Below are positions 1 to 64,000 of a stretch of 64,000 nt of DNA, in pieces. How positions within the stretch are numbered: position 1 is the stretch's first letter; each line of letters begins with the position of its first letter. Origin of the DNA: Sporichthya brevicatena (GTDB taxonomy: Bacteria > Actinomycetota > Actinomycetes > Sporichthyales > Sporichthyaceae). The DNA lies in contig NZ_BAAAHE010000024.1 in assembly GCF_039525035.1 (NCBI RefSeq), positions 1 to 64,000 of the forward strand, read 5' to 3'. Below the pieces are notes generated by a model. The model was not told the origin of the DNA. It saw only the letters and a list, made by a program, of their open reading frames with translations, and made no database searches. The position numbers and the translations under genes are program-made.

Positions 1-84
1 ACCTCTACCGACTCCTCGAAGCAGGCCCCAACCCGGCTTGACGGGACATAGGAGCGTCACCCCCAGTGGGGCGGACGTGATTTC

Positions 85-1134
85 TCAGGACCGGGGCGAG
101 ATGCCCAGGTGCCGGCGGAGGAAGGCGATCGTCCGGTCCATCGACTCCGACCACCGGCTGTAGAAGGTGTGGCTCTCGCCGTCGTAGGTGAGCAGCTCGC
201 TGTCGGCGCCGGCGGCGACCAGGGCCCGTTGGGTGGCGGTGGCCCACCGGTACGGGCAGGTGTCGTCGACGCGGCCGTGGTGGATCAGCAGCGGGTCGGA
301 GACGCGGTCGAAGTACGTCCGCGCCGACAGGCCGGCCCAGAACTCCGGCGCCTGTTCGGGCGTGCCGTACTCGGCGTGGATGCGGTCGGCCTGACTCGGG
401 CGGCTGCGCCGGGTGAAGTGCTCGACGTTCTCGTGGAGCAGGGAGCTGACGGAGGCGTAAATGACGGCGGCCTCGACGAGGTCGGGCCGGACGACGAGCG
501 CGTTCAGCGTCACCCCGCCGCCCATGGACCGCCCGAGCATCGCCATCCTGTCCGCGTCGACGTAGGGCTCCTGCTCGAGGGCGAGGACGGCCGCGATGGT
601 GTCGCGGGTGTAGCCGAGGCGACTCTCGCGATCGAAGTCGTCGACGGGTTCGTCGGAGCCGGCGTGCCCGCGGTAGTCGGTGTGGAGGACGACGAAGCCG
701 GCGCGGGCGAGGCGGTCCTGCTCGCGGGCGAGGCCCTGCCCGGGGCGGTAGACGTCCGGGTCGATGTAGCCGTGGTTGAGCACGATCCCGGGGAACGGCC
801 CCGCGCCCCGGGGGCGCAGCAGCACGCCCGAGATGGTCAGGTCCCCGGCCCGGTAGGTGACCCGGGACCGCGTGTAGGCGTCGGTCCGCGACTCGACCGC
901 GACCGTCCGGATCCGGCTCGCCGGGATCTCCTCCCGCATCAGCGCCGCCAGCGACCGCTCGTCGGTCACCTCCGGCAGCCCGTCCGGGGGGGCGGTCGGA
1001 GCTTCCGCGGGGAGGGCGCTCGCGGACGGCGAGCCCGCCGGCCGTGCCGCGGGCCCGTCGCCGTCGCTGCAGGCCGCCAGGGCACTCAGCGCGAGCAGCA
1101 CCGCTCCGGCGGTCGCGGTGCGCGCGCGGGACAT
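85..1134 (-). CDS. lipoprotein alpha/beta hydrolase (S9/dienelactone-hydrolase type)
   Basis: A 349-residue predicted extracytoplasmic serine hydrolase. The first 22 residues form a lipoprotein signal with lipobox LAAC (Cys22), followed by a Pro/Ala/Ser-rich linker to about residue 55. The alpha/beta-hydrolase domain shows the oxyanion HGY at 121, the nucleophile elbow GRSMGG with Ser203, an acid candidate in RVDD (Asp290) and His322 in GESHTF. The fold resembles the peptidase S9/BAAT/dienelactone group; substrate unknown. The reading frame stays open far upstream, but the lipobox and an AGGAG five bases before this ATG fix the start. It is last in a minus-strand run with sixA and the fab genes. 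Confidence 0.85.
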   Translation of the reverse strand: MSRARTATAGAVLLALSALAACSDGDGPAARPAGSPSASALPAEAPTAPPDGLPEVTDERSLAALMREEIPASRIRTVAVESRTDAYTRSRVTYRAGDLTISGVLLRPRGAGPFPGIVLNHGYIDPDVYRPGQGLAREQDRLARAGFVVLHTDYRGHAGSDEPVDDFDRESRLGYTRDTIAAVLALEQEPYVDADRMAMLGRSMGGGVTLNALVVRPDLVEAAVIYASVSSLLHENVEHFTRRSRPSQADRIHAEYGTPEQAPEFWAGLSARTYFDRVSDPLLIHHGRVDDTCPYRWATATQRALVAAGADSELLTYDGESHTFYSRWSESMDRTIAFLRRHLGISPRS

Positions 1135-1160
1135 CCGAGGCTCCTGGGCTGACCGGCCGC

Positions 1161-1664
1161 TCAGCCCCGGGCGACGACGAACTCGACGAGCCGGCCGGAG
1201 CCGGTGTCCAGCTGGGACCACGGCACGTCGAACTCCAGCGCGGCGATGCCGGAGGTGGCCAGGTGTTCCCGGGCCTCGCGCAGCAGGTGCTCCGGGCCGC
1301 TGCCGGCCAGCGTCTGCACCAGGTAGTACAGGCCGGGGTTGTGCCCGACGAGCAGCACCGTCTGCACGTCGTCGGGGGTCTCCCGGAGCAGGGCGACGAG
1401 GTCCTCGAGCTCGGCGTTGTAGACCGCGCGCTCGTACGTGGTCTCGATGCCGTCCTCGAGCTCGGTGGCGGCGAGGACCCAGGTCTCCTTGGCCCGGGTC
1501 GCCGTCGAGCAGATCGTGAGGTCCGGGGCGAGCTTCAGCTCGGCGAGGCACCGGCCGGCGGCGATGGCGTCGGCACGGCCCCGTGCGGTCAGCGGGCGTT
1601 CATGATCGGTGGTGCTACCCCGCTCGGCCTTTGCGTGCCGGAGCAGGACCAAGCGGCGCTTCAT
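1161..1664 (-). CDS. sixA: SixA-type phosphohistidine phosphatase (histidine phosphatase family)
   Basis: A 167-residue cytosolic member of the histidine phosphatase (phosphoglycerate mutase-like) superfamily. The catalytic RHA motif sits at residues 9-11, so His10 is the phosphate acceptor, and the second histidine lies in LLVGHNPG (His108). Length and the compact fold fit SixA, which removes phosphate from phosphohistidine, but the true substrate in actinobacteria is not established. The ATG overlaps the stop of the upstream 58-residue membrane protein gene (ATGA), implying translational coupling. The exact substrate is inference; the family assignment is solid. Confidence 0.85.
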   Translation of the reverse strand: MKRRLVLLRHAKAERGSTTDHERPLTARGRADAIAAGRCLAELKLAPDLTICSTATRAKETWVLAATELEDGIETTYERAVYNAELEDLVALLRETPDDVQTVLLVGHNPGLYYLVQTLAGSGPEHLLREAREHLATSGIAALEFDVPWSQLDTGSGRLVEFVVARG

Positions 1665-1837
1665 CCGTTCTTCGACCCCCAGATCGACAGCGCGACCAGG
1701 ACCACGAAGAACACGGCCATCGAGCCGAAGACCAGCGCCAGCTGCCGGCCGCTGCGGGCGGGCAGGGGGTCTCCCGGGTTTCCGAGGCGCGGCGGCAGGG
1801 GCGCCGGCCCCGGACTACTACTACCTCCGTCGTCCAT
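1661..1837 (-). CDS. small single-pass membrane protein (58 aa)
   Basis: A short ORF coupled to sixA by a 4-nt ATGA overlap. The first 30 residues are rich in Gly, Pro and Ser and the last 28 hold one hydrophobic helix (roughly residues 33-52, containing FFVVLVAL), ending in SKNG. It therefore looks like a tail-anchored protein with its N-terminus in the cytosol. Codons show G/C at third positions like real genes here. No Shine-Dalgarno sequence is obvious before the ATG. Function unknown; the only clue is tight linkage to the phosphatase gene. Confidence 0.6.
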   Translation of the reverse strand: MDDGGSSSPGPAPLPPRLGNPGDPLPARSGRQLALVFGSMAVFFVVLVALSIWGSKNG

Positions 1838-1923
1838 GCGACCAGTGTTTCACGACGCCCTGAGAGCGCACCGTCACGACGCCCTCACCTGCTCTTTTCG
1901 CCCGTTCGCCGGTCCGTCCCGCG

Positions 1924-2697
1924 TCAGCCGCCCATCGCGTGGACGCCGCCGTCGACGTGGACGATCTCGCCCGTGGTGGCCGGGAACCAGTCCGAGAGCA
2001 GGGCCACGCAGGCCTGGGCGGCCGGGACCGGGTCGTTGAGGTCCCACCCGATGGGGGCCCGCTCGGTCCAGACGTTCTCGAACTCGTCGAACCCGGGGAT
2101 CGACTTCGCGGCCATCGTGCGGATCGGGCCGGCGGCGACCAGGTTCGAGCGGATGCCCTCGGGGCCGAGGTACTTGGCCAGGTACCGGGAGCACGACTCC
2201 AGCCCGGCCTTGGCGATGCCCATCCAGTCGTACTTGGGCCAGGCGACGGTCGCGTCGAAGGTCAGCCCGACGATCGAGCCGCCGGCGGACGGGAACATCG
2301 GCTTGGCCGCCATCGCCAGGGCCTTGTACGAGTAGGTCGAGACGTTGACCGCGGTCGCGACGTCCTCCCACGAGGTGTCGAGGAAGTTGCCGCCGAGCGC
2401 GGCCTCGGGCGCGAAGCCGATCGAGTGCACCACGCCGTCGAGCCCGTCGAGGCCGGCGCCGCGGACGTTGTCCGGCAGCGCGGCCAGGTGCTCGGGGTTC
2501 GTCACGTCGAGCTCGATCACCTCGGCCGGCTTCGGCAGCCGGCCCGCGATCCGGCCGGTCAGGCGCAGTACGCGGCCGTAGGAGGACAGGACGACCTGCG
2601 CCCCCTCCTCCTGCGCCAGGCGCGCGACGTGGAAGGCGATCGAGGCGTCGGTGAGCACGCCCGTGACCAGGATCCGCTTGCCGTCGAGCAGCGACAT
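1924..2697 (-). CDS. fabI: enoyl-[acyl-carrier-protein] reductase (InhA/FabI type)
   Basis: A 257-residue NADH-dependent reductase of the last step of each type II fatty acid elongation round. The nucleotide-binding motif GVLTDASIA starts near residue 13 and the FabI/InhA catalytic pair is visible as Tyr156 and Lys163 in KYDWMGIAK, with the Y-x6-K spacing of this family rather than the Y-x3-K of ordinary SDRs. A GAGGAAG box precedes the ATG. It follows fabG1 by 58 bp, the same order as mabA-inhA in mycobacteria, so it should be co-transcribed. The last residues, VDGGVHAMGG, are typical of actinobacterial FabI. Confidence 0.95.
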   Translation of the reverse strand: MSLLDGKRILVTGVLTDASIAFHVARLAQEEGAQVVLSSYGRVLRLTGRIAGRLPKPAEVIELDVTNPEHLAALPDNVRGAGLDGLDGVVHSIGFAPEAALGGNFLDTSWEDVATAVNVSTYSYKALAMAAKPMFPSAGGSIVGLTFDATVAWPKYDWMGIAKAGLESCSRYLAKYLGPEGIRSNLVAAGPIRTMAAKSIPGFDEFENVWTERAPIGWDLNDPVPAAQACVALLSDWFPATTGEIVHVDGGVHAMGG

Positions 2698-2755
2698 GAC
2701 TTCCTCTCGTTGATCTGACTGGGCGCCAGAACCTGGCGTGTCCGCGTGTCGGGCG

Positions 2756-3526
<771 letters not shown>

Positions 3527-3560
3527 CTATCGGGCCGCCGGAATGCCCCAGGATGTCCCC

Positions 3561-4757
3561 ATGATCGCTCGTCGTTCCGCTGCCGTGATGGCGACCACAC
3601 TGGCCATCACCGGACTCGCCCCGCTCGCGGCCGCCCCCACCGCGGCCGCCCCCACCGCGACCACGGCCGCCTGCGGCTCCGTCGTCTCCGCGACGAAGAA
3701 CGGCGCTGCCCTCGACACGTCCTGGGTCTCGACGATCTGCACCCCGGGCGCGGACGGCGCCGCCGGCGACGTCGGCTGGAACGTCTGGTCCGGCCCGGCC
3801 GGTGAAGGCGGCTCCAGCCTGGAGCTCGGCGCCGGCGCCCGCAACGACACCTACGTGATCACGATCGACACCGGGTCGATCGTCCCGCGGGTGACGGACA
3901 CCAAGGGCACGGGCGTGATCGTCAACCGCACGCCCCCGTCCTCGGGTCACCCCCACTGGCGGGTGCAGATCACCGCCAAGCCGGTCCTGGTGACCGGCGG
4001 GTGCGACCAGGGCTCGGTGCCGTGGACCTGCCCGAGCACCCCGACCGACCAGCGCGACGGTTACCTCGGCGGCTGGATCACCGACTACGCGAGCTGGCGG
4101 AACAAGGCCCAGCGCAACGCGTTCCTCGGCATGGACTACAGCTCGAACATCGACGCCGGCGCGATCCCGCCGCAGATCGTGAACGACAGCAAGGGTCAGC
4201 AGATGATCCTGCTCGAGCTGGCCAACTCGCACTTCCTTCAGGACGGCGCGACGCCGTTCAAGGGCAGCGCGAGCGTCGTGATCCCCAACGCCTTCCTCAA
4301 GGAGGTCTACGGGATCGACTCCCCCGGCTCGCTGACGACCGCGGGGCTGAGCCCGGTGATCACCGGGTCGGGCAGCGGCACCGCGAGCGTCGTCGACATC
4401 GGCGGTGCGCTGCGCGTGGACCTGACGGACATGACCTTCTCGAAGCGGAACGTCCGGATCCACCGCGGCAAGATCACCCCGACGAAGCCGGGCAAGCTCA
4501 CGTCGAAGCGCGTGAGCGCGAGCGCGGTCAAGCTCACCTACGCCAAGTCCAAGGCTCGCGGTTCGAAGATCGCGGGCTACACCGCGACCTGCACCGCGAA
4601 GACCGGCCGCAAGCACGTCGTCACGGTGAAGGACAAGGCGCCGTCGACGAAGGTGACGGGGCTGAAGGCGCGCACCGCCTACACGTGCAAGGTGTGGGCG
4701 CGCTCGAAGGCCGGCAAGGGGGCGACCGCCAAGGTGTCGGTCGCCAAGAAGCCCTAG
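3561..4757 (+). CDS. secreted protein with C-terminal fibronectin type III domain
   Basis: A 398-residue exported protein. Residues 1 to about 30 are a Sec-type signal (Arg4-Arg5, hydrophobic core, Ala-rich cleavage region). Residues 35-300 form a region I do not recognise, containing several Cys (for example GGCDQGS and PWTCPS) that could form disulfides. Residues 306-398 look like a Lys-rich fibronectin type III domain with YTC motifs. The ATG is preceded by AGGA at seven bases. The stop lies two bases before the start of the secreted subtilase gene, so the two are almost certainly co-expressed and both work outside the cell. Function unknown; a binding or adhesion role, or being the protease's partner, is inference. 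Confidence 0.75.
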   Translation: MIARRSAAVMATTLAITGLAPLAAAPTAAAPTATTAACGSVVSATKNGAALDTSWVSTICTPGADGAAGDVGWNVWSGPAGEGGSSLELGAGARNDTYVITIDTGSIVPRVTDTKGTGVIVNRTPPSSGHPHWRVQITAKPVLVTGGCDQGSVPWTCPSTPTDQRDGYLGGWITDYASWRNKAQRNAFLGMDYSSNIDAGAIPPQIVNDSKGQQMILLELANSHFLQDGATPFKGSASVVIPNAFLKEVYGIDSPGSLTTAGLSPVITGSGSGTASVVDIGGALRVDLTDMTFSKRNVRIHRGKITPTKPGKLTSKRVSASAVKLTYAKSKARGSKIAGYTATCTAKTGRKHVVTVKDKAPSTKVTGLKARTAYTCKVWARSKAGKGATAKVSVAKKP

Positions 4758-4759
4758 GC

Positions 4760-6340
4760 GTGGCACGTCGCGCGGCCGCCGGGGCCGCGGTCCTCACCGG
4801 CGCCCTGGTGCTCGCGCTGGTCGGCGCGCCGGCGCCCCACGGCGCGGCGGCCGACGACCCGTGCGCGGTCCAGGCGGCGGACTACGACGGGGACCGGTTC
4901 GTCGTCCTGCTCGACGACGACGCGACTCCGGAGGAGGTCGCCGCGGCCGCCGACGAGGCGGCGGCGAAGGGTGCAACCGTGCACTTCCGGTACGAGTACG
5001 CGGTCAAGGGGTACGCGGCGACGCTGCCCCCACGCGCCCAGTCGGCGGTGGAGGACGACACGGACGTCGCCGCCGTCGAGCCCGACCTGCCGGTGTGCCT
5101 GAGCTCGACTGACGCTCCGTCAGCTCTGGCGGCCACGCAGAACCCGGCGCCGTGGGCACTGGACCGGATCGACCAGCGGAGCCGCTCCCTCGACGGGAGG
5201 TACAGCTGGGGCAACGACGGGACCGGCGTCACCGCGTTCGTCATCGACTCCGGCGTGCGGGCGACGCACAGCGAGTTCGCCGGACGGGTGGCGGCGGGCG
5301 CCGACTTCACCGGCCTCGGCAGCACCGACGACGTTCTCGGCCACGGCACCCGCGTCGCCGGGCTGCTCGGCGGGCAGACCTGGGGCGCCGCCAAGGGCGT
5401 CACCCTCGTGCCGGTCCGGATCTTCGGCTCGACCGCGGCTTCGGCCGTCAGCGTCGTCATCGCCGGGATCAACCACGTCCTGGCGGCCCGCGCGGCCAAC
5501 CCCGCCGCCCCGATGGTCGCCAACCTCAGCCTCGGGGTGCGCGGGCACGCCCTGGACGCCGCGGTGGCGAACCTGGTCGCGGCCGGGGTGACGACCGTCG
5601 TCGCCGCCGGCAACCGCGACGGCGCCGACGCCTGCACCGAGTCCCCCGCCGCGCAGCGGGCCGCGATCACCGTCGCCGCCAGCACCATTAACGACGCCCG
5701 GGCGTCGTTCTCGAACGTCGGGTCGTGCGTGGACCTGTTCGCCCCCGGTGACGACCTGGTCTCCAGCTCGCCCGCCACGGACACCTCGGCCGAGGGCAAC
5801 CTCGACGGCACCTCGTACGCCGCGCCGCTGGTCGCCGGGGTGGCGGCCACCTACCTGCAGGCGAATCCGGGGGCGACCCCGGCACAGGTCGAGTCGCTGC
5901 TCACGCGGACCGCGACCCCGGGCGTGATCGCCGACGCCGGGCCCGGCACGCCCAACCGGCTGCTGTTCTCCCCGCTGACCCCACCGCCCGCGCCACCCGC
6001 GCCCGCCCCGCGCCCGACGCCGACCCCGCCCAAGGCCCGGGCGTCCAAGCCCGTGCCGCGGTGCCTCGGCCGTCCCGCGACGATCGTCGGCACCGCCGGG
6101 CCGGACCGGATTCGCGGGACGAAACGGGCGGACGTGATCGTCGGCCTCGGCGGGGCCGACCGCATCGAGGGCCGCGGCGGCGCGGACCTGATCTGCGGCG
6201 GCCGGGGCAACGACATCCTGATCGGTGGCGGCGGGGACGACGTCATCCTCGGCGGGCCCGGCCGTGACCGGATCAAGGGCGGCCGGGGCAACGACCGGTG
6301 TCGCGGCGGCGCGGGCCGGGACGTCATCACCGGCTGCTGA
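4760..6340 (+). CDS. secreted S8 subtilisin-like serine protease with C-terminal RTX-like repeats
   Basis: A 526-residue secreted peptidase. Residues 1-31 are a signal peptide, about 44-112 an inhibitor-I9-type propeptide, and about 150-405 the S8 catalytic domain with Asp163 (VIDSG), His195 (GHGTRVAG), oxyanion Asn285 (AAGN) and Ser352 (GTSYAAP). A Pro/Ala linker (408-430) leads to six or so hemolysin-type nonapeptide repeats (about 442-526) of GGxGxD character such as GGRGNDILIGG, expected to bind calcium. The chosen GTG is two bases after the preceding stop, with no strong Shine-Dalgarno, suggesting coupled translation. RTX repeats on a protease in a Gram-positive are unusual but known in actinobacteria. 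Confidence 0.88.
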   Translation: MARRAAAGAAVLTGALVLALVGAPAPHGAAADDPCAVQAADYDGDRFVVLLDDDATPEEVAAAADEAAAKGATVHFRYEYAVKGYAATLPPRAQSAVEDDTDVAAVEPDLPVCLSSTDAPSALAATQNPAPWALDRIDQRSRSLDGRYSWGNDGTGVTAFVIDSGVRATHSEFAGRVAAGADFTGLGSTDDVLGHGTRVAGLLGGQTWGAAKGVTLVPVRIFGSTAASAVSVVIAGINHVLAARAANPAAPMVANLSLGVRGHALDAAVANLVAAGVTTVVAAGNRDGADACTESPAAQRAAITVAASTINDARASFSNVGSCVDLFAPGDDLVSSSPATDTSAEGNLDGTSYAAPLVAGVAATYLQANPGATPAQVESLLTRTATPGVIADAGPGTPNRLLFSPLTPPPAPPAPAPRPTPTPPKARASKPVPRCLGRPATIVGTAGPDRIRGTKRADVIVGLGGADRIEGRGGADLICGGRGNDILIGGGGDDVILGGPGRDRIKGGRGNDRCRGGAGRDVITGC

Positions 6341-6390
6341 CCCGCGCGCGTCACCCGCGTCCTTCCCCGGATTCCCGGGCCGTTCCTGCC

Positions 6391-6396
6391 TAGGGT
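6391..6396 (+). promoter_or_regulatory. -10 box of leaderless tldD promoter
   Basis: TAGGGT lies seven bases before the GTG at 6404, so transcription should begin at or next to the start codon. No Shine-Dalgarno sequence is present, which agrees with a leaderless message. This also argues for the GTG at 6404 over the in-frame GTG at 6395, which overlaps the box. Confidence 0.55.
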
Positions 6397-6403
6397 GGGC
6401 GCC

Positions 6404-7936
6404 GTGACCGCCAACGGATCTCCGCACGCCGCCCGCCGGATCGACGAGGCCTTCCTCGCCCTCCCCGGCCGGGCGATGGCCGCCGCCGCGCTGCAGCGCG
6501 CGCAGTCGCTCGGCGCGACCCACGCCGACTTCCGCCTCGAGCGGGTGCGCAACCAGGCGATCCGCCTGCGCGACGCCCGCCTGGAGGCGAGTTCGGACGC
6601 CGAGGACGTCGGCTTCGCCGTCCGCGTCGTCGTCGACGGGACGTGGGGCTTCGCCTCCGGCATCGACCTGACGCCGGACGCGGCCGTCCGGGTGGCCGAG
6701 CAGGCCGTCGAGGTCGCGCGCATCTGCCGGCCGGTGAACATCGAGCCCGTCGAGCTCGCGCCGGAGCCGGTGTACCCGGACGTGACGTGGGTGTCGGCCT
6801 ACGAGATCGACCCGTTCACGATCCCCGAGCCGGAGAAGATCGCGCTGCTCGCGGACTGGAGCAACCGGGTCCTGCGCGCCCCCGGGGTCTCGCACGTCGA
6901 CGCCGAGCTGCTGGCGGTGCTGGAGAACAAGTTCTACGCCGACCTCGCGGGCACCAGCACCACCCAGCAGCGCGTCCGTATCCAGCCGAACGTCAACGCG
7001 ATCGCGATCGACGCCGAGTCCGGCCGCTTCGAGACGATGGACACGCTCGCCCCGCCCGCCGGCCGGGGCTGGGAGTACACACAGGGCGTGGGCTGGGACT
7101 GGGACGCCGAGCTGGCGGCGCTCCCGGGCCTGCTCGCGGAGAAGCTCGCGGCGCCGTCGGTGGAGCCGGGCAACTACGACCTGCTGATCGACCCGACCAA
7201 CCTGTGGCTGACGATCCACGAGTCGATCGGCCACGCGACCGAGCTCGACCGCGCGCTGGGTTACGAAGCCGCCTACGCCGGGACGTCGTTCGCCACGCCG
7301 GACAAGCTGAACACGCTGCAGTACGGCGCGCCGATCATGAACGTCACCGGCGACCGGACCGTCGACCACGGCCTCGCGACCATCGGCTGGGACGACGAGG
7401 GCGTCGCGACGCAGTCGTGGCCGATCGTCTCCGACGGTGTCCTGGTCGGGTACCAGCTCGACCGGCGGATCGCCGCCCGTACCGGTCAGTCGCGGTCCAA
7501 CGGGTGCGCCTTCGCCGACTCCCCCGCGCACACGCCGATCCAGCGGATGGCGAACGTCTCGCTCCAGCCGGCTCCTGACGGTCCGTCAACCCAGGATTTG
7601 ATCGCCGGTATCGAGCACGGGCTCTACATCGTCGGCGACAAGTCGTGGTCGATCGACATGCAGCGGTACAACTTCCAGTTCACCGGCCAGCGCTTCTTCG
7701 CCATCCGGAACGGCAAGCTCGCCGGGCAGGTGCGCGACGTCGCCTACCAGGCGACGACGACCGACTTCTGGGGGTCGATGGCCGCGGTCGGCGGCCCGCA
7801 GACCTACCTGCTCGGCGGTGCGTTCAACTGCGGCAAGGGCCAACCCGGTCAAGTCGCCGCCGTCAGCCACGGCTGCCCCGTCGCGCTGTTCCGCGGCGTG
7901 CGCGTCCTCAACACCCTCGCGGAGGCCGGTCGATGA
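6404..7936 (+). CDS. tldD: TldD family metallopeptidase subunit
   Basis: A 510-residue protein of the TldD half of the TldD/TldE zinc protease, which in other bacteria degrades unfolded peptides and trims modified peptides or antitoxins. The metal-binding HESIGH motif (HExxxH, residues 272-277) marks it as the catalytic subunit. Start chosen at 6404 because a -10-like TAGGGT sits just upstream; 6395 is an alternative. Its stop overlaps the start of the tldE-like gene by ATGA, consistent with equimolar heterodimer synthesis. No precursor-peptide gene is visible next to it, so its substrate cannot be named. Confidence 0.92.
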   Translation: MTANGSPHAARRIDEAFLALPGRAMAAAALQRAQSLGATHADFRLERVRNQAIRLRDARLEASSDAEDVGFAVRVVVDGTWGFASGIDLTPDAAVRVAEQAVEVARICRPVNIEPVELAPEPVYPDVTWVSAYEIDPFTIPEPEKIALLADWSNRVLRAPGVSHVDAELLAVLENKFYADLAGTSTTQQRVRIQPNVNAIAIDAESGRFETMDTLAPPAGRGWEYTQGVGWDWDAELAALPGLLAEKLAAPSVEPGNYDLLIDPTNLWLTIHESIGHATELDRALGYEAAYAGTSFATPDKLNTLQYGAPIMNVTGDRTVDHGLATIGWDDEGVATQSWPIVSDGVLVGYQLDRRIAARTGQSRSNGCAFADSPAHTPIQRMANVSLQPAPDGPSTQDLIAGIEHGLYIVGDKSWSIDMQRYNFQFTGQRFFAIRNGKLAGQVRDVAYQATTTDFWGSMAAVGGPQTYLLGGAFNCGKGQPGQVAAVSHGCPVALFRGVRVLNTLAEAGR

Positions 7937-9333
7937 GTTCGATGCTGGAGCCCCAGGAGATCGTCGAGCGGGCGCTGGCCGCCTCCACGGCCGACGGCTG
8001 CCAGGTGATCGTGTCCGAGGACAGCGACGCGAACCTGCGCTGGGCCGGGAACACCCTGACCACCAACGGCGTCAGCCGCTCCCGCGGCGTCACGGTCATC
8101 GCGACGGTGGGGTCCGGGACCGAGACCGCCGTCGGCGTCGTCTCGCGGAGCAACCCCGACGCGGACGCGATTCCCGAGCTCGTCCGCGCCGCCGAGGAGG
8201 CCGCGCGCCGCAACGACCCGGCCGAGGACGCGGGTCCGTTGGTGACGCCCGGTCAGGCGCCGACCGTGGCCGACTGGGACGCTCCGCCGGCCGAGACGGC
8301 GATCGGGGTCTTCTCCGACCTGGCCGCCGGGCTCGGGGCCGCGTTCGAGCGGGCACGTACCGCGGACCGCCTGCTGTTCGGGTTCGCGTCGCACAACCTG
8401 AGCACCACCTACCTCGGCACGTCGACCGGCCTGCGTCTGCGGCACGTCCAGCCGACGGGCAAGGTCGAGATCAACGGCAAGAGCGCCGACTACGCGCGCT
8501 CGGCCTGGGCCGGCGTCGCGACGCCGGACTTCGTCGGCGTCGACGTCGACGCCCTGGACTCAGAACTGACGGAGCGTCTGGGCTGGGCCGCCAACCGGAT
8601 CGCGCTGGACGCGGGGACCTACGAGACGATCCTGCCCCCGTCGGCCGTCGCGGACCTGATGATCTACGCCTACTGGACCGCCGCCGGCCGCGACGCCGCG
8701 GAGGGACGCACCGTCTACTCCGCCCCCGGTGGCGGGACCCGCGTCGGCGAGCGACTCAGCGACGCGAAGCTGACCCTGCGCAGCGACCCGGCGGCCCCGG
8801 GTCTGGAGTGCTGCCCGTTCGTCGTCGCCTCGTCGTCGTCGAGCATGTCGTCGGTGTTCGACAACGGCCTCGCGACGGGCGCCACCGACTGGGTCCGCGG
8901 CGGGGAACTGACGAACCTCATCCACACCCGCCACACCGCGGCCAAGACCGGTGGCAACGTCACGCCGCCGCTGGACAACCTCATCCTCGAGGCCGAGACC
9001 CCCGGTCCGACGCTCGCGGAGATGATCGCGAACACCGAGCGGGCCCTGCTGCTGACGTGCCTGTGGTACATCCGCGAGGTCGACGCCCAGACGCTCCTGC
9101 TCACGGGTCTGACCCGCGACGGGGTCTACCTGGTCGAGAACGGCGCCGTCGTCGGGGCGGTGAACAACTTCCGGTTCAACGTCTCCCCCGTCGACCTGCT
9201 GGCGCGGATGACCGAGATCGGCCCCACCGCCCCCTGCCTCCCCCGCGAGTGGAGCGACTACTTCACCCGCGCCGCGATGCCCCCCGTCCGCGTCGACAAG
9301 TTCCTGATGAGCTCGGTCTCCCAGGCCTCCTGA
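7933..9333 (+). CDS. tldE: TldE/PmbA family protein (partner of TldD)
   Basis: A 466-residue non-catalytic partner that lacks the HExxxH motif of its upstream neighbour and, in the known TldD/E complex, completes the proteolytic chamber. Sequence runs typical of the PmbA family are present, such as SSSSMSSVFDNGLATGATDW and the C-terminal NNFRFNVSPVDLL. The ATG overlaps the tldD stop (ATGA). The gene ends 17 bp before a strong palindromic terminator, so tldD-tldE form a two-gene unit. Confidence 0.9.
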   Translation: MSSMLEPQEIVERALAASTADGCQVIVSEDSDANLRWAGNTLTTNGVSRSRGVTVIATVGSGTETAVGVVSRSNPDADAIPELVRAAEEAARRNDPAEDAGPLVTPGQAPTVADWDAPPAETAIGVFSDLAAGLGAAFERARTADRLLFGFASHNLSTTYLGTSTGLRLRHVQPTGKVEINGKSADYARSAWAGVATPDFVGVDVDALDSELTERLGWAANRIALDAGTYETILPPSAVADLMIYAYWTAAGRDAAEGRTVYSAPGGGTRVGERLSDAKLTLRSDPAAPGLECCPFVVASSSSSMSSVFDNGLATGATDWVRGGELTNLIHTRHTAAKTGGNVTPPLDNLILEAETPGPTLAEMIANTERALLLTCLWYIREVDAQTLLLTGLTRDGVYLVENGAVVGAVNNFRFNVSPVDLLARMTEIGPTAPCLPREWSDYFTRAAMPPVRVDKFLMSSVSQAS

Positions 9334-9350
9334 CGTCCGCTGTCAAGAAA

Positions 9351-9388
9351 GGGTGACACCCCTTACTGCGCAGTAAGGGGTGTCACCC
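9351..9388. terminator. bidirectional terminator, 38-bp perfect palindrome
   Basis: A perfect inverted repeat whose arms meet with no spacer (centre between 9369 and 9370; core CTTACTGCGCAGTAAG). It is flanked by CAAGAAA on the left and by CTTCTTTTCC on the right, so each strand offers a hairpin followed by a U-rich stretch. It separates convergent genes (tldE on plus, a PNPOx-like gene on minus). The arms of about 19 bp are much longer than in a typical terminator. Confidence 0.8.
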
Positions 9389-9453
9389 CTTCTTTTCCAC
9401 AGGCCGCCGTCGAACCGGCTGTCACCACCACCACGGGGGCGGGAGGGGTCGGG

Positions 9454-9768
9454 TCAGCGGGGGATGTGGAGGATCGCGGCGGTGGGGGTGATCCAGAGCT
9501 CTTCGCCGCGGAGCTCAGCGGTGCCGTCGACGATCAGGGCGTGCCGGGACGGGTCGGGGTTCGGGTAGAGCAGGGCGACGACCTTGCCGTCGGCGGCCTT
9601 GCGCGTGCCCTCGCCGGCCTTGTCGACGACGAGCATCGGGCCCGGTTCGACGCGGGGGCGCTGGGCGAGGAAGCGCGGCTGGCCCGCGGCGGAGACGCTG
9701 ACGAGGAACGCCAGGTCGTAGCGGGCGATGGTGTCGGGCAGATCGGGGATCTCGACGACGACGCTCAT
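9454..9768 (-). CDS. PNPOx-like FMN-binding split-barrel protein
   Basis: A 104-residue protein with the look of the pyridoxamine-5'-phosphate oxidase-like split barrel: a short helix, then alternating strands with FLVSVSAAGQPRF and an Asp-Gly-Thr turn in IVDGTAEL. Such small actinobacterial proteins bind FMN, F420 or heme, and the cofactor cannot be told from sequence. It stands alone between the 38-bp palindrome and the DUF732-like gene. Assignment is by overall pattern, without a diagnostic motif. Confidence 0.6.
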   Translation of the reverse strand: MSVVVEIPDLPDTIARYDLAFLVSVSAAGQPRFLAQRPRVEPGPMLVVDKAGEGTRKAADGKVVALLYPNPDPSRHALIVDGTAELRGEELWITPTAAILHIPR

Positions 9769-9857
9769 GGCGTCAGCGTAGAAGCCGGACCGAACGCGAC
9801 GCGCCCGCCTCCCGGCGGGCGGGGCGGGCGCGTCGGCCGCTCGGAGAACCGGTGTGC

Positions 9858-10397
9858 TTACCGGAAGTTCTTGGCGTAGCCCGGGCAGTAGAGCGACGCG
9901 GCGCCGAGCAGGAACGCCTTGCTCTGCGGACGGGTGAACCCGCCGCCGGCGGCGACCTCGGCGACCATCTTGCTCGGCGCGACGCCGTTGCCGAGGAACT
10001 GGCAGGCCTGCGACGCGGCGGTCGCCGGGGCGCTGGCCGCAGTCACCTTGATGCCGACCTTGTTCAGGTACTTCACGAGCGCGGCGCGCTTGGCGTTGGC
10101 GCTCATCCCGGTCGGCTTCGGCAGCGCGTCGGCGGCCTTCGCGACCTTCTCCGAGTACGTCAGCGGCTTCGGCTTCGCGGGCGCCGGCTTGGCGCCCTTG
10201 TCCGCGGACTGCGAGGCCGGGGTCCCGGCGAGCGGGTCCGTGCCGCCGTTGTTGCCGAACGCCAGGTAGAGGCCCGCGACGAGAGCGGTCACCACGACGC
10301 TGAGCAGGACGACGCGCGCGACGGTCTTCCCGAACGGCTCCTTCTCGGCGAGCTCGGTCTCGGGCGCGTACTCGTCGTGTTCCAGCATCAGACTCAT
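9858..10397 (-). CDS. membrane-anchored DUF732-like protein
   Basis: A 179-residue protein with an acidic cytosolic head (1-22), one transmembrane helix (about 27-47), an Ala/Pro/Lys-rich linker and an extracytoplasmic C-terminal domain (about 80-179). The domain has the features of DUF732: a Cys in SQACQFLGNG and a terminal LYCPGY motif, suggesting one disulfide. DUF732 proteins are common exported actinobacterial proteins of unknown function. The ATG has GGAGG at a good distance. The MFS gene lies upstream on the same strand, 97 bp away. Confidence 0.65.
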   Translation of the reverse strand: MSLMLEHDEYAPETELAEKEPFGKTVARVVLLSVVVTALVAGLYLAFGNNGGTDPLAGTPASQSADKGAKPAPAKPKPLTYSEKVAKAADALPKPTGMSANAKRAALVKYLNKVGIKVTAASAPATAASQACQFLGNGVAPSKMVAEVAAGGGFTRPQSKAFLLGAASLYCPGYAKNFR

Positions 10398-10494
10398 GGG
10401 GTCCCCCTCCGTACCCAGGTGTCAGAGCTCCGACGCCGTGGCGGCGCCGACGGATCCCTCGATCTGCGAAAAACCTGAGACCGTCGACGGAGCG

Positions 10495-11868
10495 TCACTC
10501 CGACGGCGCAGTCCGTGATCGGACCGTCGCGATCGTCAGGCTGATCATGAGACCGACTCCGATCAGCGCCCCGATCCCGAAGACCCATCGGAAGGCCTCG
10601 TCCGTCGCCAGCCCGTCGACGGTGTGGGCCGCGATCAGCGCGCCCACCATGGCGGACGCGATCGAGCCCCCGACCTGCCGCAGGACGGCGTTGGCGGCGA
10701 TCGAGCTCCCGAGCTGGTCCCCCGGCACGGCGCCGAGCAGCAGCAGCGGCATCGTGCTGAGCGCGACGCCGACGCCGACCCCGAGCACGAGCAGCCCGAG
10801 CAGCAGTTGCCACGTCTCGCCGTGCCAGACGCAGAGCCCGCTGTTCGCGACCACGACGGCGACCGCCCCGACCACGAGCACCGCGCGGGGCCCGAGCCGC
10901 CGGGACAGCCACACCCCGAGTCGGCTGGAGAGCTGGCTGCCGATCGACAGGGGCAGGATCACGAACCCCGCGCCGAACGCGGTCAGGTGCGGCCCGTAGT
11001 CCGCCCCCGCGGGGGTCTGGGCGAGCGTCCCGGTCGCGGCGAACGAGCCGAACATCGCGAGCCAGAAGCACAGCGCGGACAGCTGCGCGAGCCGGACGTC
11101 CGGCCGCCGCAGAAGGTCGAGGCGGATCAGCGGCGCCGGCGCGCGCACCTCCCAGCGCACCCAGAGCGCGAGCACCGCGACGCTGACCGCGAGGAGACCG
11201 AGCGTCGCCGGTGAGTCCCAGCCCCACCGCGGGGACTCGGCCAGCGCGAGCAGCCCCGCACCCAGCCCGACGCCGAGCAGCACCGCGCCGCCGACGTCGA
11301 ACGGCTCGGCCGCCGCGCCGGGACGCAGCGATGGGCTCGGCGGCACGACGAACGGGACGACGAGCAGCGCGCTGCCCGCGAAGGCGACGGCGATCCAGAA
11401 CGCGACGCGGTAGTCGCCGTACTCGGCGACGGCGCCGGTGACCGGGTAACCGAGGCCGATGCCCGTGACCGCGGTGACGGACAGCGCGGCGATCCCGGAC
11501 TGCAGGCGCTCGACGGGAAGGTGCCGACGCGCCAGGGACATCGTCACCGGGACGATGCCGAAGGTGATGCCCTGCAGGGCGCGACCGACCAGGAGCACGG
11601 CGAACTCGGTCGCGGTCGCGGCCAGCACCGAACCGACCGCGACGACGCCGAGCGCACCGAGCAGCACCTTGCGCGGGTCGCCGCGGTCGGCGAGGCGGCC
11701 GAGGACCGGCGTCGAGATGGCGGCGGTGAAGGACGAGACCGTCAGCACCCACTGGCCGGCGGCCAGGGAGACGCCCTGGTCCGCCGCGAGCGTCGGGATC
11801 AGGAGCACACCCAACGAGCTGATCACCGCGGTGCAGAGACCGCAGTAGATCAGGACCGGCAGCAGCAA
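10495..11868 (-). CDS. MFS transporter (DHA2-like multidrug efflux type)
   Basis: A 457-residue polytopic membrane protein of the major facilitator superfamily. Motif A appears as GRLADRGDPRKVLL after the second helix and a motif-C-like GIGLGYPVTG in helix 5; the overall pattern fits drug:H+ antiporters. Substrate unknown. The only in-frame start before the first helix is a TTG at 11868, with a stop 12 bases upstream and no good Shine-Dalgarno, so the start is uncertain. The dodecin gene lies 54 bp upstream on the same strand. Confidence 0.85.
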   Translation of the reverse strand: MLLPVLIYCGLCTAVISSLGVLLIPTLAADQGVSLAAGQWVLTVSSFTAAISTPVLGRLADRGDPRKVLLGALGVVAVGSVLAATATEFAVLLVGRALQGITFGIVPVTMSLARRHLPVERLQSGIAALSVTAVTGIGLGYPVTGAVAEYGDYRVAFWIAVAFAGSALLVVPFVVPPSPSLRPGAAAEPFDVGGAVLLGVGLGAGLLALAESPRWGWDSPATLGLLAVSVAVLALWVRWEVRAPAPLIRLDLLRRPDVRLAQLSALCFWLAMFGSFAATGTLAQTPAGADYGPHLTAFGAGFVILPLSIGSQLSSRLGVWLSRRLGPRAVLVVGAVAVVVANSGLCVWHGETWQLLLGLLVLGVGVGVALSTMPLLLLGAVPGDQLGSSIAANAVLRQVGGSIASAMVGALIAAHTVDGLATDEAFRWVFGIGALIGVGLMISLTIATVRSRTAPSE

Positions 11869-11922
11869 GCTAACGAACCGTCAGCGGAACGTCGGGACCT
11901 GCTCTGCCCGGGGCGCGGCCGA

Positions 11923-12135
11923 TCACGGGTCCTCGAGGCGGAAGCCGAGCTTCATGCCCACCTGGTAATGGTCGAGCTGCCCGTCCCGGATGTACCCGCG
12001 GATCTCCGTCACTTCGAACCAGTCGACGTGGCGCAGGGTCAGACTGGCCCGGGCGATCGCACCGCGGATGGCCTGCTCGATGCTGTCGGGCGAGGTGCCC
12101 ACCATCTCGGTGACGCGGTACGTGCGGTCGGCCAT
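11923..12135 (-). CDS. dodecin (flavin-storage protein)
   Basis: A 70-residue protein with the dodecin signature: TYRVTEMVGTSP at the start, an amphipathic helix, then the flavin-stacking Trp in HVDWFEVTEIRG and a final GMKLGFRLED strand. Dodecins assemble as hollow 12-mers that store FMN, riboflavin breakdown products or CoA. GGGAGAG stands just upstream of the ATG. It is transcribed away from the DUF3099 gene. Confidence 0.92.
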   Translation of the reverse strand: MADRTYRVTEMVGTSPDSIEQAIRGAIARASLTLRHVDWFEVTEIRGYIRDGQLDHYQVGMKLGFRLEDP

Positions 12136-12250
12136 CGTTCTCTCCCGTTTCTGCCGTCTTCCGGGGGCATCGTCTCGCAGTCTGTGCCGTTCGGCGCACA
12201 GCGGGACCCCGGCGGCGTGGTTCGACCGGGTCCGGACGTACCGTGAGCAC

Positions 12251-12568
12251 GTGTCGCGTTACCGCCGGAAGCAGGCGCAGGAGGTCTTCGAGGTCTCCGG
12301 CGTGCGGTCGAGTCTGACCGACGACGTCCGGACACGGACCCGCAAGTACGCCATCTCGATGGGCATCCGCACCGTCTGCTTCCTCGGCGCGATCGTGACG
12401 GAGGGTCTGCTGCGGTGGTCGCTGTTCGTCGGCGCGATCGTGCTCCCCTACATCGCCGTCGTGATCGCGAACGGCGGACGCGAGCCCACGCGGCACAACC
12501 CGCCCCCTGCGGTGCAATTGCCCCTTCGGACCCAATTGCCACCCGCGCAACGCGAGGACCGCTCGTGA
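12251..12568 (+). CDS. DUF3099 membrane protein
   Basis: A 105-residue inner-membrane protein of the actinobacterial DUF3099 family. The family core is present: VSGVRSSLTDDVRTRTRKY, then two transmembrane helices (about 42-57 and 60-76) and a hydrophilic tail. Function unknown. The GTG start follows a TACCGT box by six bases, fitting a leaderless message. A cluster of GC hairpins (12641-12721) lies between its stop and the convergent moaA gene. Confidence 0.8.
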   Translation: MSRYRRKQAQEVFEVSGVRSSLTDDVRTRTRKYAISMGIRTVCFLGAIVTEGLLRWSLFVGAIVLPYIAVVIANGGREPTRHNPPPAVQLPLRTQLPPAQREDRS

Positions 12569-12640
12569 CTTTGGGCAAACGCCCAGCTGAGCCCGCTAAA
12601 CGCGTGTAATACTCGCGTCACGCCCGTTGAACGACAGCTC

Positions 12641-12721
12641 GTTCCGGGCCCCCGGAACGCGAACCGGGGCGGCTTCCCCCGTGGCCGCCCCGGTTCGCTC
12701 GTTTCCGGGGCCGGCCCCGGA
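12641..12721. terminator. three adjacent GC hairpins between convergent DUF3099 and moaA genes
   Basis: Three inverted repeats follow one another: 12641-12658 (8-bp arms, 2-nt loop), 12660-12697 (14-bp perfect arms at 12660-12673 and 12684-12697 with a 10-nt loop), and 12704-12721 (a palindrome of CCGG blocks). The middle one is the strongest. There is no long T-run, but the position between convergent genes suggests a two-way terminator. Confidence 0.6.
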
Positions 12722-12742
12722 GGTCCGGCCGGGTGCCGGTGA

Positions 12743-13738
12743 TCAGCCGCCGATCGCCGACATGGGGCGGTCGGGCTGCAGGAACGTCGGGTCGTCGATG
12801 CCGTGCCCGGCCTTCTTGCCGCGCATGGCGACCTGCCACCGGACCGCGAGTTCGGCGTCGGAGGCGCCGGCGCGCATGGCGTCCCGCAGGTTCGACTCCT
12901 CGCGGGCGAACAGGCAGTTGCGGACCTGACCGTCGGCCGTGAGGCGGACGCGGTCGCAGTCCCCGCAGAAGGGCCGGGTGACGCTGGCGATGATGCCGAC
13001 GGTCGCCGGGCCACCGTCGACGAACCAGCGCTCGGCCGGGGCGGACCCGCGGATGCTGGAGGGCTCCGGCGTCAGCGTGAAGCGCCGCTGCAGCTTCTCC
13101 AGGATCTCGTCGGCGGTGATCATGTCGGCGCGGTTCCAGCCGTGCTGGGCGTCGAGCGGCATCTGCTCGATGAAGCGCAGTTCGTAACCGCGGTCGAGGC
13201 AGAACTGCAGCAGGTCCTCGGGGTGGGCGTCGTTCTGGCCACGCATGAGGACGGCGTTCACCTTGACCGGCACCAGGCCGGCGTCGCGAGCCGCCGCCAG
13301 GCCGCGCTCGACGTCGTGCCAGCGGTCGCGGCGGGTCAGCTTGTGGAACAGCTCGGGGTCGACGGTGTCGAGCGAGATGTTCACCCGGTCCAGGCCGGCG
13401 TCCTTGAGCGGCTGCGCGAGGCGCTCCATGCCCAGGCCGTTGCTGGTCACCGACATCTTGGGGCGCGGCGTCAGCTTCGCGACCTCGGAGACGATGCCGA
13501 CGAAGCCGTTGCGCACCAGCGGCTCGCCGCCGGTGAAACGGACCTCCTCGACGCCGAGCTTGGTGACGGCGATGCGGATGAGCCGGACGATTTCCTCGTC
13601 GGTGAGCAGCTGCGGCTTGGGCAGCCAGTCGAGGCCTTCGGCCGGCATGCAGTAGGTGCACCGCAGATTGCACTTGTCCGTCAGGGACACGCGCAGATCC
13701 GTGGCCACACGGCCGTAGGTGTCTGCCAGCTTGAGCAA
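12743..13738 (-). CDS. moaA: GTP 3',8-cyclase MoaA (molybdenum cofactor biosynthesis)
   Basis: A 331-residue radical-SAM enzyme that converts GTP to 3',8-cyclo-7,8-dihydro-GTP, the first step of molybdopterin synthesis. The N-terminal 4Fe-4S motif is at Cys23, Cys27 and Cys30 (CNLRCTYC), the GGEP motif follows, the C-terminal cluster cysteines are in FCGDC plus a later Cys in RNCLF, and the chain ends in the family's double glycine (SAIGG). The start is a TTG with GGGAG upstream. No other moa genes are in the window. A 19-nt palindrome at 13784 lies just upstream. Confidence 0.95.
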   Translation of the reverse strand: MLKLADTYGRVATDLRVSLTDKCNLRCTYCMPAEGLDWLPKPQLLTDEEIVRLIRIAVTKLGVEEVRFTGGEPLVRNGFVGIVSEVAKLTPRPKMSVTSNGLGMERLAQPLKDAGLDRVNISLDTVDPELFHKLTRRDRWHDVERGLAAARDAGLVPVKVNAVLMRGQNDAHPEDLLQFCLDRGYELRFIEQMPLDAQHGWNRADMITADEILEKLQRRFTLTPEPSSIRGSAPAERWFVDGGPATVGIIASVTRPFCGDCDRVRLTADGQVRNCLFAREESNLRDAMRAGASDAELAVRWQVAMRGKKAGHGIDDPTFLQPDRPMSAIGG

Positions 13739-13783
13739 GAGGACTCCCAGCGATTGATCCGGGCGGGGACCAGTCGTTTCAGA

Positions 13784-13802
13784 GTAGTCCGGACCGGACT
13801 AC
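13784..13802. promoter_or_regulatory. 19-nt palindrome upstream of moaA, possible operator
   Basis: Perfect 9-bp arms (GTAGTCCGG and its complement) flank one central base, 46 bp before the moaA start. Size and position suit a dimeric repressor or activator site. No regulator gene adjoins it, so the regulator is unknown. Confidence 0.4.
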
Positions 13803-14026
13803 CGGACAGCCTTTTCGTCCGGCTGACCTGCGGGAACGGGGTCCGAGGTGTCCGATATGCCAGGATCGTCGCTGGCATCTGCGATCCAGAGTACGAACTT
13901 GCGCTCGCATTTCCCAACCCGCTGCGCGCGGGCGGTGTGGTGCTTGGTCGTCGGGCCAAAGTTTGCGGGAGCGCCCCGCCGACCCCCGCCGAAAGATGAC
14001 CCCGCAGCCGCCGCGGGGCCGCTGGC

Positions 14027-14032
14027 TACGGT
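14027..14032 (+). promoter_or_regulatory. -10 box of leaderless SURF1 promoter
   Basis: TACGGT is six bases before the GTG at 14039 and no Shine-Dalgarno sequence is present, so the mRNA is expected to start at the start codon. Confidence 0.5.
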
Positions 14033-14038
14033 GAGGCG

Positions 14039-14824
14039 GTGTCGCGCACCGGGTACCGCTTCCTGCTGACGCCGCGCTGGATCGCGCTGGCGCTCGTCGC
14101 GGCGTTGACCGTGCCCGGCTGCCTGTTCCTCGCCGGCTGGCAGTTCGGCCGCCTCCACGACGCCGAGCGGCAGAACTCGCTGGTGCGGGACAACGCCGAG
14201 GCGGCCCCGGTGCCCGTCGGGGAGATCTCCCCGGTCGGGTCGACCGTCCGTTCCGAGGACGAGTACCGCGCCGTGATCGTGACCGGCCGCTACGACGTCG
14301 AGCACCAGCTCTACGTCCGCAACCGCCCGCGCGACGGCCGGCAGGGCTTTCACGTCCTCACCCCGGTGGTGACCTCCGCCGGGCCGGCCGCGCTCGTGGA
14401 CCGCGGCTGGATCGCCGCGCCGGTGAACGGGGAGCCGACGCCGCCGGAGACGCCGACGGGCACGGTGACGGTCACCGGGTACCTGCGGCCCAGCGAGTCC
14501 CCCAAGCCGGCGGACGACCTCCCCGCCGCGCAGGTGCTGCGCATCGACACCGCGGGCATCGCGGCGGCGCTCCCTTATCCGCTCTACGGCGGCTACCTGC
14601 AGCTCGCGACGCAGAAGCCCCCGGTGCCGATCGTCGCGAACCGGTACTCCCCCGACCCGGGCGAGCTGCCCGGGACGAGCAGCGAGCTGCTGCACCGGTC
14701 CTACGGCTGGCAGTGGTACGTCTTCGCGATGATCGGGCCGATCGGCTTCGTCCTGCTCGCCCGCCGCGAGGCCGCGGACCTGCGCGCCGACTCAGCCCGC
14801 CAGGAGCGCGGGCAGCACGTCTGA
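14039..14824 (+). CDS. SURF1 family cytochrome oxidase assembly protein
   Basis: A 261-residue membrane protein with the SURF1 layout: an N-terminal transmembrane helix (about 13-34) followed by the family hallmark GWQFGRL, a large extracytoplasmic domain containing YVRNRPRDG and VDRGWI, and a C-terminal helix (about 226-246). SURF1 helps insert heme a into cytochrome c oxidase, which fits the heme A genes ctaA and ctaB elsewhere in the window. Its 3' end overlaps the convergent sirtuin gene by 33 bp. Confidence 0.9.
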   Translation: MSRTGYRFLLTPRWIALALVAALTVPGCLFLAGWQFGRLHDAERQNSLVRDNAEAAPVPVGEISPVGSTVRSEDEYRAVIVTGRYDVEHQLYVRNRPRDGRQGFHVLTPVVTSAGPAALVDRGWIAAPVNGEPTPPETPTGTVTVTGYLRPSESPKPADDLPAAQVLRIDTAGIAAALPYPLYGGYLQLATQKPPVPIVANRYSPDPGELPGTSSELLHRSYGWQWYVFAMIGPIGFVLLARREAADLRADSARQERGQHV

Positions 14825-15553
14825 GATCTCCTCGCGCAGCACGGCGGAGGCGATCCCGTCGTAGGGCGTGGGCTCGCCGTTGACGACGACGAGCCGGGCG
14901 CCGCGCGACACCGCCAGCTCGCACAGCCCGGCGGCCGGCTGGACCTGCAGCGAGGTGCCGACCGCGAGGAAGAGGTCGCAGTCGGCCGCGGCGCGGACCG
15001 CCGCGTCGAGGACGTCGGCGCGCAGCGCCTGCCCGAACGAGATCGTCGCGGCCTTCTGGATCCCGCCGCAGATCTCGCACGCCGGGTCCGGTTCGCCGGC
15101 CGCCACGCGCGCCAGCGCCGCCTCCATCGTGGTCTGCGCGTTGCAGGTCAGGCACTCGACGCCGAACAGCGTGCCGTGGAGCTCGAGGACCTTCGCCGGG
15201 TCCGAGCCGGCCCGCTGGTGGAGGCCGTCGATGTTCTGGGTCAGCAGCGCCCGCAGGCGCCCGGAACGTTCGAGGTCGACCAGCGCCCGGTGGGCGGCGT
15301 TCGGCTGCGCGGTCCAGGCCGGGTGGTCGCGCCGGTTGATCCAGGCCTTCACCCGCAGGGCGGGGTCGCGCACGTACTCGTCGAGGGAGAACATCCGCTG
15401 CGCGTCCGGGTTCAACGTCCACACGCCCCGGGGGCCCCGGAAGTCGGGGATCCCGGACGCGGTCGACACCCCCGCCCCGCTCAGGACGGTGATCCGCTCC
15501 GCAGCCTGGAACCAGCCGCGCACGGTGCCGGCGTCGATCGTCTCTGGCGTCAC
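14792..15553 (-). CDS. Sir2 family NAD-dependent protein deacylase
   Basis: A 253-residue sirtuin. NAD-binding motifs are GAGVSTASGIPDFRG near residue 26 and TQNIDGLHQRAG; the catalytic His is in LELHG. Two CxxC pairs (CLTCN and CEICG) form the zinc site, and GTSLQVQPA and VVNGEPTP complete the Rossmann fold. It should remove acetyl or longer acyl groups from lysines in the cytosol. Its 3' end overlaps the SURF1 gene tail to tail by 33 bp, and it is divergent from the SDR gene at 15673. Confidence 0.93.
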   Translation of the reverse strand: MTPETIDAGTVRGWFQAAERITVLSGAGVSTASGIPDFRGPRGVWTLNPDAQRMFSLDEYVRDPALRVKAWINRRDHPAWTAQPNAAHRALVDLERSGRLRALLTQNIDGLHQRAGSDPAKVLELHGTLFGVECLTCNAQTTMEAALARVAAGEPDPACEICGGIQKAATISFGQALRADVLDAAVRAAADCDLFLAVGTSLQVQPAAGLCELAVSRGARLVVVNGEPTPYDGIASAVLREEISDVLPALLAG

Positions 15554-15672
15554 GGGCCGACCTTAACGCGATCCGAAACGTGATCACTCTTCGTGATGTT
15601 GATCTTGGTTGCGAGCGGCACCACGTCCCCGCCGGGTCGTGTGTGGCTGGTGTGGTCGGGCAGGATGCGGCC

Positions 15673-16434
15673 ATGGACCTGGGCTTGGAGGGGCGCGTGT
15701 ACCTCGTCACCGGCGGCAGCCGGGGGCTCGGTTTCGCGACGGCGACGGTGCTCGTGTCCGAAGGCGCGCGGGTCGTGCTGGCCGCCCGCGACGAGGCGTC
15801 GGTGACGGAGGCCGCGCACAAGCTCGGCCCCGACGTGGCCGTGGGCCTGGCGGAGGACCTCGGCAAGCCGGGCACCGCGGAGCGCCTGGTCGCCGCGGCG
15901 AACGCCCGGTTCGGGCAGCTCGACGGCGCGCTGATCAGCGTCGGCGGCCCGCCACCGGGATCGGCGATGGACACCACCGACGAGCAGTGGCGGACCGGCT
16001 TCGAGTCGGTCTTCCTCGGCGCGGTCCGGACCGCGCGCGCCACCGCGAACGGCCTCGGCGACGGCGGCTCGATCTGCTTCGTGCTCTCGACCTCGGTCCG
16101 GGCCCCGATCCCCGGCCTCGCGGTGTCCAACGGCTTGCGACCGGGGCTGGGCATGGTCGCGAAGACCATGGCCGACGAGCTCGGCCCCCGCGGCGTGCGC
16201 GTGAACGCGCTGCTGCCGGGCCGCATCGCGACCGACCGGATCCGCGAGCTCGACGCCCTCGCCGGCGTCGACCCGGAGGAGAGCCGCGCACGCCACAGCG
16301 CCGCCATCCCGCTCCGCCGTTACGGCGAACCGATGGAGTTCGGCCGGGCGGCCGCGTTCCTGCTCAGCCCGGCCGCGTCCTACCTGACCGGCGTCATGCT
16401 GCCGGTCGACGGCGGAGCCCTGCGCTCGCTGTAG
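15673..16434 (+). CDS. divergent short-chain dehydrogenase (SDR) lacking the Tyr-Lys pair
   Basis: A 253-residue Rossmann-fold protein with an intact cofactor motif TGGSRGLG (13-20) and C-terminal VDGG. The catalytic region reads LSTSVRAPIPGLAVSNGLR: Ser139 is kept, but the usual Tyr is Ser152 and the usual Lys is Arg156. From memory, a divergent FabG-like subfamily has this SN-x2-R pattern, so the change is probably ancestral and the chemistry unknown. The start ATG is preceded by CAGGAT six bases away, which could be a -10 box or a weak Shine-Dalgarno. Annotating it as a 3-oxoacyl-ACP reductase would be unsafe. Confidence 0.8.
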   Translation: MDLGLEGRVYLVTGGSRGLGFATATVLVSEGARVVLAARDEASVTEAAHKLGPDVAVGLAEDLGKPGTAERLVAAANARFGQLDGALISVGGPPPGSAMDTTDEQWRTGFESVFLGAVRTARATANGLGDGGSICFVLSTSVRAPIPGLAVSNGLRPGLGMVAKTMADELGPRGVRVNALLPGRIATDRIRELDALAGVDPEESRARHSAAIPLRRYGEPMEFGRAAAFLLSPAASYLTGVMLPVDGGALRSL

Positions 16435-16530
16435 TTCCGCTGCAGCCGCGCTCGCGGCCGCCGCTCACCCGTCCGGGTGACAGCGCTCCGTAACGGTCTG
16501 TCGTCAGCTGCTGGACGTGAGCGCTTTTCC

Positions 16531-16564
16531 GGGGGTTGTCGGGGGCGGAGCCCCCGACTGTCAG
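16531..16564 (-). repeat. stop-codon-associated hairpin repeat, copy 1
   Basis: A 34-nt element matching 30107-30140 at 32 of 34 positions. Its core is a 9-bp stem with a 3-nt loop (16538-16546 and 16550-16558). On the minus strand it begins with the TGA stop of the neighbouring gene and folds four bases later, so it may act as a terminator or 3'-end stabiliser; no U-run follows. Confidence 0.7.
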
Positions 16565-17055
16565 GACTGCACGAGGGCACGCAGCGGGACGGCCGGAGTG
16601 CCGCAGCGCTGGGCCTGCGCCAGGATGTTGGCGTCGTTCTCGTAGTGCCCGGTCAGCACGAGCAGGTCGGCGGCGCGGACCTCGGCGTCGGTCGGCAGAC
16701 CGGCGGAGGCGGGCTCGTCGAACTCGGTCGGGGCGATGTCCTCGAGGACGACGACGATGCCGGCGGCCCACATCGCCTCGACGGCGGAGACCCACTGCAG
16801 GTCGTTCTCCAGGCCCACGACGTGGACCTTGATGCGCCGGAAGATCGAGCCGTAGATGACGGCGGCGACGCGCTCGGCGTCGCGGACGCCGGCGTAGACC
16901 AGACGGGCGGCGCGCAGCTCACGGGAGGCGTCGGTCTCCTCGGAGAGCCGGGATCGGCTCCACGACGGATCGGGTGCCTCACCCTCGGTCGAGAACGCCT
17001 CCCACGGCGACCCGGCCCCGTACTCGCGCTCGAACTCCGACATCGTCTCCCCCAT
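16561..17055 (-). CDS. uncharacterised protein (164 aa)
   Basis: I do not recognise this protein. Residues 1-45 are acidic and Ser/Glu-rich, probably disordered. The remaining 120 residues alternate predicted strands and helices (IKVHVVGLEND, GIVVVLEDI, DLLVLTGHYE), resembling a small Rossmann-like fold; there is no membrane segment or signal. Two starts are possible: ATG at 17055, or ATG at 17043 with GGGGGAG only three bases before it. It stands alone and ends in the repeated hairpin element. Confidence 0.65.
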   Translation of the reverse strand: MGETMSEFEREYGAGSPWEAFSTEGEAPDPSWSRSRLSEETDASRELRAARLVYAGVRDAERVAAVIYGSIFRRIKVHVVGLENDLQWVSAVEAMWAAGIVVVLEDIAPTEFDEPASAGLPTDAEVRAADLLVLTGHYENDANILAQAQRCGTPAVPLRALVQS

Positions 17056-17211
17056 GGCGTTGCATTTCCCGTTCGGGACCAGCGCCGGCCCGATCGGTCA
17101 TGCGCTATGACGCAGGGGGGTTCCGTGCGGACTCCGGAAGCCGCGAAACCATACGTTCGGATGATCTTTCGTTGAGCCGTTCGAGACGGCACACCTCGCA
17201 AACCGGACGAA

Positions 17212-19065
17212 TCAGGCCGGTGCGAACTGGGTCCGGTACAGCTCCGCGTAGAGGGCGTCGGCGGCCAGCAGGTCGCGGTGGCGGCCCCGCTCGACGATGC
17301 GGCCGGCCTCGATGACGAGGATCTGGTCGGCGGCGCGGATGGTGGAGAGCCGGTGCGCGATGACGATCGACGTGCGGCCGGCCAGCGCGTTGCCGAGCGC
17401 GCGCTGGACCGCCGCCTCGGACTCGCTGTCCAGGTGCGCGGTCGCCTCGTCGAGCACGACGACCGAGGGCGCCTTGATCATGAGGCGCGCGAGCGCCAGG
17501 CGCTGTTTCTCCCCACCGGAGAGCCGGTAGCCCCGGTCCCCGACGACGGTGTCGAGGCCGCGCGGCAGGGACTCGATCAGGTCGAGGATCTGCGCGTCGC
17601 GGCAGGCGGCGAGCATCTCCTCCTCGGTCACGCCGGGCCGCGCGTAGCGCAGGTTGTTCCGGATCGTGTCGTGGAACAGGTGCGCGTCCTGGGTGACGAC
17701 CCCCACCGTCGCGTGCAGTGAGGCGGTGGTGACGTCGCGTACGTCCGTCTCGCCGATGCGGACGCTGCCCGAGGTCACGTCGTACAGCCGGGCGACCAGG
17801 TGCGAGATCGTCGTCTTCCCGGCGCCGGACGGCCCGACGAGCGCGACGAGCTGCCCGGGTTCGGCGCGGAACGAGACGTCGAACAGGACCTGCTCCGACG
17901 GGCCCCGCTCGCGGATGGCGATCGCTTCCAGCGACGCCAGTGACACCTCGTCAGCTGACGGGTAGCGGAAGTTCACCGCGTCGAACTCGACGGCGACCGG
18001 GCCGGCGGGAATCTGCTTCGCGTCCGGCTTCTCGTCGATCGAGGGCTGCAGGTCGAGGACCTCGAAGACCCGGTCGAAGGAGACCAGCGCCGACGCGACG
18101 TCGACGCGCACGTTCGCGAGCGCGGTCAGCGGGCCGTAGAGCCGGCTCAGCAGTGCGGTCAGCGCGAGCAGCGTCCCGACCGACAGGTCGCCGGAGATCG
18201 CGAGGTTGCCGCCGACGCCGTAGACGACCGCGGTCGCGAGCGAGGTGACGAGCACCATCGAGGCGAAGAAGAACCGGTTCGCCATCGCGATGCGGATGCC
18301 GATCTGCCGGACCTCCCCCGCCGCTGCGTTGAACCGCTCGGACTCCTCGTCCGGCCGCCCGAACAGCTTCACGAGCAGCGCGCCGGAGACGTTGAACCGC
18401 TCCGCCATCGTCGTGTTCATGTCGGCGTTGTGGTCCATCGACTCACGCGTGAGCTGCTGGAGCCGTCGGCCCACGTACTTCGCCGGGATCACGAACACCG
18501 GCAGCATCACCAGCGCGAGCAGCGTCACCTGCCAGGAGAGGTAGAGCATCGCGATGCTCACCATCACCAGGCTGACCGAGTTCGCCACGACCCCCGACAG
18601 CGTCGACGTGAACGCGGTCTGCGCCCCGAGCACGTCGCTGTTCAGCCGGGAGATCAGCGCCCCGGTCTGCGTCCGGGTGAAGAAGGCCACCGGCATCCGC
18701 TGCACGTGGGCGTAGACCGTCGTCCGGAGGTCGTAGATCAGACCCTCACCGATCCGCGCCGAGTACCACCGCTGCAGCAGCGTCAGGATCGCGTCCGCCA
18801 CCGCGATCCCGGCGACGACGAACGCGAACGTCGTGACCACACCCCGGTCCCCCGGGATCACGCCGTCGTCGATGATCTTCTTCAGCAGCAGCGGCGTCGC
18901 GACGATCAGCATCGAGTCGAGCACGACGAGCGCGACGAACCAGCTGATCCAGCCCCGGTAGGGCCGCGCGTAGGTCAGGATCCGCCGCGCCGTCCCCCGG
19001 GCCGCCTTCCCGGGCTTGACCTTCGTGTAGGCCCGGTACGTCGACCACGGGGATTGGTAGGTCAC
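17212..19065 (-). CDS. ABC transporter, fused permease and ATPase (multidrug/lipid exporter type)
   Basis: A 617-residue half-transporter. Six transmembrane helices occupy about residues 38-310, with the exporter coupling segment near FFTRTQTGALISRLNSD. The nucleotide-binding domain follows from about 360, with Walker A GPSGAGKT, signature LSGGEKQR, Walker B VVVLDEATA and the switch His in IVIAHRLST. It should act as a homodimer exporting a hydrophobic compound or lipid; the substrate is unknown. The GTG start has AGGAG upstream. A 19-bp-arm palindromic repeat lies 84 bp upstream. Confidence 0.93.
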   Translation of the reverse strand: MTYQSPWSTYRAYTKVKPGKAARGTARRILTYARPYRGWISWFVALVVLDSMLIVATPLLLKKIIDDGVIPGDRGVVTTFAFVVAGIAVADAILTLLQRWYSARIGEGLIYDLRTTVYAHVQRMPVAFFTRTQTGALISRLNSDVLGAQTAFTSTLSGVVANSVSLVMVSIAMLYLSWQVTLLALVMLPVFVIPAKYVGRRLQQLTRESMDHNADMNTTMAERFNVSGALLVKLFGRPDEESERFNAAAGEVRQIGIRIAMANRFFFASMVLVTSLATAVVYGVGGNLAISGDLSVGTLLALTALLSRLYGPLTALANVRVDVASALVSFDRVFEVLDLQPSIDEKPDAKQIPAGPVAVEFDAVNFRYPSADEVSLASLEAIAIRERGPSEQVLFDVSFRAEPGQLVALVGPSGAGKTTISHLVARLYDVTSGSVRIGETDVRDVTTASLHATVGVVTQDAHLFHDTIRNNLRYARPGVTEEEMLAACRDAQILDLIESLPRGLDTVVGDRGYRLSGGEKQRLALARLMIKAPSVVVLDEATAHLDSESEAAVQRALGNALAGRTSIVIAHRLSTIRAADQILVIEAGRIVERGRHRDLLAADALYAELYRTQFAPA

Positions 19066-19148
19066 GGTGCTCCTGGTGTTCCGGTACTGCTCTGCCCATC
19101 GAGATTAGACGGCGCCCCGCCACCGTGCCGGTTCGCTCGCCCCGCCCC

Positions 19149-19204
19149 TGCACTGGAGATGACATCTCTTGTGCACATGCACTGAAGATGTCATCTCCAG
19201 TGCA
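19149..19204. repeat. palindromic repeat family A, copy 1
   Basis: Perfect 19-bp arms (19149-19167 and 19186-19204) start with TGCACTGGAGATGACATCT and flank an 18-nt spacer. The same arm sequence occurs at 26516-26573 and, shortened, at 19270-19286. It lies between the enoyl-CoA hydratase stop and the ABC exporter start, both on the minus strand, so it may end the hydratase transcript. Confidence 0.8.
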
Positions 19205-19269
19205 CTGAACCGGCGTCAGACCTGGGGCGGCGCAGGGCGATCCGCCCCGACAGCAGACGTGTCAGCCCA

Positions 19270-19286
19270 CTGGAGATGACATCTCC
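19270..19286. repeat. palindromic repeat family A, minimal copy
   Basis: A 17-nt palindrome, TGGAGATGACATCTCCA (8-bp arms around one base), ten bases after the enoyl-CoA hydratase stop on the minus strand. It matches the arm core of the longer repeats at 19149 and 26516. Confidence 0.7.
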
Positions 19287-19295
19287 AACGAGAGG

Positions 19296-20120
19296 TCAGG
19301 CGCCGCTGATCCGGTTCGCCATGCCGCGCAGCAGGGAGACCTGGGTCTCGCGCTCGGCGCGGGCCTGCTCGTACACGTCGCGGCGTTCGGCGGCGAGGAG
19401 GAGCTCCTTCACCTTGACCCCCGGGGCGGGGACGGTGGCGAGCAGGGCCGAGACGAGGGCGGCGGTCGCGGACTCGAGCTCGGCGACGGGGACGACCTGC
19501 TGGGCGATGCCGAGCCGACCGGCCTCCTCGGCGTCGATCCACCGGGAGGTGGCGCAGATCTCCAGGGCGCGGGAGTAGCCGACGCGATCGACCAGCGGCT
19601 TGGTGCCGGTCAGGTCGGGAACGAGGCCGAGCGCGTTCTCCTTCATGCAGAACTTGGCGTCGTCGGCGGCGACCATCAGGTCGGCGGAGAGCGCGAGCTG
19701 GAAACCGCCGCCGACGGCGGCGCCCTGAACGGATGCGATCGTGATCCAGCGGGGGTCGCGCATCCAGAGGAAGCCCTGCTGCCAGATGCCGACCTGGTCA
19801 GCGATGCCCTGGTCGTCGAGCGGGGTCATGATCGACCCCATCGAGCCCTCGCCGGGGACGCCCTCGGGGCTGGCGAGGCGCAGGTCCAGACCCGCGCAGA
19901 ACGTGGGGCCGTCGCCGCGGATCACGACGACGCGGACGTCGGCGGGCAGCAACTCCGGCACCGCGGCGAGGGCGAGCCACATCGTCGGGGTCATCGCGTT
20001 GCGCCGGTCGGCGCGGTCGAGGACCACCGTCGCAACAGCCCCGTCCACCTCGAGGCGGATCCCACCGGCGGCGAGGGCGTCGGACTGCACCGGATTCCCG
20101 GCGGACGTAGCAGAGGTCAT
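19296..20120 (-). CDS. enoyl-CoA hydratase/isomerase family protein
   Basis: A 274-residue crotonase-fold protein. The CoA-binding oxyanion segments are FCAGLDLRL and GAAVGGGFQLAL. In place of the catalytic Glu pair of true hydratases, the second position reads MKENALGLVPD, which keeps one candidate acid. It may therefore be a hydratase or an isomerase acting on acyl-CoA; substrate unknown. The ATG at 20120 follows a TAGGGT box by six bases (leaderless). Confidence 0.88.
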   Translation of the reverse strand: MTSATSAGNPVQSDALAAGGIRLEVDGAVATVVLDRADRRNAMTPTMWLALAAVPELLPADVRVVVIRGDGPTFCAGLDLRLASPEGVPGEGSMGSIMTPLDDQGIADQVGIWQQGFLWMRDPRWITIASVQGAAVGGGFQLALSADLMVAADDAKFCMKENALGLVPDLTGTKPLVDRVGYSRALEICATSRWIDAEEAGRLGIAQQVVPVAELESATAALVSALLATVPAPGVKVKELLLAAERRDVYEQARAERETQVSLLRGMANRISGA

Positions 20121-20126
20121 GGCCGA

Positions 20127-20132
20127 ACCCTA
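20127..20132 (-). promoter_or_regulatory. -10 box of leaderless enoyl-CoA hydratase promoter
   Basis: TAGGGT on the minus strand, six bases before the ATG at 20120, with no Shine-Dalgarno sequence between them. Confidence 0.5.
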
Positions 20133-20276
20133 CGAGACACGCGCGCCCCTTCGACCGATGGCCGCTGGTCCGAAGGGCCCGATTCCGACGCCGGCGGGAA
20201 CGGACCGGGGCGAGTGGGGCTCGAAGCGCACAGGAGCCCCGCCCCGGGGCCCACGACGAGATCAGACGGGGGAACC

Positions 20277-20723
20277 TTGAGCACCGAGCAGCACACCCAG
20301 AACACGTCCGGGAACACGTCCGGAGCCGTCCGGTTGTCGGTCCTGAACCGCCAGCAGCAGATCGCCGCGGTCAGCATGGGGGTCGTCGCGATCGCGGCGT
20401 TCCTGCCCTGGGTCTCCGTGTTCGGCCTGAGCGTGGCCGGCATCGAGGGCGACGGGAAGCTCACGCTCCTCGCCGCGTTCGCCGGGCTGGCCGCCCTCGC
20501 CTTCGGCACCGACGTGATCGGGCGGCGCAAGCTTCCGCAGCCCGCGTACGTCGCCGTCTCCGGGATCGCGGGCGCCGTCGTGGCGATCGTCGCGATCGCC
20601 GACATGAACGAGTTCGCCGCGTTCGGTCTCTACCTCACCCTGTTCGGCGGCGTGGCGTGGGTCGCCGCCCTCGGGTGGGAGTTCCTCGAAGGTCGCAAGG
20701 CCGGCTCCGCCGACGCGGTCTGA
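20277..20723 (+). CDS. small polytopic membrane protein (148 aa)
   Basis: A protein with a Ser/Thr/Gln-rich cytosolic N-terminus (1-20) and four predicted transmembrane helices (about 29-50, 60-76, 85-107 and 115-134), ending in a charged tail. I do not recognise a family; proteins of this type are often labelled hypothetical membrane proteins. I chose a TTG start (MSTEQH...) preceded by GGGGGA because the upstream GTG at 20214 would add a 21-residue low-complexity extension. A strong hairpin follows the stop. Confidence 0.7.
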   Translation: MSTEQHTQNTSGNTSGAVRLSVLNRQQQIAAVSMGVVAIAAFLPWVSVFGLSVAGIEGDGKLTLLAAFAGLAALAFGTDVIGRRKLPQPAYVAVSGIAGAVVAIVAIADMNEFAAFGLYLTLFGGVAWVAALGWEFLEGRKAGSADAV

Positions 20724-20737
20724 GGAATCCCACCCGG

Positions 20738-20789
20738 GAACGAACGGAGCCGGCTGGGCGCTCGCGCGCTCAGCCGGCTCAGTTCGTTC
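20738..20789. terminator. hairpin terminator between convergent genes
   Basis: Stem of 8 bp plus 10 bp with one mismatch between them (GAACGAAC and GAGCCGGCTG on the left arm), and a 14-nt GC-rich loop. It sits 15 bp after the membrane protein stop and 16 bp from the end of the convergent HTH gene. No strong T-run. Confidence 0.65.
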
Positions 20790-20804
20790 GGAGCTGGCCT
20801 CAGG

Positions 20805-21020
20805 TCAGGCCTTGACCTTGCCCCGGGTGGCGCCGCCGCGGCCGCGGAGGGTGACACCCGACTCCGTCAGCATGCGGTGGACGAACCCGTAGGAACGTCC
20901 GGTCTCCTCGGCGAGGGAACGGATGCTCCGCCCCTGGCCGTACTTCTTCTTCAGGTCCGCGGCAAGACGCTCTCGCGCGGTGCCGGTGACCCGGCTGCCC
21001 TTCCGCAGGGTTTCGGCCAC
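20805..21020 (-). CDS. small helix-turn-helix protein (71 aa)
   Basis: A basic 71-residue protein whose middle forms a helix-turn-helix: IRSLAEETGRSYGFVHRML, followed by a Gly/Arg/Lys-rich tail. Such proteins are widespread in actinobacteria and probably bind DNA, but targets are unknown. The GTG start at 21020 has GGAGG six bases upstream; a longer frame to 21239 lacks support. A 24-bp imperfect palindrome at 21142-21165 upstream may be a control site or the end of the ABC-F transcript. Confidence 0.8.
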   Translation of the reverse strand: MAETLRKGSRVTGTARERLAADLKKKYGQGRSIRSLAEETGRSYGFVHRMLTESGVTLRGRGGATRGKVKA

Positions 21021-21213
21021 GTGGTGCCTCCGATCGAACTGTCGCTCATACGCGAACCGGTCTGGTGACCCCGAGACCTGCATGATCGGCTGGAACGTGG
21101 GTGCCGTTGAGGGCGTTCGACGAAAGTGATGACGCCTGCTACATGACGATCTGGCAGATGTCATGACCGAACGGAACGAAACGGGCAGAACCCCGGAAAA
21201 TCCGGAAAAGTGA

Positions 21214-22812
<1,599 letters not shown>

Positions 22813-22822
22813 GCCTTGACGG

Positions 22823-22828
22823 ATTCTA
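22823..22828 (-). promoter_or_regulatory. -10 box for the ABC-F gene
   Basis: TAGAAT on the minus strand ten bases before the ATG, giving a leader of only a few bases. A TAGGCT box for the divergent livH operon lies at 22845-22850 on the plus strand, so the two promoters nearly abut. Confidence 0.5.
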
Positions 22829-22906
22829 GGCGGCGCCGATTTTCTAGGCTGACGCTGCCCGCGCCCAATCCAGTCCCGGGGATGGCCGCGTAGGGAAGGC
22901 GTACGC

Positions 22907-23836
22907 ATGCTCGGAATCGATCCGAACCCGGACCTGTTCGGTCCGGCGCTCGTGATCGGCCTGGCCAACGCCGGAATCTTCAGCGTCCTCGCGATCGCGC
23001 TGGTGCTCACCTACCGCATCAGCCGCACGATCGGGTTCGTCCACTACGGCATCGCCGTCGTCGGGGCGTACGGGTACTACCACTTCACCGTCGAGTACAC
23101 GATGCCCGGTTGGATGGCCCTGATCGCCCTGATGGGGATCGGCGCCGGCGTCGGCGCGGCCTACGGGCTGGTGATGATGAACTCACGCATCGCGTTCCTC
23201 CCGCCGCTGACGCTGTCGACGGTGTCGATCGCCGCGATGCTGATCATCGGCGCGGTCGCGACGGAGAACTTCCCCGTCGCCCCGGACGTCGCGATCAGCG
23301 CGAGCCCGTTCGGCGAGAGCAGCTTCCGCGTGTGGGGCTTCAACGTCACCGCGCACCGGTTCGCCTGCCTCGTGATCAGCCTGGTCCTCGTCGCGCTCGT
23401 CTCGCTGTACCTGAACCACACCCGCGCCGGGGTGAACGTCCGCGCGATCAGCGACGACGTCGAGGCCGCCCGCTGGTCGGGGATCCGCCTGTACCGGATC
23501 GGTGTCGGGTCCTACGCCGCCGCCGGCGCGATGTCCGCGCTCGCCGGCGCCCTGCTCGCCCCGCTCGCGGGCACCGACCTGTCCGCGATCCTGCTCGTGT
23601 TCTTCCGCGCGCTGACGGTCGCCGTCGTCGGGGCGTTCTCGAGTCCGGGCCTGGCGCTGTTCGGCGCGATCGTGCTCTCCACGATCGACTCGTTCGCCAG
23701 CACCTCGGCGCTCGGGGAGATCAACCCCGCGACCCGCGAGGGCATGATCTTCGCCGCGATGGTGATCACCGCGCTGGCCGTCGCCGGGTGGCGCAGCCGG
23801 TCCTCGCCCCGCAGCGTCTGGACGGTGCGGACGTGA
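22907..23836 (+). CDS. branched-chain amino acid-type ABC transporter permease (LivH family)
   Basis: A 309-residue integral membrane protein with about eight hydrophobic helices and the LivH-type cytosolic motif NVRAISDDVEAARWSGI, the coupling region that contacts the ATPases. It is first in a three-gene operon; its stop overlaps the next GTG start. The family takes up branched-chain amino acids, amides or urea, and the substrate here is unknown because no periplasmic binding protein gene lies nearby. The promoter is probably TAGGCT at 22845, giving a leader of about 50 nt. Confidence 0.9.
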   Translation: MLGIDPNPDLFGPALVIGLANAGIFSVLAIALVLTYRISRTIGFVHYGIAVVGAYGYYHFTVEYTMPGWMALIALMGIGAGVGAAYGLVMMNSRIAFLPPLTLSTVSIAAMLIIGAVATENFPVAPDVAISASPFGESSFRVWGFNVTAHRFACLVISLVLVALVSLYLNHTRAGVNVRAISDDVEAARWSGIRLYRIGVGSYAAAGAMSALAGALLAPLAGTDLSAILLVFFRALTVAVVGAFSSPGLALFGAIVLSTIDSFASTSALGEINPATREGMIFAAMVITALAVAGWRSRSSPRSVWTVRT

Positions 23837-25827
23837 CCGCCCCCGGGGCGACGGCCGGCCGCCGGGCCCGCCCGCTGCTGTCGTTGCTGCGGCAGCCGCT
23901 GAACCTCGTCGGCGCCGCGGTCGCGATCGGGTGGATCTTCTTCGCGCCCGACTACCGCGTCTTCACCGTGACGACGGGCCTGGTGATCGGCGTCCTCGCC
24001 CTGGGCCTGATGGTGATGGTCGGGTGGGGACGCGAGATCAACCTCGCCGCCGCCGGTGTCTACGCGACCTCGTTGTACCTGGGGTCGTGGGTCTACCGTC
24101 CGGGACCGAACGGGTGGGGCCATCCGCTGGTGATCGCGATCGTCGTCTCCGTCGCGATCGGCATCGTCATGATGCTCGCGGTCGCCCTGTTCAGCGTCCG
24201 GCTCTCCGGCGTCTACGTCATGGTGTTCACGCTCGGCGTGCAGATCCTGGTCGAGCGGATCGTCTTCACGCAGTATCGGCTGACCGGCGGCGACCAGGGC
24301 CTGACGACGCCGAGCCCGCACATCTTCGGCTACGAGGTCTCCAGCCACGACGACCGCGCGTTCTACCTCTTCATCCTGTCCGTCGTCGCGCTCGTGCTCG
24401 CGTTCCTGCAGCGGCTCCGGCACTCGCCGCACGGCCGGGCGATCCTGCTGATGGGCGCGGACCAGCAGGCGGCCGTCGCGGTCGGGGTCCGCCCGCTGCG
24501 GACGCGGGCCCTGGCCTTCGCCGTCTGCGGGGCGCTCGGCGGTCTCGCCGGGATCCTCGCGGCGACGCTCTACGGCAGCACGCCGGGGACGGTGAACTAC
24601 ACCGCCACGACGTCCCTGCTGTGGCTCTCGATCGCGATCCTCGGCGGCTTCGACTCGATGGTCGGCGTGCTCGCAGTCGCCGTCGCGTTCCAGTACATCC
24701 CCTTCCAGCTCGAGAAGCTCCACGTCAACTACCAGCTGCTGGCGGGCATCTCGCTCCTGGCCGGCGTGCTGTGCGGCTCGCGCGGACTGGGCGGCCGGAT
24801 GCAGGACGCCTACCGGCGGCTGCGGTTCGGCCCGGCCGCGCAACGGCGGGCGGAGCGGCCGTCGTCGTTCACCGCGGCGGCCGAGGTGCTCGCCCGCGCC
24901 GACGGGCTGACCGAACTGCGCGAGATCGGCCCGAGCGACGAGGTCCGCCGGCAGTCGCTGGAGACCCTCGAACGCTGGTTCCCACGGCGTCGCACGGAGC
25001 CGATCGCCCTCGCGGCCGAGGACGTCTCCGTCGCCTTCGGTGGGGTCCGGGCCCTGCGCGGTGCGAGCATCGAGGTACCGACCGGGTCGTTCACCGGCCT
25101 GATCGGCCCGAACGGCGCGGGCAAGACGACATTGTTCGACGTGGTCTCCGGACTGACCCGCCCGGATGCCGGCGTCGTGCGGATCTTCGGCGACGACGTG
25201 ACGCATCGGCAGCCGTGGGAGCGCGCCGGCCTCGGCATGACGCGCACCTTCCAGACGACGCGCATCGTCAAGGAGCTCTCGGTCGCGGACAACCTGCTCG
25301 CCGGTGCGGGTCTGCGGATCTCGGGCAGCCTGCCGCAGTTCGTCGTCGGCATGCCCGCGCAGTGGCGGCAGATCCGCGCCGCCGAGGAGGCCGCGTGGGC
25401 GATCGCGTGCCTGCTCGACATCGACCGCTACTGGGACGAGCGGGTGGGCGAGCTGGAGTTCTCCGCCCGCCGGCGGACCGAGCTCGGGCGCGCGCTGCTC
25501 TCCGGTCCGCAGATCCTGCTGCTCGACGAACCGACGTCCGGCCTCGACCCCGCGTCCTCCGGCGCCCTGATCGGCCTCGTCCGGCGCCTGCAGGCCGACC
25601 TCGGGCTGACTGTCCTGCTCGTCGAGCACTACGTCAAGGCCGTCCTGGAGAGTTGCGACCTCGTCTACGTTCTGACGGAGGGTCAGATCCTGGCCCACGG
25701 CGACCCGGACCACGTCGCGGCGGACCCCGACGTACAGGAGCGCTACCTCGGCGCCGGACACGACGCCGCCGCGATCCCGTGGCGCGAGCGCGTCGCGGCC
25801 GAGCGGACGGGGGTGACGGGTGACTGA
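23833..25827 (+). CDS. fused LivM-type permease and LivG-type ATPase
   Basis: A 664-residue fusion. Residues 1 to about 330 form the LivM permease (eight or so helices, with motif LMGADQQAAVAVGV). A linker of about 60 residues follows, then the LivG ATPase with Walker A GPNGAGKT near 425 and Walker B LLLDEPTSG near 561. The ABC signature, normally LxxGQQ/LSGGQ, reads LEFSARRR near residue 539, so the conserved Gly-Gln is absent. LivM-LivG fusions occur in actinobacteria. The GTG overlaps the livH stop, and its own end overlaps livF by 8 bp. Confidence 0.88.
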   Translation: MTAPGATAGRRARPLLSLLRQPLNLVGAAVAIGWIFFAPDYRVFTVTTGLVIGVLALGLMVMVGWGREINLAAAGVYATSLYLGSWVYRPGPNGWGHPLVIAIVVSVAIGIVMMLAVALFSVRLSGVYVMVFTLGVQILVERIVFTQYRLTGGDQGLTTPSPHIFGYEVSSHDDRAFYLFILSVVALVLAFLQRLRHSPHGRAILLMGADQQAAVAVGVRPLRTRALAFAVCGALGGLAGILAATLYGSTPGTVNYTATTSLLWLSIAILGGFDSMVGVLAVAVAFQYIPFQLEKLHVNYQLLAGISLLAGVLCGSRGLGGRMQDAYRRLRFGPAAQRRAERPSSFTAAAEVLARADGLTELREIGPSDEVRRQSLETLERWFPRRRTEPIALAAEDVSVAFGGVRALRGASIEVPTGSFTGLIGPNGAGKTTLFDVVSGLTRPDAGVVRIFGDDVTHRQPWERAGLGMTRTFQTTRIVKELSVADNLLAGAGLRISGSLPQFVVGMPAQWRQIRAAEEAAWAIACLLDIDRYWDERVGELEFSARRRTELGRALLSGPQILLLDEPTSGLDPASSGALIGLVRRLQADLGLTVLLVEHYVKAVLESCDLVYVLTEGQILAHGDPDHVAADPDVQERYLGAGHDAAAIPWRERVAAERTGVTGD

Positions 25828-26509
25828 GCACGCCGGCGAACCGCGGCTGAGCCTGCGCGGCCTGCGGTCCGGCTACGACGGGGTGCCGGTCGTCTACGAC
25901 GTCGACCTCGACGTGAACCCGGGCGAGATCGTCATCCTCGTCGGCGGCAACGGCGCCGGGAAGTCGACCCTGCTGCAGACCGTGATGGGGACCGTCGCCG
26001 TGCTGGGCGGCGACATCCGCTACGACGGACGGTCCATCGTCCGGTGGCCGGTGGCCCGGCGCACCCGGGCGGGGATCAGCTACTCCCCCGAGGGCCGCCG
26101 CGTCTTTCCGACCCTGACGGTGCGGGAGAACCTCGACGCCGGCGCCTCGCACGTCCCGACCCGCCGCCTGCCCGGCCGGCGGGACGCGGTGTTCTCCTAC
26201 TTCCCCACGCTCACCGACCGCGCGGGCCAGATCGCGGGCACGCTCTCCGGCGGCGAGCAGCAGATGCTCGCGATCGGCCGGGCGCTGATGTCCGACCCGG
26301 CGCTGATCCTCGTCGAGGAACCGTCCCAGGGCCTGGCGCCGGTCGTCGTCGACCGGGTCTACGCGACGCTGCAGAGGATCTGTCTCGACCGCGGGACCTC
26401 GGTGGTCATCGCCGAACAGTTCCAGCAGCTGCGGCCCCACGACTGCGACCGCGTCCTCGTCATCGACAAGGGCGAGGTCCGTCCCTCCACACCGGCCCCC
26501 ACCGCCTGA
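25820..26509 (+). CDS. branched-chain amino acid-type ABC transporter ATPase (LivF family)
   Basis: A 229-residue ATPase with Walker A GGNGAGKST, a canonical signature LSGGEQQM, the LivF marker SPEGRRVFPTLTVREN and Walker B LILVEEPSQGL. It should pair with the ATPase half of the upstream fusion to power uptake. The GTG start overlaps the fusion gene by eight bases. The gene ends seven bp before the long palindrome of family A, which probably terminates the operon. Confidence 0.9.
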   Translation: MTEHAGEPRLSLRGLRSGYDGVPVVYDVDLDVNPGEIVILVGGNGAGKSTLLQTVMGTVAVLGGDIRYDGRSIVRWPVARRTRAGISYSPEGRRVFPTLTVRENLDAGASHVPTRRLPGRRDAVFSYFPTLTDRAGQIAGTLSGGEQQMLAIGRALMSDPALILVEEPSQGLAPVVVDRVYATLQRICLDRGTSVVIAEQFQQLRPHDCDRVLVIDKGEVRPSTPAPTA

Positions 26510-26515
26510 CCGCCC

Positions 26516-26573
26516 CTGCACTGGAGATGACATCTCTTGTGCATGTGCACAAGAGATGTCATCTCCAATGCAG
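26516..26573. terminator. palindromic repeat family A, copy 2; two-way terminator
   Basis: Perfect 21-bp core arms at 26523-26543 and 26546-26566 with a 2-nt loop, extendable to about 28 bp with one mismatch. It fills the 64-bp gap between convergent livF and the acVLRF1 gene, ending at the base before the acVLRF1 stop. The arm sequence is the same as at 19149-19204, so it is both a repeat and a likely terminator. Confidence 0.8.
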
Positions 26574-27209
26574 TCAGGCCGGGTCGGTGAGGTGGATCGT
26601 CACCGACCGGAAGCGGGTCGGTGTCGAACGGAGGACGTCGAGGCGGGGATCCGGGACCGTGAGGAACCGCGGCTCGACGGGAACGTCCCGCAGCGGCCCG
26701 AGAGCGCGGTCGGCGAGGACACGGTCGACGGCCTTGCGCTCCCCGCCGAGGACGAGCGCGTCGAGGTCCCCGGCCGCCGGGACGAGGATCCGCGCCGCGG
26801 TCTCGGCGGCCGCGTCGAGGGCCTGGTCGGCCTGGTTGGCCCGGCGGCGGGCGAAGCGCTGCTGCGACCAGCCGCCGGCGGCGGTGCGGCCCTGGACGTG
26901 CCGGGACCCGACCTTCGACTCCCTCAGCGCCGGGCCGACGAAGACGCCGGCCGCGAACCCGCCGAGCCGGACGAGCAGCACGCCCACCCGTCGCTCCGCG
27001 GCCGCGTGCGCCGCGAGCGCCGCCACGGGGTCACCGGTCGGCGCCCAGAGACGGAGGAACGGCGGCACGCACTCGGCGACCGTCCTGTTGCCGCCGACCG
27101 CGCGCACGCCGTCCGTCGTCGCCGAAACCTCCGTCAGACCGCTGTTGCGGTCGGCAAAGTTGGCGAACCACCGTGGGATGCGCTCCGCCTCGACCTCGAC
27201 GGAACGCAT
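26574..27209 (-). CDS. acVLRF1 family peptidyl-tRNA hydrolase / release factor
   Basis: A 211-residue actinobacterial homologue of the Vms1/eRF1-like release factors, which cut nascent chains from peptidyl-tRNA on stalled or split ribosomes. The diagnostic catalytic stretch is GRTAAGGWSQQRFARRR, with the reactive Gln pair. The ATG at 27209 has AGGAG about seven bases upstream; the frame continues to 27323 without support. It lies 47 bp after sufT on the same strand and may be the last gene of the suf transcript. Confidence 0.85.
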   Translation of the reverse strand: MRSVEVEAERIPRWFANFADRNSGLTEVSATTDGVRAVGGNRTVAECVPPFLRLWAPTGDPVAALAAHAAAERRVGVLLVRLGGFAAGVFVGPALRESKVGSRHVQGRTAAGGWSQQRFARRRANQADQALDAAAETAARILVPAAGDLDALVLGGERKAVDRVLADRALGPLRDVPVEPRFLTVPDPRLDVLRSTPTRFRSVTIHLTDPA

Positions 27210-27256
27210 GGAATGCTCCTCGCGGGATCGGAGGTGGAGCGGCCGAACGCCTCCGA

Positions 27257-27577
27257 TCAAACGTTGAAGCCGAGGGCGCGGAGTTGCTCGCGGCCGTCGT
27301 CGGTGATCTTGTCCGGGCCCCACGGGGGCATCCAGACCCAGTTGATGCGGAAGTCCGCGACGAGACCCTCGAGGGCGGCGCGGGTCTGGTCCTCGATGAC
27401 GTCGGTCAGCGGGCAGGCCGCGGACGTCAGGGTCATGTCGATGGTCGCGATGTTCGACTCGTCGACACTGACCCCGTACACGAGGCCGAGGTCGACGACG
27501 TTGATGCCGAGCTCCGGGTCGACGACGTCGCGCAGGGCCTCGGTCAGGTCGTCCTCGGTCGGTGCGCTGGTGGTCAT
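27257..27577 (-). CDS. sufT: SufT-like metal-sulfur cluster assembly protein (DUF59/MIP18)
   Basis: A 106-residue MIP18/DUF59 protein that helps mature iron-sulfur proteins. Family marks include VVDPELGINVVDLGLVYG, the single conserved Cys in SAACPLTD and the C-terminal WMPPWGPDKI. The ATG overlaps the sufU stop (ATGA), and GGAG is seven bases upstream. It is the last dedicated gene of the suf operon. Confidence 0.92.
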   Translation of the reverse strand: MTTSAPTEDDLTEALRDVVDPELGINVVDLGLVYGVSVDESNIATIDMTLTSAACPLTDVIEDQTRAALEGLVADFRINWVWMPPWGPDKITDDGREQLRALGFNV

Positions 27578-28026
27578 GACGTAGCTCCGTTCGCGAGGGC
27601 TTGAGCTGTGGCGTCCTTCCAGGCCATCCAGGAAAGCAACGCGCACTTGATGCGGGCGGGGTACTTCGAGACTCCGGCGAAGGCGACCGCGTCCTCGAGG
27701 ACGTCCTCGTCGGGGGTGGCCTGGCCCTTGGACTGCATCAGGGCCAGAAACTCTTCGTGCACGGCCATGGCCTCGTCGAGGTCCTTGCCGATGAGCAGCT
27801 CGGTGAGCACCGAGGCCGAGGCCTGGCTGATCGAGCAGCCGAGGCTGTCGTAGGAGACGTCGGCGACCTTGCCGTCGACCATGTGCACCCGCAGCGTCAC
27901 CTCGTCGCCGCAGGTCGGGTTGACGTGGTGCACCTCGGCCTCGAACGGGTCCCGCAGCCCCTTGTGGCGGGGGTTGCGGTAGTGGTCGAGGATGATCTCC
28001 TGGTAGAGCGCATCCACATCGCTCAC
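27574..28026 (-). CDS. sufU: SufU, sulfur transfer protein of iron-sulfur assembly
   Basis: A 150-residue IscU-like protein. In Gram-positives SufU is a zinc protein that accepts persulfide sulfur from SufS. The three conserved Cys are in NPTCGD, LGCSIS and KCALLSW, and the SufU-specific insertion between the second and third Cys is present. The start is a GTG, four bp after the sufS stop, and its own stop overlaps sufT. Confidence 0.94.
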   Translation of the reverse strand: MSDVDALYQEIILDHYRNPRHKGLRDPFEAEVHHVNPTCGDEVTLRVHMVDGKVADVSYDSLGCSISQASASVLTELLIGKDLDEAMAVHEEFLALMQSKGQATPDEDVLEDAVAFAGVSKYPARIKCALLSWMAWKDATAQALANGATS

Positions 28027-28030
28027 GGCG

Positions 28031-29296
28031 TCACGCTCCCCTCGAGAAGAACGCCTTCACAGCGTCCAACCCCTCGACGAGGGCATCAATTTCCTCGGGC
28101 TTCGTGTAGAGGTAGAACGACGCTCGGGTCGACGCGGTGACCCCGAACCGGGCGTGGACCGGACGGGCGCAGTGGTGGCCGCCGCGGACGGCGACGCCCC
28201 GCGAGTCGAGCACCTGGCCGACGTCGTGCGGGTGGATGTCCCCCAGCTCGAAGCTGATCGCACCACCGCGGTCGACGTTCTCGGTCGGGCCGAGGATGCG
28301 CAGACCCTCCACCTGCTGGAGCTGCTCCAGCGCGTACCCGGTGAGCGCGTGCTCGTGGGCGCGGATCGCCTCCATGCCGATCGCCGAGAGGTAGTCCAGC
28401 GCGACACCGAGCCCGACCGCCTGCACGATCGGCGGCGTCCCGGCCTCGAAGCGGTGCGGCGCCGGCGCGTAGGTCGAGCCCTCCATGCGGACGATCTCGA
28501 TCATCTCGCCGCCGCCGAGGAACGGCGGGAGCTGGTTGAGCAGCTCCGGCTTCGCGACCAGCACGCCGATGCCCGTCGGCCCGCACAGCTTGTGCCCGGT
28601 GAACGCGACGAAGTCGGCCCCGAGCGCGGTGAGGTCCACCGGCATCTGCGTCACGGACTGGGACGCGTCGACGACGACCAGCGCACCGACCTCGTGGGCC
28701 CGCCGCGTGATCTCCTCGACCGGGTTGACCGTGCCGAGCGCGTTCGACACCCACACGACCGAGACGACCTTGGTCCGCTCGGTGATGAGGTCGTCGATGT
28801 TCGACACGTCGAGCCGGCCCTCGTCCGTGATGCCGAACCACCGCAGCGTCGCACCGGTCCGCTCGCACGCGAGCTGCCACGGCACGATGTTGGAGTGGTG
28901 CTCCATCTCGGTGATGACGACCTCGTCACCGGGGCCGAACCCGTACGGCGTGCCCGCGTTCGCGAGGACGTTCGCCACCAGGTTGAGCGCCTCGGAGGCG
29001 TTCTTGGTGAAGATGACGCCGTCACGGCTCGGCGCGTTCACGAACGCCGCGACCTTGTCGCGGGCGCCCTCGAACGCGGCCGTCGCCTCCTCGCCGAGCT
29101 GGTGCGCCGCGCGCGCCACGTTGGCGTTGTGCAGCGCGTAGTGCTCGGAGATCGCGTCGATCACCGACTGCGGCTTCTGTGACGTGTTCGCCGAGTCCAG
29201 GTAGACCAGCGGACGGTCGTCCGCGAGACGCCGCTCCAGGATCGGGAAGTCGGCCCGGATCTTCTCCAGGTCGAGCAGCCCCTCCAGCTGAGGCAC
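28031..29296 (-). CDS. sufS: cysteine desulfurase SufS (group II)
   Basis: A 421-residue PLP enzyme that takes sulfur from cysteine and passes it to SufU. The PLP Lys is in FTGHKLCGPTG and the persulfide Cys in GGHHCARPVH; the short loop around that Cys marks the SufS rather than IscS class. HHSNIVPWQ and VDASQSVTQMPVD are further family motifs. The GTG start is two bases after the sufC stop. Confidence 0.95.
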   Translation of the reverse strand: MPQLEGLLDLEKIRADFPILERRLADDRPLVYLDSANTSQKPQSVIDAISEHYALHNANVARAAHQLGEEATAAFEGARDKVAAFVNAPSRDGVIFTKNASEALNLVANVLANAGTPYGFGPGDEVVITEMEHHSNIVPWQLACERTGATLRWFGITDEGRLDVSNIDDLITERTKVVSVVWVSNALGTVNPVEEITRRAHEVGALVVVDASQSVTQMPVDLTALGADFVAFTGHKLCGPTGIGVLVAKPELLNQLPPFLGGGEMIEIVRMEGSTYAPAPHRFEAGTPPIVQAVGLGVALDYLSAIGMEAIRAHEHALTGYALEQLQQVEGLRILGPTENVDRGGAISFELGDIHPHDVGQVLDSRGVAVRGGHHCARPVHARFGVTASTRASFYLYTKPEEIDALVEGLDAVKAFFSRGA

Positions 29297-29298
29297 CG

Positions 29299-30060
29299 TC
29301 AGGCTCCGGCTTTGGCGAGGAAGCGCTCGTAGCCCTCGGCCTCGAGCTGCTCGGCGAGCTCCGGGCCACCCTCCTCGACGAACCGGCCGTCGACGAAGAC
29401 GTGAACGAAGTCCGGCGCGATGTAGCGCAGGATCCGGGTGTAGTGCGTGATGAGCAGCAGGCCCTTGTCACCGCCGGAGCGGAACCGGTTCACGCCCTCG
29501 GAGACGACCTTGAGCGCGTCGATGTCGAGGCCGGAGTCGGTCTCGTCGAGGATCGCGACCTTCGGGTTCAGCAGCTCCAGCTGCAGCGTCTCGTGGCGCT
29601 TCTTCTCACCACCGGAGAAGCCCTCGTTGACGTTGCGCTCGGCGAAGGACGGGTCCATCGACAGCGCGTCCATGGCGCCCTTGACGTCCTTGACCCACGT
29701 GCGCAGCTTGGGTGCCTCGCCGTCGATCGCGGTCTTCGCGGTGCGGAGGAAGTTCGAGACGCTCACGCCCGGAACCTCGACCGGGTACTGCATCGCGAGG
29801 AACAGACCGGCGCGGGCGCGCTCGTCGACGCTCATCGCGAGGACGTCCTCGCCGTCGAGCGTGATGGTGCCGCTCGTGACGGTGTACTTCGGGTGGCCCG
29901 CGATCGTGTAGGCCAGCGTCGACTTGCCCGACCCGTTGGGGCCCATCACCGCGTGGGTCTCTCCCGCGTTGATCGTCAGGGTGACCCCCTTGAGGATCTC
30001 CTTGACGCCCTCCGCCGTCTCGACCGAGACGTGGAGGTCCTTGATAGCCAGGGTGCTCAT
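29299..30060 (-). CDS. sufC: SufC, ATPase of the SufBCD scaffold
   Basis: A 253-residue soluble ABC-type ATPase that binds SufB and SufD and drives cluster assembly. Walker A GPNGSGKS is near residue 40, the signature is FSGGEKKR and Walker B VAILDETDSGLD. The ATG lies 76 bp after the sufD stop, the only real gap in the operon, and that gap holds the hairpin repeat at 30107. The Shine-Dalgarno sequence is weak. Confidence 0.96.
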   Translation of the reverse strand: MSTLAIKDLHVSVETAEGVKEILKGVTLTINAGETHAVMGPNGSGKSTLAYTIAGHPKYTVTSGTITLDGEDVLAMSVDERARAGLFLAMQYPVEVPGVSVSNFLRTAKTAIDGEAPKLRTWVKDVKGAMDALSMDPSFAERNVNEGFSGGEKKRHETLQLELLNPKVAILDETDSGLDIDALKVVSEGVNRFRSGGDKGLLLITHYTRILRYIAPDFVHVFVDGRFVEEGGPELAEQLEAEGYERFLAKAGA

Positions 30061-30106
30061 GTCTTTGAAGCTCTTCTCTGATGGGCGATCAGTTGCGGTT
30101 GTCTTC

Positions 30107-30140
30107 GGGGGTCGTCGGGGGCGGAGCCCCCGACCGTCAG
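30107..30140 (-). repeat. stop-codon-associated hairpin repeat, copy 2
   Basis: Matches 16531-16564 at 32 of 34 bases. The stem is 30114-30122 with 30126-30134, loop 3 nt. It includes the sufD stop codon and sits inside the operon, between sufD and sufC, where it could slow transcription or protect the sufBD part of the message. Confidence 0.7.
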
Positions 30141-31225
30141 TTGAGGGTCTTCGCGAGCTCGGCGTCGATCTTCTGCAGCAGCCGGGTCTGGACGATCGGG
30201 ACCCCGATGCGGCCGATGATCTCGCCGAAGAAGCCGCGGACCACCATGCGGCGGGCCTCGTCCTCCGGGATACCGCGCGACTGCAGGTAGAAGAGCTGCT
30301 CGTCGTCGAAGCGGCCCGTGGCGCTGGCGTGACCGGCACCGGCGACCTCGCCGGTGTAGATCTCCAGGTTCGGGACGGAGTCCGCAGAGGCGCCGTCCGT
30401 CAGCAGCAGGTTGCGGTTGAGCTCGTAGGTGTCGGTCCCGGTCGCCTCGGCGCCGATGATGACGTCCCCGATCCAGACCGTGTGCGCCTTCTCGCCCTGC
30501 AGCGCGCCCTTGTAGGCGACGTTGCTCCGGCAGTTCGGCACCGTGTGGTCGATCCGCAGCCGGTGCTCGAGGTGCTGGCCGGCGTCGGCGAAGTACAGGC
30601 CGAGCATCTCGGCGTCGCCGCCCTGGGCCGTGTAGTGCACCTGCGGGTACAGGCGGACCAGGTTCCCGCCGAAAGTGACGGCGATGGCCTTCACCTTCGC
30701 GTCGCGACCGAGCGAGATCCGCTGGTGCGCGAGGTGCACGGCGTCGTCGGCCCAGTCCTGGACGCTGACCAGCGTCAGGTTCGCGCTGTCACCGACGTGC
30801 ACCTCAACGGTGCCGGCGTACGTGGCGGAACCGAGGTGGTCGAGGACGACCGTCGCGACCGCGAACGGCTTGACGTCGATGACGATGTGCCCGAAGGCGG
30901 CGCCGTCGGCGTCCTCGCCGCGGACGGTGATGACCGTCGGGCCCGGCTCCAGTTCCTGAGGCACCGTCACCACGGTGGCGGTCTGGACCGCGGAGAACGC
31001 GGCCTCCGCGACGCGGTCGGTGGGAGCGCCGACCTTGCCGACGCGCGGGTCGTCGCGACCCACGGTCTCGACGGTCACGCCCTCACCGGCGTCGACGGAC
31101 ACGACGACCTTGCCGTCGCCCTTCGCGGTCCCGTCGTGCAGGCCACGGAGGCGACGCATCGGGGTGAAGCGCCACTCCTCCTCGCGGCCGGTCGGTACGG
31201 GGTGGTTCAGAACAGGGGTGGTCAC
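30137..31225 (-). CDS. sufD: SufD, scaffold subunit of iron-sulfur assembly
   Basis: A 362-residue right-handed beta-helix protein that forms the SufBC2D scaffold. The C-terminal FYLQSRGIPEDEARRMVVRGF is the SufB/D family signature, and the conserved His of SufD appears in LEHRLRIDH. The GTG start shares its first G with the sufB TAG stop, a one-base overlap. It ends with the hairpin repeat. Confidence 0.94.
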   Translation of the reverse strand: MTTPVLNHPVPTGREEEWRFTPMRRLRGLHDGTAKGDGKVVVSVDAGEGVTVETVGRDDPRVGKVGAPTDRVAEAAFSAVQTATVVTVPQELEPGPTVITVRGEDADGAAFGHIVIDVKPFAVATVVLDHLGSATYAGTVEVHVGDSANLTLVSVQDWADDAVHLAHQRISLGRDAKVKAIAVTFGGNLVRLYPQVHYTAQGGDAEMLGLYFADAGQHLEHRLRIDHTVPNCRSNVAYKGALQGEKAHTVWIGDVIIGAEATGTDTYELNRNLLLTDGASADSVPNLEIYTGEVAGAGHASATGRFDDEQLFYLQSRGIPEDEARRMVVRGFFGEIIGRIGVPIVQTRLLQKIDAELAKTLN

Positions 31226-32634
31226 TAACCCACAGCCCCTTCCATCTGGAGCTCGATCAGGCGGTTCAGCTCGAGGGCGTACTCCATCGGAAGCTCTCGG
31301 GCGATGGGCTCGACGAAGCCGCGGACGATCATCGCCATGGCCTCGTCCTCGGACAGGCCGCGGCTCATCAGGTAGAACAGCTGGTCCTCGGACACCTTGG
31401 AGACCGTCGCCTCGTGGCCGAGCGCCACGTCGTCCTCGCGGACGTCGACGTACGGGTAGGTGTCCGACCGGCTGATCGTGTCGACGAGCAGCGCGTCGCA
31501 GCGGACGGTGGACTTGCTGTGGTGCGCGCCCTCCTGGACCTTGATCAGGCCGCGGTAGGAGGTACGGCCACCGCCACGCGCGACCGACTTGGAGACGATC
31601 GAGCTCGACGTGTGCGGCGCGGCGTGGACCATCTTGGCGCCGGCGTCCTGGTGCTGACCCTCGCCCGCGAATGCGATCGAGAGCACCTCACCCTTGGCGT
31701 GCTCGCCGGTCATGACGACGCCCGGGTACTTCATTGTGACCTTGGAGCCGATGTTGCCGTCGATCCACTCCATGGTCGCGCCTTCCTGGGCCATGGCGCG
31801 CTTGGTGACCAGGTTGTAGACGTTGTTCGACCAGTTCTGGATCGTCGTGTAGCGGCAGCGGCCGCCCTTCTTCACGATGATCTCGACGACGGCGGAGTGC
31901 AGCGAGTCCGACGAGTAGATCGGCGCGGTGCAGCCCTCGACGTAGTGCACGTACGCGTCCTCGTCGACGATGATCAGCGTCCGCTCGAACTGGCCCATGT
32001 TCTCGGTGTTGATCCGGAAGTAGGCCTGCAGCGGGATGTCGACGTGCACGCCCTTCGGCACGTAGATGAACGAGCCACCGGACCAGACCGCGGTGTTCAG
32101 CGCGGAGAACTTGTTGTCCCCGGCCGGGATGACCTTGCCGAAGTACTCCTGGAACAGCTCCGGGTGCTCCTTCAGACCCGTGTCGGTGTCGAGGAAGATG
32201 ACGCCCTGCTCCTCGAGGTCCTCACGGATCTGGTGGTACACGACCTCGGACTCGTACTGCGCGGCGACGCCGGCGACGAGACGCTGCTTCTCGGCCTCGG
32301 GGATGCCGAGCCGGTCGTAGGTGTTCTTGATGTCGTCGGGCAGCTCGTCCCAGGACGTGGCCTGCTTCTCCGTCGACCGGACGAAGTACTTGATGTTGTC
32401 GAAGTCGATGCCCGACAGGTCGGAACCCCACGTCGGCATCGGCTTCTTCTCGAAGAGCTTCAGGCCCTTGAGTCGGAGGTCGAGCATCCACTCGGGCTCG
32501 TTCTTCTTGGCCGAGATGTCGCGGACGACGTCCTCGTTCAGGCCCCGGCGGGCGCTCGCGCCGGCGACGTCCGGGTCGGCCCAGCCGAAGTCGTATCGGC
32601 CGATGCCTTCAAGTGCGTCGGCGGTGCTGGTCAT
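31225..32634 (-). CDS. sufB: SufB, scaffold subunit of iron-sulfur assembly
   Basis: A 469-residue scaffold protein on which clusters are built. Typical SufB stretches are [28 protein letters not shown], the sulfur-accepting Cys in [10 protein letters not shown], and [13 protein letters not shown] near the end. The chain is uninterrupted, with no intein. The ATG overlaps the sufR stop (ATGA); the frame upstream of 32634 is not coding. It is by far the most conserved protein of the operon. Confidence 0.96.
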
Positions 32635-33359
32635 GAGGTGGTCCTTCCGGTGGTTGCGACCGTTGGTACGTAGGTGGTGCACACGCCGTCGCCGTGGGCG
32701 ATGGTGGCGAGACGTTGCACATGCGTGCCGAGCAGGCGGGCGAATGCCTGGGTCTCGGCCTCGCACAACTGGGGGAACTGCTCGGCCACGTGGGCGACCG
32801 GGCAGTGGTGCTGGCAGACCTGCTCGCCGAGCGCGCCGCCCGGGGCGGGCTTGATGCTCGCGGCGTAGCCGTCCGCCGAGAGGGCCTCGGCGAGGACGGC
32901 CGGCCGGTCGGCCGGGTCCGCCTGCTCGACGACGCGGCGGTACCGCTCCTCGAGCTCCGCGACCCGGCGGGCCGCGAACTGCTCGACGGCGTGCACCCCG
33001 GCGGTCTCGGCCAGGAAGCGCAGGGCGCTCGCGGCGAGGTCGTCGTAGGCCTGGACGAAGTGGTGCCGGCCCGCGTCGGTGACGACGAAGACCTTCGCCG
33101 GGCGACCGCGGCCGCGGTGGGCCTGCCCGCGCGGCTCGGCCTCCTCGATGACCCCGTCGGCGAGCAGGGCGTCGAGGTGACGACGCACGGCGGCCGGCGT
33201 GAGGTCGAGCTGGGCGGCCAGGTCGGCGGCGGTCGAGCGTCCGTTCTCCAGGATCGCGCGCGCGACCTTCTCGCGCGTCCCGGCGGTGACGTCCTCGACC
33301 GGACCGAGGTCGCGCGCGGGCGCCTCGGTCACGGAGTTGGGGTCACGGACGGTTTTCAC
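32631..33359 (-). CDS. sufR: SufR-type iron-sulfur transcriptional regulator
   Basis: A 242-residue regulator that heads the suf operon and probably represses it when cluster-loaded. A winged helix-turn-helix lies at about 30-100 ([20 protein letters not shown], then wing residues GRGRPAKVF). The C-terminal cluster site is visible as CQHHCPVAH with a further Cys in FPQLCEAE. I chose GTG 33359 because TAACAT lies seven bases upstream; the frame extends to 33416. It is divergent from an ABC export operon, so the 137-bp gap may serve both. Confidence 0.88.
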
Positions 33360-33366
33360 AACGTCG

Positions 33367-33372
33367 ATGTTA
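33367..33372 (-). promoter_or_regulatory. -10 box of the sufR operon
   Basis: TAACAT on the minus strand, seven bases before the sufR GTG, giving a leaderless transcript. The flanking segment is AT-richer than its surroundings. SufR autoregulation here is expected from the family and not directly visible. Confidence 0.45.
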
Positions 33373-33483
33373 CCTAATTCGCCGGGGACGCCAACCAAAA
33401 GGGTCAACTTCACCACAGAAGGGTGGAGTAGGCAAGGCTTGCCTTACCTGGATCACCCGCACGGCCGACCCCACCCCCCTCCC

Positions 33484-33489
33484 TACACT
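33484..33489 (+). promoter_or_regulatory. -10 box of leaderless ABC exporter operon
   Basis: TACACT is seven bases before the GTG at 33497 and no Shine-Dalgarno sequence is present. Confidence 0.55.
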
Positions 33490-33496
33490 GACCGCC

Positions 33497-34459
33497 GTGT
33501 CCGGGCCCGCCATCGCGATCGCCGGCCTGCGCAAGAGCTACGGCGGGCGGGCCGCGGTCGACGGCCTCGATCTGACCGTCGAGCGTGGGGCGATCACCGC
33601 CGTCCTCGGTCCCAACGGGGCCGGCAAGACCACGACGCTGGAGATCTGCGCCGGTCTGCGGACCGCCGACGCCGGGTCCGTGCAGGTCCTCGGGCTCGAC
33701 CCCCGCCGCGACCGCGCCGCTCTGATGCCCCGCCTGGGCGTGATGCTGCAGGCCGGCGGGATCTACTCCGGCGCGAAGCCGGTCGAGATGCTCCGGCACG
33801 TGGCGGCCCTGCACGCCAACCCGCTCGACCCCGAGGAACTGGTCGAGCTTCTCGGCCTCGACGGTGCGCGGCGCACGACGTACCGCCGGATGTCCGGCGG
33901 GGAGAAGCAGCTGCTGGCGCTCGGGCTCGCGCTCGTCGGCCGACCCGAGCTCGCGTTCCTCGACGAGCCGACGGCGGGCCTCGACCCGCACGCCCGGCGC
34001 CGGACCTGGGACCTGATCTCCGGGCTGCGCGACGTCGGCGTCACCGTCGTCCTGACCACGCACCTGATGGACGAGGCCGAGTCGCTGGCCGACCACGTCC
34101 ACATCGTCGACAAGGGCCGCCTGATCGTGTCGGGGACGCCGGACGAGCTCACCCGTGCCGGCAACGCGCTGACCTTCTCGGCGCCGCCCGGGCTGCCCGT
34201 CTCGACGTTGACCGGCGCCCTGCCCGAGGGCACCGAGGCCAGCGAGCCGACGCCCGGGCACTACCTGGTCTCGGGCCCGATGGACCCGACGACGCTCGCG
34301 GCCGTCACGTCCTGGTGCGCGGACCTCGGCGTCATGCCCGACGGGCTCTCCGTCGAGCGCCGGTCGCTCGAGGACGTGTTCCTCGAGCTGACCGGTCGGA
34401 AGCTGACCAACTGGGGTCTGAGTGCGCCGGGCCCGGCGCAGACGGGGTCGGGGACATGA
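33497..34459 (+). CDS. ABC-2 type exporter ATPase
   Basis: A 320-residue ATPase with Walker A GPNGAGKTT near residue 38, signature MSGGEKQL, Walker B LAFLDEPTAGLDP and switch His in LTTHLMDEAE. The C-terminal about 100 residues form the extra domain of DrrA-like exporters. It overlaps the permease gene by ATGA. The pair is commonly found next to suf and cta genes in actinobacteria; its substrate is unknown. Confidence 0.9.
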   Translation: MSGPAIAIAGLRKSYGGRAAVDGLDLTVERGAITAVLGPNGAGKTTTLEICAGLRTADAGSVQVLGLDPRRDRAALMPRLGVMLQAGGIYSGAKPVEMLRHVAALHANPLDPEELVELLGLDGARRTTYRRMSGGEKQLLALGLALVGRPELAFLDEPTAGLDPHARRRTWDLISGLRDVGVTVVLTTHLMDEAESLADHVHIVDKGRLIVSGTPDELTRAGNALTFSAPPGLPVSTLTGALPEGTEASEPTPGHYLVSGPMDPTTLAAVTSWCADLGVMPDGLSVERRSLEDVFLELTGRKLTNWGLSAPGPAQTGSGT

Positions 34460-35217
34460 GCGTCGACTTCTCCCCCGCCCCCGGTGCCGCGCCGGTCGGG
34501 CGGATGGTGCGGGCGCAGACCGCCTTCGAGACCCGGCTGATGCTCCGCAACGGCGAGAACCTGCTGCTGACGGTGATCATCCCGACGCTGCTGCTGATCG
34601 TGTTCGCCGCCGCCGACGTGGTGGACACCGGCTCCCTCGACCGCATCGACTTCCTCGCGCCCGGCATCCTCGCCCTCGCGGTGATGTCGACCGCGTTCAC
34701 CGGGCAGGCCATCGCGACCGGCTTCGAACGCCGCTACGGCGTGCTCAAGCGCCTGGCGGTCTCCCCGCTCCCCCGCTGGGCCCTGCTGACCGGCAAGACG
34801 CTCTCGGTGCTCGTCGTGATCGCGCTGCAGCTCGTGCTGCTGACCGGCACCGCGTTCGCCCTCGGCTGGGACCCCGTCGGCTCGGTCGGCATGGTCGTGC
34901 CCCTGCTGCTGGTCGGCACCGCCGCGTTCAGCGGACTCGGGCTGCTCATGGCCGGCACCCTGCGCGCCGAGGGCACCCTCGCCGCCGCGAACCTCGTCTA
35001 CCTCGTCCTGCTGCTGTGCGGCGGCATCGTCGTCCCCCTCGACAAGTTCGGCGGCGCCGCGGACGTGCTCGAATTCACCCCCGCCGCCGCCCTCGCCACC
35101 GGCCTCCGGGACGTCCTCACCGGCACCGACGCCACCCCCTGGGCCCCCGTCGCCGTCCTCGCCGTCTGGGCCGCCCTCAGCCTCACCGCCGCCGCCCGCT
35201 GGTTCCGCTGGGACTAG
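34456..35217 (+). CDS. ABC-2 type exporter permease
   Basis: A 253-residue membrane protein with six predicted helices, the partner of the preceding ATPase. After a short cytosolic N-terminus with the amphipathic stretch AQTAFETRLMLRNGEN come helices at about 35-50, 60-80, 110-130, 140-165, 170-190 and 225-245. The ATG lies inside the ATPase stop. A repeat hairpin follows the stop by 17 bp. Confidence 0.88.
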   Translation: MSVDFSPAPGAAPVGRMVRAQTAFETRLMLRNGENLLLTVIIPTLLLIVFAAADVVDTGSLDRIDFLAPGILALAVMSTAFTGQAIATGFERRYGVLKRLAVSPLPRWALLTGKTLSVLVVIALQLVLLTGTAFALGWDPVGSVGMVVPLLLVGTAAFSGLGLLMAGTLRAEGTLAAANLVYLVLLLCGGIVVPLDKFGGAADVLEFTPAAALATGLRDVLTGTDATPWAPVAVLAVWAALSLTAAARWFRWD

Positions 35218-35234
35218 CCGGCCCGCCCGGGACG

Positions 35235-35298
35235 CAACTTCTCCCGCCTGGCGCGCCTGTCCCACGCCCTTGATAGGCGCGCCAGGCAGGAGAAGTTG
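35235..35298. repeat. palindromic repeat family B, copy 1; two-way terminator
   Basis: Arms 35235-35258 and 35275-35298 pair over 24 positions with one mismatch; the left arm begins CAACTTCTCC and the inner part is GCCTGGCGCGCCT. It fills the gap between the convergent permease and DUF559-like genes. A related, inverted copy is at 37537-37594. Confidence 0.75.
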
Positions 35299-35312
35299 AG
35301 GCCGGAGCGCGT

Positions 35313-36212
35313 TCACGAGCACCGCCGGAGCATGGCGGCGACCTGGGCGGCGGTGCGGTCGGCGTACCGGTAGACGTCGAGAGCCCCGTAGCGGAGGAGC
35401 GGATAGTTGCCCACCACGAGCAGGCGGTTCTCCCGGACGAGGTCGGCGGCGTGGTGGTCGGGCTCCCGGTGCTGCTCGCCGTCGTACTCCAGACCGAACG
35501 GGACGCGAACCGGGTAGCCCATGTCGGGGATGCCGAGGAGCTCACCGTCGGGGCCGTAGATCGGCTCGTTGAGCAGCGGCGGCTCGTCGACGCCGCGGTA
35601 CACGATCACCAGGCGGAGCCGGGACTCCATCATCGAGCGGGCCCGGGTCCGCGCCAGTTCGAGCGCCGCGCGGACCCTGCGGACGTAGGGCCAGTGCGGC
35701 CGCTCGTCGGCGTACCGGTTCAGGCCGTGCTTGGTGACCAGGCCCCGGTAGAGGAAGGCGTCCGCCCAGACCGTGGCCTCCATCCGCGACGAGCGGGTCA
35801 TGAGGCCGAAGCAGGTCCGCTCCGGATTCGTGACCGGCACGCCGTGCCAGGTGCCGATGTCGCCCTCGTCGACGACGAGGCGGCTCGTGCGCACCCCGGC
35901 CTCCCGGTACTCGCCGCGGTTGGGCAGGGCCAGGTGGAGCGGAACGGTCTCGCCGGGCGGCGGCGTCCATACCCCGAACAGCCAGGCGGCGGTCAGACCC
36001 GTCGCCACCGCGTCGGCCGGGGCCGCGAGGCGCAGGGCCTCGAAGCGCAGCTCGTCGGTCAACTCGACCAGGTGGTGGACGTACACGCTCCGGAACAGCC
36101 GGACCCAGCACTTCGAGGCCAATTGGTGACGGGTCAGGCCGGCGGCGAAGGCGGTGTTCTGATGGAACGGGCCGACCGTGAGCTCGGGCGGGACGAACGG
36201 CCGCGGGGGCAT
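35313..36212 (-). CDS. DUF559-like endonuclease-domain protein (299 aa)
   Basis: A two-part protein. Residues 1-170 resemble the actinobacterial AbiEi-like/winged region (NPERTCFGLMTRSSRMEATV...DAFLYRGLV). The C-terminal about 110 residues look like the very-short-patch-repair-type DUF559 fold, with GLEYDGEQHREPDH (candidate active-site Asp/Glu and His) and ENRLLVVGNYPLLRYGALDV. Such proteins are often multi-copy and of unknown function; nuclease activity is inference. The ATG at 36212 follows a 59-residue ORF by a few bases. Lower synteny suggests an accessory gene set into a conserved region. Confidence 0.7.
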   Translation of the reverse strand: MPPRPFVPPELTVGPFHQNTAFAAGLTRHQLASKCWVRLFRSVYVHHLVELTDELRFEALRLAAPADAVATGLTAAWLFGVWTPPPGETVPLHLALPNRGEYREAGVRTSRLVVDEGDIGTWHGVPVTNPERTCFGLMTRSSRMEATVWADAFLYRGLVTKHGLNRYADERPHWPYVRRVRAALELARTRARSMMESRLRLVIVYRGVDEPPLLNEPIYGPDGELLGIPDMGYPVRVPFGLEYDGEQHREPDHHAADLVRENRLLVVGNYPLLRYGALDVYRYADRTAAQVAAMLRRCS

Positions 36213-36213
36213 G

Positions 36214-36393
36214 TCATGCGCGCCGCGGCGGCGCTGCGGCGCGGCGGCGCCGGGTCTGCCGGTGCGGCTCGAAGAGGATGACGTCCGCGTCCGGACGCTC
36301 GGGATCAACCCCGGCGGGGTCGGCCTCGGACCCCTGCCAACTGATGACGCCCACGAGCACGTCGGCCTCGCGTTGTTTGCGGCGCTGTCCCAT
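36214..36393 (-). CDS. small hypothetical protein (59 aa)
   Basis: A short basic ORF that begins MGQRRKQREADVLVGVISW and ends in an Arg/Pro/Ala-rich tail. GAGGGGG stands about eight bases before the ATG, third codon positions are mostly G/C, and the stop is next to the ATG of the DUF559-like gene, so the two are probably co-translated. No family recognised. Confidence 0.5.
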   Translation of the reverse strand: MGQRRKQREADVLVGVISWQGSEADPAGVDPERPDADVILFEPHRQTRRRRAAAPPRRA

Positions 36394-36503
36394 GGCGAAC
36401 CCCCTCGGATGACGGTGAGGGGAGGAGGCAACAACGCCGCGGCGTGGTTACGCGACCGAAGGTTCGGGATCTGTGGATAACTGAAGTCGGACGCGCTGCG
36501 CGA

Positions 36504-37463
36504 TCAGGCCGAGACGACCGCTGCGCCCTCGGACTCGGGCCTCGGCAGGGACACCGTGCCGCGGACGCGCATCGCGAGCACGACCCGGACCGTCGCGACC
36601 ACCAGGCAGCCGGCACCGAGCATGTGCAGCCCGACGAGCACCTCGGGGAGGTCGGTGAAGTACTGGACGTAGCCGAGCAGCCCCTGCGCCAGCTGGACAC
36701 CGAGCATCACCCGCGCGGCGACGATCAGCTCGCGCGGAGCGGCGGTCCGGACGAGCAGGACGTTGAGCGCCACGGTGCCCAGCACGAGCGCGAGAACCGT
36801 GTCCGCGTGGATCATCGAGAACAGGTGGGTGTCCAGGCCGGTCCGCGGGGCGTCGACGTCGCCGGCGTGCGGGCCGCTGCCGGTCACGATCGTGCCGAGG
36901 TAGAGCACGACGGCGGTCAGCGCGAGGAGGCCGAGCGCCAGCTGCTGCACCCGTGGCGCGACGACCCGGACCGGCGGTTCGTCGCCCTCGCCGATCCGTC
37001 GGTACAGCACGGTCGCGAGACCGATGAGGACCATCGACACCAGCAGGTGGCCCATGACGACCCACGGATTGAGGTCGGTCAGCACCGAGATGCCGCCGAT
37101 CACCGCCTGCGCCGGGATGCCGACGAACAGGACGACCGCGAGGCGCCGCAGGTCGGTCCGGGCCGGCCGGGAGCGCCAGACCCCGATGAGCGTGGCGAGC
37201 GCGACCGCGCCGAGGACGTAGGTGAGCAGCCGGTTGCCGAACTCGATCTGCTCGTGCAGACCGAGCTCGCCGGTCGGGACGAACGAGTCCTCGTGGCACC
37301 GGGGCCAGGTCGGGCACCCGAGGCCGGACCCGGTCAGACGCACCGCGCCGCCGGTCACGACGATCCCGATGTTCGCCACGATCGATGCCAGCGCCAGGCG
37401 CCGCAGGCCCACGGTCCCGGGCCGGAAGCGCTCGGACGCGCGCGCGGCCTGCAGCGGATTCAC
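36504..37463 (-). CDS. ctaA: heme A synthase (CtaA/COX15)
   Basis: A 319-residue membrane enzyme with eight predicted helices that oxidises heme O to heme A for aa3 oxidase. The conserved residues include GGAVRLTGSGLGCPTWPRC, with the extracytoplasmic Cys pair, and heme-ligand His in LHEQIEFGNR, VMGHLLVS, MIHADTV and VGLHMLGAG. Two adjacent GTG codons (37466 and 37463) are possible starts; the second is six bases after TACGAT, like other leaderless genes here. Family-B repeat copy 2 lies upstream. Confidence 0.92.
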   Translation of the reverse strand: MNPLQAARASERFRPGTVGLRRLALASIVANIGIVVTGGAVRLTGSGLGCPTWPRCHEDSFVPTGELGLHEQIEFGNRLLTYVLGAVALATLIGVWRSRPARTDLRRLAVVLFVGIPAQAVIGGISVLTDLNPWVVMGHLLVSMVLIGLATVLYRRIGEGDEPPVRVVAPRVQQLALGLLALTAVVLYLGTIVTGSGPHAGDVDAPRTGLDTHLFSMIHADTVLALVLGTVALNVLLVRTAAPRELIVAARVMLGVQLAQGLLGYVQYFTDLPEVLVGLHMLGAGCLVVATVRVVLAMRVRGTVSLPRPESEGAAVVSA

Positions 37464-37536
37464 CACGTCATCGTAGGTCGGGCCCCGGAGCCGTCCGCGC
37501 CCCGGACGGCCCTCCCCGGCGAGACCCTCGCCTCAT

Positions 37537-37594
37537 CTTCTCCCGCGCGCCGCGCCTATCGAGGCCGTGGGATGGGCGCGCCAGGCAGGAGAAG
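37537..37594. repeat. palindromic repeat family B, copy 2 (inverted)
   Basis: An imperfect palindrome with outer arms CTTCTCC and GGAGAAG. Its sequence is the reverse complement of the 35235 copy, including the loop (GTGGGAT against the other's TCCCAC). The inner stem is degenerate. It lies between the ctaB stop and the ctaA start. Confidence 0.65.
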
Positions 37595-37635
37595 ACGCGC
37601 CCCTACGGCCCGGGGCGAGGCGGGGCCGGGAGGGC

Positions 37636-38616
37636 CTAGAAGAGGACCGCGTCGACGGCGATGACGAGGAACAGCAGGGCGAGGTAGCTGTTCGAGAGGT
37701 GGAACAGGCGCATCGGGGAGAGGTGGACGCCGGTGACGCCGCGGCGGACGCGGGCGAGCAGGAGGTGGGACTCGGCGAGGATCACCGCACCGAAGACGGC
37801 CGCCGCGACGGGGTAGAGCCAGCCGGTGTTCGCGACCGGCCACAGGGCCAGCGAGCAGAGGACGGTGGCCCAGGTGTAGATCGTGATCTCGGTGATGACC
37901 CGGCGCTCGGTGGCGACGACGGGGAGCATCGGGACCCCGGCGGCGGCGTAGTCCTCCTTGTAGCGCATGGCGAGCGCCCAGAAGTGCGGCGGCGTCCAGA
38001 AGAACACCACCAGGAAGAGGATGACCGGCGCCCAGTCGAGGGAGTTGGTGACGGCGGTCCAGCCGATGAGCGGCGGGAAGCAGCCGGCGGCCCCGCCCCA
38101 GACGATGTTCTGCGACGTGCGCCGCTTGAGGAACATCGTGTAGCCGAAGACGTAGAACAGGTTCGCGGCCAGCGCGAGCGCGGCGGAGAGCCAGTTGACG
38201 GCCAGGCCGAGCAGCAGCGTCGCCGCGATCCCGAGGACGACGCCGAAGACGAGCGTCTCCCGCGCCGAGACCCCGTGCATCGGCAGCGGACGGCGCCGGG
38301 TGCGGCGCATCTGCAGGTCGATGTCGCGGTCGAGGTAGCAGTTGAGGACGTTCGCGCTGGCGGCGGCCATCGTCCCGCCGACGAGGGTGGCGAGCACGAG
38401 CCAGAGGTCCGGCACACCGCGCTCGGCGAGGAACATGACCGGCGCCGTGGTGACGAGCAGCAGCTCGATGATGCGCGGCTTCGTCAGGGCGACGTAGGCC
38501 CGGACCGTGTCGCCGAAACCACGTCGGCCGACAGTGACCTGAACCCCGGTGGCGGGGGTGAGATCGACAGTGGTCACTCGTACCTCGGGGGCGGTCGCAA
38601 AGGTGGTCACGCCCAT
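37636..38616 (-). CDS. ctaB: protoheme IX farnesyltransferase (heme O synthase, CtaB/COX10)
   Basis: A 326-residue polytopic prenyltransferase that attaches farnesyl to heme B. The first Asp-rich site is [19 protein letters not shown] and the second is in [13 protein letters not shown], with [19 protein letters not shown] between. The frame runs to a GTG at 38652, but a TACAGT box overlaps that codon, so transcription should begin after it; the ATG at 38616 has GGAG five bases upstream and is preferred. It is divergent from tkt. Confidence 0.93.
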
Positions 38617-38650
38617 GCCGGCTCCGAACGGGCGGCGACGAGCGGCACTC

Positions 38651-38656
38651 ACTGTA
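38651..38656 (-). promoter_or_regulatory. -10 box for ctaB
   Basis: TACAGT on the minus strand. A start point about seven bases downstream gives a leader near 28 nt with a GGAG before the ATG at 38616. No clear -35 element is seen. Confidence 0.4.
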
Positions 38657-38835
38657 ACCCCGCGCCCCGACCCCTCCGGCGCTCGGGTGCCGATTGCTGC
38701 GTCACATCCTCGGGAAGGGCTCGGATAGGGTCGGTTTCCATCCAGTCAACACCGGCGTCAACACCCGTGTCGACAGCCGGAAGGGTCCCCGGGAAGCGGG
38801 GTCAGGTCGGAACTTCCCGAGAGGAGACCGTCGTA

Positions 38836-40923
38836 GTGAGCCCGTCGAAGAGCAGTCTCGACCCGGCGTGGTCGGAGCTGGACGCGCGTGCGGTGGACAC
38901 CGCCCGCATCCTGGCGATGGACGCGGTGGAGGCGGCCGGCAACGGTCACCCCGGTACCGCGATGAGCCTCGCCCCCGCGGCGTACCTCACCTACCAGCGG
39001 CTGCTGCGGCACGACCCGACCGACCCGAACTGGCTGGGGCGTGACCGCTTCGTCCTCTCCTGCGGTCACTCGAGCCTGACGCAGTACGTGCAGCTCTACC
39101 TCTCGGGCTACGGGCTGACGCTCGACGACCTGCGCCACCTGCGCCAGTGGGGCTCACTGACCCCGGGCCACCCCGAGCACGGCCACACCGCCGGTGTCGA
39201 GACGACGACGGGCCCGCTCGGGCAGGGCGTCGCGACCGCGGTCGGCATGGCGATGGCCGCCCGCCGCACGCGCTTCCTGTTCGACCCCGAGGCCGCGCCC
39301 GGCGAGAGCGTCTTCGACCACACCGTCTACGTGTTCGCCTCCGACGGCGACATGGAGGAGGGCGTCGCGTCCGAGGCCTCGAGCCTCGCGGGGACGCAGA
39401 AGCTCGGCAACCTCGTCGTCCTCTACGACGACAACCACATCTCGATCGAGGGCGACACCGACGTCGCGTTCACCGAGGACGTGCTCGCGCGGTACGCCGC
39501 CTACGGCTGGCACACGCAGCGCGTCGACGACGCGAACGACATCGAGGCCCTCCACGCCGCGCTGACGGCGGCCCGGGATCACCACGACGCCCCGAGCATC
39601 ATCGCGATGCGCTCGATCATCGCCTGGCCCGCTCCGAACGCGCAGAACACCGGCAAGTCGCACGGTTCCGCCCTCGGCAAGGACGAGGTCGCCGCGACCA
39701 AGGAGGTGCTCGGGTTCGACCCGGCGCAGTCCTTCCAGGTCGAGGACGAGGTCCTCGCCCACGCCCGCGGCGTCGTCGACCGCGGTCGCGCACTGCACGC
39801 CGAGTGGGACACCCGCTACCAGGCCTGGCGCGAGGCCCACCCCGAGCGCGCCGCCGAGCTCGACCGCATGCGCGCCCGCCGGCTCCCCGAGGGCTGGGCG
39901 GCGAAGCTGCCCGAGTTCGGAGTGGGCAAGTCCGTCGCGACCCGCAAGGCCTCCGGCGAGACCCTGAATGCCATTGCCGCCGTGGTCCCCGAACTGTGGG
40001 GCGGCTCGGCCGACCTCGCCGAGTCCAACAACACGTGGATCGAGGGCGAGCCCAGCTTCCTGCCCGTCGGGTCGACGGCGAAGAACGCCGACCCGGCCGG
40101 GCGCAACATCCACTTCGGCGTCCGCGAGTTCGCGATGGGCGCGGCGATGAACGGCATCGCGCTCGACGGGACGTTCCGCCCCTACGGCGGCACCTTCCTC
40201 GTGTTCTCCGACTACATGCGCGGCGCGGTCCGCCTCGGCGCGCTGATGAAGCAGCCGGTCGTGCACGTGTGGACGCACGACTCGATCGGCCTCGGCGAGG
40301 ACGGCCCGACGCACCAGCCGATCGAGCACCTGTGGGCGCTGCGGGCGATCCCGGGCCTCGACGTCGTCCGCCCCGGCGACGCGAACGAGACCGTCGCCGC
40401 CTGGCGGACCATCCTCGAGAACCCGAACGGTCCGGCCGCGCTGGCGCTGACCCGCCAGAACCTGCCGACGCTGGAGGGCACGTCCGCCGAGGGCGTCGCC
40501 CGCGGCGGGTACGTCCTGGCCGAGGCCGGCTCCGGCCTGCCCGACCTGATCCTGATCGCGACGGGCAGCGAGCTCCAGCTCGCGGTCGAGGCCCGCGCTG
40601 CCCTCGAGGCCGAGGGCGTCCCGACGCGCGTCGTGTCCATGCCGTGCGTCGAGTGGTTCCAGGCCCAGGACCAGTCCTACCGCGACACCGTCCTCCCGCC
40701 GCGGGTGCAGGCCCGCGTCGCCGTCGAGGCCGGCATCGCACAGGGCTGGTGGCGCTACGTCGGCGACGGCGGCGAGGTCGTGGGCATCGAGCACTACGGC
40801 GCCTCCGCCCCCTACGCCACGCTGTTCGAGCAGTTCGGCATCACCGCACCCGCCGTCGTCGCGGCTGCGCACCGCTCGCTCGCCCGTACCCGTGGCGAGA
40901 AGGGTTCCAAGACCGGTAACTGA
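38836..40923 (+). CDS. tkt: transketolase
   Basis: A 695-residue thiamine-diphosphate enzyme that moves two-carbon units between sugar phosphates. The TPP motif runs from ASDGDMEEG to [25 protein letters not shown] and [15 protein letters not shown] are transketolase signatures. The reading frame is open far upstream, but GTG 38836 has AGGAGA upstream and begins the conserved chain. It is first in the tkt-tal-pgi-zwf-opcA-pgl operon. Confidence 0.95.
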
Positions 40924-40964
40924 CCGATCGTCAGGTTGCCCGTACGCAAGGAAGAAGGAAGATC

Positions 40965-42083
40965 GTGGGAACCGAGAATCTGCGCCGCCTCTCCGAGGCG
41001 GGCGTCGCCATCTGGCTCGACGACCTCTCGCGTGAGCGCCTGCAGAAGGGCACGCTCGCGGCGATGGTGCGCGACTCCTACGTCGTGGGCGTGACGACCA
41101 ACCCGTCGATCTTCCAGAACGCGGTGTCCAAGTCCGACCTCTACGACCCGCAGGTGCACGACCTCGCGGTGCGCGGCGTGCACGTGGACGAGGCGGTCCG
41201 CTCGATCACCACGGCCGACGTCCGCGAGGCGTGCGACGTGCTGCGCAGCGTCTACGACGCGAGCGACGGCGTCGACGGCCGCGTCTCGATCGAGGTCGAC
41301 CCCCGGTTCGCGCACGACACCGACAAGACCGTCGCCGAGGCCCGGTTCCTGTGGTGGGCGGTCGACCGGCCGAACCTCTACATCAAGATCCCGGCCACCG
41401 TCGAAGGCCTGCCGGCGATCGCGCAGTGCCTGGCCGAGGGCATCAGCGTCAACGTCACGCTGATCTTCTCGCTCGAGCGCTACCGCGCGGTGATGGACGC
41501 CTTCCTCGAAGGCATGGAGCGTGCCCAGAAGGCGGGTCTGCCGCTGGAGCGGATCGGGTCGGTCGCGAGCTTCTTCGTCTCCCGCGTCGACACCGAGATC
41601 GACAAGCGGCTGGACAAGCTGGGCACCGACGAGGCCAAGGCGCTGCGCGGCAAGGCTGCGGTCGCGAACGCCCGCCTGGCGTTCGAGGCCTACGAGGAGA
41701 TCTTCGCCTCGGCGCGCTGGACCGCCCTCGCCGCCGCCGGCGCCAAGCCGCAGCGACCGCTGTGGGCCTCCACCGGCGTCAAGGACCCGGCCTACCCGGA
41801 CACCCTCTACGTCGACGAGCTCGTCACCGCCGGCGTGGTCAACACGATGCCGGAGGCCACCCTCGACGCGGTCGCCGACCACTCCGCCACCACCGGCGAC
41901 ACGGTCCGCGCGCACTACGCCGAGGCCAAGCAGGTCCTCGCCGACCTCGCCACGATCGGCATCGACTACGACGACGTCGTGAACCTGCTCGAGCGCGAGG
42001 GCGTCGAGAAGTTCATCACCGCCTGGAACGACCTCCTCGGCTCCGTCGGCGCCGAGCTGACCCGCCTGGGGGGCGAGGAGTGA
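40965..42083 (+). CDS. tal: transaldolase
   Basis: A 372-residue cytosolic enzyme of the non-oxidative pentose phosphate branch. The Schiff-base Lys is in NLYIKIPAT and the N-terminal substrate loop is GVTTNPSIF, as in the long actinobacterial transaldolases. A GGAAG box precedes the GTG start. The gene overlaps pgi by GTGA. Confidence 0.95.
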
Positions 42084-43750
42084 CGACGAGCGACAAGGCA
42101 CCCAACCCGTTCAACACCTACGCCCAGGAGGGCGGGGGCTGCCGCGTCCGCCTGTCCGGCGAGGAGGTCCGCGCCCCCGCCGGGTTCGCCCTGCGCGCCG
42201 CGTCGGTCCACGAGGTCGTGCAGCGCCTCGCCGCGAAGGACGCCACGCTCTGGGGCGACGCCGCCACCGAGGAGGCCGCGATCCGGCTCGGCTGGCTCGA
42301 CCTGCCGACCAGTTCGCGTGAGCTGCTCCCCCGCATCGCCGAGGTCCGCGCGGGCCTGCAGGCCGACGGGCTCGACCACGTCGTGCTCGCGGGCATGGGT
42401 GGCTCGTCGCTCGCGCCCGAGGTGATCTGCCGCAACGCCGGTGTCGAGCTCACCGTCCTCGACACCACGGACGCCAACCAGATCCGCCGGACGCTCGCCG
42501 ACCGCCTCGACCGCACCGTGGTCGTCGTCGCGAGCAAGAGCGGCGGGACCATCGAGACCGACAGCCACCGTCGCGCCTACATCCAGGCCTTTCGGGACGC
42601 GGGCCTGTCGGACGAGCAGATCGCTGCGCGGTTCGTCGTCGTCACCGACCCGGGTTCGCCGCTCGAGGAGATCGCGACCGAGGGCAACTACCGCGCGCTC
42701 TTCCTCGCGGACCCGAACGTCGGCGGCCGGTACAGCGCGCTGTCCGCGTTCGGCCTCGTGCCGAGCGGTCTCGCCGGCGCGGACGTCGCGAAGCTCCTCG
42801 ACGAGGCCGCCGAACTCCGCCCCGCGCTGGAGCAGCTCGGCGACAACCCGGGCCTGCTGCTCGGCGCCGCGCTCAGCGGCGCCGCGACCCACAGCCGCGA
42901 GAAGCTCGTGCTCGCCAACACCGACCCCGCCCTGGAGGGTTTCGGCGACTGGGTCGAGCAGCTGATCGCCGAGTCCAGCGGCAAGGAGGGCAAAGGCCTC
43001 CTCCCCGTCATCGTCGAGGGCATCGACGCCCCCGGCTGGGCGGACATCGGCCCGGACGCGGTGCGCGCCACCCTCGGCGACGTCGACGGTTCGGAGATCC
43101 GGATCACCAGCGGCCCGCTCGGCGCGCAGTTCCTGCTCTGGGAGTGGGCGACCGCCTTCATGGGCTGGGGCCTGCACACGAGCCCGTTCGACCAGCCCAA
43201 CGTCACCGAGTCCAAGGACAACACCGCGCGGCTGCTCGAGTCCGCCACCGACGGCGTGCTCGACGTCCCGGCGCCGCTGTTCACCGACGGCCCGATCGAG
43301 GTCCACGGCGACCAGGCACTCCTCGGCGAGGCGAAGTCGCTCGTCGACGCACTTGAGCTGATTCTGCGTCAGGTCCAGCCGACGGGGTACCTGGCCCTCA
43401 TGGCCTACCTCGACCGGTTCGCCGACGCGGACATCGCCCGGCTGCGGCCCGCGCTGGCCAGGCTGCTCGCCGGCCCGCAGGTCACCTTCGGCTGGGGCCC
43501 GCGGTTCCTGCACTCGACGGGGCAGTTCCACAAGGGCGGCCAACCGGTCGGTGTCTTCCTCCAGATCACCGGTGCCGTCGAGGAGGACCTGCCCATCCCG
43601 GGCCGGCCGTACAGCTTCGCCACGCTGCAGATGGCGCAGGCCCTCGGCGACCTCGGCGCTCTCCAGAGCCGCAACCGCCCGGCCCTCCGGCTCCATCTCA
43701 CCGACCGCAAGGCGGGCATCGCCACGCTGCTCGCGGCCTTCGGCGCGTGA
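42080..43750 (+). CDS. pgi: glucose-6-phosphate isomerase
   Basis: A 556-residue sugar isomerase of the short actinobacterial type that sits in the tkt operon. The phosphate-binding SIS motif is [12 protein letters not shown], preceded by [22 protein letters not shown] and [13 protein letters not shown] carry the catalytic Glu/His region. It joins glycolysis to the oxidative pentose pathway. It starts inside the tal stop and ends 24 bp before zwf. Confidence 0.92.
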
Positions 43751-43774
43751 CGGTCGGTGCGTGACGGTCGGGGC

Positions 43775-45295
43775 ATGACTGCGAACCCGCTCCGCGACCC
43801 GCGCGACAAGCGCCTGCCGCGGATCGCGGGGCCGTGCAGCCTCGTCGTCTTCGGCGTCACCGGCGACCTCGCGCGTCGCAAGGTGATGCCGGCGATCTAC
43901 GACCTGGCCAACCGCGGGTTGCTGCCCCCGGGCTTCTCCCTCGTCGGGTACGCCCGCCGGGACTGGGAGGACCAGGACTTCTCGCAGGTCGTCCACGACG
44001 CGGTGAGGGAGAACGCGCGGACGCCGTTCCGCGAGGAGACCTGGGCGTCGCTGTCCGAGGGCATGCGCTTCGTCCCGGGCGACTTCGGTGACGACGCCGC
44101 GTTCGGGACGCTCGCCAAGACCCTCGCCGAGCTCGACGAGAGCCGAGGCACCGGGGGCAACCACGCCTTCTACCTCTCGATCCCGCCGAAGTTCTTCGCC
44201 GAGGTGGTCGGCCAGCTCAAGGAGCACGGCCTGACCGACTCGCACGGGGACTCGTGGCGGCGGGTCGTCATCGAGAAGCCGTTCGGCCACGACCTCGCGA
44301 GCGCCCAGGAGCTGAACCGGATCGTCGAGGAGGTCTTCCCGCCCTCGTCGGTGTTCCGGATCGACCACTACCTCGGCAAGGAGACGGTCCAGAACATCCT
44401 GGCGCTGCGTTTCGCGAACCAACTCTTCGAGCCGATCTGGAACCGCAACTTCGTCGACCACGTGCAGATCACGATGGCCGAGGACATCGGCATCGGCGGC
44501 CGCGCCGGCTACTACGACGGGATCGGCGCCGCCCGCGACGTCCTGCAGAACCATCTGCTCCAGCTGCTCGCGCTCACGGCGATGGAGGAGCCGGTCTCGT
44601 TCTCCCCCGACGACCTGCGCGCGGAGAAGGAGAAGGTGCTCTCCGCGATCCGGCTGCCGGCCGACCTCGCCGGCTCGACCGCCCGCGGGCGCTACACCGC
44701 CGGCTGGCAGGGCGGCGAGAAGGTCGTCGGCTACTGCGAGGAGGAGGGCATCCCCGCCGACTCGACCACCGAGACCTACGCCGCCGTGAAGCTCGAACTC
44801 GACACTCGCCGCTGGGCCGGGGTGCCGTTCTACCTGCGCACCGGCAAACGCCTCGGCCGGCGGGTCACGGAGGTCGCGCTCGTGTTCCAGCGGGTGCCGC
44901 ACCTGCCGTTCGAGACCACGGCCACCGAGGAGCTCGGCCAGAACGCCCTGGTGTGCCGGATCCAGCCGGACGAGGGCACGACGGTGCGCTTCGGCTCGAA
45001 GGTGCCCGGCTCGGCCATGGAGGTCCGGGACGTGACGATGGACTTCGCCTACGGCGGCGCCTTCACCGAGAGCTCACCCGAGGCCTACGAACGGCTCATC
45101 CTCGACGTCCTGCTCGGCGACCCGCCGTTGTTCCCCCGCGCCCGTGAGGTCGAGCTGTCCTGGCAGGTCCTCGACCCGATCGAGGAGTTCTGGGCGACCC
45201 AGGGTTCGCCCGAGGGCTACGCCGCCGGCACCTGGGGGCCACCGAGTGCGGACGAGTTGCTGGCGCGCGACGGTCGGGTCTGGCGGCGCCCGTGA
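43775..45295 (+). CDS. zwf: glucose-6-phosphate 1-dehydrogenase
   Basis: A 506-residue NADP-dependent enzyme that opens the oxidative pentose phosphate path. The cofactor motif is [10 protein letters not shown] near the N-terminus and the active site is RIDHYLGKE. Two starts exist: GTG 43757 and ATG 43775; the ATG matches the usual [11 protein letters not shown] beginning of the family. Its stop overlaps the opcA start (GTGA). Confidence 0.95.
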
Positions 45296-46203
45296 GTGAG
45301 GTTCTGACCAACACCACCGCGTCGGCGATCGGGCGTGCGCTGATCGCGGCCCGGCGGGCCGGCGGCAGCCAGGCGACCGGGCAGGTCCTGACGCTGGTGG
45401 TCGTGACCGACGGCGAGGAGCACACCGAGGCGGTCGAGGCGGCGGTGCGGAGCGCGGCCGAGCACCCGGCGCGGATCCTCGTCGCCCGGCGGCGGCCCGA
45501 CTCCGGCGTCGCGCGACTGGACGCCGAGGTGTGCGGCAGCGGCGAGCGCGGTCCCGGTGAACTCGTGGTGCTCGATCTGCACGGCGAGCTGGCCGCGCAC
45601 GGCGGCTCCGTCGTGCTGCCACTGCTCGGCCCCGACGCGCCCGTCGTCACCTTCTGGCCCGGCGAGCCGCCGGACGACCCGGCCGCGGACCCGATCGGCG
45701 CGCTGAGCCAGCGGCGGATCACCGACCTCGCGTCGGCCGCGGATCCCCGCGCCGCGCTCGCCCGGCGGGCCGCGACGTACGCCGAGGGCGACACCGACCT
45801 GTCCTGGACGAGGCTGACCCGCTGGCGCAGCGTCCTCGCCGCCGCGTTCGACCAGCCGCATGCCGCCGTCGAGAGCGGCGTCCTGGCCGGGGAACCCGAC
45901 AGCCCGAGCACCGAACTCCTCGCGCGCTGGCTGGAGCTTCGCCTCGGTGTCCCGATCGAGCGCCGGACCTCCGACGGCCCCGGCCTGACCGAGGTCCGCC
46001 TGCGCACCCCGGACGGCGAGATCGCGGTCGTGCGCACCGACGGCGCTCTTGCCACCCTGTGCGCCCCCGGCTGGCCGGAGCGCCCGATCGCGCTCCCCCG
46101 CCGGTCCCTCTCCGAGCTGATGGCGGAGGAACTGCGCCGCCTCGACCCGGACGAGATCTTCGCCGAGTGCCTCGCCGCCGTTCCCGCCCGCCAGCCCGTC
46201 TGA
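45292..46203 (+). CDS. opcA: OpcA, assembly factor of glucose-6-phosphate dehydrogenase
   Basis: A 303-residue protein that follows zwf in actinobacteria and cyanobacteria and is needed for assembly or allosteric activation of the dehydrogenase. Family features include [30 protein letters not shown] and WLELRLG. There are no membrane segments. GTG start within the zwf stop, so the two are coupled. Confidence 0.92.
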
Positions 46204-46240
46204 CTGATCCGCCGCACCCGTCACGCACAGGAGCACCTGC

Positions 46241-47020
46241 ATGGCCACCACCGTCCTGGTCCACCGCGACCCGCCGACCCTCGCCGCCGCCGTCGCGGCG
46301 CGCCTCGTGACCCGTCTCGTCGACGTGCAGGCGGCGACCGGACGGGCGTCGGTGGTCCTCACCGGGGGCAGCGTCGGCATCGCCACCCTCGGGGCGCTCG
46401 CGGACATGCCGGCCCGCGACGCGATCGACTGGCGCAACCTCGACATCTGGTGGGGCGACGAGCGCTTCCTGCCGCTCGGGCACGCCGACCGCAACGAGAC
46501 CCAGGCCCGTGCGGCCCTGCTCGACAAGGTCGGCGTCGACCCGGCGCGGGTGCACCCGATGCCCGCGAGCGACGGACCCGACGGCGACGACCCGGAGGCT
46601 GCCGCCGAGCGCTACGCCGCGGAACTCAAGGCCGCGGCGCGGCCGGAGGACCACGGCATCGCGCCCAGCTTCGACGTGTGCCTGCTCGGCGTCGGCCCGG
46701 ACGGGCACGTCGCCTCCCTGTTCCCGGAGAAGCCGGCGCTGTACGAGGAGGTCCGCTCCGTCGTCGGGGTCCGGGGATCCCCCAAGCCGCCGCCCACGCG
46801 CATCAGCCTGACGATGCCGACGATCCGCGGCGCCAAGGAGGTCTGGTTCGTCGTCGCCGGCGAGGACAAGGCGTCGGCGGTCCACCTCGCGCTCTCCGGC
46901 GCGGGGCCGATGCAGATCCCGGCAGCGGGCGCCTCCGGCCGGACGCGGACCCTCTGGCTGCTCGACCGGGCCGCGGCGTCCAAGCTCCCGCCGTCGCTCG
47001 CGCGGCTGGCCTCTCCCTGA
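46241..47020 (+). CDS. pgl: 6-phosphogluconolactonase
   Basis: A 259-residue lactonase of the NagB/DevB fold that hydrolyses 6-phosphogluconolactone, completing the oxidative branch encoded by the operon. Motifs are TGGSVG near the N-terminus, WWGDERF and GVGPDGHVASLFP. AGGAG precedes the ATG. It is the last gene of the operon and faces a convergent HEPN gene across 36 bp with no clear hairpin. Confidence 0.94.
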   Translation: MATTVLVHRDPPTLAAAVAARLVTRLVDVQAATGRASVVLTGGSVGIATLGALADMPARDAIDWRNLDIWWGDERFLPLGHADRNETQARAALLDKVGVDPARVHPMPASDGPDGDDPEAAAERYAAELKAAARPEDHGIAPSFDVCLLGVGPDGHVASLFPEKPALYEEVRSVVGVRGSPKPPPTRISLTMPTIRGAKEVWFVVAGEDKASAVHLALSGAGPMQIPAAGASGRTRTLWLLDRAAASKLPPSLARLASP

Positions 47021-47056
47021 CGCCGGCTCTGACGCGACTCTGACGCTGTCTCAGCT

Positions 47057-47479
47057 CTAGAGGCAGGCCGCCTGCGGGCAGGGCACATCGAGCATGGCAG
47101 CGACGAGGGCGACGAACGTCGCCGCGTCCCGCATCAGGTCGTCGGCCTCGCGGGCCGTGACGGAGCGGGTGAGGCCCGCCTCCGCCGCGGCGCGCTTGCC
47201 GGCGTTGGCGGCGAAGAACGCGGCCCACTCCGAGAGCTCGGGCGCGACCACGACGAGCAGTTCCCACGCGGAGCGCGGGCGGCGCCGCTTGCCCGTCACG
47301 GGCTGCGCGCGGACCGCAAGGACGGCAGCCGCGCCGCGGAGCGCGGCGAGGTGGGCGGCGGCGTACCGGTCGACGGGACGCGTCGCTGCGTTCGCGGCGG
47401 CCAGGCAGTGGCCGGCGGCGTTCAGCAGCTCCGGCGCCCCGGAACGCGGCGCGGCCGGGTGCTCGATGACCAGGCTCAT
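47057..47479 (-). CDS. SAV_6107-type HEPN domain protein
   Basis: A 140-residue all-helical protein of the actinobacterial SAV_6107 HEPN family. The pattern is a run of Ala-rich helices with LLNAAGHCLAAANAA, YAAAHLAALRGAAAVL and ARPRSAWELLVVVAPELSEWA-like spacing. From memory, relatives are linked to SOS mutagenesis genes (imuB, dnaE2); neither is in the window. The ATG has AGGAG six bases upstream. A consensus SOS box at 47622 lies 143 bp upstream. Confidence 0.75.
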   Translation of the reverse strand: MSLVIEHPAAPRSGAPELLNAAGHCLAAANAATRPVDRYAAAHLAALRGAAAVLAVRAQPVTGKRRRPRSAWELLVVVAPELSEWAAFFAANAGKRAAAEAGLTRSVTAREADDLMRDAATFVALVAAMLDVPCPQAACL

Positions 47480-47621
47480 GTCGACTCCTCGCTCTCCCGT
47501 GCGGCCCCGGGCGGACCGGGACCGAGCTCTCCCACCGGGCCGGGCGGGCGGGGGTCGAGGCCGGCCGCCCGGCCGGTGAGTGGTGTCGAACCGGTCCGAG
47601 CGACCGCGGGGGGTCAGTCGC

Positions 47622-47637
47622 TCGAACATCTGTTCGA
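47622..47637. promoter_or_regulatory. LexA-type SOS box
   Basis: TCGAACATCTGTTCGA matches the actinobacterial consensus TCGAAC-N4-GTTCGA at every fixed position. It is 143 bp before the HEPN gene and 220 bp before the AMIN-like gene. LexA control of the HEPN gene is inference. Confidence 0.7.
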
Positions 47638-47770
47638 CACGGAGAACAGTGCCCCCCACCCCCGACAATCTGGCAAGCACCGATGTCTCCGGCGCGCCGC
47701 CGCCCGAAAAATTTGTCCGGTAAGTCCGGTAAACCGATTCGCACCCCTCGGCGTCTCCTGTGCAGTCACC

Positions 47771-47822
47771 ACCGAGTTGCCCGACCGAGTTGCCCAACCG
47801 AGTTGCCCAACCGAGTTGCCCA
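47771..47822. repeat. four tandem 13-bp repeats
   Basis: Units at 47771, 47784, 47797 and 47810 read ACCGAGTTGCCCA, with the first ending in G. The run ends 34 bp before the AMIN-like ATG, so it lies in the promoter or leader. It could be a multi-site operator or a slippage-prone spacer. Confidence 0.9.
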
Positions 47823-47856
47823 CCCGATGCACTGCCCGACACCCCAGGGGGAAGAG

Positions 47857-48357
47857 ATGTTCCAGCTCCGCAACCGCAAGACCGCCGTCGCCGCCCTCGC
47901 CGCGACCGCACTCGCCGGGACCGGCCTGGTCGGCGTCGTCGCGTCCGCCGACGCGGCCGCGAAGACCGCTACGGTCAAGAACCTGCGCACCGGCGCGCAC
48001 AGCAACTTCGACCGCGTGGTCATCGACTACACGGGCAAGAAGCCGACCGTGAAGCTCTCCCTCGTCAACAGCCTCTACAGCTGCGGCAAGGGCGACAAGC
48101 TGACGATCCCCGGTGACAAGATCCTCAAGATCGACCTGACGCCGGCTCAGGCGCACAACGACAAGGGCAAGAGCACGTACTCGGGCCCGGGTCGACTGTC
48201 GACCGCGAACTACAGCCTGAAGACGCTCAAGGGCGTCCGGATGGCGTGCGACTTCGAGGGCCACGTGACGTTCGGCGTCGGCGTCAAGAGCCTCAAGAGC
48301 TACAGCGTGAGCCACCTGACGAACCCGAAGCGGGTCGTCATCGACCTGAAGCGATGA
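47857..48357 (+). CDS. secreted AMIN-like domain protein
   Basis: A 166-residue exported protein. Residues 1 to about 34 are a signal peptide (RNRK, a hydrophobic stretch, and an ADAAAK cleavage region). The rest has the actinobacterial AMIN-like pattern: FDRVVIDYTG, a middle with Cys in YSCGKG, and a final FEGHVTFGVGVKSL and RVVIDLK, probably with one disulfide (also Cys in MACDFEG). AMIN domains bind cell-wall or envelope polymers. GGGGGA precedes the ATG. Confidence 0.75.
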   Translation: MFQLRNRKTAVAALAATALAGTGLVGVVASADAAAKTATVKNLRTGAHSNFDRVVIDYTGKKPTVKLSLVNSLYSCGKGDKLTIPGDKILKIDLTPAQAHNDKGKSTYSGPGRLSTANYSLKTLKGVRMACDFEGHVTFGVGVKSLKSYSVSHLTNPKRVVIDLKR

Positions 48358-48387
48358 CGCTCAGTCAGGTATCAAGCTGATCAGGGG

Positions 48388-49272
48388 TCAGCGCATTCGG
48401 CCGGTCGCCCGCAGGCGGCCGGCCGAATTCGTTCCGAACCGCTTCTGCACGAGCTGGTTGGCCGCGGCCAGACCCTTCGCGAACGGGGTCGGCGCGAGCC
48501 GCTTCATCGCGTACAGCAGCCGCGTCTCGATGTGCGGCAGCAGCAGGAACTTCCGCCGGTCGACGGCCCGCAGGACCTTGCGCGCCACGTCGTCGGCGGT
48601 CAGCTTCGGACCGGGGAACAGGTCCCCCGCGATGGCCTGACGTGCCATCACCTCGAAGGCCGGGTCGGTCGTCCGCATCGTGTCGGCGAGGTTCGTCGCG
48701 AAGAAGCTCGGGCAGACCACGGTGGTCCGGATCCCCAGCGGCTCCAGCTCGCAGCGCATCGTCTCCGACAGCGAGATCACGCCGGCCTTGGTGACGTTGT
48801 ACGACGCCATGTTCCCGAGGTTCATCAGCCCGGCGAGCGAGGCGATGTTGACGACGTGCCCGGCGCCCTGCGCCTCGAACATCGGCACGAACGTCCGCAC
48901 GCCGCGGATGGCGCCCTTGAGGTTGATGTCGAGGATCCAGTCCCAGTCGGCCATGGGGATGTCGGCAATCGGGCCGGCCGCCGCCACCCCGGCGTTGTTC
49001 ACGAGGACGTCGAGTCCTCCCCAGTGCTCCGCGCACCACTCGCGCGCACCGTCCCAGGCGGCGTCGTCGCGGACGTCGAGGGCGAGAAAGGCGACCCGGT
49101 CCGGGTTCCCGCCGCGTTCGCGCAGGCGCTCGGCCAGCTCCAGCCGGGCCAGCTCCCCCGCCGCCGCGTCGCGGTCGGTGAGCAGCACCCGGGCGCCGTC
49201 GTCGGCAGCCGCGCGGGCGAGCGCACGACCGAGCCCGGAGGCTGCTCCGGTGATCAGGATCCGCCGGTCCAT
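48388..49272 (-). CDS. SDR family oxidoreductase (294 aa)
   Basis: A 294-residue classical short-chain dehydrogenase with a C-terminal extension. The cofactor motif is GAASGLGR (9-16), NNAG follows, the catalytic residues are Ser in IASLAGL and Tyr-x3-Lys in SYNVTK. The last 60 residues are basic (LLPHIETRLLYAMKRLAP), as in the lipid-associated or acyl-modifying SDRs. Substrate unknown. The ATG at 49272 has GGAAGAG upstream. Its final codons contain a 15-bp-arm hairpin. Confidence 0.88.
   Translation of the reverse strand: MDRRILITGAASGLGRALARAAADDGARVLLTDRDAAAGELARLELAERLRERGGNPDRVAFLALDVRDDAAWDGAREWCAEHWGGLDVLVNNAGVAAAGPIADIPMADWDWILDINLKGAIRGVRTFVPMFEAQGAGHVVNIASLAGLMNLGNMASYNVTKAGVISLSETMRCELEPLGIRTTVVCPSFFATNLADTMRTTDPAFEVMARQAIAGDLFPGPKLTADDVARKVLRAVDRRKFLLLPHIETRLLYAMKRLAPTPFAKGLAAANQLVQKRFGTNSAGRLRATGRMR
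48395..48428. terminator. hairpin within the 3' coding end of the SDR gene
   Basis: Arms 48395-48409 and 48414-48428 pair at 14 of 15 positions with a 4-nt loop. It lies 38 bp after the AMIN-like stop and inside the last 14 codons of the convergent SDR gene, so it could terminate the AMIN-like transcript. Confidence 0.45.
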
Positions 49273-49324
49273 GCGCTCTTCCTTCCTCCGGGACATCCGT
49301 CGACCGTCCACGCTACGGCAGAAC

Positions 49325-49337
49325 TTACTCCGAGTAA
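49325..49337. promoter_or_regulatory. TetR-type operator-like palindrome
   Basis: TTACTCCGAGTAA is a perfect 6-bp inverted repeat around one base, in the divergent gap between the SDR gene (minus, start 49272) and the ArsC-like gene (plus, start 49385). This form is common for TetR repressors, but no TetR gene is in the window. Confidence 0.5.
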
Positions 49338-49371
49338 ATAACGCCGCCGGGGCGGTCCCGCACCGTTGCAA

Positions 49372-49377
49372 TAGGTT
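49372..49377 (+). promoter_or_regulatory. -10 box of leaderless arsC-like promoter
   Basis: TAGGTT lies seven bases before the ATG at 49385 and no Shine-Dalgarno sequence is seen. The TetR-like palindrome at 49325 lies 35 bp upstream, near the -35 side. Confidence 0.5.
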
Positions 49378-49384
49378 CGGCCGC

Positions 49385-49756
49385 ATGGAGATCTGGCTCA
49401 ACCCCGCGTGCTCGAAGTGCCGCACCGCAGTCGCGGACCTGGACGCCGCCGGCGTTCGCTACACCGTCCGCCGGTACCTGGACGACCCGCCGACCGCCGC
49501 CGAGATCCGCGACGTCCTGGACCGGCTCGGGCTCGAACCGTGGGACATCGCGCGGACCGGCGAGGCCGTGGCCGGTGAGATCGGCCTGAAGTCCTGGCCG
49601 AAGGACGCCGACAACCGCGAGCGGTGGATCGAGGCCCTGGCCGCCCACCCCAAGCTGATTCAGCGCCCGATCCTCACCGCGGCCGACGGCAGCGCGGTCG
49701 TCGGCCGCTCGCCGGAGGCGGTGCAGGCCGCGATCGAGGCCGAGCGGAAGGGCTGA
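49385..49756 (+). CDS. ArsC/Spx family thioredoxin-fold protein
   Basis: A 123-residue protein of the glutaredoxin-like arsenate reductase family. It has the N-terminal CxxC-type PACSKCRT (Cys9 and Cys12), RRYLDDPPTAAEI and the family's IQRPIL motif with the Arg that binds oxyanion. Members may reduce arsenate or simply be redox or Spx-like proteins, and an Arg triad alone cannot decide. It is first of three overlapping or adjacent genes. Confidence 0.85.
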   Translation: MEIWLNPACSKCRTAVADLDAAGVRYTVRRYLDDPPTAAEIRDVLDRLGLEPWDIARTGEAVAGEIGLKSWPKDADNRERWIEALAAHPKLIQRPILTAADGSAVVGRSPEAVQAAIEAERKG

Positions 49757-49759
49757 GCG

Positions 49760-50365
49760 GTGCGCTTCACCGGGCCCGACGCCCGCGCGGCGGCCGCGGG
49801 CGCCGTCACGGTCCAGTTCCGGCGCTGGGCCGCGCCGCGCGTGATCGCCGGCCGGACCTACCGCACCAACGCCGGGCGGATCGACGTGACCTCGGTGCGC
49901 GCGGTCGACCCCGCGAAGCTGACGAAGGCCGATGCCCGGCGCGCGGGCCGGCCGAGCCCCGAGCAGCTGCTCTCCGAGCTCCCCGGCGACCCGGCGCACC
50001 CGCTGTGGCGGATCGAGTTCACGCTCGCGACCGACCCCGACCCGCGCGCCGCGCTCGCCGCCGACGACGCGCTCGACGACGCCGCCGTCGCCGAGATCAC
50101 CCGCCGCCTCGACCGCCTCGACGCGGCGAGCTCGCACGGGCCCTGGACCCGGCAGTACCTGCGGACGATCGCGGAGCAGCCCGGCGTGCGCGCTCCCGAC
50201 CTCGCCGCTGCCTACGGCCGGGAGACCCAGCCGTTCAAGATCGACGTCCGCAAGCTGAAGAACCTGGGCCTCACCCACAGCCTCGCCGTCGGGTACGAAC
50301 TTTCCCCGCGCGGGCGGGCGTATCTCGAGCGGACCGGCGGCCGGCAGCGCAGCCGGCGGTCGTGA
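49760..50365 (+). CDS. ASCH-like / winged-helix protein of unknown function (201 aa)
   Basis: A 201-residue protein. Residues 10-90 look like an ASCH-type fold (VTVQFRRWAAPRVIAGRTYR, then RIDVTSVRAV), a domain that in other proteins binds RNA or modified nucleotides. Residues 110-201 look like a winged helix (TRQYLRTIAEQPGVRAPDLA, FKIDVRKLKNLGLTHSLAVG). The assignment is by pattern only. GTG start three bases after the ArsC-like stop; its own stop overlaps the oxidoreductase start. Confidence 0.6.
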   Translation: MRFTGPDARAAAAGAVTVQFRRWAAPRVIAGRTYRTNAGRIDVTSVRAVDPAKLTKADARRAGRPSPEQLLSELPGDPAHPLWRIEFTLATDPDPRAALAADDALDDAAVAEITRRLDRLDAASSHGPWTRQYLRTIAEQPGVRAPDLAAAYGRETQPFKIDVRKLKNLGLTHSLAVGYELSPRGRAYLERTGGRQRSRRS

Positions 50366-51918
50366 ACTCCCGCTGCGACGTCGCGGTCGTCGGCGCCGGC
50401 CACAACGCGCTGGTCGCGGCCTGCTATCTCGCGGCCGCCGGCCTCGAGGTCGAGGTTCTCGAGCGCGACACCGTCGTCGGCGGCGCGGTCTCCACCGTCG
50501 AACGTTTCCCCGGCCACCGCGTGGATCGCGGCTCCAGCTTGCATGTGATGGTCCGTCATACCGGGATCATCGAGGAACTCGGCCTCGGTGAGTGCGGTCT
50601 GCGCTACCTCGACGCCGACCCGTGGGCGTACGCGCCGGGGCCGGACCCGGACTCCCCCGGACTCGTCTTCGCGACCGACCTCGACCGCACGTGCGACTCC
50701 ATCGCCGCCGCCTGCGGGCCGGCGGACGCCGCGGCGTACCGGGCGCTGATCGCCGAGTTCACCCCCGCCTGCCGGCGGATCCTCGACGTCCTCGCCGGGC
50801 CCCCGACCCCCGGTCGGATCGCCCGCAAGGTGGCGACCCTGGGCCGCGCCCGCGGCGGCGGCGAGACCTCACGCTGGTTCCTGCAACCGGCCGACCACCT
50901 CCTCGACGCCACGTTCCGCAGCGAGCGCCTCCGCGCGGCGCTGGCGTGGCTCGCGGCGCAGTCGGGCCCACCGCCGCACGAGCCGGGCACGGTCGGGCAC
51001 CTGTCCTGGATCGGCCTGATGCACCTGCGCGCGCCGGGGCGGCCGGTCGGCGGTTCCGGCGAGCTCTCCCGGGCCCTCGCCGAACGGCTGGCCCGCTCCG
51101 GCGGTCGGCTCCACCTCGGCGACGCCGCGACCGCGGTGACGACGTCCGCCGGCCGGGTCACCGGCGTCCGGACCGCGAGCGGACGCACCGTCAGTGCCCG
51201 GGCCGTCCTCTCCGGGGCCCACGTCCTGGAGACTCTGGACCTGCTCGCCGCCGCCGGGGTCGAACCGTCCGGCGTGCGGCCACGCATCCGGGTCGGCGAC
51301 GGCATCGGGGTGGCCGTCCGGCTCGCGACCTCGGCCCTGCCCGCCTACCCCGGCGCCCCTGCCGACGCGGGGCACGGCATGCAACTGCTCGTCACCGACC
51401 GGGCCGAGCTGCGCGCGGCCTACGCCGACTACCTCGCTGCCCGACCCCCGGCGCGGCCCGCGGTGCTCGCCCTCACCCCGACCGTGCAGGACCCCAGCCT
51501 CGCCCCGCCCGGCCGCCACACCGTGACGCTGTGGGCGCAGTGGCACCGCTACGACCTCGCCGGACCGGGGTGGGACGAGGTGCGCGCGGCCACCGGTGAG
51601 GCGGCGGTCGCACGCGTCGAGGCCTTCTCCCCCGGGTTCGCCGCGGGCGTCCTGGACACCCACGTCCAGACTCCGCTCGACCTCGAACGTGAGCTGGGTT
51701 TGCGTCGGGGCAATGTCATGCACGTCGAGATGGCGCTCGATGCGATGTTCGCCCTGCGACCGGTCCCCGAGCTCTCGGGTTACCGTGGGCCCCTGCCCGG
51801 CCTCTACCTCACCGGCGCCTCGACCCATCCGGGCGGCGGTGTGTTCGGAGCCTCGGGCCGGAGTGCCGCGAAGGTCCTGCTCCGAGACCTGAAGCGCGCA
51901 CGAAGATTCGCGAAGTAG
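50362..51918 (+). CDS. FAD-dependent oxidoreductase of the phytoene desaturase superfamily
   Basis: A 518-residue flavoprotein. The FAD motif is VVGAGHNALVAACYLAAAG (a GxGxxG variant) with LERDTVVGGAV, and the C-terminal flavin site is LTGASTHPGGGVFGASG. It belongs to the same superfamily as CrtI but is a different branch (with SLHVMVRHTG) found in many actinobacteria outside carotenoid clusters. Its place just before cruF may be coincidence. GTG start within the preceding stop. Confidence 0.8.
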   Translation: MNSRCDVAVVGAGHNALVAACYLAAAGLEVEVLERDTVVGGAVSTVERFPGHRVDRGSSLHVMVRHTGIIEELGLGECGLRYLDADPWAYAPGPDPDSPGLVFATDLDRTCDSIAAACGPADAAAYRALIAEFTPACRRILDVLAGPPTPGRIARKVATLGRARGGGETSRWFLQPADHLLDATFRSERLRAALAWLAAQSGPPPHEPGTVGHLSWIGLMHLRAPGRPVGGSGELSRALAERLARSGGRLHLGDAATAVTTSAGRVTGVRTASGRTVSARAVLSGAHVLETLDLLAAAGVEPSGVRPRIRVGDGIGVAVRLATSALPAYPGAPADAGHGMQLLVTDRAELRAAYADYLAARPPARPAVLALTPTVQDPSLAPPGRHTVTLWAQWHRYDLAGPGWDEVRAATGEAAVARVEAFSPGFAAGVLDTHVQTPLDLERELGLRRGNVMHVEMALDAMFALRPVPELSGYRGPLPGLYLTGASTHPGGGVFGASGRSAAKVLLRDLKRARRFAK

Positions 51919-51958
51919 GCTGCGCACGCGCCGTCCGCGCGGAGAAGGGGAGAACGTC

Positions 51959-52711
51959 GTGACCTACGTCGACAGCTACGCACCCGGCATCCCGTGCTGG
52001 GTGGACGTCGCCTGCCACGACGCCGCCGCCGGCAAGGAGTTCTACTCCGAGCTCTTCGGCTGGAGCTCGGTGGACGACGAGGACGGCTTCGCCACCTTCC
52101 TCCTCGACGGCCGCCCCGTGGCGGGCCTCGGTCCGTGCCAGAAGGGCACCCGGCCGAGCTGGAACGTCTACATCGCGGTGCGGGACGTCGACGCGTCCGT
52201 CGCGACCGTCAAGGCCAACGGTGGCACGCTCATCGCGGGCCCCGGCGACATCCTCAACCTCGGCCGCGGCGCCGCCTGCGCCGACCCGCAGGGCGGCGTG
52301 CTCACCCTGTGGCAGGCCCGTGACCACATCGGCGCGCGCATCACCCGCGTGCCCGGCACCTGGTACTGGTCGGACCTCGTGACGCCGGACATCCCGCGCG
52401 CCGCCGCGTTCTACACCGCGGTCTTCGGCTGGTCGGTCCGCGGCGCGGACCCGTCCGGTTCCACCGGTGCGGTCGCGATGCTCGGCCAGCAGGGCGTGGC
52501 CGGCTTCTCCCCGCTCCCGCCCGGCTCGGCCCCGGGCCCGTACTGGTCGGTGACGTTCCAGGTCGCGGACGTGGACGCCACCGCCGAGAAGGCCACCAAG
52601 CTCGGCGCCTCCGTCGCGGTCGCCCCGATGGACGTCCCCAACGTCGGGCGCTTCGCGGCCATCGCCGCGCCCGGCCGGGAGACGTTCTCGATCCTGCGGC
52701 CCCTGGCCTGA
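51959..52711 (+). CDS. VOC family protein with two glyoxalase-like domains
   Basis: A 250-residue cytosolic protein made of two repeats of the vicinal-oxygen-chelate fold (about 1-120 and 125-250). Each has the beta-alpha-beta pattern GKEFYSELFGWS and AAAFYTAVFGWSV. The usual metal-binding His/Glu set is incomplete, so the activity is unknown. GGAGAAGGGGAG precedes the GTG; TAGGCT at 51916 is a plausible promoter. Confidence 0.85.
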   Translation: MTYVDSYAPGIPCWVDVACHDAAAGKEFYSELFGWSSVDDEDGFATFLLDGRPVAGLGPCQKGTRPSWNVYIAVRDVDASVATVKANGGTLIAGPGDILNLGRGAACADPQGGVLTLWQARDHIGARITRVPGTWYWSDLVTPDIPRAAAFYTAVFGWSVRGADPSGSTGAVAMLGQQGVAGFSPLPPGSAPGPYWSVTFQVADVDATAEKATKLGASVAVAPMDVPNVGRFAAIAAPGRETFSILRPLA

Positions 52712-52720
52712 GCGTCTGAC

Positions 52721-53551
52721 TTGCCCGCGCTCGAGACCGCGCGGCGCCCGGACCGGAACCTCGCGGGGGTACGGCTCGCCTGGACGCTGCTCGCGGCGGC
52801 CGTCGCCTGCCAGATCGCCTACCCGCTCGTGTCGGGCACCGCGCGTGACCGGCTGACGGTCGCGACCGTCACGGTGACCTTCGCCGTCGTCGTGAGCCAC
52901 CTGGTCGTGCGGTCCGGGGCCGGCGTGGCGCTGCGGACGTTCGGGCTGGTGTGCGTCGCGTCGGCCGCCGTGGAGGCACTCGGCGTGCACACCGGCTTCC
53001 CGTTCGGCGAGTACTCCTACGGCGACGGGCTCGGCGCCACGGTGGCCGGCGTCCCGCTCGTCATTCCCCTGGCCTGGTCGATGACGGCGTACCCGGCGCT
53101 GCTCGTCGCCCGGCGGCTCACCCGGGACCGGAGGGCGGCGGCGACCGCCCTGGTCGGCGGCTGGGCGCTCGCGAGCTGGGACCTGTTCCTCGACCCGCAG
53201 ATGGTCGAGGAGGGCTACTGGGCCTGGGCCGACCCGAGCCCCGCCCTGCCCGGCTCCCCCGACGTCCCGCTGACCAACTACGCGGGCTGGATCGTCGTCT
53301 CGGTCCTGCTGATGGCCCTGCTCGACCGGACGGTGCCCCGGGCTCCCGGCGCCGCCGACCCGGGCGACCTGCTGCCGGCCGTCCTGTACCTCTGGACGTA
53401 CGCCGCGCAGGTCCTCGGCAACCTCGCGTTCTTCGACCGCCCCGCGGTCGGACTGATCGGCGGCGCCGCGATGGGGGCCGTCGCCGTGCCCTTCGCCCTC
53501 TGCCGGATCGGCGCGGCCCGCCCCGGCTCCGCGCGCGCCGGCCGGGCATGA
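52721..53551 (+). CDS. cruF: CruF-like carotenoid biosynthesis protein
   Basis: A 276-residue polytopic membrane protein with about seven helices of the CruF/DUF422 family, which hydrates the psi end of a carotene (1',2'-hydratase). The family core is visible in GFPFGEYSYGDGLG, IPLAWSMTAYPA and SWDLFLDPQMVEEGYWAW. The track start is a TTG, with no good alternative; the true start is uncertain. It overlaps the glycosyltransferase by ATGA, which would sugar the hydroxyl it makes. Confidence 0.85.
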   Translation: MPALETARRPDRNLAGVRLAWTLLAAAVACQIAYPLVSGTARDRLTVATVTVTFAVVVSHLVVRSGAGVALRTFGLVCVASAAVEALGVHTGFPFGEYSYGDGLGATVAGVPLVIPLAWSMTAYPALLVARRLTRDRRAAATALVGGWALASWDLFLDPQMVEEGYWAWADPSPALPGSPDVPLTNYAGWIVVSVLLMALLDRTVPRAPGAADPGDLLPAVLYLWTYAAQVLGNLAFFDRPAVGLIGGAAMGAVAVPFALCRIGAARPGSARAGRA

Positions 53552-54672
53552 GCTCGCCGGGACGCGCCGCGGTCGCGGCCGGGGCGCTGCTCTCCCTCGG
53601 CGGGGCGGCCTTGGCGGCGGCGAACGTCGTGACGGTGCGGGTGGCGCGGCCCGACGCCCCCGACGTCCCGCCCGGGCGGCGCGTCTCCGTGCTCCTCCCG
53701 GTCCGCGACGAGGCCGCGGTGGTGGGCCGGTGCCTGCGCGCGCTGCTCGCTCAGGAGGGCGTGGCGGACCTGGAGATCCTGGTCCTCGACGACGGCTCCA
53801 CCGACGGCACGGGCGACCTCGCCCGCGCCGTCGCCGTGGACGACCCGCGCGTCCGCGTCCTGACCGGGGAGCCCCCGCCGCCGGGCCGGCTCGGCAAACC
53901 GCACGCCTGCGCCCGCCTGGCCGCGGAGGCGACCGGCGACGTGCTGGTCTTCGTCGACGCGGACGTCCTGCTGCACTCGCGGGCGGTGGCGGCCGCACTC
54001 GCGGTGATGGCCGAGTCCGGGCTGAAGCTGCTGTCGCTGATGCCACGTCAGGTCACCGACTCACCCGGCGAGCGCCTCGTCCAGCCGCTGCTCGCCTGGA
54101 GCTGGCTGTCGACGCTGCCGGTCCGGCCGGCGGAGCACTCGCTCCGACCGTCGACCGCCGCGGCGATCGGCCAGTTCCTCGTCGTCGAACGCGCGACCTA
54201 CGACGCCTTCGGCGGCCACGACGCCGTCCGCGACCGGGTCGTCGACGACATCGAGCTCGCCCGCGCGGCCAAGCGGGCAGGCCACCGGGCGGGCATGGTG
54301 GTCGGCTCCGACGTCGCGTCGTGCCGCATGTACGCGGGCTGGACCGAGCTGCGGGCCGGCCACACCAAGTGGCTGTGGGCCGCGTTCGGCGCCGGCGGCC
54401 GCGTCGTCCCCGCCGCCGCGGTGTGCGGGGTGCTCCTGCTCCTCGGGCCGGTGCCGGCCGTGGCCGCCCTGCGCGGCTCCCGGCTCGGGCTGGCCGGGTA
54501 CGCCGCCGGCGCCGCGGGCCGCGCGCTCGTCGCCCGCCGCGTCGGCTCCCGCGTCTGGCCCGACGTCCTCGCCCACCCCGCCTCGACCGCCGCCGCCGCG
54601 TTCCTGCTCGCCGACTCCGTCCGCGCCCGCCGCCGCGGCACCCTGACCTGGAAGGGCCGCCCCCTCCCCTGA
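53548..54672 (+). CDS. GT2 family glycosyltransferase (carotenoid glycosyl transfer, CruC/CruG-like)
   Basis: A 374-residue membrane-linked glycosyltransferase. A short hydrophobic N-terminus, then the GT-A domain with LLPVRDEAAVVGRCL, LDDGSTDGTG and the metal-binding DAD in VFVDADVLL, and two or more C-terminal helices. Paired with cruF it is a good candidate for glycosylating the hydroxylated psi end. The donor sugar and position cannot be told from sequence. Confidence 0.8.
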   Translation: MSSPGRAAVAAGALLSLGGAALAAANVVTVRVARPDAPDVPPGRRVSVLLPVRDEAAVVGRCLRALLAQEGVADLEILVLDDGSTDGTGDLARAVAVDDPRVRVLTGEPPPPGRLGKPHACARLAAEATGDVLVFVDADVLLHSRAVAAALAVMAESGLKLLSLMPRQVTDSPGERLVQPLLAWSWLSTLPVRPAEHSLRPSTAAAIGQFLVVERATYDAFGGHDAVRDRVVDDIELARAAKRAGHRAGMVVGSDVASCRMYAGWTELRAGHTKWLWAAFGAGGRVVPAAAVCGVLLLLGPVPAVAALRGSRLGLAGYAAGAAGRALVARRVGSRVWPDVLAHPASTAAAAFLLADSVRARRRGTLTWKGRPLP

Positions 54673-54720
54673 CCTCGGCCCCTGACCCCCGGCCCCTGAC
54701 CCCCGGCCCGACCTACCCAT

Positions 54721-54860
54721 CTCTGCGGGATGACGTCCCTGGCGCACCCCTGTCAGCCCTCGTGCGGGCCGACACCCCACCCCTGCGGGACGTCATCCCG
54801 CCGGGGGCCCCTGTCAGCCCTCGTGCGGGCCGACACTCGCCCGTGCGGGACGTCATCCCG
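54721..54860. repeat. tandem 61-bp repeat upstream of the desaturase gene
   Basis: Two near-identical units: CCCCTGTCAGCCCTCGTGCG at 54747 and at 54808 (each 29 nt, continuing to GGCCGACAC), spaced 61 bp, joined by GCGGGACGTCATCCCG at about 54785 and 54845, with an inverted variant GCGGGATGACGTCCC at 54725. It ends seven bases before the TAGGGT promoter, so it may be a stacked control region. Confidence 0.75.
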
Positions 54861-54867
54861 GGGAAGT

Positions 54868-54873
54868 TAGGGT
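54868..54873 (+). promoter_or_regulatory. -10 box of leaderless desaturase promoter
   Basis: TAGGGT lies eight bases before the GTG at 54882, with no Shine-Dalgarno sequence. Confidence 0.55.
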
Positions 54874-54881
54874 GACCGCTC

Positions 54882-56324
54882 GTGGCACGGGTGGTGGTGA
54901 TCGGCGCGGGGCTCTCGGGGCTCGCGGCCGCGCTGCGTCTCGCCCGGCTCAAGCACGACGTGGTCGTCTGCGAGCGCGCGGACGGACCCGGCGGGCAGGC
55001 CGGCCGGTTCGAGCGGGACGGCTTCGGCTTCGACACCGGCCCGACGCTCGTGCAGCTCCCCGCGGGGTACCGCGACCTGTTCCGCAAGACTGGCAAGACG
55101 ACGCCGCTGGAGAGCGTGCTCGACCTCGTGCCGGTGGACCCGGCGATGCGCTGGCAGTTCGCGGACGGCACACGCATCGACATCCCGAACGCCACGCGCG
55201 CCGGGACGATGGAGGCGATCGCCGCCGGGCTCGGCACGACCGCCGCGGAGGACTGGGACACCTTCCTCGCCACCGGCAGCGACCTGTGGGCGACGTTCCG
55301 GCAGGGATTCGTCAACGCCCCGCCGACCTCCCGCCTGCAGGCGCTGCGGACGAGGACCGGTCGGGCGTGGCTCTCCGCACTGACGCCGCAGAAGACCCTC
55401 CACGACCTGATGAAGCGTCAGCTCCGCGACCCCCGCCTGCGCGCCGTCGGCGGTTCGTACGCGCTGCGGCTCGGGTCCGACCCTCGCCGAGCGGCCACGG
55501 CCGTCGCCGTCTGGCCGGCGATGGAGCACACCTTCGGAACGTGGCGCGTCGTCGGCGGGATCCGGCTGCTCGTCGACGCCACCGCCGAGCGGGCGGAGAA
55601 GCGCGGCGCCGAGATCCGCTACGGCACCGCGGTCGCCGGGATCGAGCACGACGGCGGCACCGTCCGGGGCGTTCGCCTGGCCGACGGCAGCACGCTGCCC
55701 GCCGACATCGTCGTCTCCGCGGTGGACGCCTCACTCACCGCCGAGTTCCTCGCCCGCCGCCCCCGCACGGCGGAGCGCAGCGCCTCCGCCTTCACCCTGT
55801 CCCTCGCGCTCGACGGCACGGCTGACCAACTGCCCACGATGTCGTTCGGCCTGGACCCGGTCGCAGAACTCGTGGAGGTGTTCGACGCCGGTCGCCCGCC
55901 CGCCGACCCGACGCTGTTCCTCACCCCGGCCGACGCCCCCGCGGGCGCGAGCGCTCTGACCGTCAGCGTGGTGACGCCCCGTCACGGAACCGCCAAGGGC
56001 GAGGTGGACTGGACCGCGGCGCAGACCGAGGCGTACGCGCGGCACCTCCTCGGCGTCCTCGACAACCGGGGCTTCGACGTCTCCGCCCGACTCCACTGGT
56101 TCGAGGCCCACACGCCCGCCGACGTCGAACGCCGCTCCGGCTCCCCCGGCGGTGCGCTCGGGGGCGCGGCGCTGCACGGCCTCAAGGGTGCCGTCTTCCG
56201 CCCGGCGAACACGACCGACGTCGCCGGCCTCTACCAGGTCGGCGGGTCCGCCCACCCCGGTCCCGGCCTCGCGTTCGCGCCGCTCGGGTCGGCGCTGGTG
56301 GCGGAGACGATCGGCAAGGCCTGA
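54882..56324 (+). CDS. CrtI/CrtD-like carotenoid desaturase
   Basis: A 480-residue FAD protein. The nucleotide motif is VVIGAGLSGLAAALRLARL with GGQAGRF, then DTGPTLVQLP as in carotenoid desaturases, and the C-terminal flavin motif YQVGGSAHPGPGLAFAPLG. It is clearly distinct from the CrtI at 59498. Next to cruF it may be the 3,4-desaturase (CrtD-like) acting on a 1'-hydroxylated end, but a further desaturase or oxidase is possible. Confidence 0.8.
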   Translation: MARVVVIGAGLSGLAAALRLARLKHDVVVCERADGPGGQAGRFERDGFGFDTGPTLVQLPAGYRDLFRKTGKTTPLESVLDLVPVDPAMRWQFADGTRIDIPNATRAGTMEAIAAGLGTTAAEDWDTFLATGSDLWATFRQGFVNAPPTSRLQALRTRTGRAWLSALTPQKTLHDLMKRQLRDPRLRAVGGSYALRLGSDPRRAATAVAVWPAMEHTFGTWRVVGGIRLLVDATAERAEKRGAEIRYGTAVAGIEHDGGTVRGVRLADGSTLPADIVVSAVDASLTAEFLARRPRTAERSASAFTLSLALDGTADQLPTMSFGLDPVAELVEVFDAGRPPADPTLFLTPADAPAGASALTVSVVTPRHGTAKGEVDWTAAQTEAYARHLLGVLDNRGFDVSARLHWFEAHTPADVERRSGSPGGALGGAALHGLKGAVFRPANTTDVAGLYQVGGSAHPGPGLAFAPLGSALVAETIGKA

Positions 56325-56632
56325 GCCGGGGCCACCCAGCCGGCACACCCGGCGTTAAACGCCGAGATCGCCGGTGATCCAGCCCCCTCAGCAGGATCAA
56401 CAGCGATCTCGGGACGTCTCACGCGTCCCGACCCGGCGGTGCACCCCGACGGGCCGGACGCGCTCGATCTCCGTCAGGAACCCGGACCCGGTCGCGCGAG
56501 CGGTAGCGCGCCGTCCCCGAATGTCCTGCCGTGGAAGAAAGAATCCCCTTCCCACCGGCCTGCGACATCATCCGGAGGGGCGGACCCGATTCCGTCGTGC
56601 GGACGGACTCCGCTCATCCGTTCGGACGATGG
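56325..56632. other. 308-bp convergent intergenic region
   Basis: Between the desaturase and the CDP-alcohol phosphotransferase genes. It contains a 13-nt palindrome GGCGTTAAACGCC (56351-56363) and, overlapping it, an 18-bp-arm inverted repeat (56363-56411). The rest (56412-56632) shows no ORF with bias or start signals. Confidence 0.5.
56363..56411. terminator. imperfect inverted repeat between convergent genes
   Basis: Arms 56363-56380 and 56394-56411 match at 16 of 18 positions around a 13-nt loop (CGAGATCGCC... with ...GCGATCTCG). Its place between convergent genes suggests a terminator or a dispersed palindromic element. Confidence 0.55.
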
Positions 56633-57325
56633 CTAGGAACCCGCCGCCGTCCCGCCCGGCCGTAGCGCGTGGCGCAGCGCGCGACCGAGCTGGGCGAGGC
56701 CGACGAGCCCGAGCGCGAGCCAGAGCACCGCGCCGCAGAACGCGGCGATCTCGGCGTCGAACTCCCCGACCGAGTTCTGCCCGAGCAGGCCCACGGTGAG
56801 CAGGCCGAGGACGGTCGCGATCACACGGGTCGGCCGCTCGGCCACGGTCACGACGAGGATGTCGGTCAGGCCGCCGGCGCCGGCCCGGGCGCGGGCGTAC
56901 TCCTGGAGCCAACTGCTCGCCACCGCACCCGCGCACACCGGACCCGGCGCGCCCGCCTCGTACAGGGCGATGCCGAAGAACACCTCCGCCAGCCGGTCCC
57001 CGAGCGAGTCGACGAGGTGACCCCACCGGCTCGCACGCCCGGTCATCACCGCGACCGCTCCGTCGACGCCGTCGAGCACGGCCGAGACGAGGACGAGCGC
57101 GGCGGCGAGCAGACAGAGCCGGGGGTCGCCGCCGGCCAGGACCGCCGCCACCCCCGCGCACGCGACCGCGACCGCTGTCAACGCGTCGGGGTGCACACCC
57201 CGCAGCGGCAGCGCGACGCGGTGGACGAGGGCGAACCAGCCACGCTCAGCGCGACCCCCGCGGCTCGGGTCGTGGCCACCGTGTCCGGCGGCCCACGCGG
57301 CGAGGTACTCCTCGCGCGAGGTCAT
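56633..57325 (-). CDS. CDP-alcohol phosphatidyltransferase family protein
   Basis: A 230-residue membrane enzyme with five or six helices. The CDP-alcohol motif D-x2-DG-x2-AR-x8-G-x3-D-x3-D appears as DGVDGAV...GHLVDSLGD: both Asp pairs and both Gly are kept, but the usual Arg is Val. It may still transfer an alcohol phosphate to make a phospholipid, or be altered. Unlinked in function to the carotenoid genes. Confidence 0.75.
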   Translation of the reverse strand: MTSREEYLAAWAAGHGGHDPSRGGRAERGWFALVHRVALPLRGVHPDALTAVAVACAGVAAVLAGGDPRLCLLAAALVLVSAVLDGVDGAVAVMTGRASRWGHLVDSLGDRLAEVFFGIALYEAGAPGPVCAGAVASSWLQEYARARAGAGGLTDILVVTVAERPTRVIATVLGLLTVGLLGQNSVGEFDAEIAAFCGAVLWLALGLVGLAQLGRALRHALRPGGTAAGS

Positions 57326-57338
57326 GACGCGGTGTCAG

Positions 57339-58277
57339 TCATGACGTGGTGTCAGTTCGCGCGGGACCGAGCCCGAGCGCCTGGTAGATCTGCAGGGTCG
57401 AGGTCGAACGGTTGAGCGTGTAGAAGTGCAGGCCGGGCGCGCCGCCGTCGAGCAGCTTCGAGCACAGCTCGGTGGCGAACTCGACGCCGATCCGCCGGAC
57501 CTCGGCCGGGTCGTCCGCGACGGCCTGCAGCCGCTCGGCGAGGGCCGCCGGGAAGGCCGCACCCGACAGCTCTGCGAAGCGCTGGATCTGCGAGAGGTTC
57601 GTGACCGGCATGATCCCCGGCAGGATCGGGATGGTGCAGCCGTGAGCGCCCGCGCGGTCGACGAGACGGAAGTAGTCGTCGGCGTCGAAGAAGAACTGCG
57701 TGACCGCGAAATCGGCGCCGGCCGCGGCCTTGAGCGCCAGGTACTTGGCGTCCGAGTCCAGGTCGGGCGACTCGGGGTGGCCCTCCGGGAACGCGGCGAC
57801 GCCGACGCAGAAGTCGCCGAGCTCCCGCAGCAGGCGGACGAGTTCGTCGGCGTGCTCCAGCCCCTCCGGGTGCGACTCCCAGGGCGCGCCCGGCCCACCG
57901 GGCGGGTCGCCGCGCAGCGCGAGGACGTTGCGGATGCCCGCGCCGGCGAAGCTGCCGATGACCGACCGCAGGTCGGCCCGCGAGGAGCTCACGCACGTGA
58001 GGTGACCGACGGCGGTCAGCGTCGTCTCGGTCGCGATCCGCTCGACGATGCGGACCGTGCGGTCCCGCGTCGACCCGCCGGCCCCGTAGGTGACGGACAC
58101 GAACGTCGGCGCCAGCGGCTCGAGCTGACGGATCGTCTCGAACAGCGTCCGCTCGCCCTCGTCGGTCTTCGGCGGGAAGAACTCGAACGAGTACGACCGG
58201 CCGCCGCTCGCGAGCAGGTCGCGCAGCGTCGCGCCGAGCGTGGACCCCGCGGGTCGCGGGCCGGATCCGGTCGTCAT
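57339..58277 (-). CDS. metF: 5,10-methylenetetrahydrofolate reductase
   Basis: A 312-residue FAD enzyme that makes 5-methyl-THF for methionine synthesis. Family motifs include SFEFFPPKT, VTYGAGGS, HLTCVSSS, ALRGDPP and QFFFDADDY, with the C-terminal LNRS. The ATG has TAGCCT nine bases upstream. It is 13 bp after the phosphotransferase start, on the same strand, and divergent from the GGPP synthase. Confidence 0.94.
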   Translation of the reverse strand: MTTGSGPRPAGSTLGATLRDLLASGGRSYSFEFFPPKTDEGERTLFETIRQLEPLAPTFVSVTYGAGGSTRDRTVRIVERIATETTLTAVGHLTCVSSSRADLRSVIGSFAGAGIRNVLALRGDPPGGPGAPWESHPEGLEHADELVRLLRELGDFCVGVAAFPEGHPESPDLDSDAKYLALKAAAGADFAVTQFFFDADDYFRLVDRAGAHGCTIPILPGIMPVTNLSQIQRFAELSGAAFPAALAERLQAVADDPAEVRRIGVEFATELCSKLLDGGAPGLHFYTLNRSTSTLQIYQALGLGPARTDTTS

Positions 58278-58412
58278 AGTGGACCCAGGCTAGCGATCGG
58301 GCTACGCCCGGACCGTGCGGTCCGCGCCCGAGGACCGGCCCGTGACCTGCACCACTTTTTCCTCGACTTCCTCCTCGACCTGAGAACGAGCGACCGGACG
58401 GAGTTGCCCGCC

Positions 58413-59501
58413 ATGACCGCCGTGGACCCGGCCGATCTGCGCGAGCGGGTGTCCGCACGACTCTCGGCGCACCTCGAGCAGCGGGCCGGCCTCGTGACCG
58501 CCCTCGGGCCCGAGCTCGAGGCACCGGTCGCGGTCCTGCGCGAGCTGACCACCGGCGGCAAGCTGCTGCGCCCCGCGTTCTGCTACTGGGGCCACCGCGC
58601 CGCCGGCGCACCGGACGGCGACGGGATCGTCGCCGCGGCGGCCGCGCTCGAGCTGCTCCACGTCAGCGCGCTGGTCCACGACGACGTCATGGACGGCTCC
58701 GACCGTCGCCGCGGCCGGCCCTCGGCCCACCGCCAGTTCGAGCAGCTGCACCGCACCGCCGGCTGGGCCGGGGCGCCGGAGGGCTTCGGGTACGGCGCCG
58801 CGATCCTGCTGGGCGACCTCGTCCTCGCCTGGTCCGACGAACTGCTGCGCGGTTGCGGTCTGCCCGCCGACCGCGTCGCCGCGGGCATCGCGGTCTTCGA
58901 GGCCATGCGCACCGAGGTCATCGCCGGCCAGTACCTCGACCTCGTCGCCCAGTCCGCCGGGGACGACCCGACCGGGTCTGCCGACGGGGCCGCGCTCTCC
59001 CGCGCCCTGCGCGTCCTGCGCTACAAGACCGCGAAGTACTCCGTCGAGCGGCCGCTGCAGCTCGGGGCGACCCTGGCCGGGGCGGAACCGGCACTGGTCG
59101 AGGCGTTCTCCGCCTTCGGCATCCCGCTCGGGGAGGCGTTCCAGCTCCGCGACGACCTCCTCGGGGTCTTCGGCGACCCGGAGCGCACCGGCAAGCCGGC
59201 CGGCGACGACCTGCGCGAGGGCAAGCGCACCGTCCTCGTCGCGACCGCGATGTCCGCTGCCGACGACGCCGACCGCACCACGCTGCGCACCCTGCTCGGC
59301 GACCCGGAGCTCGACGCCGCCGGCGTGGAGCAGCTGCGCGGGGTGCTCGTCCGCAGCGGCGCGGTGGACGAGGTCGAGAAGATGATCGAGCGCCTCACCA
59401 CCCAGGCGGTCGACGCACTGGCCGAGGCGCCCATCGTCGATCCGACGGCGCGTCAGGTTCTCGCCGACCTCGTGGTCGCGGCGACGCAGCGGCACGAATG
59501 A
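58413..59501 (+). CDS. geranylgeranyl diphosphate synthase (polyprenyl synthetase)
   Basis: A 362-residue all-helical prenyltransferase. The first Asp-rich motif is HDDVMDGSD, the second is LRDDLLGVFGD, and GGKLLRP binds diphosphate. Placement next to crtI and crtB fits GGPP supply for carotenoids, though the chain length it makes cannot be read with certainty from sequence. The ATG is weakly preceded by GGAG. Its stop overlaps crtI (ATGA). Confidence 0.9.
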   Translation: MTAVDPADLRERVSARLSAHLEQRAGLVTALGPELEAPVAVLRELTTGGKLLRPAFCYWGHRAAGAPDGDGIVAAAAALELLHVSALVHDDVMDGSDRRRGRPSAHRQFEQLHRTAGWAGAPEGFGYGAAILLGDLVLAWSDELLRGCGLPADRVAAGIAVFEAMRTEVIAGQYLDLVAQSAGDDPTGSADGAALSRALRVLRYKTAKYSVERPLQLGATLAGAEPALVEAFSAFGIPLGEAFQLRDDLLGVFGDPERTGKPAGDDLREGKRTVLVATAMSAADDADRTTLRTLLGDPELDAAGVEQLRGVLVRSGAVDEVEKMIERLTTQAVDALAEAPIVDPTARQVLADLVVAATQRHE

Positions 59502-61003
59502 GAACCGTCTCCGGACCGACCGACCGCGTCGTCGTGGTCGGCGCCGGTCTCGCGGGTCTGTCCGCCGCGCTCCGTCTCGCGGGCGCCGGGCGCGAGGTCG
59601 TCGTCCTCGAACGCGAGGACCTCCCGGGCGGACGGGCGGGGCGGCTCGACCGCGACGGCTACCGGTTCGACACGGGCCCGACGGTCCTGACGATGCCCGG
59701 CCTGGTCGCCGACGCGCTCGACTGCGTCGGTGAGGACCTCGACGACTGGCTGGACCTGCTGCCCCTCACCCCCGCGTACCGGGCCCGCTTCGCCGACGGG
59801 TCGTCGCTCGACGTCCACACCGACCCGGACGCGATGGCCGGCGCGATCACCGAGCTCTGCGGCCCGGCCGAGTCCGACGGGTACCGCCGCATGGTGCGCT
59901 GGCTGCACCGGCTCTACCGCTACGAGATGCGGGACTTCATCGACCGCAACGTCGACTCACCCCTCGGCCTGCTGACCCCCAACCTGGCCCGTCTGGTGGC
60001 CGCCGGCGGGTTCGGCCGCCTCGCCCCGCGCGTCGGGCGCTACCTGCGCGACGACCGCACCCGCCGGGTGTTCACCTTCCAGGCGATGTACGCGGGCCGG
60101 TCCCCCTACGACGCGCTCGCCCTGTACGCCGTCATCTCCTACATGGACACCGTGGCGGGCGTGTACTTCCCCCGGGGCGGGATGCACGCCCTGCCCGCCG
60201 CCCTCGCCGGTGCCGCGACCAAGCACGGCGTCGACATCCGTTACGGCACCGAGGTCGCCCGCGTCGAGCGCGCCGGCGGCCGGGCGGTCGCCGTCCACAC
60301 CGCCGCCGGCGAGCGCATCGCCTGCGACGCCCTCGTCCTCACCCCGGACCTGCCGACGGCCTGGCACACCCTGCTCGGCGGCGGACCGCGCCGGTTGAGC
60401 CGTCTGGGTTACTCGCCCTCGTGCGTGCTCCTGCTGGCGGGCTCCACCGCCACGTACCCGGACCGCGCCCACCACGAGATCACGTTCGGCACCGCGTGGC
60501 GCGAGACCTTCCGCGAGGTCATCAGCGACGGCCGGACCATGTCGGACCCCTCGTTCCTCGTGACCACGCCGAGCGCCTCGGACCCGACGCTCGCGCCCCC
60601 GGACCGGTCGTCGTACTACGTCCTGTTCCCCAGCCCGAACCTGACGGGCCGTCAGGACTGGTCGGTACGCCGGGACGCCTACGTCGAGCAGATGATCGGG
60701 ACACTGGAGTCGCGTGGCTATCCCGGGTTCGGTGCCGGCATCGAGGTGCGCGACGTGACCACCCCTGCGGACTGGGCCGCCCGCGGGATGGCCGCCGGGA
60801 CCCCTTTCGCCGCGGCGCACTCGTTCTCCCAGACCGGGCCGTTCCGTCCCCGCAACCTCGCCCGCGGGTGGGACAACGTCGTGTTCGCGGGCTCGGGGAC
60901 CGTTCCCGGGGTCGGGGTCCCCTGCGTCCTGATCTCCGGCCGGCTGGCCGCGGAACGCATCACCGGCCCGCAGCGCGAATATCGCTCGCGCGCCTGGCCG
61001 TGA
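59498..61003 (+). CDS. crtI: phytoene desaturase
   Basis: A 501-residue FAD enzyme that desaturates phytoene towards lycopene at the membrane. The N-terminal FAD motif is VVGAGLAGLSAALRLAGAG with LPGGRAGRL and DTGPTVLTMP; the C-terminal motif is FAGSGTVPGVGVPCVLISG, and YFPRGGMHALP is typical of CrtI. ATG overlaps the GGPP synthase stop. It ends 19 bp before the DUF5302 gene. Confidence 0.94.
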   Translation: MRTVSGPTDRVVVVGAGLAGLSAALRLAGAGREVVVLEREDLPGGRAGRLDRDGYRFDTGPTVLTMPGLVADALDCVGEDLDDWLDLLPLTPAYRARFADGSSLDVHTDPDAMAGAITELCGPAESDGYRRMVRWLHRLYRYEMRDFIDRNVDSPLGLLTPNLARLVAAGGFGRLAPRVGRYLRDDRTRRVFTFQAMYAGRSPYDALALYAVISYMDTVAGVYFPRGGMHALPAALAGAATKHGVDIRYGTEVARVERAGGRAVAVHTAAGERIACDALVLTPDLPTAWHTLLGGGPRRLSRLGYSPSCVLLLAGSTATYPDRAHHEITFGTAWRETFREVISDGRTMSDPSFLVTTPSASDPTLAPPDRSSYYVLFPSPNLTGRQDWSVRRDAYVEQMIGTLESRGYPGFGAGIEVRDVTTPADWAARGMAAGTPFAAAHSFSQTGPFRPRNLARGWDNVVFAGSGTVPGVGVPCVLISGRLAAERITGPQREYRSRAWP

Positions 61004-61022
61004 TCCGTGCGATGGTTGGCCC

Positions 61023-61253
61023 ATGACCGAGAACGAGACCCCCGAGAACGCCACCGCTGCCGACGAGACCGAGGAGCCGGTCGAGGACGTGTTCGCCGGG
61101 GACGACCCCAAGGCCAAGTTCCGCGAGGCCCTGGCCCGGAAGCACGGGGGCGGGGGCAAGACCTCCGAGAAGGCCGGCGGTGACTCGAAGGTTCACTCCG
61201 CGCACGGGCCCGCCAAGGCCCAGCGCACCTTCCGCCGCAAGTCCGGCGGCTGA
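61023..61253 (+). CDS. DUF5302 family small protein
   Basis: A 76-residue, highly charged protein, acidic at first (ENETPENATAADETEE) and basic at the end. The conserved core is KAKFREALARKHG with a final QRTFRRKSGG. Such proteins are found across actinobacteria with no known role; the composition suggests disorder. It is 31 bp from the convergent SGNH gene. Confidence 0.8.
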   Translation: MTENETPENATAADETEEPVEDVFAGDDPKAKFREALARKHGGGGKTSEKAGGDSKVHSAHGPAKAQRTFRRKSGG

Positions 61254-61284
61254 CCTAGCCGGCAGGGACAACCGGCCCGCCGGG

Positions 61285-62265
61285 TCAGGACCGCAGCAGC
61301 GCGACCAGCGCGTCGGCGACCGCGGCCTGACCGGCGGCGTTGGGGTGGACCGGGGCCGCCGGGGACAGCGGGATCGTCGGCTCGACCCAGCGGACCCCCG
61401 GGGCGGCGCACATGTCGTGCCCGAGGCTCGGGGTGTACGTGTCGAGGTAGGTGTTCTTCGTCTTCTCGGCGGCGGTCCTCAGCATCGCGTTGAGCTCGCG
61501 CTCGATCTCGTCGAGGAACTCCATGTCCTCGGCCGAGAACGGCACCCCGGCCGCGAGGCAGGCGAGCCGACCGGCCTCGGTGGTCGGCAGCAGGTTCGGG
61601 TAGCCGACGACGACGACCTTGGCCAGCGGCGCCTCGGCGCGGATGTTCTCCAGGGCCTGCTCGATCATCACGCCGGAGGCGGCGATGTCGTCGCGGAACT
61701 GCTCGCCGTAGCGGTCCCGGCAGGAGCTCCGCTCCTCCAGGGCGCCGGCGACGTCGCCCCCGAGGACGGCGCCCACCTTGCCCGCGCAGCCGGCGATCGC
61801 GGTCGCGAACAGGTCGTTGTCGTTACCGCCGATGCCGAGCGTGACCAGCGTGGTGTCCCGCGACAGGGAGTCGAGTTGGGCCCCGACGCCGGGAGCCTGC
61901 TCCTCGTAGAGCGCCATCGTGTCGGCCCCGCCGCAGCTGACGTCGGTGAGCTCGGCGCCCAGCGCCTTGGCGACCAGGTGCGGGTAGTTCGCCGCCGAGC
62001 GGCCGCAGACCGCCGGCGCGGCCGGGTCCACAGGCGGGACGCCGGGGGCGGAGGTGTAGGAGTCCCCCAGCGCGACGTAGCGCAGCGGGCCCGCCGGCAG
62101 GGCGTCGACCGGCGCGGCCGGGGCGGCCGTCGCGTCGGCGGCGACCTGCGTGACGGTGTCCTCGTCGCCCGGGCCGATCTCGTTGGCCACGGCGAACGGG
62201 ATCGCGACCGCGGCAGCCGCGACCACGGCGACGGCGACCGGCAGGAACCGGCGGGGACTGACCAT
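61285..62265 (-). CDS. exported SGNH/GDSL hydrolase
   Basis: A 326-residue secreted or anchored esterase/lipase. Residues 1-28 form a signal or anchor (PRR, hydrophobic core). The SGNH blocks are GDSYTS (block I Ser), a Gly in the SCGGADT region (block II), GGNDND (block III Asn) and VHPNAAG (block V His). Several Cys pairs suggest disulfides, as in Streptomyces lipases. The ATG is six bases after TACCGT. Divergent from the zinc-ribbon gene. Confidence 0.9.
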   Translation of the reverse strand: MVSPRRFLPVAVAVVAAAAVAIPFAVANEIGPGDEDTVTQVAADATAAPAAPVDALPAGPLRYVALGDSYTSAPGVPPVDPAAPAVCGRSAANYPHLVAKALGAELTDVSCGGADTMALYEEQAPGVGAQLDSLSRDTTLVTLGIGGNDNDLFATAIAGCAGKVGAVLGGDVAGALEERSSCRDRYGEQFRDDIAASGVMIEQALENIRAEAPLAKVVVVGYPNLLPTTEAGRLACLAAGVPFSAEDMEFLDEIERELNAMLRTAAEKTKNTYLDTYTPSLGHDMCAAPGVRWVEPTIPLSPAAPVHPNAAGQAAVADALVALLRS

Positions 62266-62271
62266 GGCGGG

Positions 62272-62277
62272 ACGGTA
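62272..62277 (-). promoter_or_regulatory. -10 box of leaderless SGNH hydrolase promoter
   Basis: TACCGT on the minus strand, six bases before the ATG at 62265; no Shine-Dalgarno sequence. Confidence 0.5.
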
Positions 62278-62363
62278 ACGCGCCGACCCCACGGGCGGAG
62301 GCGGAATGGCCAGGCTTTTCCCAGGTTCGGGAACACCGGGCCGGTGCCCTTCGTTCGCCTGCC

Positions 62364-62687
62364 GTGACCGCTTTGACCTGCCCCAAGTGCCAGGCCGAGA
62401 TGCGCAGCTACGAGCGCAACGGCGTGACCATCGACCAGTGCGCCGACTGTCGGGGGATCTTCCTCGACCGCGGCGAGCTGGAGCGCCTGATCGACGCCGA
62501 GGCCGGCTACTACGAGAAGCAGGCCCGGGAGCCGGAGCGGCCCCGTCAGCCCGAGCCCCGCTACCAGGGGCCCCGCGACGAGGAGCGCCGGTACGACGAG
62601 CGCAAGTACGACACCGACGAGCACAAGTACTACGGCGGCTACCGGAAGAAGAAGCGGCACTCCTTTCTCTCCGAGCTGTTCGACTGA
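62364..62687 (+). CDS. TFIIB-type zinc-ribbon protein
   Basis: A 107-residue protein of the zf-TFIIB family. The zinc ribbon uses CPKC near residue 6 and CADC near residue 27, followed by the family run GIFLDRGELERLI. The tail is Arg/Glu/Tyr-rich and ends KKRHSFLSELFD. Relatives are of unknown function. GTG start. A perfect 14-bp hairpin begins three bases after the stop. Confidence 0.85.
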   Translation: MTALTCPKCQAEMRSYERNGVTIDQCADCRGIFLDRGELERLIDAEAGYYEKQAREPERPRQPEPRYQGPRDEERRYDERKYDTDEHKYYGGYRKKKRHSFLSELFD

Positions 62688-62689
62688 CG

Positions 62690-62728
62690 GCCGACGGCCG
62701 CCCTACCGGGGACCGGGCGGCCGTCGGC
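62690..62728 (+). terminator. hairpin after the zinc-ribbon gene
   Basis: Perfect 14-bp arms at 62690-62703 and 62715-62728 with an 11-nt loop. It begins three bases after the stop and ends 43 bp before the crtB promoter, which it should insulate. No T-run. Confidence 0.75.
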
Positions 62729-62771
62729 GTACCCCGCCGGCGCACCCCGTCAGCGGTTCGGCGCGGCCGAT

Positions 62772-62777
62772 TACCCT
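62772..62777 (+). promoter_or_regulatory. -10 box of leaderless crtB promoter
   Basis: TACCCT lies seven bases before the ATG at 62785 and the intervening bases hold no Shine-Dalgarno sequence, so crtB has its own promoter and is not read from the crtI operon. Confidence 0.55.
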
Positions 62778-62784
62778 GCAGGCC

Positions 62785-63789
62785 ATGTCGTCCCGCGCTG
62801 CTCTGGACGCGGCCGGGATCACCGACCCCGCGTTGCGGCGGTCCTACCTGCGCTGCCGGGAGCTGCACGCCCGGTACGGCCGGACGTACTACCTCGCGAC
62901 GCTCCTGCTCCCGCCGGCGCGGCGCCCCTACGTCTGGGCGCTCTACGGCTTCGCCCGCTGCGCGGACGAGCTCGTCGACGACCTCGGCACGCTCGCCGGC
63001 CCGGCCGACGCCCGCGCGGAGCGCTTCGAGGCGTGGGCGACCGCGCGCCGGGCGGAGTTCGAGCGCGGCGCCAGCGACGACGAGATCGGCCGCGCCGCGG
63101 TGCACACGGCCCGCACCTGGGGCATCCCGATCGAGCACACCGACGCGTTCCTCGACTCGATGCGCGCCGACCTGACGGTGGCGACGTACCCGACCTTCGC
63201 CGACCTCGACGCGTACATGCACGGCTCGGCGGCGGTGATCGGCCTGCAGATGCTGCCGCTGCTGCGCCCCGCCGACCCGGCGGCCGCCGCGGAGCCGGCG
63301 CGAGCCCTGGGGATCGCCTTCCAGCTCACCAACTTCATCCGCGACGTCGGCGAGGACCTGGAGCGGGGACGCCTGTACCTGCCGCTGGAGGACCTCGCGT
63401 CGTTCGGCGTCACGCGGGCGGAGCTGGAACGCGGGGAGCACACCCCGGCCGTCCGCGACCTGATGGCGTTTCAGGTTCAGCGGGCCCGGGACTGGTACGC
63501 CGCCGCCGCACCCGGGGTCGCGATGCTGCACCCCGACAGCCGGCCCGCGATCGCCGCCGCCACGCGGCTCTACGCCGGGATCCTCGACGAGGTCGAGGGC
63601 AACGACTACCGCGTGCTGGACCGCCGCGCCCGCGTCGGCCTGGGCACCCGGTTGCGCGTGGGCGCCGGGGCCTACGTCCGCGCCCGGCGGGCCTGGCGCT
63701 CGTCCAGCCAGGTGCCCAGCCAGGTCCAGACCCCGAGCGTCCAGAGCACGAGCGCGAACCCGAACAGCAGGTCCTCCACCGGCGCGTAG
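62785..63789 (+). CDS. crtB: phytoene synthase
   Basis: A 334-residue squalene/phytoene synthase that condenses two GGPP to phytoene. The Asp-rich sites are ADELVDDLG and RDVGEDLERGRLYLP, with the substrate Tyr in FARCADE and QLTNF. The conserved part ends near residue 296; the last 38 residues (SSSQVPSQVQTPSV...) are low-complexity and lie antisense to the lycopene-cyclase gene, so the stop may have drifted. The first step of the carotenoid branch. Confidence 0.94.
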   Translation: MSSRAALDAAGITDPALRRSYLRCRELHARYGRTYYLATLLLPPARRPYVWALYGFARCADELVDDLGTLAGPADARAERFEAWATARRAEFERGASDDEIGRAAVHTARTWGIPIEHTDAFLDSMRADLTVATYPTFADLDAYMHGSAAVIGLQMLPLLRPADPAAAAEPARALGIAFQLTNFIRDVGEDLERGRLYLPLEDLASFGVTRAELERGEHTPAVRDLMAFQVQRARDWYAAAAPGVAMLHPDSRPAIAAATRLYAGILDEVEGNDYRVLDRRARVGLGTRLRVGAGAYVRARRAWRSSSQVPSQVQTPSVQSTSANPNSRSSTGA

Positions 63790-64000
63790 ACGATCCGCCC
63801 GTCGCCGAGGAACTGCGGGTCGGCGTCGCCGAGGATGGTGTCCGCGTCGTACCGGACGATCTCGCGCCCGGTCAGCCAGCCGTTCGAGAGCAGTTGGAAG
63901 AACACGATGATCGCGTAGGCGCTCCAGAACGACGTGCGCGTGAGCAGCCGGGTCCGCAGCACCGCGAGGTCCACGACGACCGCGACGACCACACCGACGA
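63672..64000 (-). CDS. lycopene cyclase domain protein (CrtYd-like), 5' end outside window
   Basis: A partial membrane protein of at least 109 residues whose frame continues past the window end. It shows the CrtYc/CrtYd heterodimeric lycopene cyclase pattern: a hydrophobic helix, then FFQLLSNGWLTG and the family motif YAPVEDLLFGFALVL, which carries the conserved PxEE-like acid. It probably cyclises lycopene with a partner upstream. An in-frame GTG at 63992 may be the start or an internal codon. Overlaps crtB tail to tail by 118 bp. Confidence 0.8.
   Translation of the reverse strand, partial: VGVVVAVVVDLAVLRTRLLTRTSFWSAYAIIVFFQLLSNGWLTGREIVRYDADTILGDADPQFLGDGRIVYAPVEDLLFGFALVLWTLGVWTWLGTWLDERQARRART

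Follow-up and report, generated by a model that had tools for sequence, protein, structure and literature searches.

How actinobacteria share tasks between the RecA/LexA and PafBC pathways is still under study. PafBC is activated by single-stranded DNA in mycobacteria. The LexA-independent damage promoters were described with the consensus tTGTCRgtg-8-TannnT (PMC5656591), and a PafBC-specific motif was reported at -26 (PMC11804915). The mycobacterial mutasome ImuA'-ImuB-DnaE2 is reported to be under dual SOS and PafBC control (PMC10421592), and the mycobacterial recA gene is likewise controlled by both LexA and PafBC (PMC5656591, PMC8223512). In Corynebacterium glutamicum, the LexA regulon includes cg2381, a gene of unknown function; its M value after ciprofloxacin is 3.86, the same as that of recA (PMC5055667). 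The SAV_6107-like HEPN family (HEPN-M) is tabulated without the RX4-6H motif in PMC3710099, and its row in that table gives no gene association or regulation. Our literature searches found no link between the SAV_6107 HEPN family and the SOS response and none between HEPN and dnaE2; among the records returned, those for HEPN domain and translesion comprised only a Salmonella prophage-gene study, and those for HEPN with LexA, SOS and Actinobacteria did not bear on the family.

The window, which is the whole 64-kb stretch of DNA analysed here, contains one gene of this Pfam family (PF18726) behind an exact LexA box; LexA/PafBC control and linkage to polymerase genes, as proposed below, are what the present analysis adds for the family. 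The best reading of the locus is that the HEPN protein is a damage-induced accessory of translesion synthesis, with well-supported regulation and a biochemical role that we infer. Because its damage-control switch is conserved in many actinobacteria and error-prone polymerase genes are often its neighbours, the HEPN gene is probably an overlooked part of the bacterial DNA-damage response, and a domain of unknown function becomes a conserved SOS gene with a testable role. Like mycobacterial recA, the HEPN gene would combine both kinds of control. Different from recA, which has two separate promoters (LexA at P2, PafBC at P1), it carries the LexA operator on the predicted start of a single PafBC-type promoter.

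The HEPN gene also has an apparent orthologue in cg2381, the ciprofloxacin-induced member of the LexA regulon (PMC5055667). The gene order in C. gallinarum is MetF, GNAT, HEPN, DUF3040, MraZ and RsmH, and the HEPN protein there matches PF18726 with an E-value of 6.2e-14. The C. gallinarum IdsA protein shares 79% identity with the query sequence, which comes from 3lk5 (source organism presumably C. glutamicum). The mraZ gene of C. glutamicum is cg2378, and it falls after ciprofloxacin while cg2381 rises (PMC5055667). Because the position of the C. gallinarum PF18726 gene, between GNAT and DUF3040-MraZ, fits mraZ being cg2378, gene order suggests that cg2381 is the HEPN orthologue.

The HEPN gene of the window and its predicted promoter

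The earlier note had placed an exact SOS box upstream of a SAV_6107-type HEPN gene, and both parts of this claim hold. The box, TCGAACATCTGTTCGA, is the only exact LexA match in the 64 kb, and 100 dinucleotide-preserving shuffles of the window contained zero exact boxes. The HEPN product matches HEPN_SAV_6107 with 124.3 bits, against a cut-off of 27.2. A ribosome binding site (GAGGAG) lies five bases 5' of the start ATG (47477–47479), and the box is 142 bases from this ATG. The features of the region are collected in Table 1.

Table 1. Features of the HEPN promoter region, with positions in the window
Feature	Position	Strand	Basis
SAV_6107-like HEPN gene, 140 aa, stop codon included	47057–47479	-	PF18726 E 3.2e-36, gene call, AlphaFold model pLDDT 87.5, HEPN structural match
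LexA operator (SOS box) TCGAAC-N4-GTTCGA, exact	47622–47637	.	motif search; kept upstream of orthologues
PafBC / RecA-NDp type upstream element TTGTCGGGG	47660–47668	-	8/9 to tTGTCRgtg (PMC5656591)
Predicted -10 element CACTGT	47646–47651	-	8-base spacer to upstream element; TACTGT in nearest relative G001
Predicted transcription start, just before box	47638–47640	-	inferred from -10 position
Predicted 5' leader, 142 bases, ends in GAGGAG	47480–47621	-	length differs among relatives

The HEPN gene is convergent with a 6-phosphogluconolactonase gene and divergent from the gene of an AMIN-like secreted protein (47857–48357, plus strand), which flanks the box on its far side and starts 219 bases beyond it. 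According to Pfam and the gene calls, the genes near HEPN encode the 6-phosphogluconolactonase, the AMIN-like protein and an SDR protein. NCBIfam has no family for the HEPN or the AMIN-like protein. The RNA family search of 46800–48600 returned nothing above the gathering score; its one match, with an E-value of 0.73, was to a snoRNA family. Thirteen-base tandem repeats (ACCGAGTTGCCCA) occupy 47771–47822, just upstream of the AMIN-like gene, and this stretch is different in G001.

Upstream of the box, the window motif TTGTCGGGG-N8-CACTGT agrees with the damage promoter consensus at 10/12 positions and is oriented towards the HEPN gene; the upstream element has one mismatch and the -10 element is without the first T of TannnT. 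Eight bases separate the end of the -10 element from the box; therefore, the predicted start of transcription falls immediately ahead of the box, and LexA would cover it. A start at the box would also explain the 142-base leader, as a prediction in support of the start site near the box that the earlier note had implied from the long distance. The scan of 47380–47900 for sigma-70 promoters and terminators found none; this null result does not speak against a promoter of PafBC type. The window's own genome encodes two WYL-domain proteins on contig C21, the genes being about 1 kb apart, as pafB-pafC would be.

The leader region (47480–47660) folds with -107.8 kcal/mol (z -2.99). On the minus strand of 47583–47640, a long imperfect hairpin is possible, in which GTGTCGAAC at the box pairs with downstream GTTCGACAC. 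The hairpin is kept in G001, the leader of which is almost identical to that of the window. We rejected a structured leader as an essential part of the arrangement: it is probably dispensable, because the hairpin is only partly kept in G002 and the box and the HEPN start are only about 21 bases apart in G003. We also rejected an ATG within the LexA box, which is in frame with HEPN in G000, G001 and G002, as the main start. In the same three genomes, a ribosome binding site precedes the ATG at 47479, which is also where protein similarity begins; moreover, the box of G004 contains no ATG and that of G003 has it out of frame.

Conservation of the operator and of the promoter motif

In the relatives set, 48 of the 60 genomes contain PF18726, the own genome being counted; the family also occurs in 78 of the 81 genomes of the family of G034 and, above the cut-off, in 14 of 198 phylum-sample genomes, 12 of which belong to the same class. 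A search for LexA was positive in 56 of the 60 relatives. We assembled 88 HEPN loci: 47 from relatives, the window's own, and 40 picked for diversity from those available in the phylum sample and the family of G034. The box was sought up to 1 kb upstream of the HEPN domain, or less far where the contig ends. It was exact at 54/88 loci, within one mismatch at 72/88 and within two at 83/88. For 441 control genes of the same loci, the numbers of exact and one-mismatch-or-better boxes were 2 and 5, respectively. The 47 relatives alone gave 36 exact boxes and 42 with at most one mismatch. LexA (SOS) control of the HEPN gene, as proposed in the earlier note, is thus well supported by the conserved operator sequence.

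Within the window's family, the boxes of the two relatives outside the genus, G003 and G004, have one mismatch each; in G002, of the same genus, the box has two mismatches and the NDp motif score stays below 10. Among five f18 loci, which probably belong to Streptomyces, the box has two mismatches in G021, G058 and G243 and is missing by the mismatch criterion in G041 and G221. The selected LexA targets of S. venezuelae in Table 1 of PMC9380542 do not include a HEPN gene. G017 and G018 contain HEPN with an exact box; LexA was not found in these two incomplete genomes. HEPN was absent from all four g5 genomes (probably Mycobacterium) in which it was sought. DnaE2 is present in both of the two that were also searched for it, so a DnaE2 mutasome can do without HEPN.

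A second set of loci came from named genomes. Because the HEPN alignment was too diverse, we took the neighbouring polyprenyl synthase IdsA as bait; HEPN was present in 43 of the 80 fetched loci, and the other 37, which did not contain it in the fetched stretch, were left out. These 43 loci are separate from the 88, although some probably come from the same genomes. A box within two mismatches was found in 32 and none in 11, which are ten Corynebacterium records and one Mycobacteriaceae MAG. The Corynebacterium HEPN proteins differ from that of the window: they have diverged, R38 and H43 are not kept in the three aligned, and their box variants often fail the criterion. The closest sequence to a box at the C. 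gallinarum HEPN gene is TAGAAAGTGTGTTCTA, with three mismatches.

The promoter motif has a preferred place. In 32/82 loci, the consensus upstream of the box scores so high that no more than 1 of 100 first-order resamplings reaches its level. When the spacer is set to eight bases, 34/83 loci score at least 10/12 at -42 to -29 from the box, and 26 of the 34 have the motif at exactly -30 or -31; elsewhere in -120 to +60, a motif of at least 10/12 was found in 4 loci. The score is 11/12 in G001, 12/12 in G003 and G004, and below 10 in G002. PafBC control would not be universal, because 49/83 loci stay below 10/12 at -42 to -29.

We also searched the class for a strict composite PafBC-LexA pattern, which is present in 87/393 genomes; the reversed-control pattern had no match among the rows listed. 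The strict pattern has no match in G000, G002 and G004, and the match in G003 is not at HEPN; G000 misses it because of its own -10 element. Among the first 30 composite sites listed, 26 are followed by HEPN at a distance of up to 1.2 kb and on the same strand. At sites L311 and L316, the HEPN profile match already starts ahead of the site, which an open frame there probably explains, and at L292 and L296 the 3-kb locus contains no HEPN. The composite arrangement is therefore not exclusive to HEPN, and HEPN dominates the 30 sites examined. Several further composite sites lie in g5 genomes: G549, G603, G631 and G533 (f4, g5, probably Mycobacterium), which are other genomes than the four g5 ones found to lack HEPN, have two to four each.

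Gene neighbourhoods and the HEPN protein

Neighbourhoods were counted by reading the listing of the 88 loci, and representative labels other than FtsL and IdsA were checked with Pfam. A polymerase gene stands beside HEPN in 31/88 loci, of DnaE type in 20 and DinB in 11. The commonest polymerase order is DUF6504-HEPN-DnaE (16/88). Two loci have HEPN-ImuA'-ImuB-DnaE2, and two have DnaE2 just upstream of HEPN; HEPN-methyltransferase-DinB-DUF3040 occurs in nine loci and HEPN-DinB-DUF3040 in two. The order HEPN-DUF3040-MraZ-RsmH occurs in 36/88 loci, all from the family of G034, in some of which the HEPN gene call failed. The remaining 21 of the 57 loci without a polymerase comprise seven with DUF3040 downstream and 14 with neither. 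In the window's family, HEPN is next to pgl-opcA-zwf in 5/5 genomes, with one gene between in G003.

For 41 DnaE proteins, the reading frames of which were selected by similarity, a quick tree with SH-aLRT as the only support shows three groups: DnaE1; DnaE2, which includes four HEPN-linked members; and a third clade of sixteen HEPN-linked proteins, three second copies from f16/f18 genomes and one protein from G028. The polymerase genes beside HEPN thus represent two DnaE clades and DinB. L083, L071 and 14 similar DUF6504-HEPN-DnaE loci have their DnaE in the third clade and stand mostly behind an exact LexA box.

The earlier note had pictured the HEPN gene acting apart from the mutasome. This stands for the window's family and for the own genome, in which ImuB and DnaE2 are encoded on contig C44 with boxes of their own and HEPN on C24; being on different contigs, HEPN is not co-transcribed with imuB/dnaE2 there. 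It does not stand for the 31/88 loci that adjoin a polymerase gene. Like HEPN, the mutasome has LexA boxes, and it adjoins HEPN in G040, G057, G042 and G059; the difference is that the own-genome HEPN lies on another contig and that the g5 genomes tested are without HEPN. These arrangements suggest that the HEPN gene keeps its operator wherever it is placed, beside polymerases, in a division cluster or beside sugar-metabolism genes. The context in the relatives points to translesion synthesis or a cell-division cluster, rather than to a toxin.

Linkage is no proof that HEPN takes part in translesion synthesis, the MraZ/RsmH order (36/88) being more frequent than a polymerase neighbour (31/88). 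HEPN might instead belong to a checkpoint that acts on division or on cell wall synthesis after damage, as the DUF3040-MraZ-RsmH loci of the G034 family would allow and as the opposite changes after ciprofloxacin, mraZ (cg2378) down and cg2381 up (PMC5055667), would fit. We regard this as unlikely: the 16 DUF6504-HEPN-DnaE loci have no MraZ in the stretch shown, HEPN of the window's family is near zwf-opcA-pgl, and the changing polymerase neighbours (DnaE2, the second DnaE type and DinB) suggest a need that the polymerases share.

The AlphaFold model of the HEPN protein has a pLDDT of 87.5 and a pTM of 0.80. Among the families listed by VIA-align, its best match is the HEPN protein 2hsb (Z 14.8, rmsd 2.5, 115 residues aligned). 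Another four of the six best rows also carry the name HEPN, with Z from 10.6 to 12.4, helical-bundle rows being near Z 6 and a Z under about 13 possibly being chance for helical bundles. Foldseek E-values were weak, the best being 0.33. Across 83 homologues, Trp72 is invariant (83/83), and Arg48, Trp85, Phe89, Arg96 and Gly102 are kept in 77 to 81.

The suggestion in the earlier note that the protein is an RNase or effector was not borne out. That HEPN is an SOS-induced RNase or growth-arrest effector, cutting RNA after damage, would agree with the superfamily fold, with the toxin structures (MntA-HepT) among the matches at Z about 8 to 9, and with R38-x4-H43 in the window protein; R-x4-6-H begins at the R38 column in 48/83 homologues. 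However, R38-x4-H43 lies within the second helix of the model (residues 35–57), and column 43, which is His in 48/83 homologues, is Tyr in 32/83. The family is also listed without the RX4-6H motif (PMC3710099). The window neighbours on both sides, 6-phosphogluconolactonase and AMIN-like, include no minimal nucleotidyltransferase or antitoxin-like gene, as an MNT-HEPN pair would have. Moreover, different from most toxins, HEPN is single-copy in each matching genome and present in 78/81 genomes of the G034 family; in the own genome PF18726 is single-copy as well. On sequence grounds the RNase reading appears weak, and we hold it to be quite improbable. Because His43 is often Tyr and the entry for the catalytic motif in PMC3710099 is 'No', we favour a binding or adaptor role.

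Proposed mechanism and other SOS boxes of the genome

We consider it likely that the HEPN gene forms a damage-controlled single-gene unit, with a PafBC-type promoter, a LexA operator and a non-catalytic HEPN protein that works with error-prone synthesis. A PafBC (RecA-NDp) type promoter would drive the gene, and the LexA operator would lie at about +1 to +16. In undamaged cells, LexA would block the start site. After damage, RecA on single-stranded DNA would remove LexA, and PafBC would recruit RNA polymerase to the HEPN promoter. The HEPN protein, which is all-helical and most likely serves as a non-catalytic subunit for binding or as an adaptor, would then act with DnaE2, the second DnaE type or DinB. 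The box, the promoter motif, their preferred spacing and their conservation are observed at the HEPN gene; binding by LexA and PafBC and induction in the window organism would follow from them. A function with error-prone synthesis is suggested because polymerases are recurrent operon neighbours in other families. Two frequent neighbours, DnaE2 and DinB, are the enzymes behind damage-induced mutagenesis.

More tentatively, the SAV_6107 HEPN protein could be a core, unrecognised component of the damage response that serves several polymerases, its promoter being a coincidence gate of LexA removal and PafBC; we find this possible but somewhat doubtful. The single-promoter arrangement, if real, would give the RecA/LexA and PafBC pathways a natural AND gate. 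If the coincidence gate is true, it would fire only when both single-stranded-DNA sensing pathways agree.

It is very improbable that the box serves only the divergent AMIN-like gene or is an orphan site. The two genes that flank the box are indeed divergent, the AMIN-like one starting 219 bases away, and the exact box inside a LytR-CpsA-Psr gene of the own genome means that orphan sites may exist. In G003 and G004, however, HEPN, the promoter motif and a one-mismatch box are present but no AMIN-like gene was found at this place; the motif points to HEPN, and 72/88 HEPN loci have a box with at most one mismatch.

The 5.2-Mb own genome contains nine exact LexA boxes, that of the HEPN gene in the window included. 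Seven others are at lexA, recA, imuA', imuB, an AlkB-like 2OG-oxygenase gene and two DUF222 genes. The name imuA' is assigned from the position of the gene; the ImuA' candidate has no Pfam match. The box inside the LytR-CpsA-Psr gene is at L099:7845–7860, and the box at L102:10342–10357 holds the start codon of a DUF222 gene (ATG at 10350). The other SOS promoters of the own genome have no equally well placed promoter motif. The closest is that of the LysM gene divergent from lexA: two boxes lie between these genes (L101:7478–7563), and an NDp-like motif of 10/12, oriented towards LysM, stands 40 bp in front of the second box.
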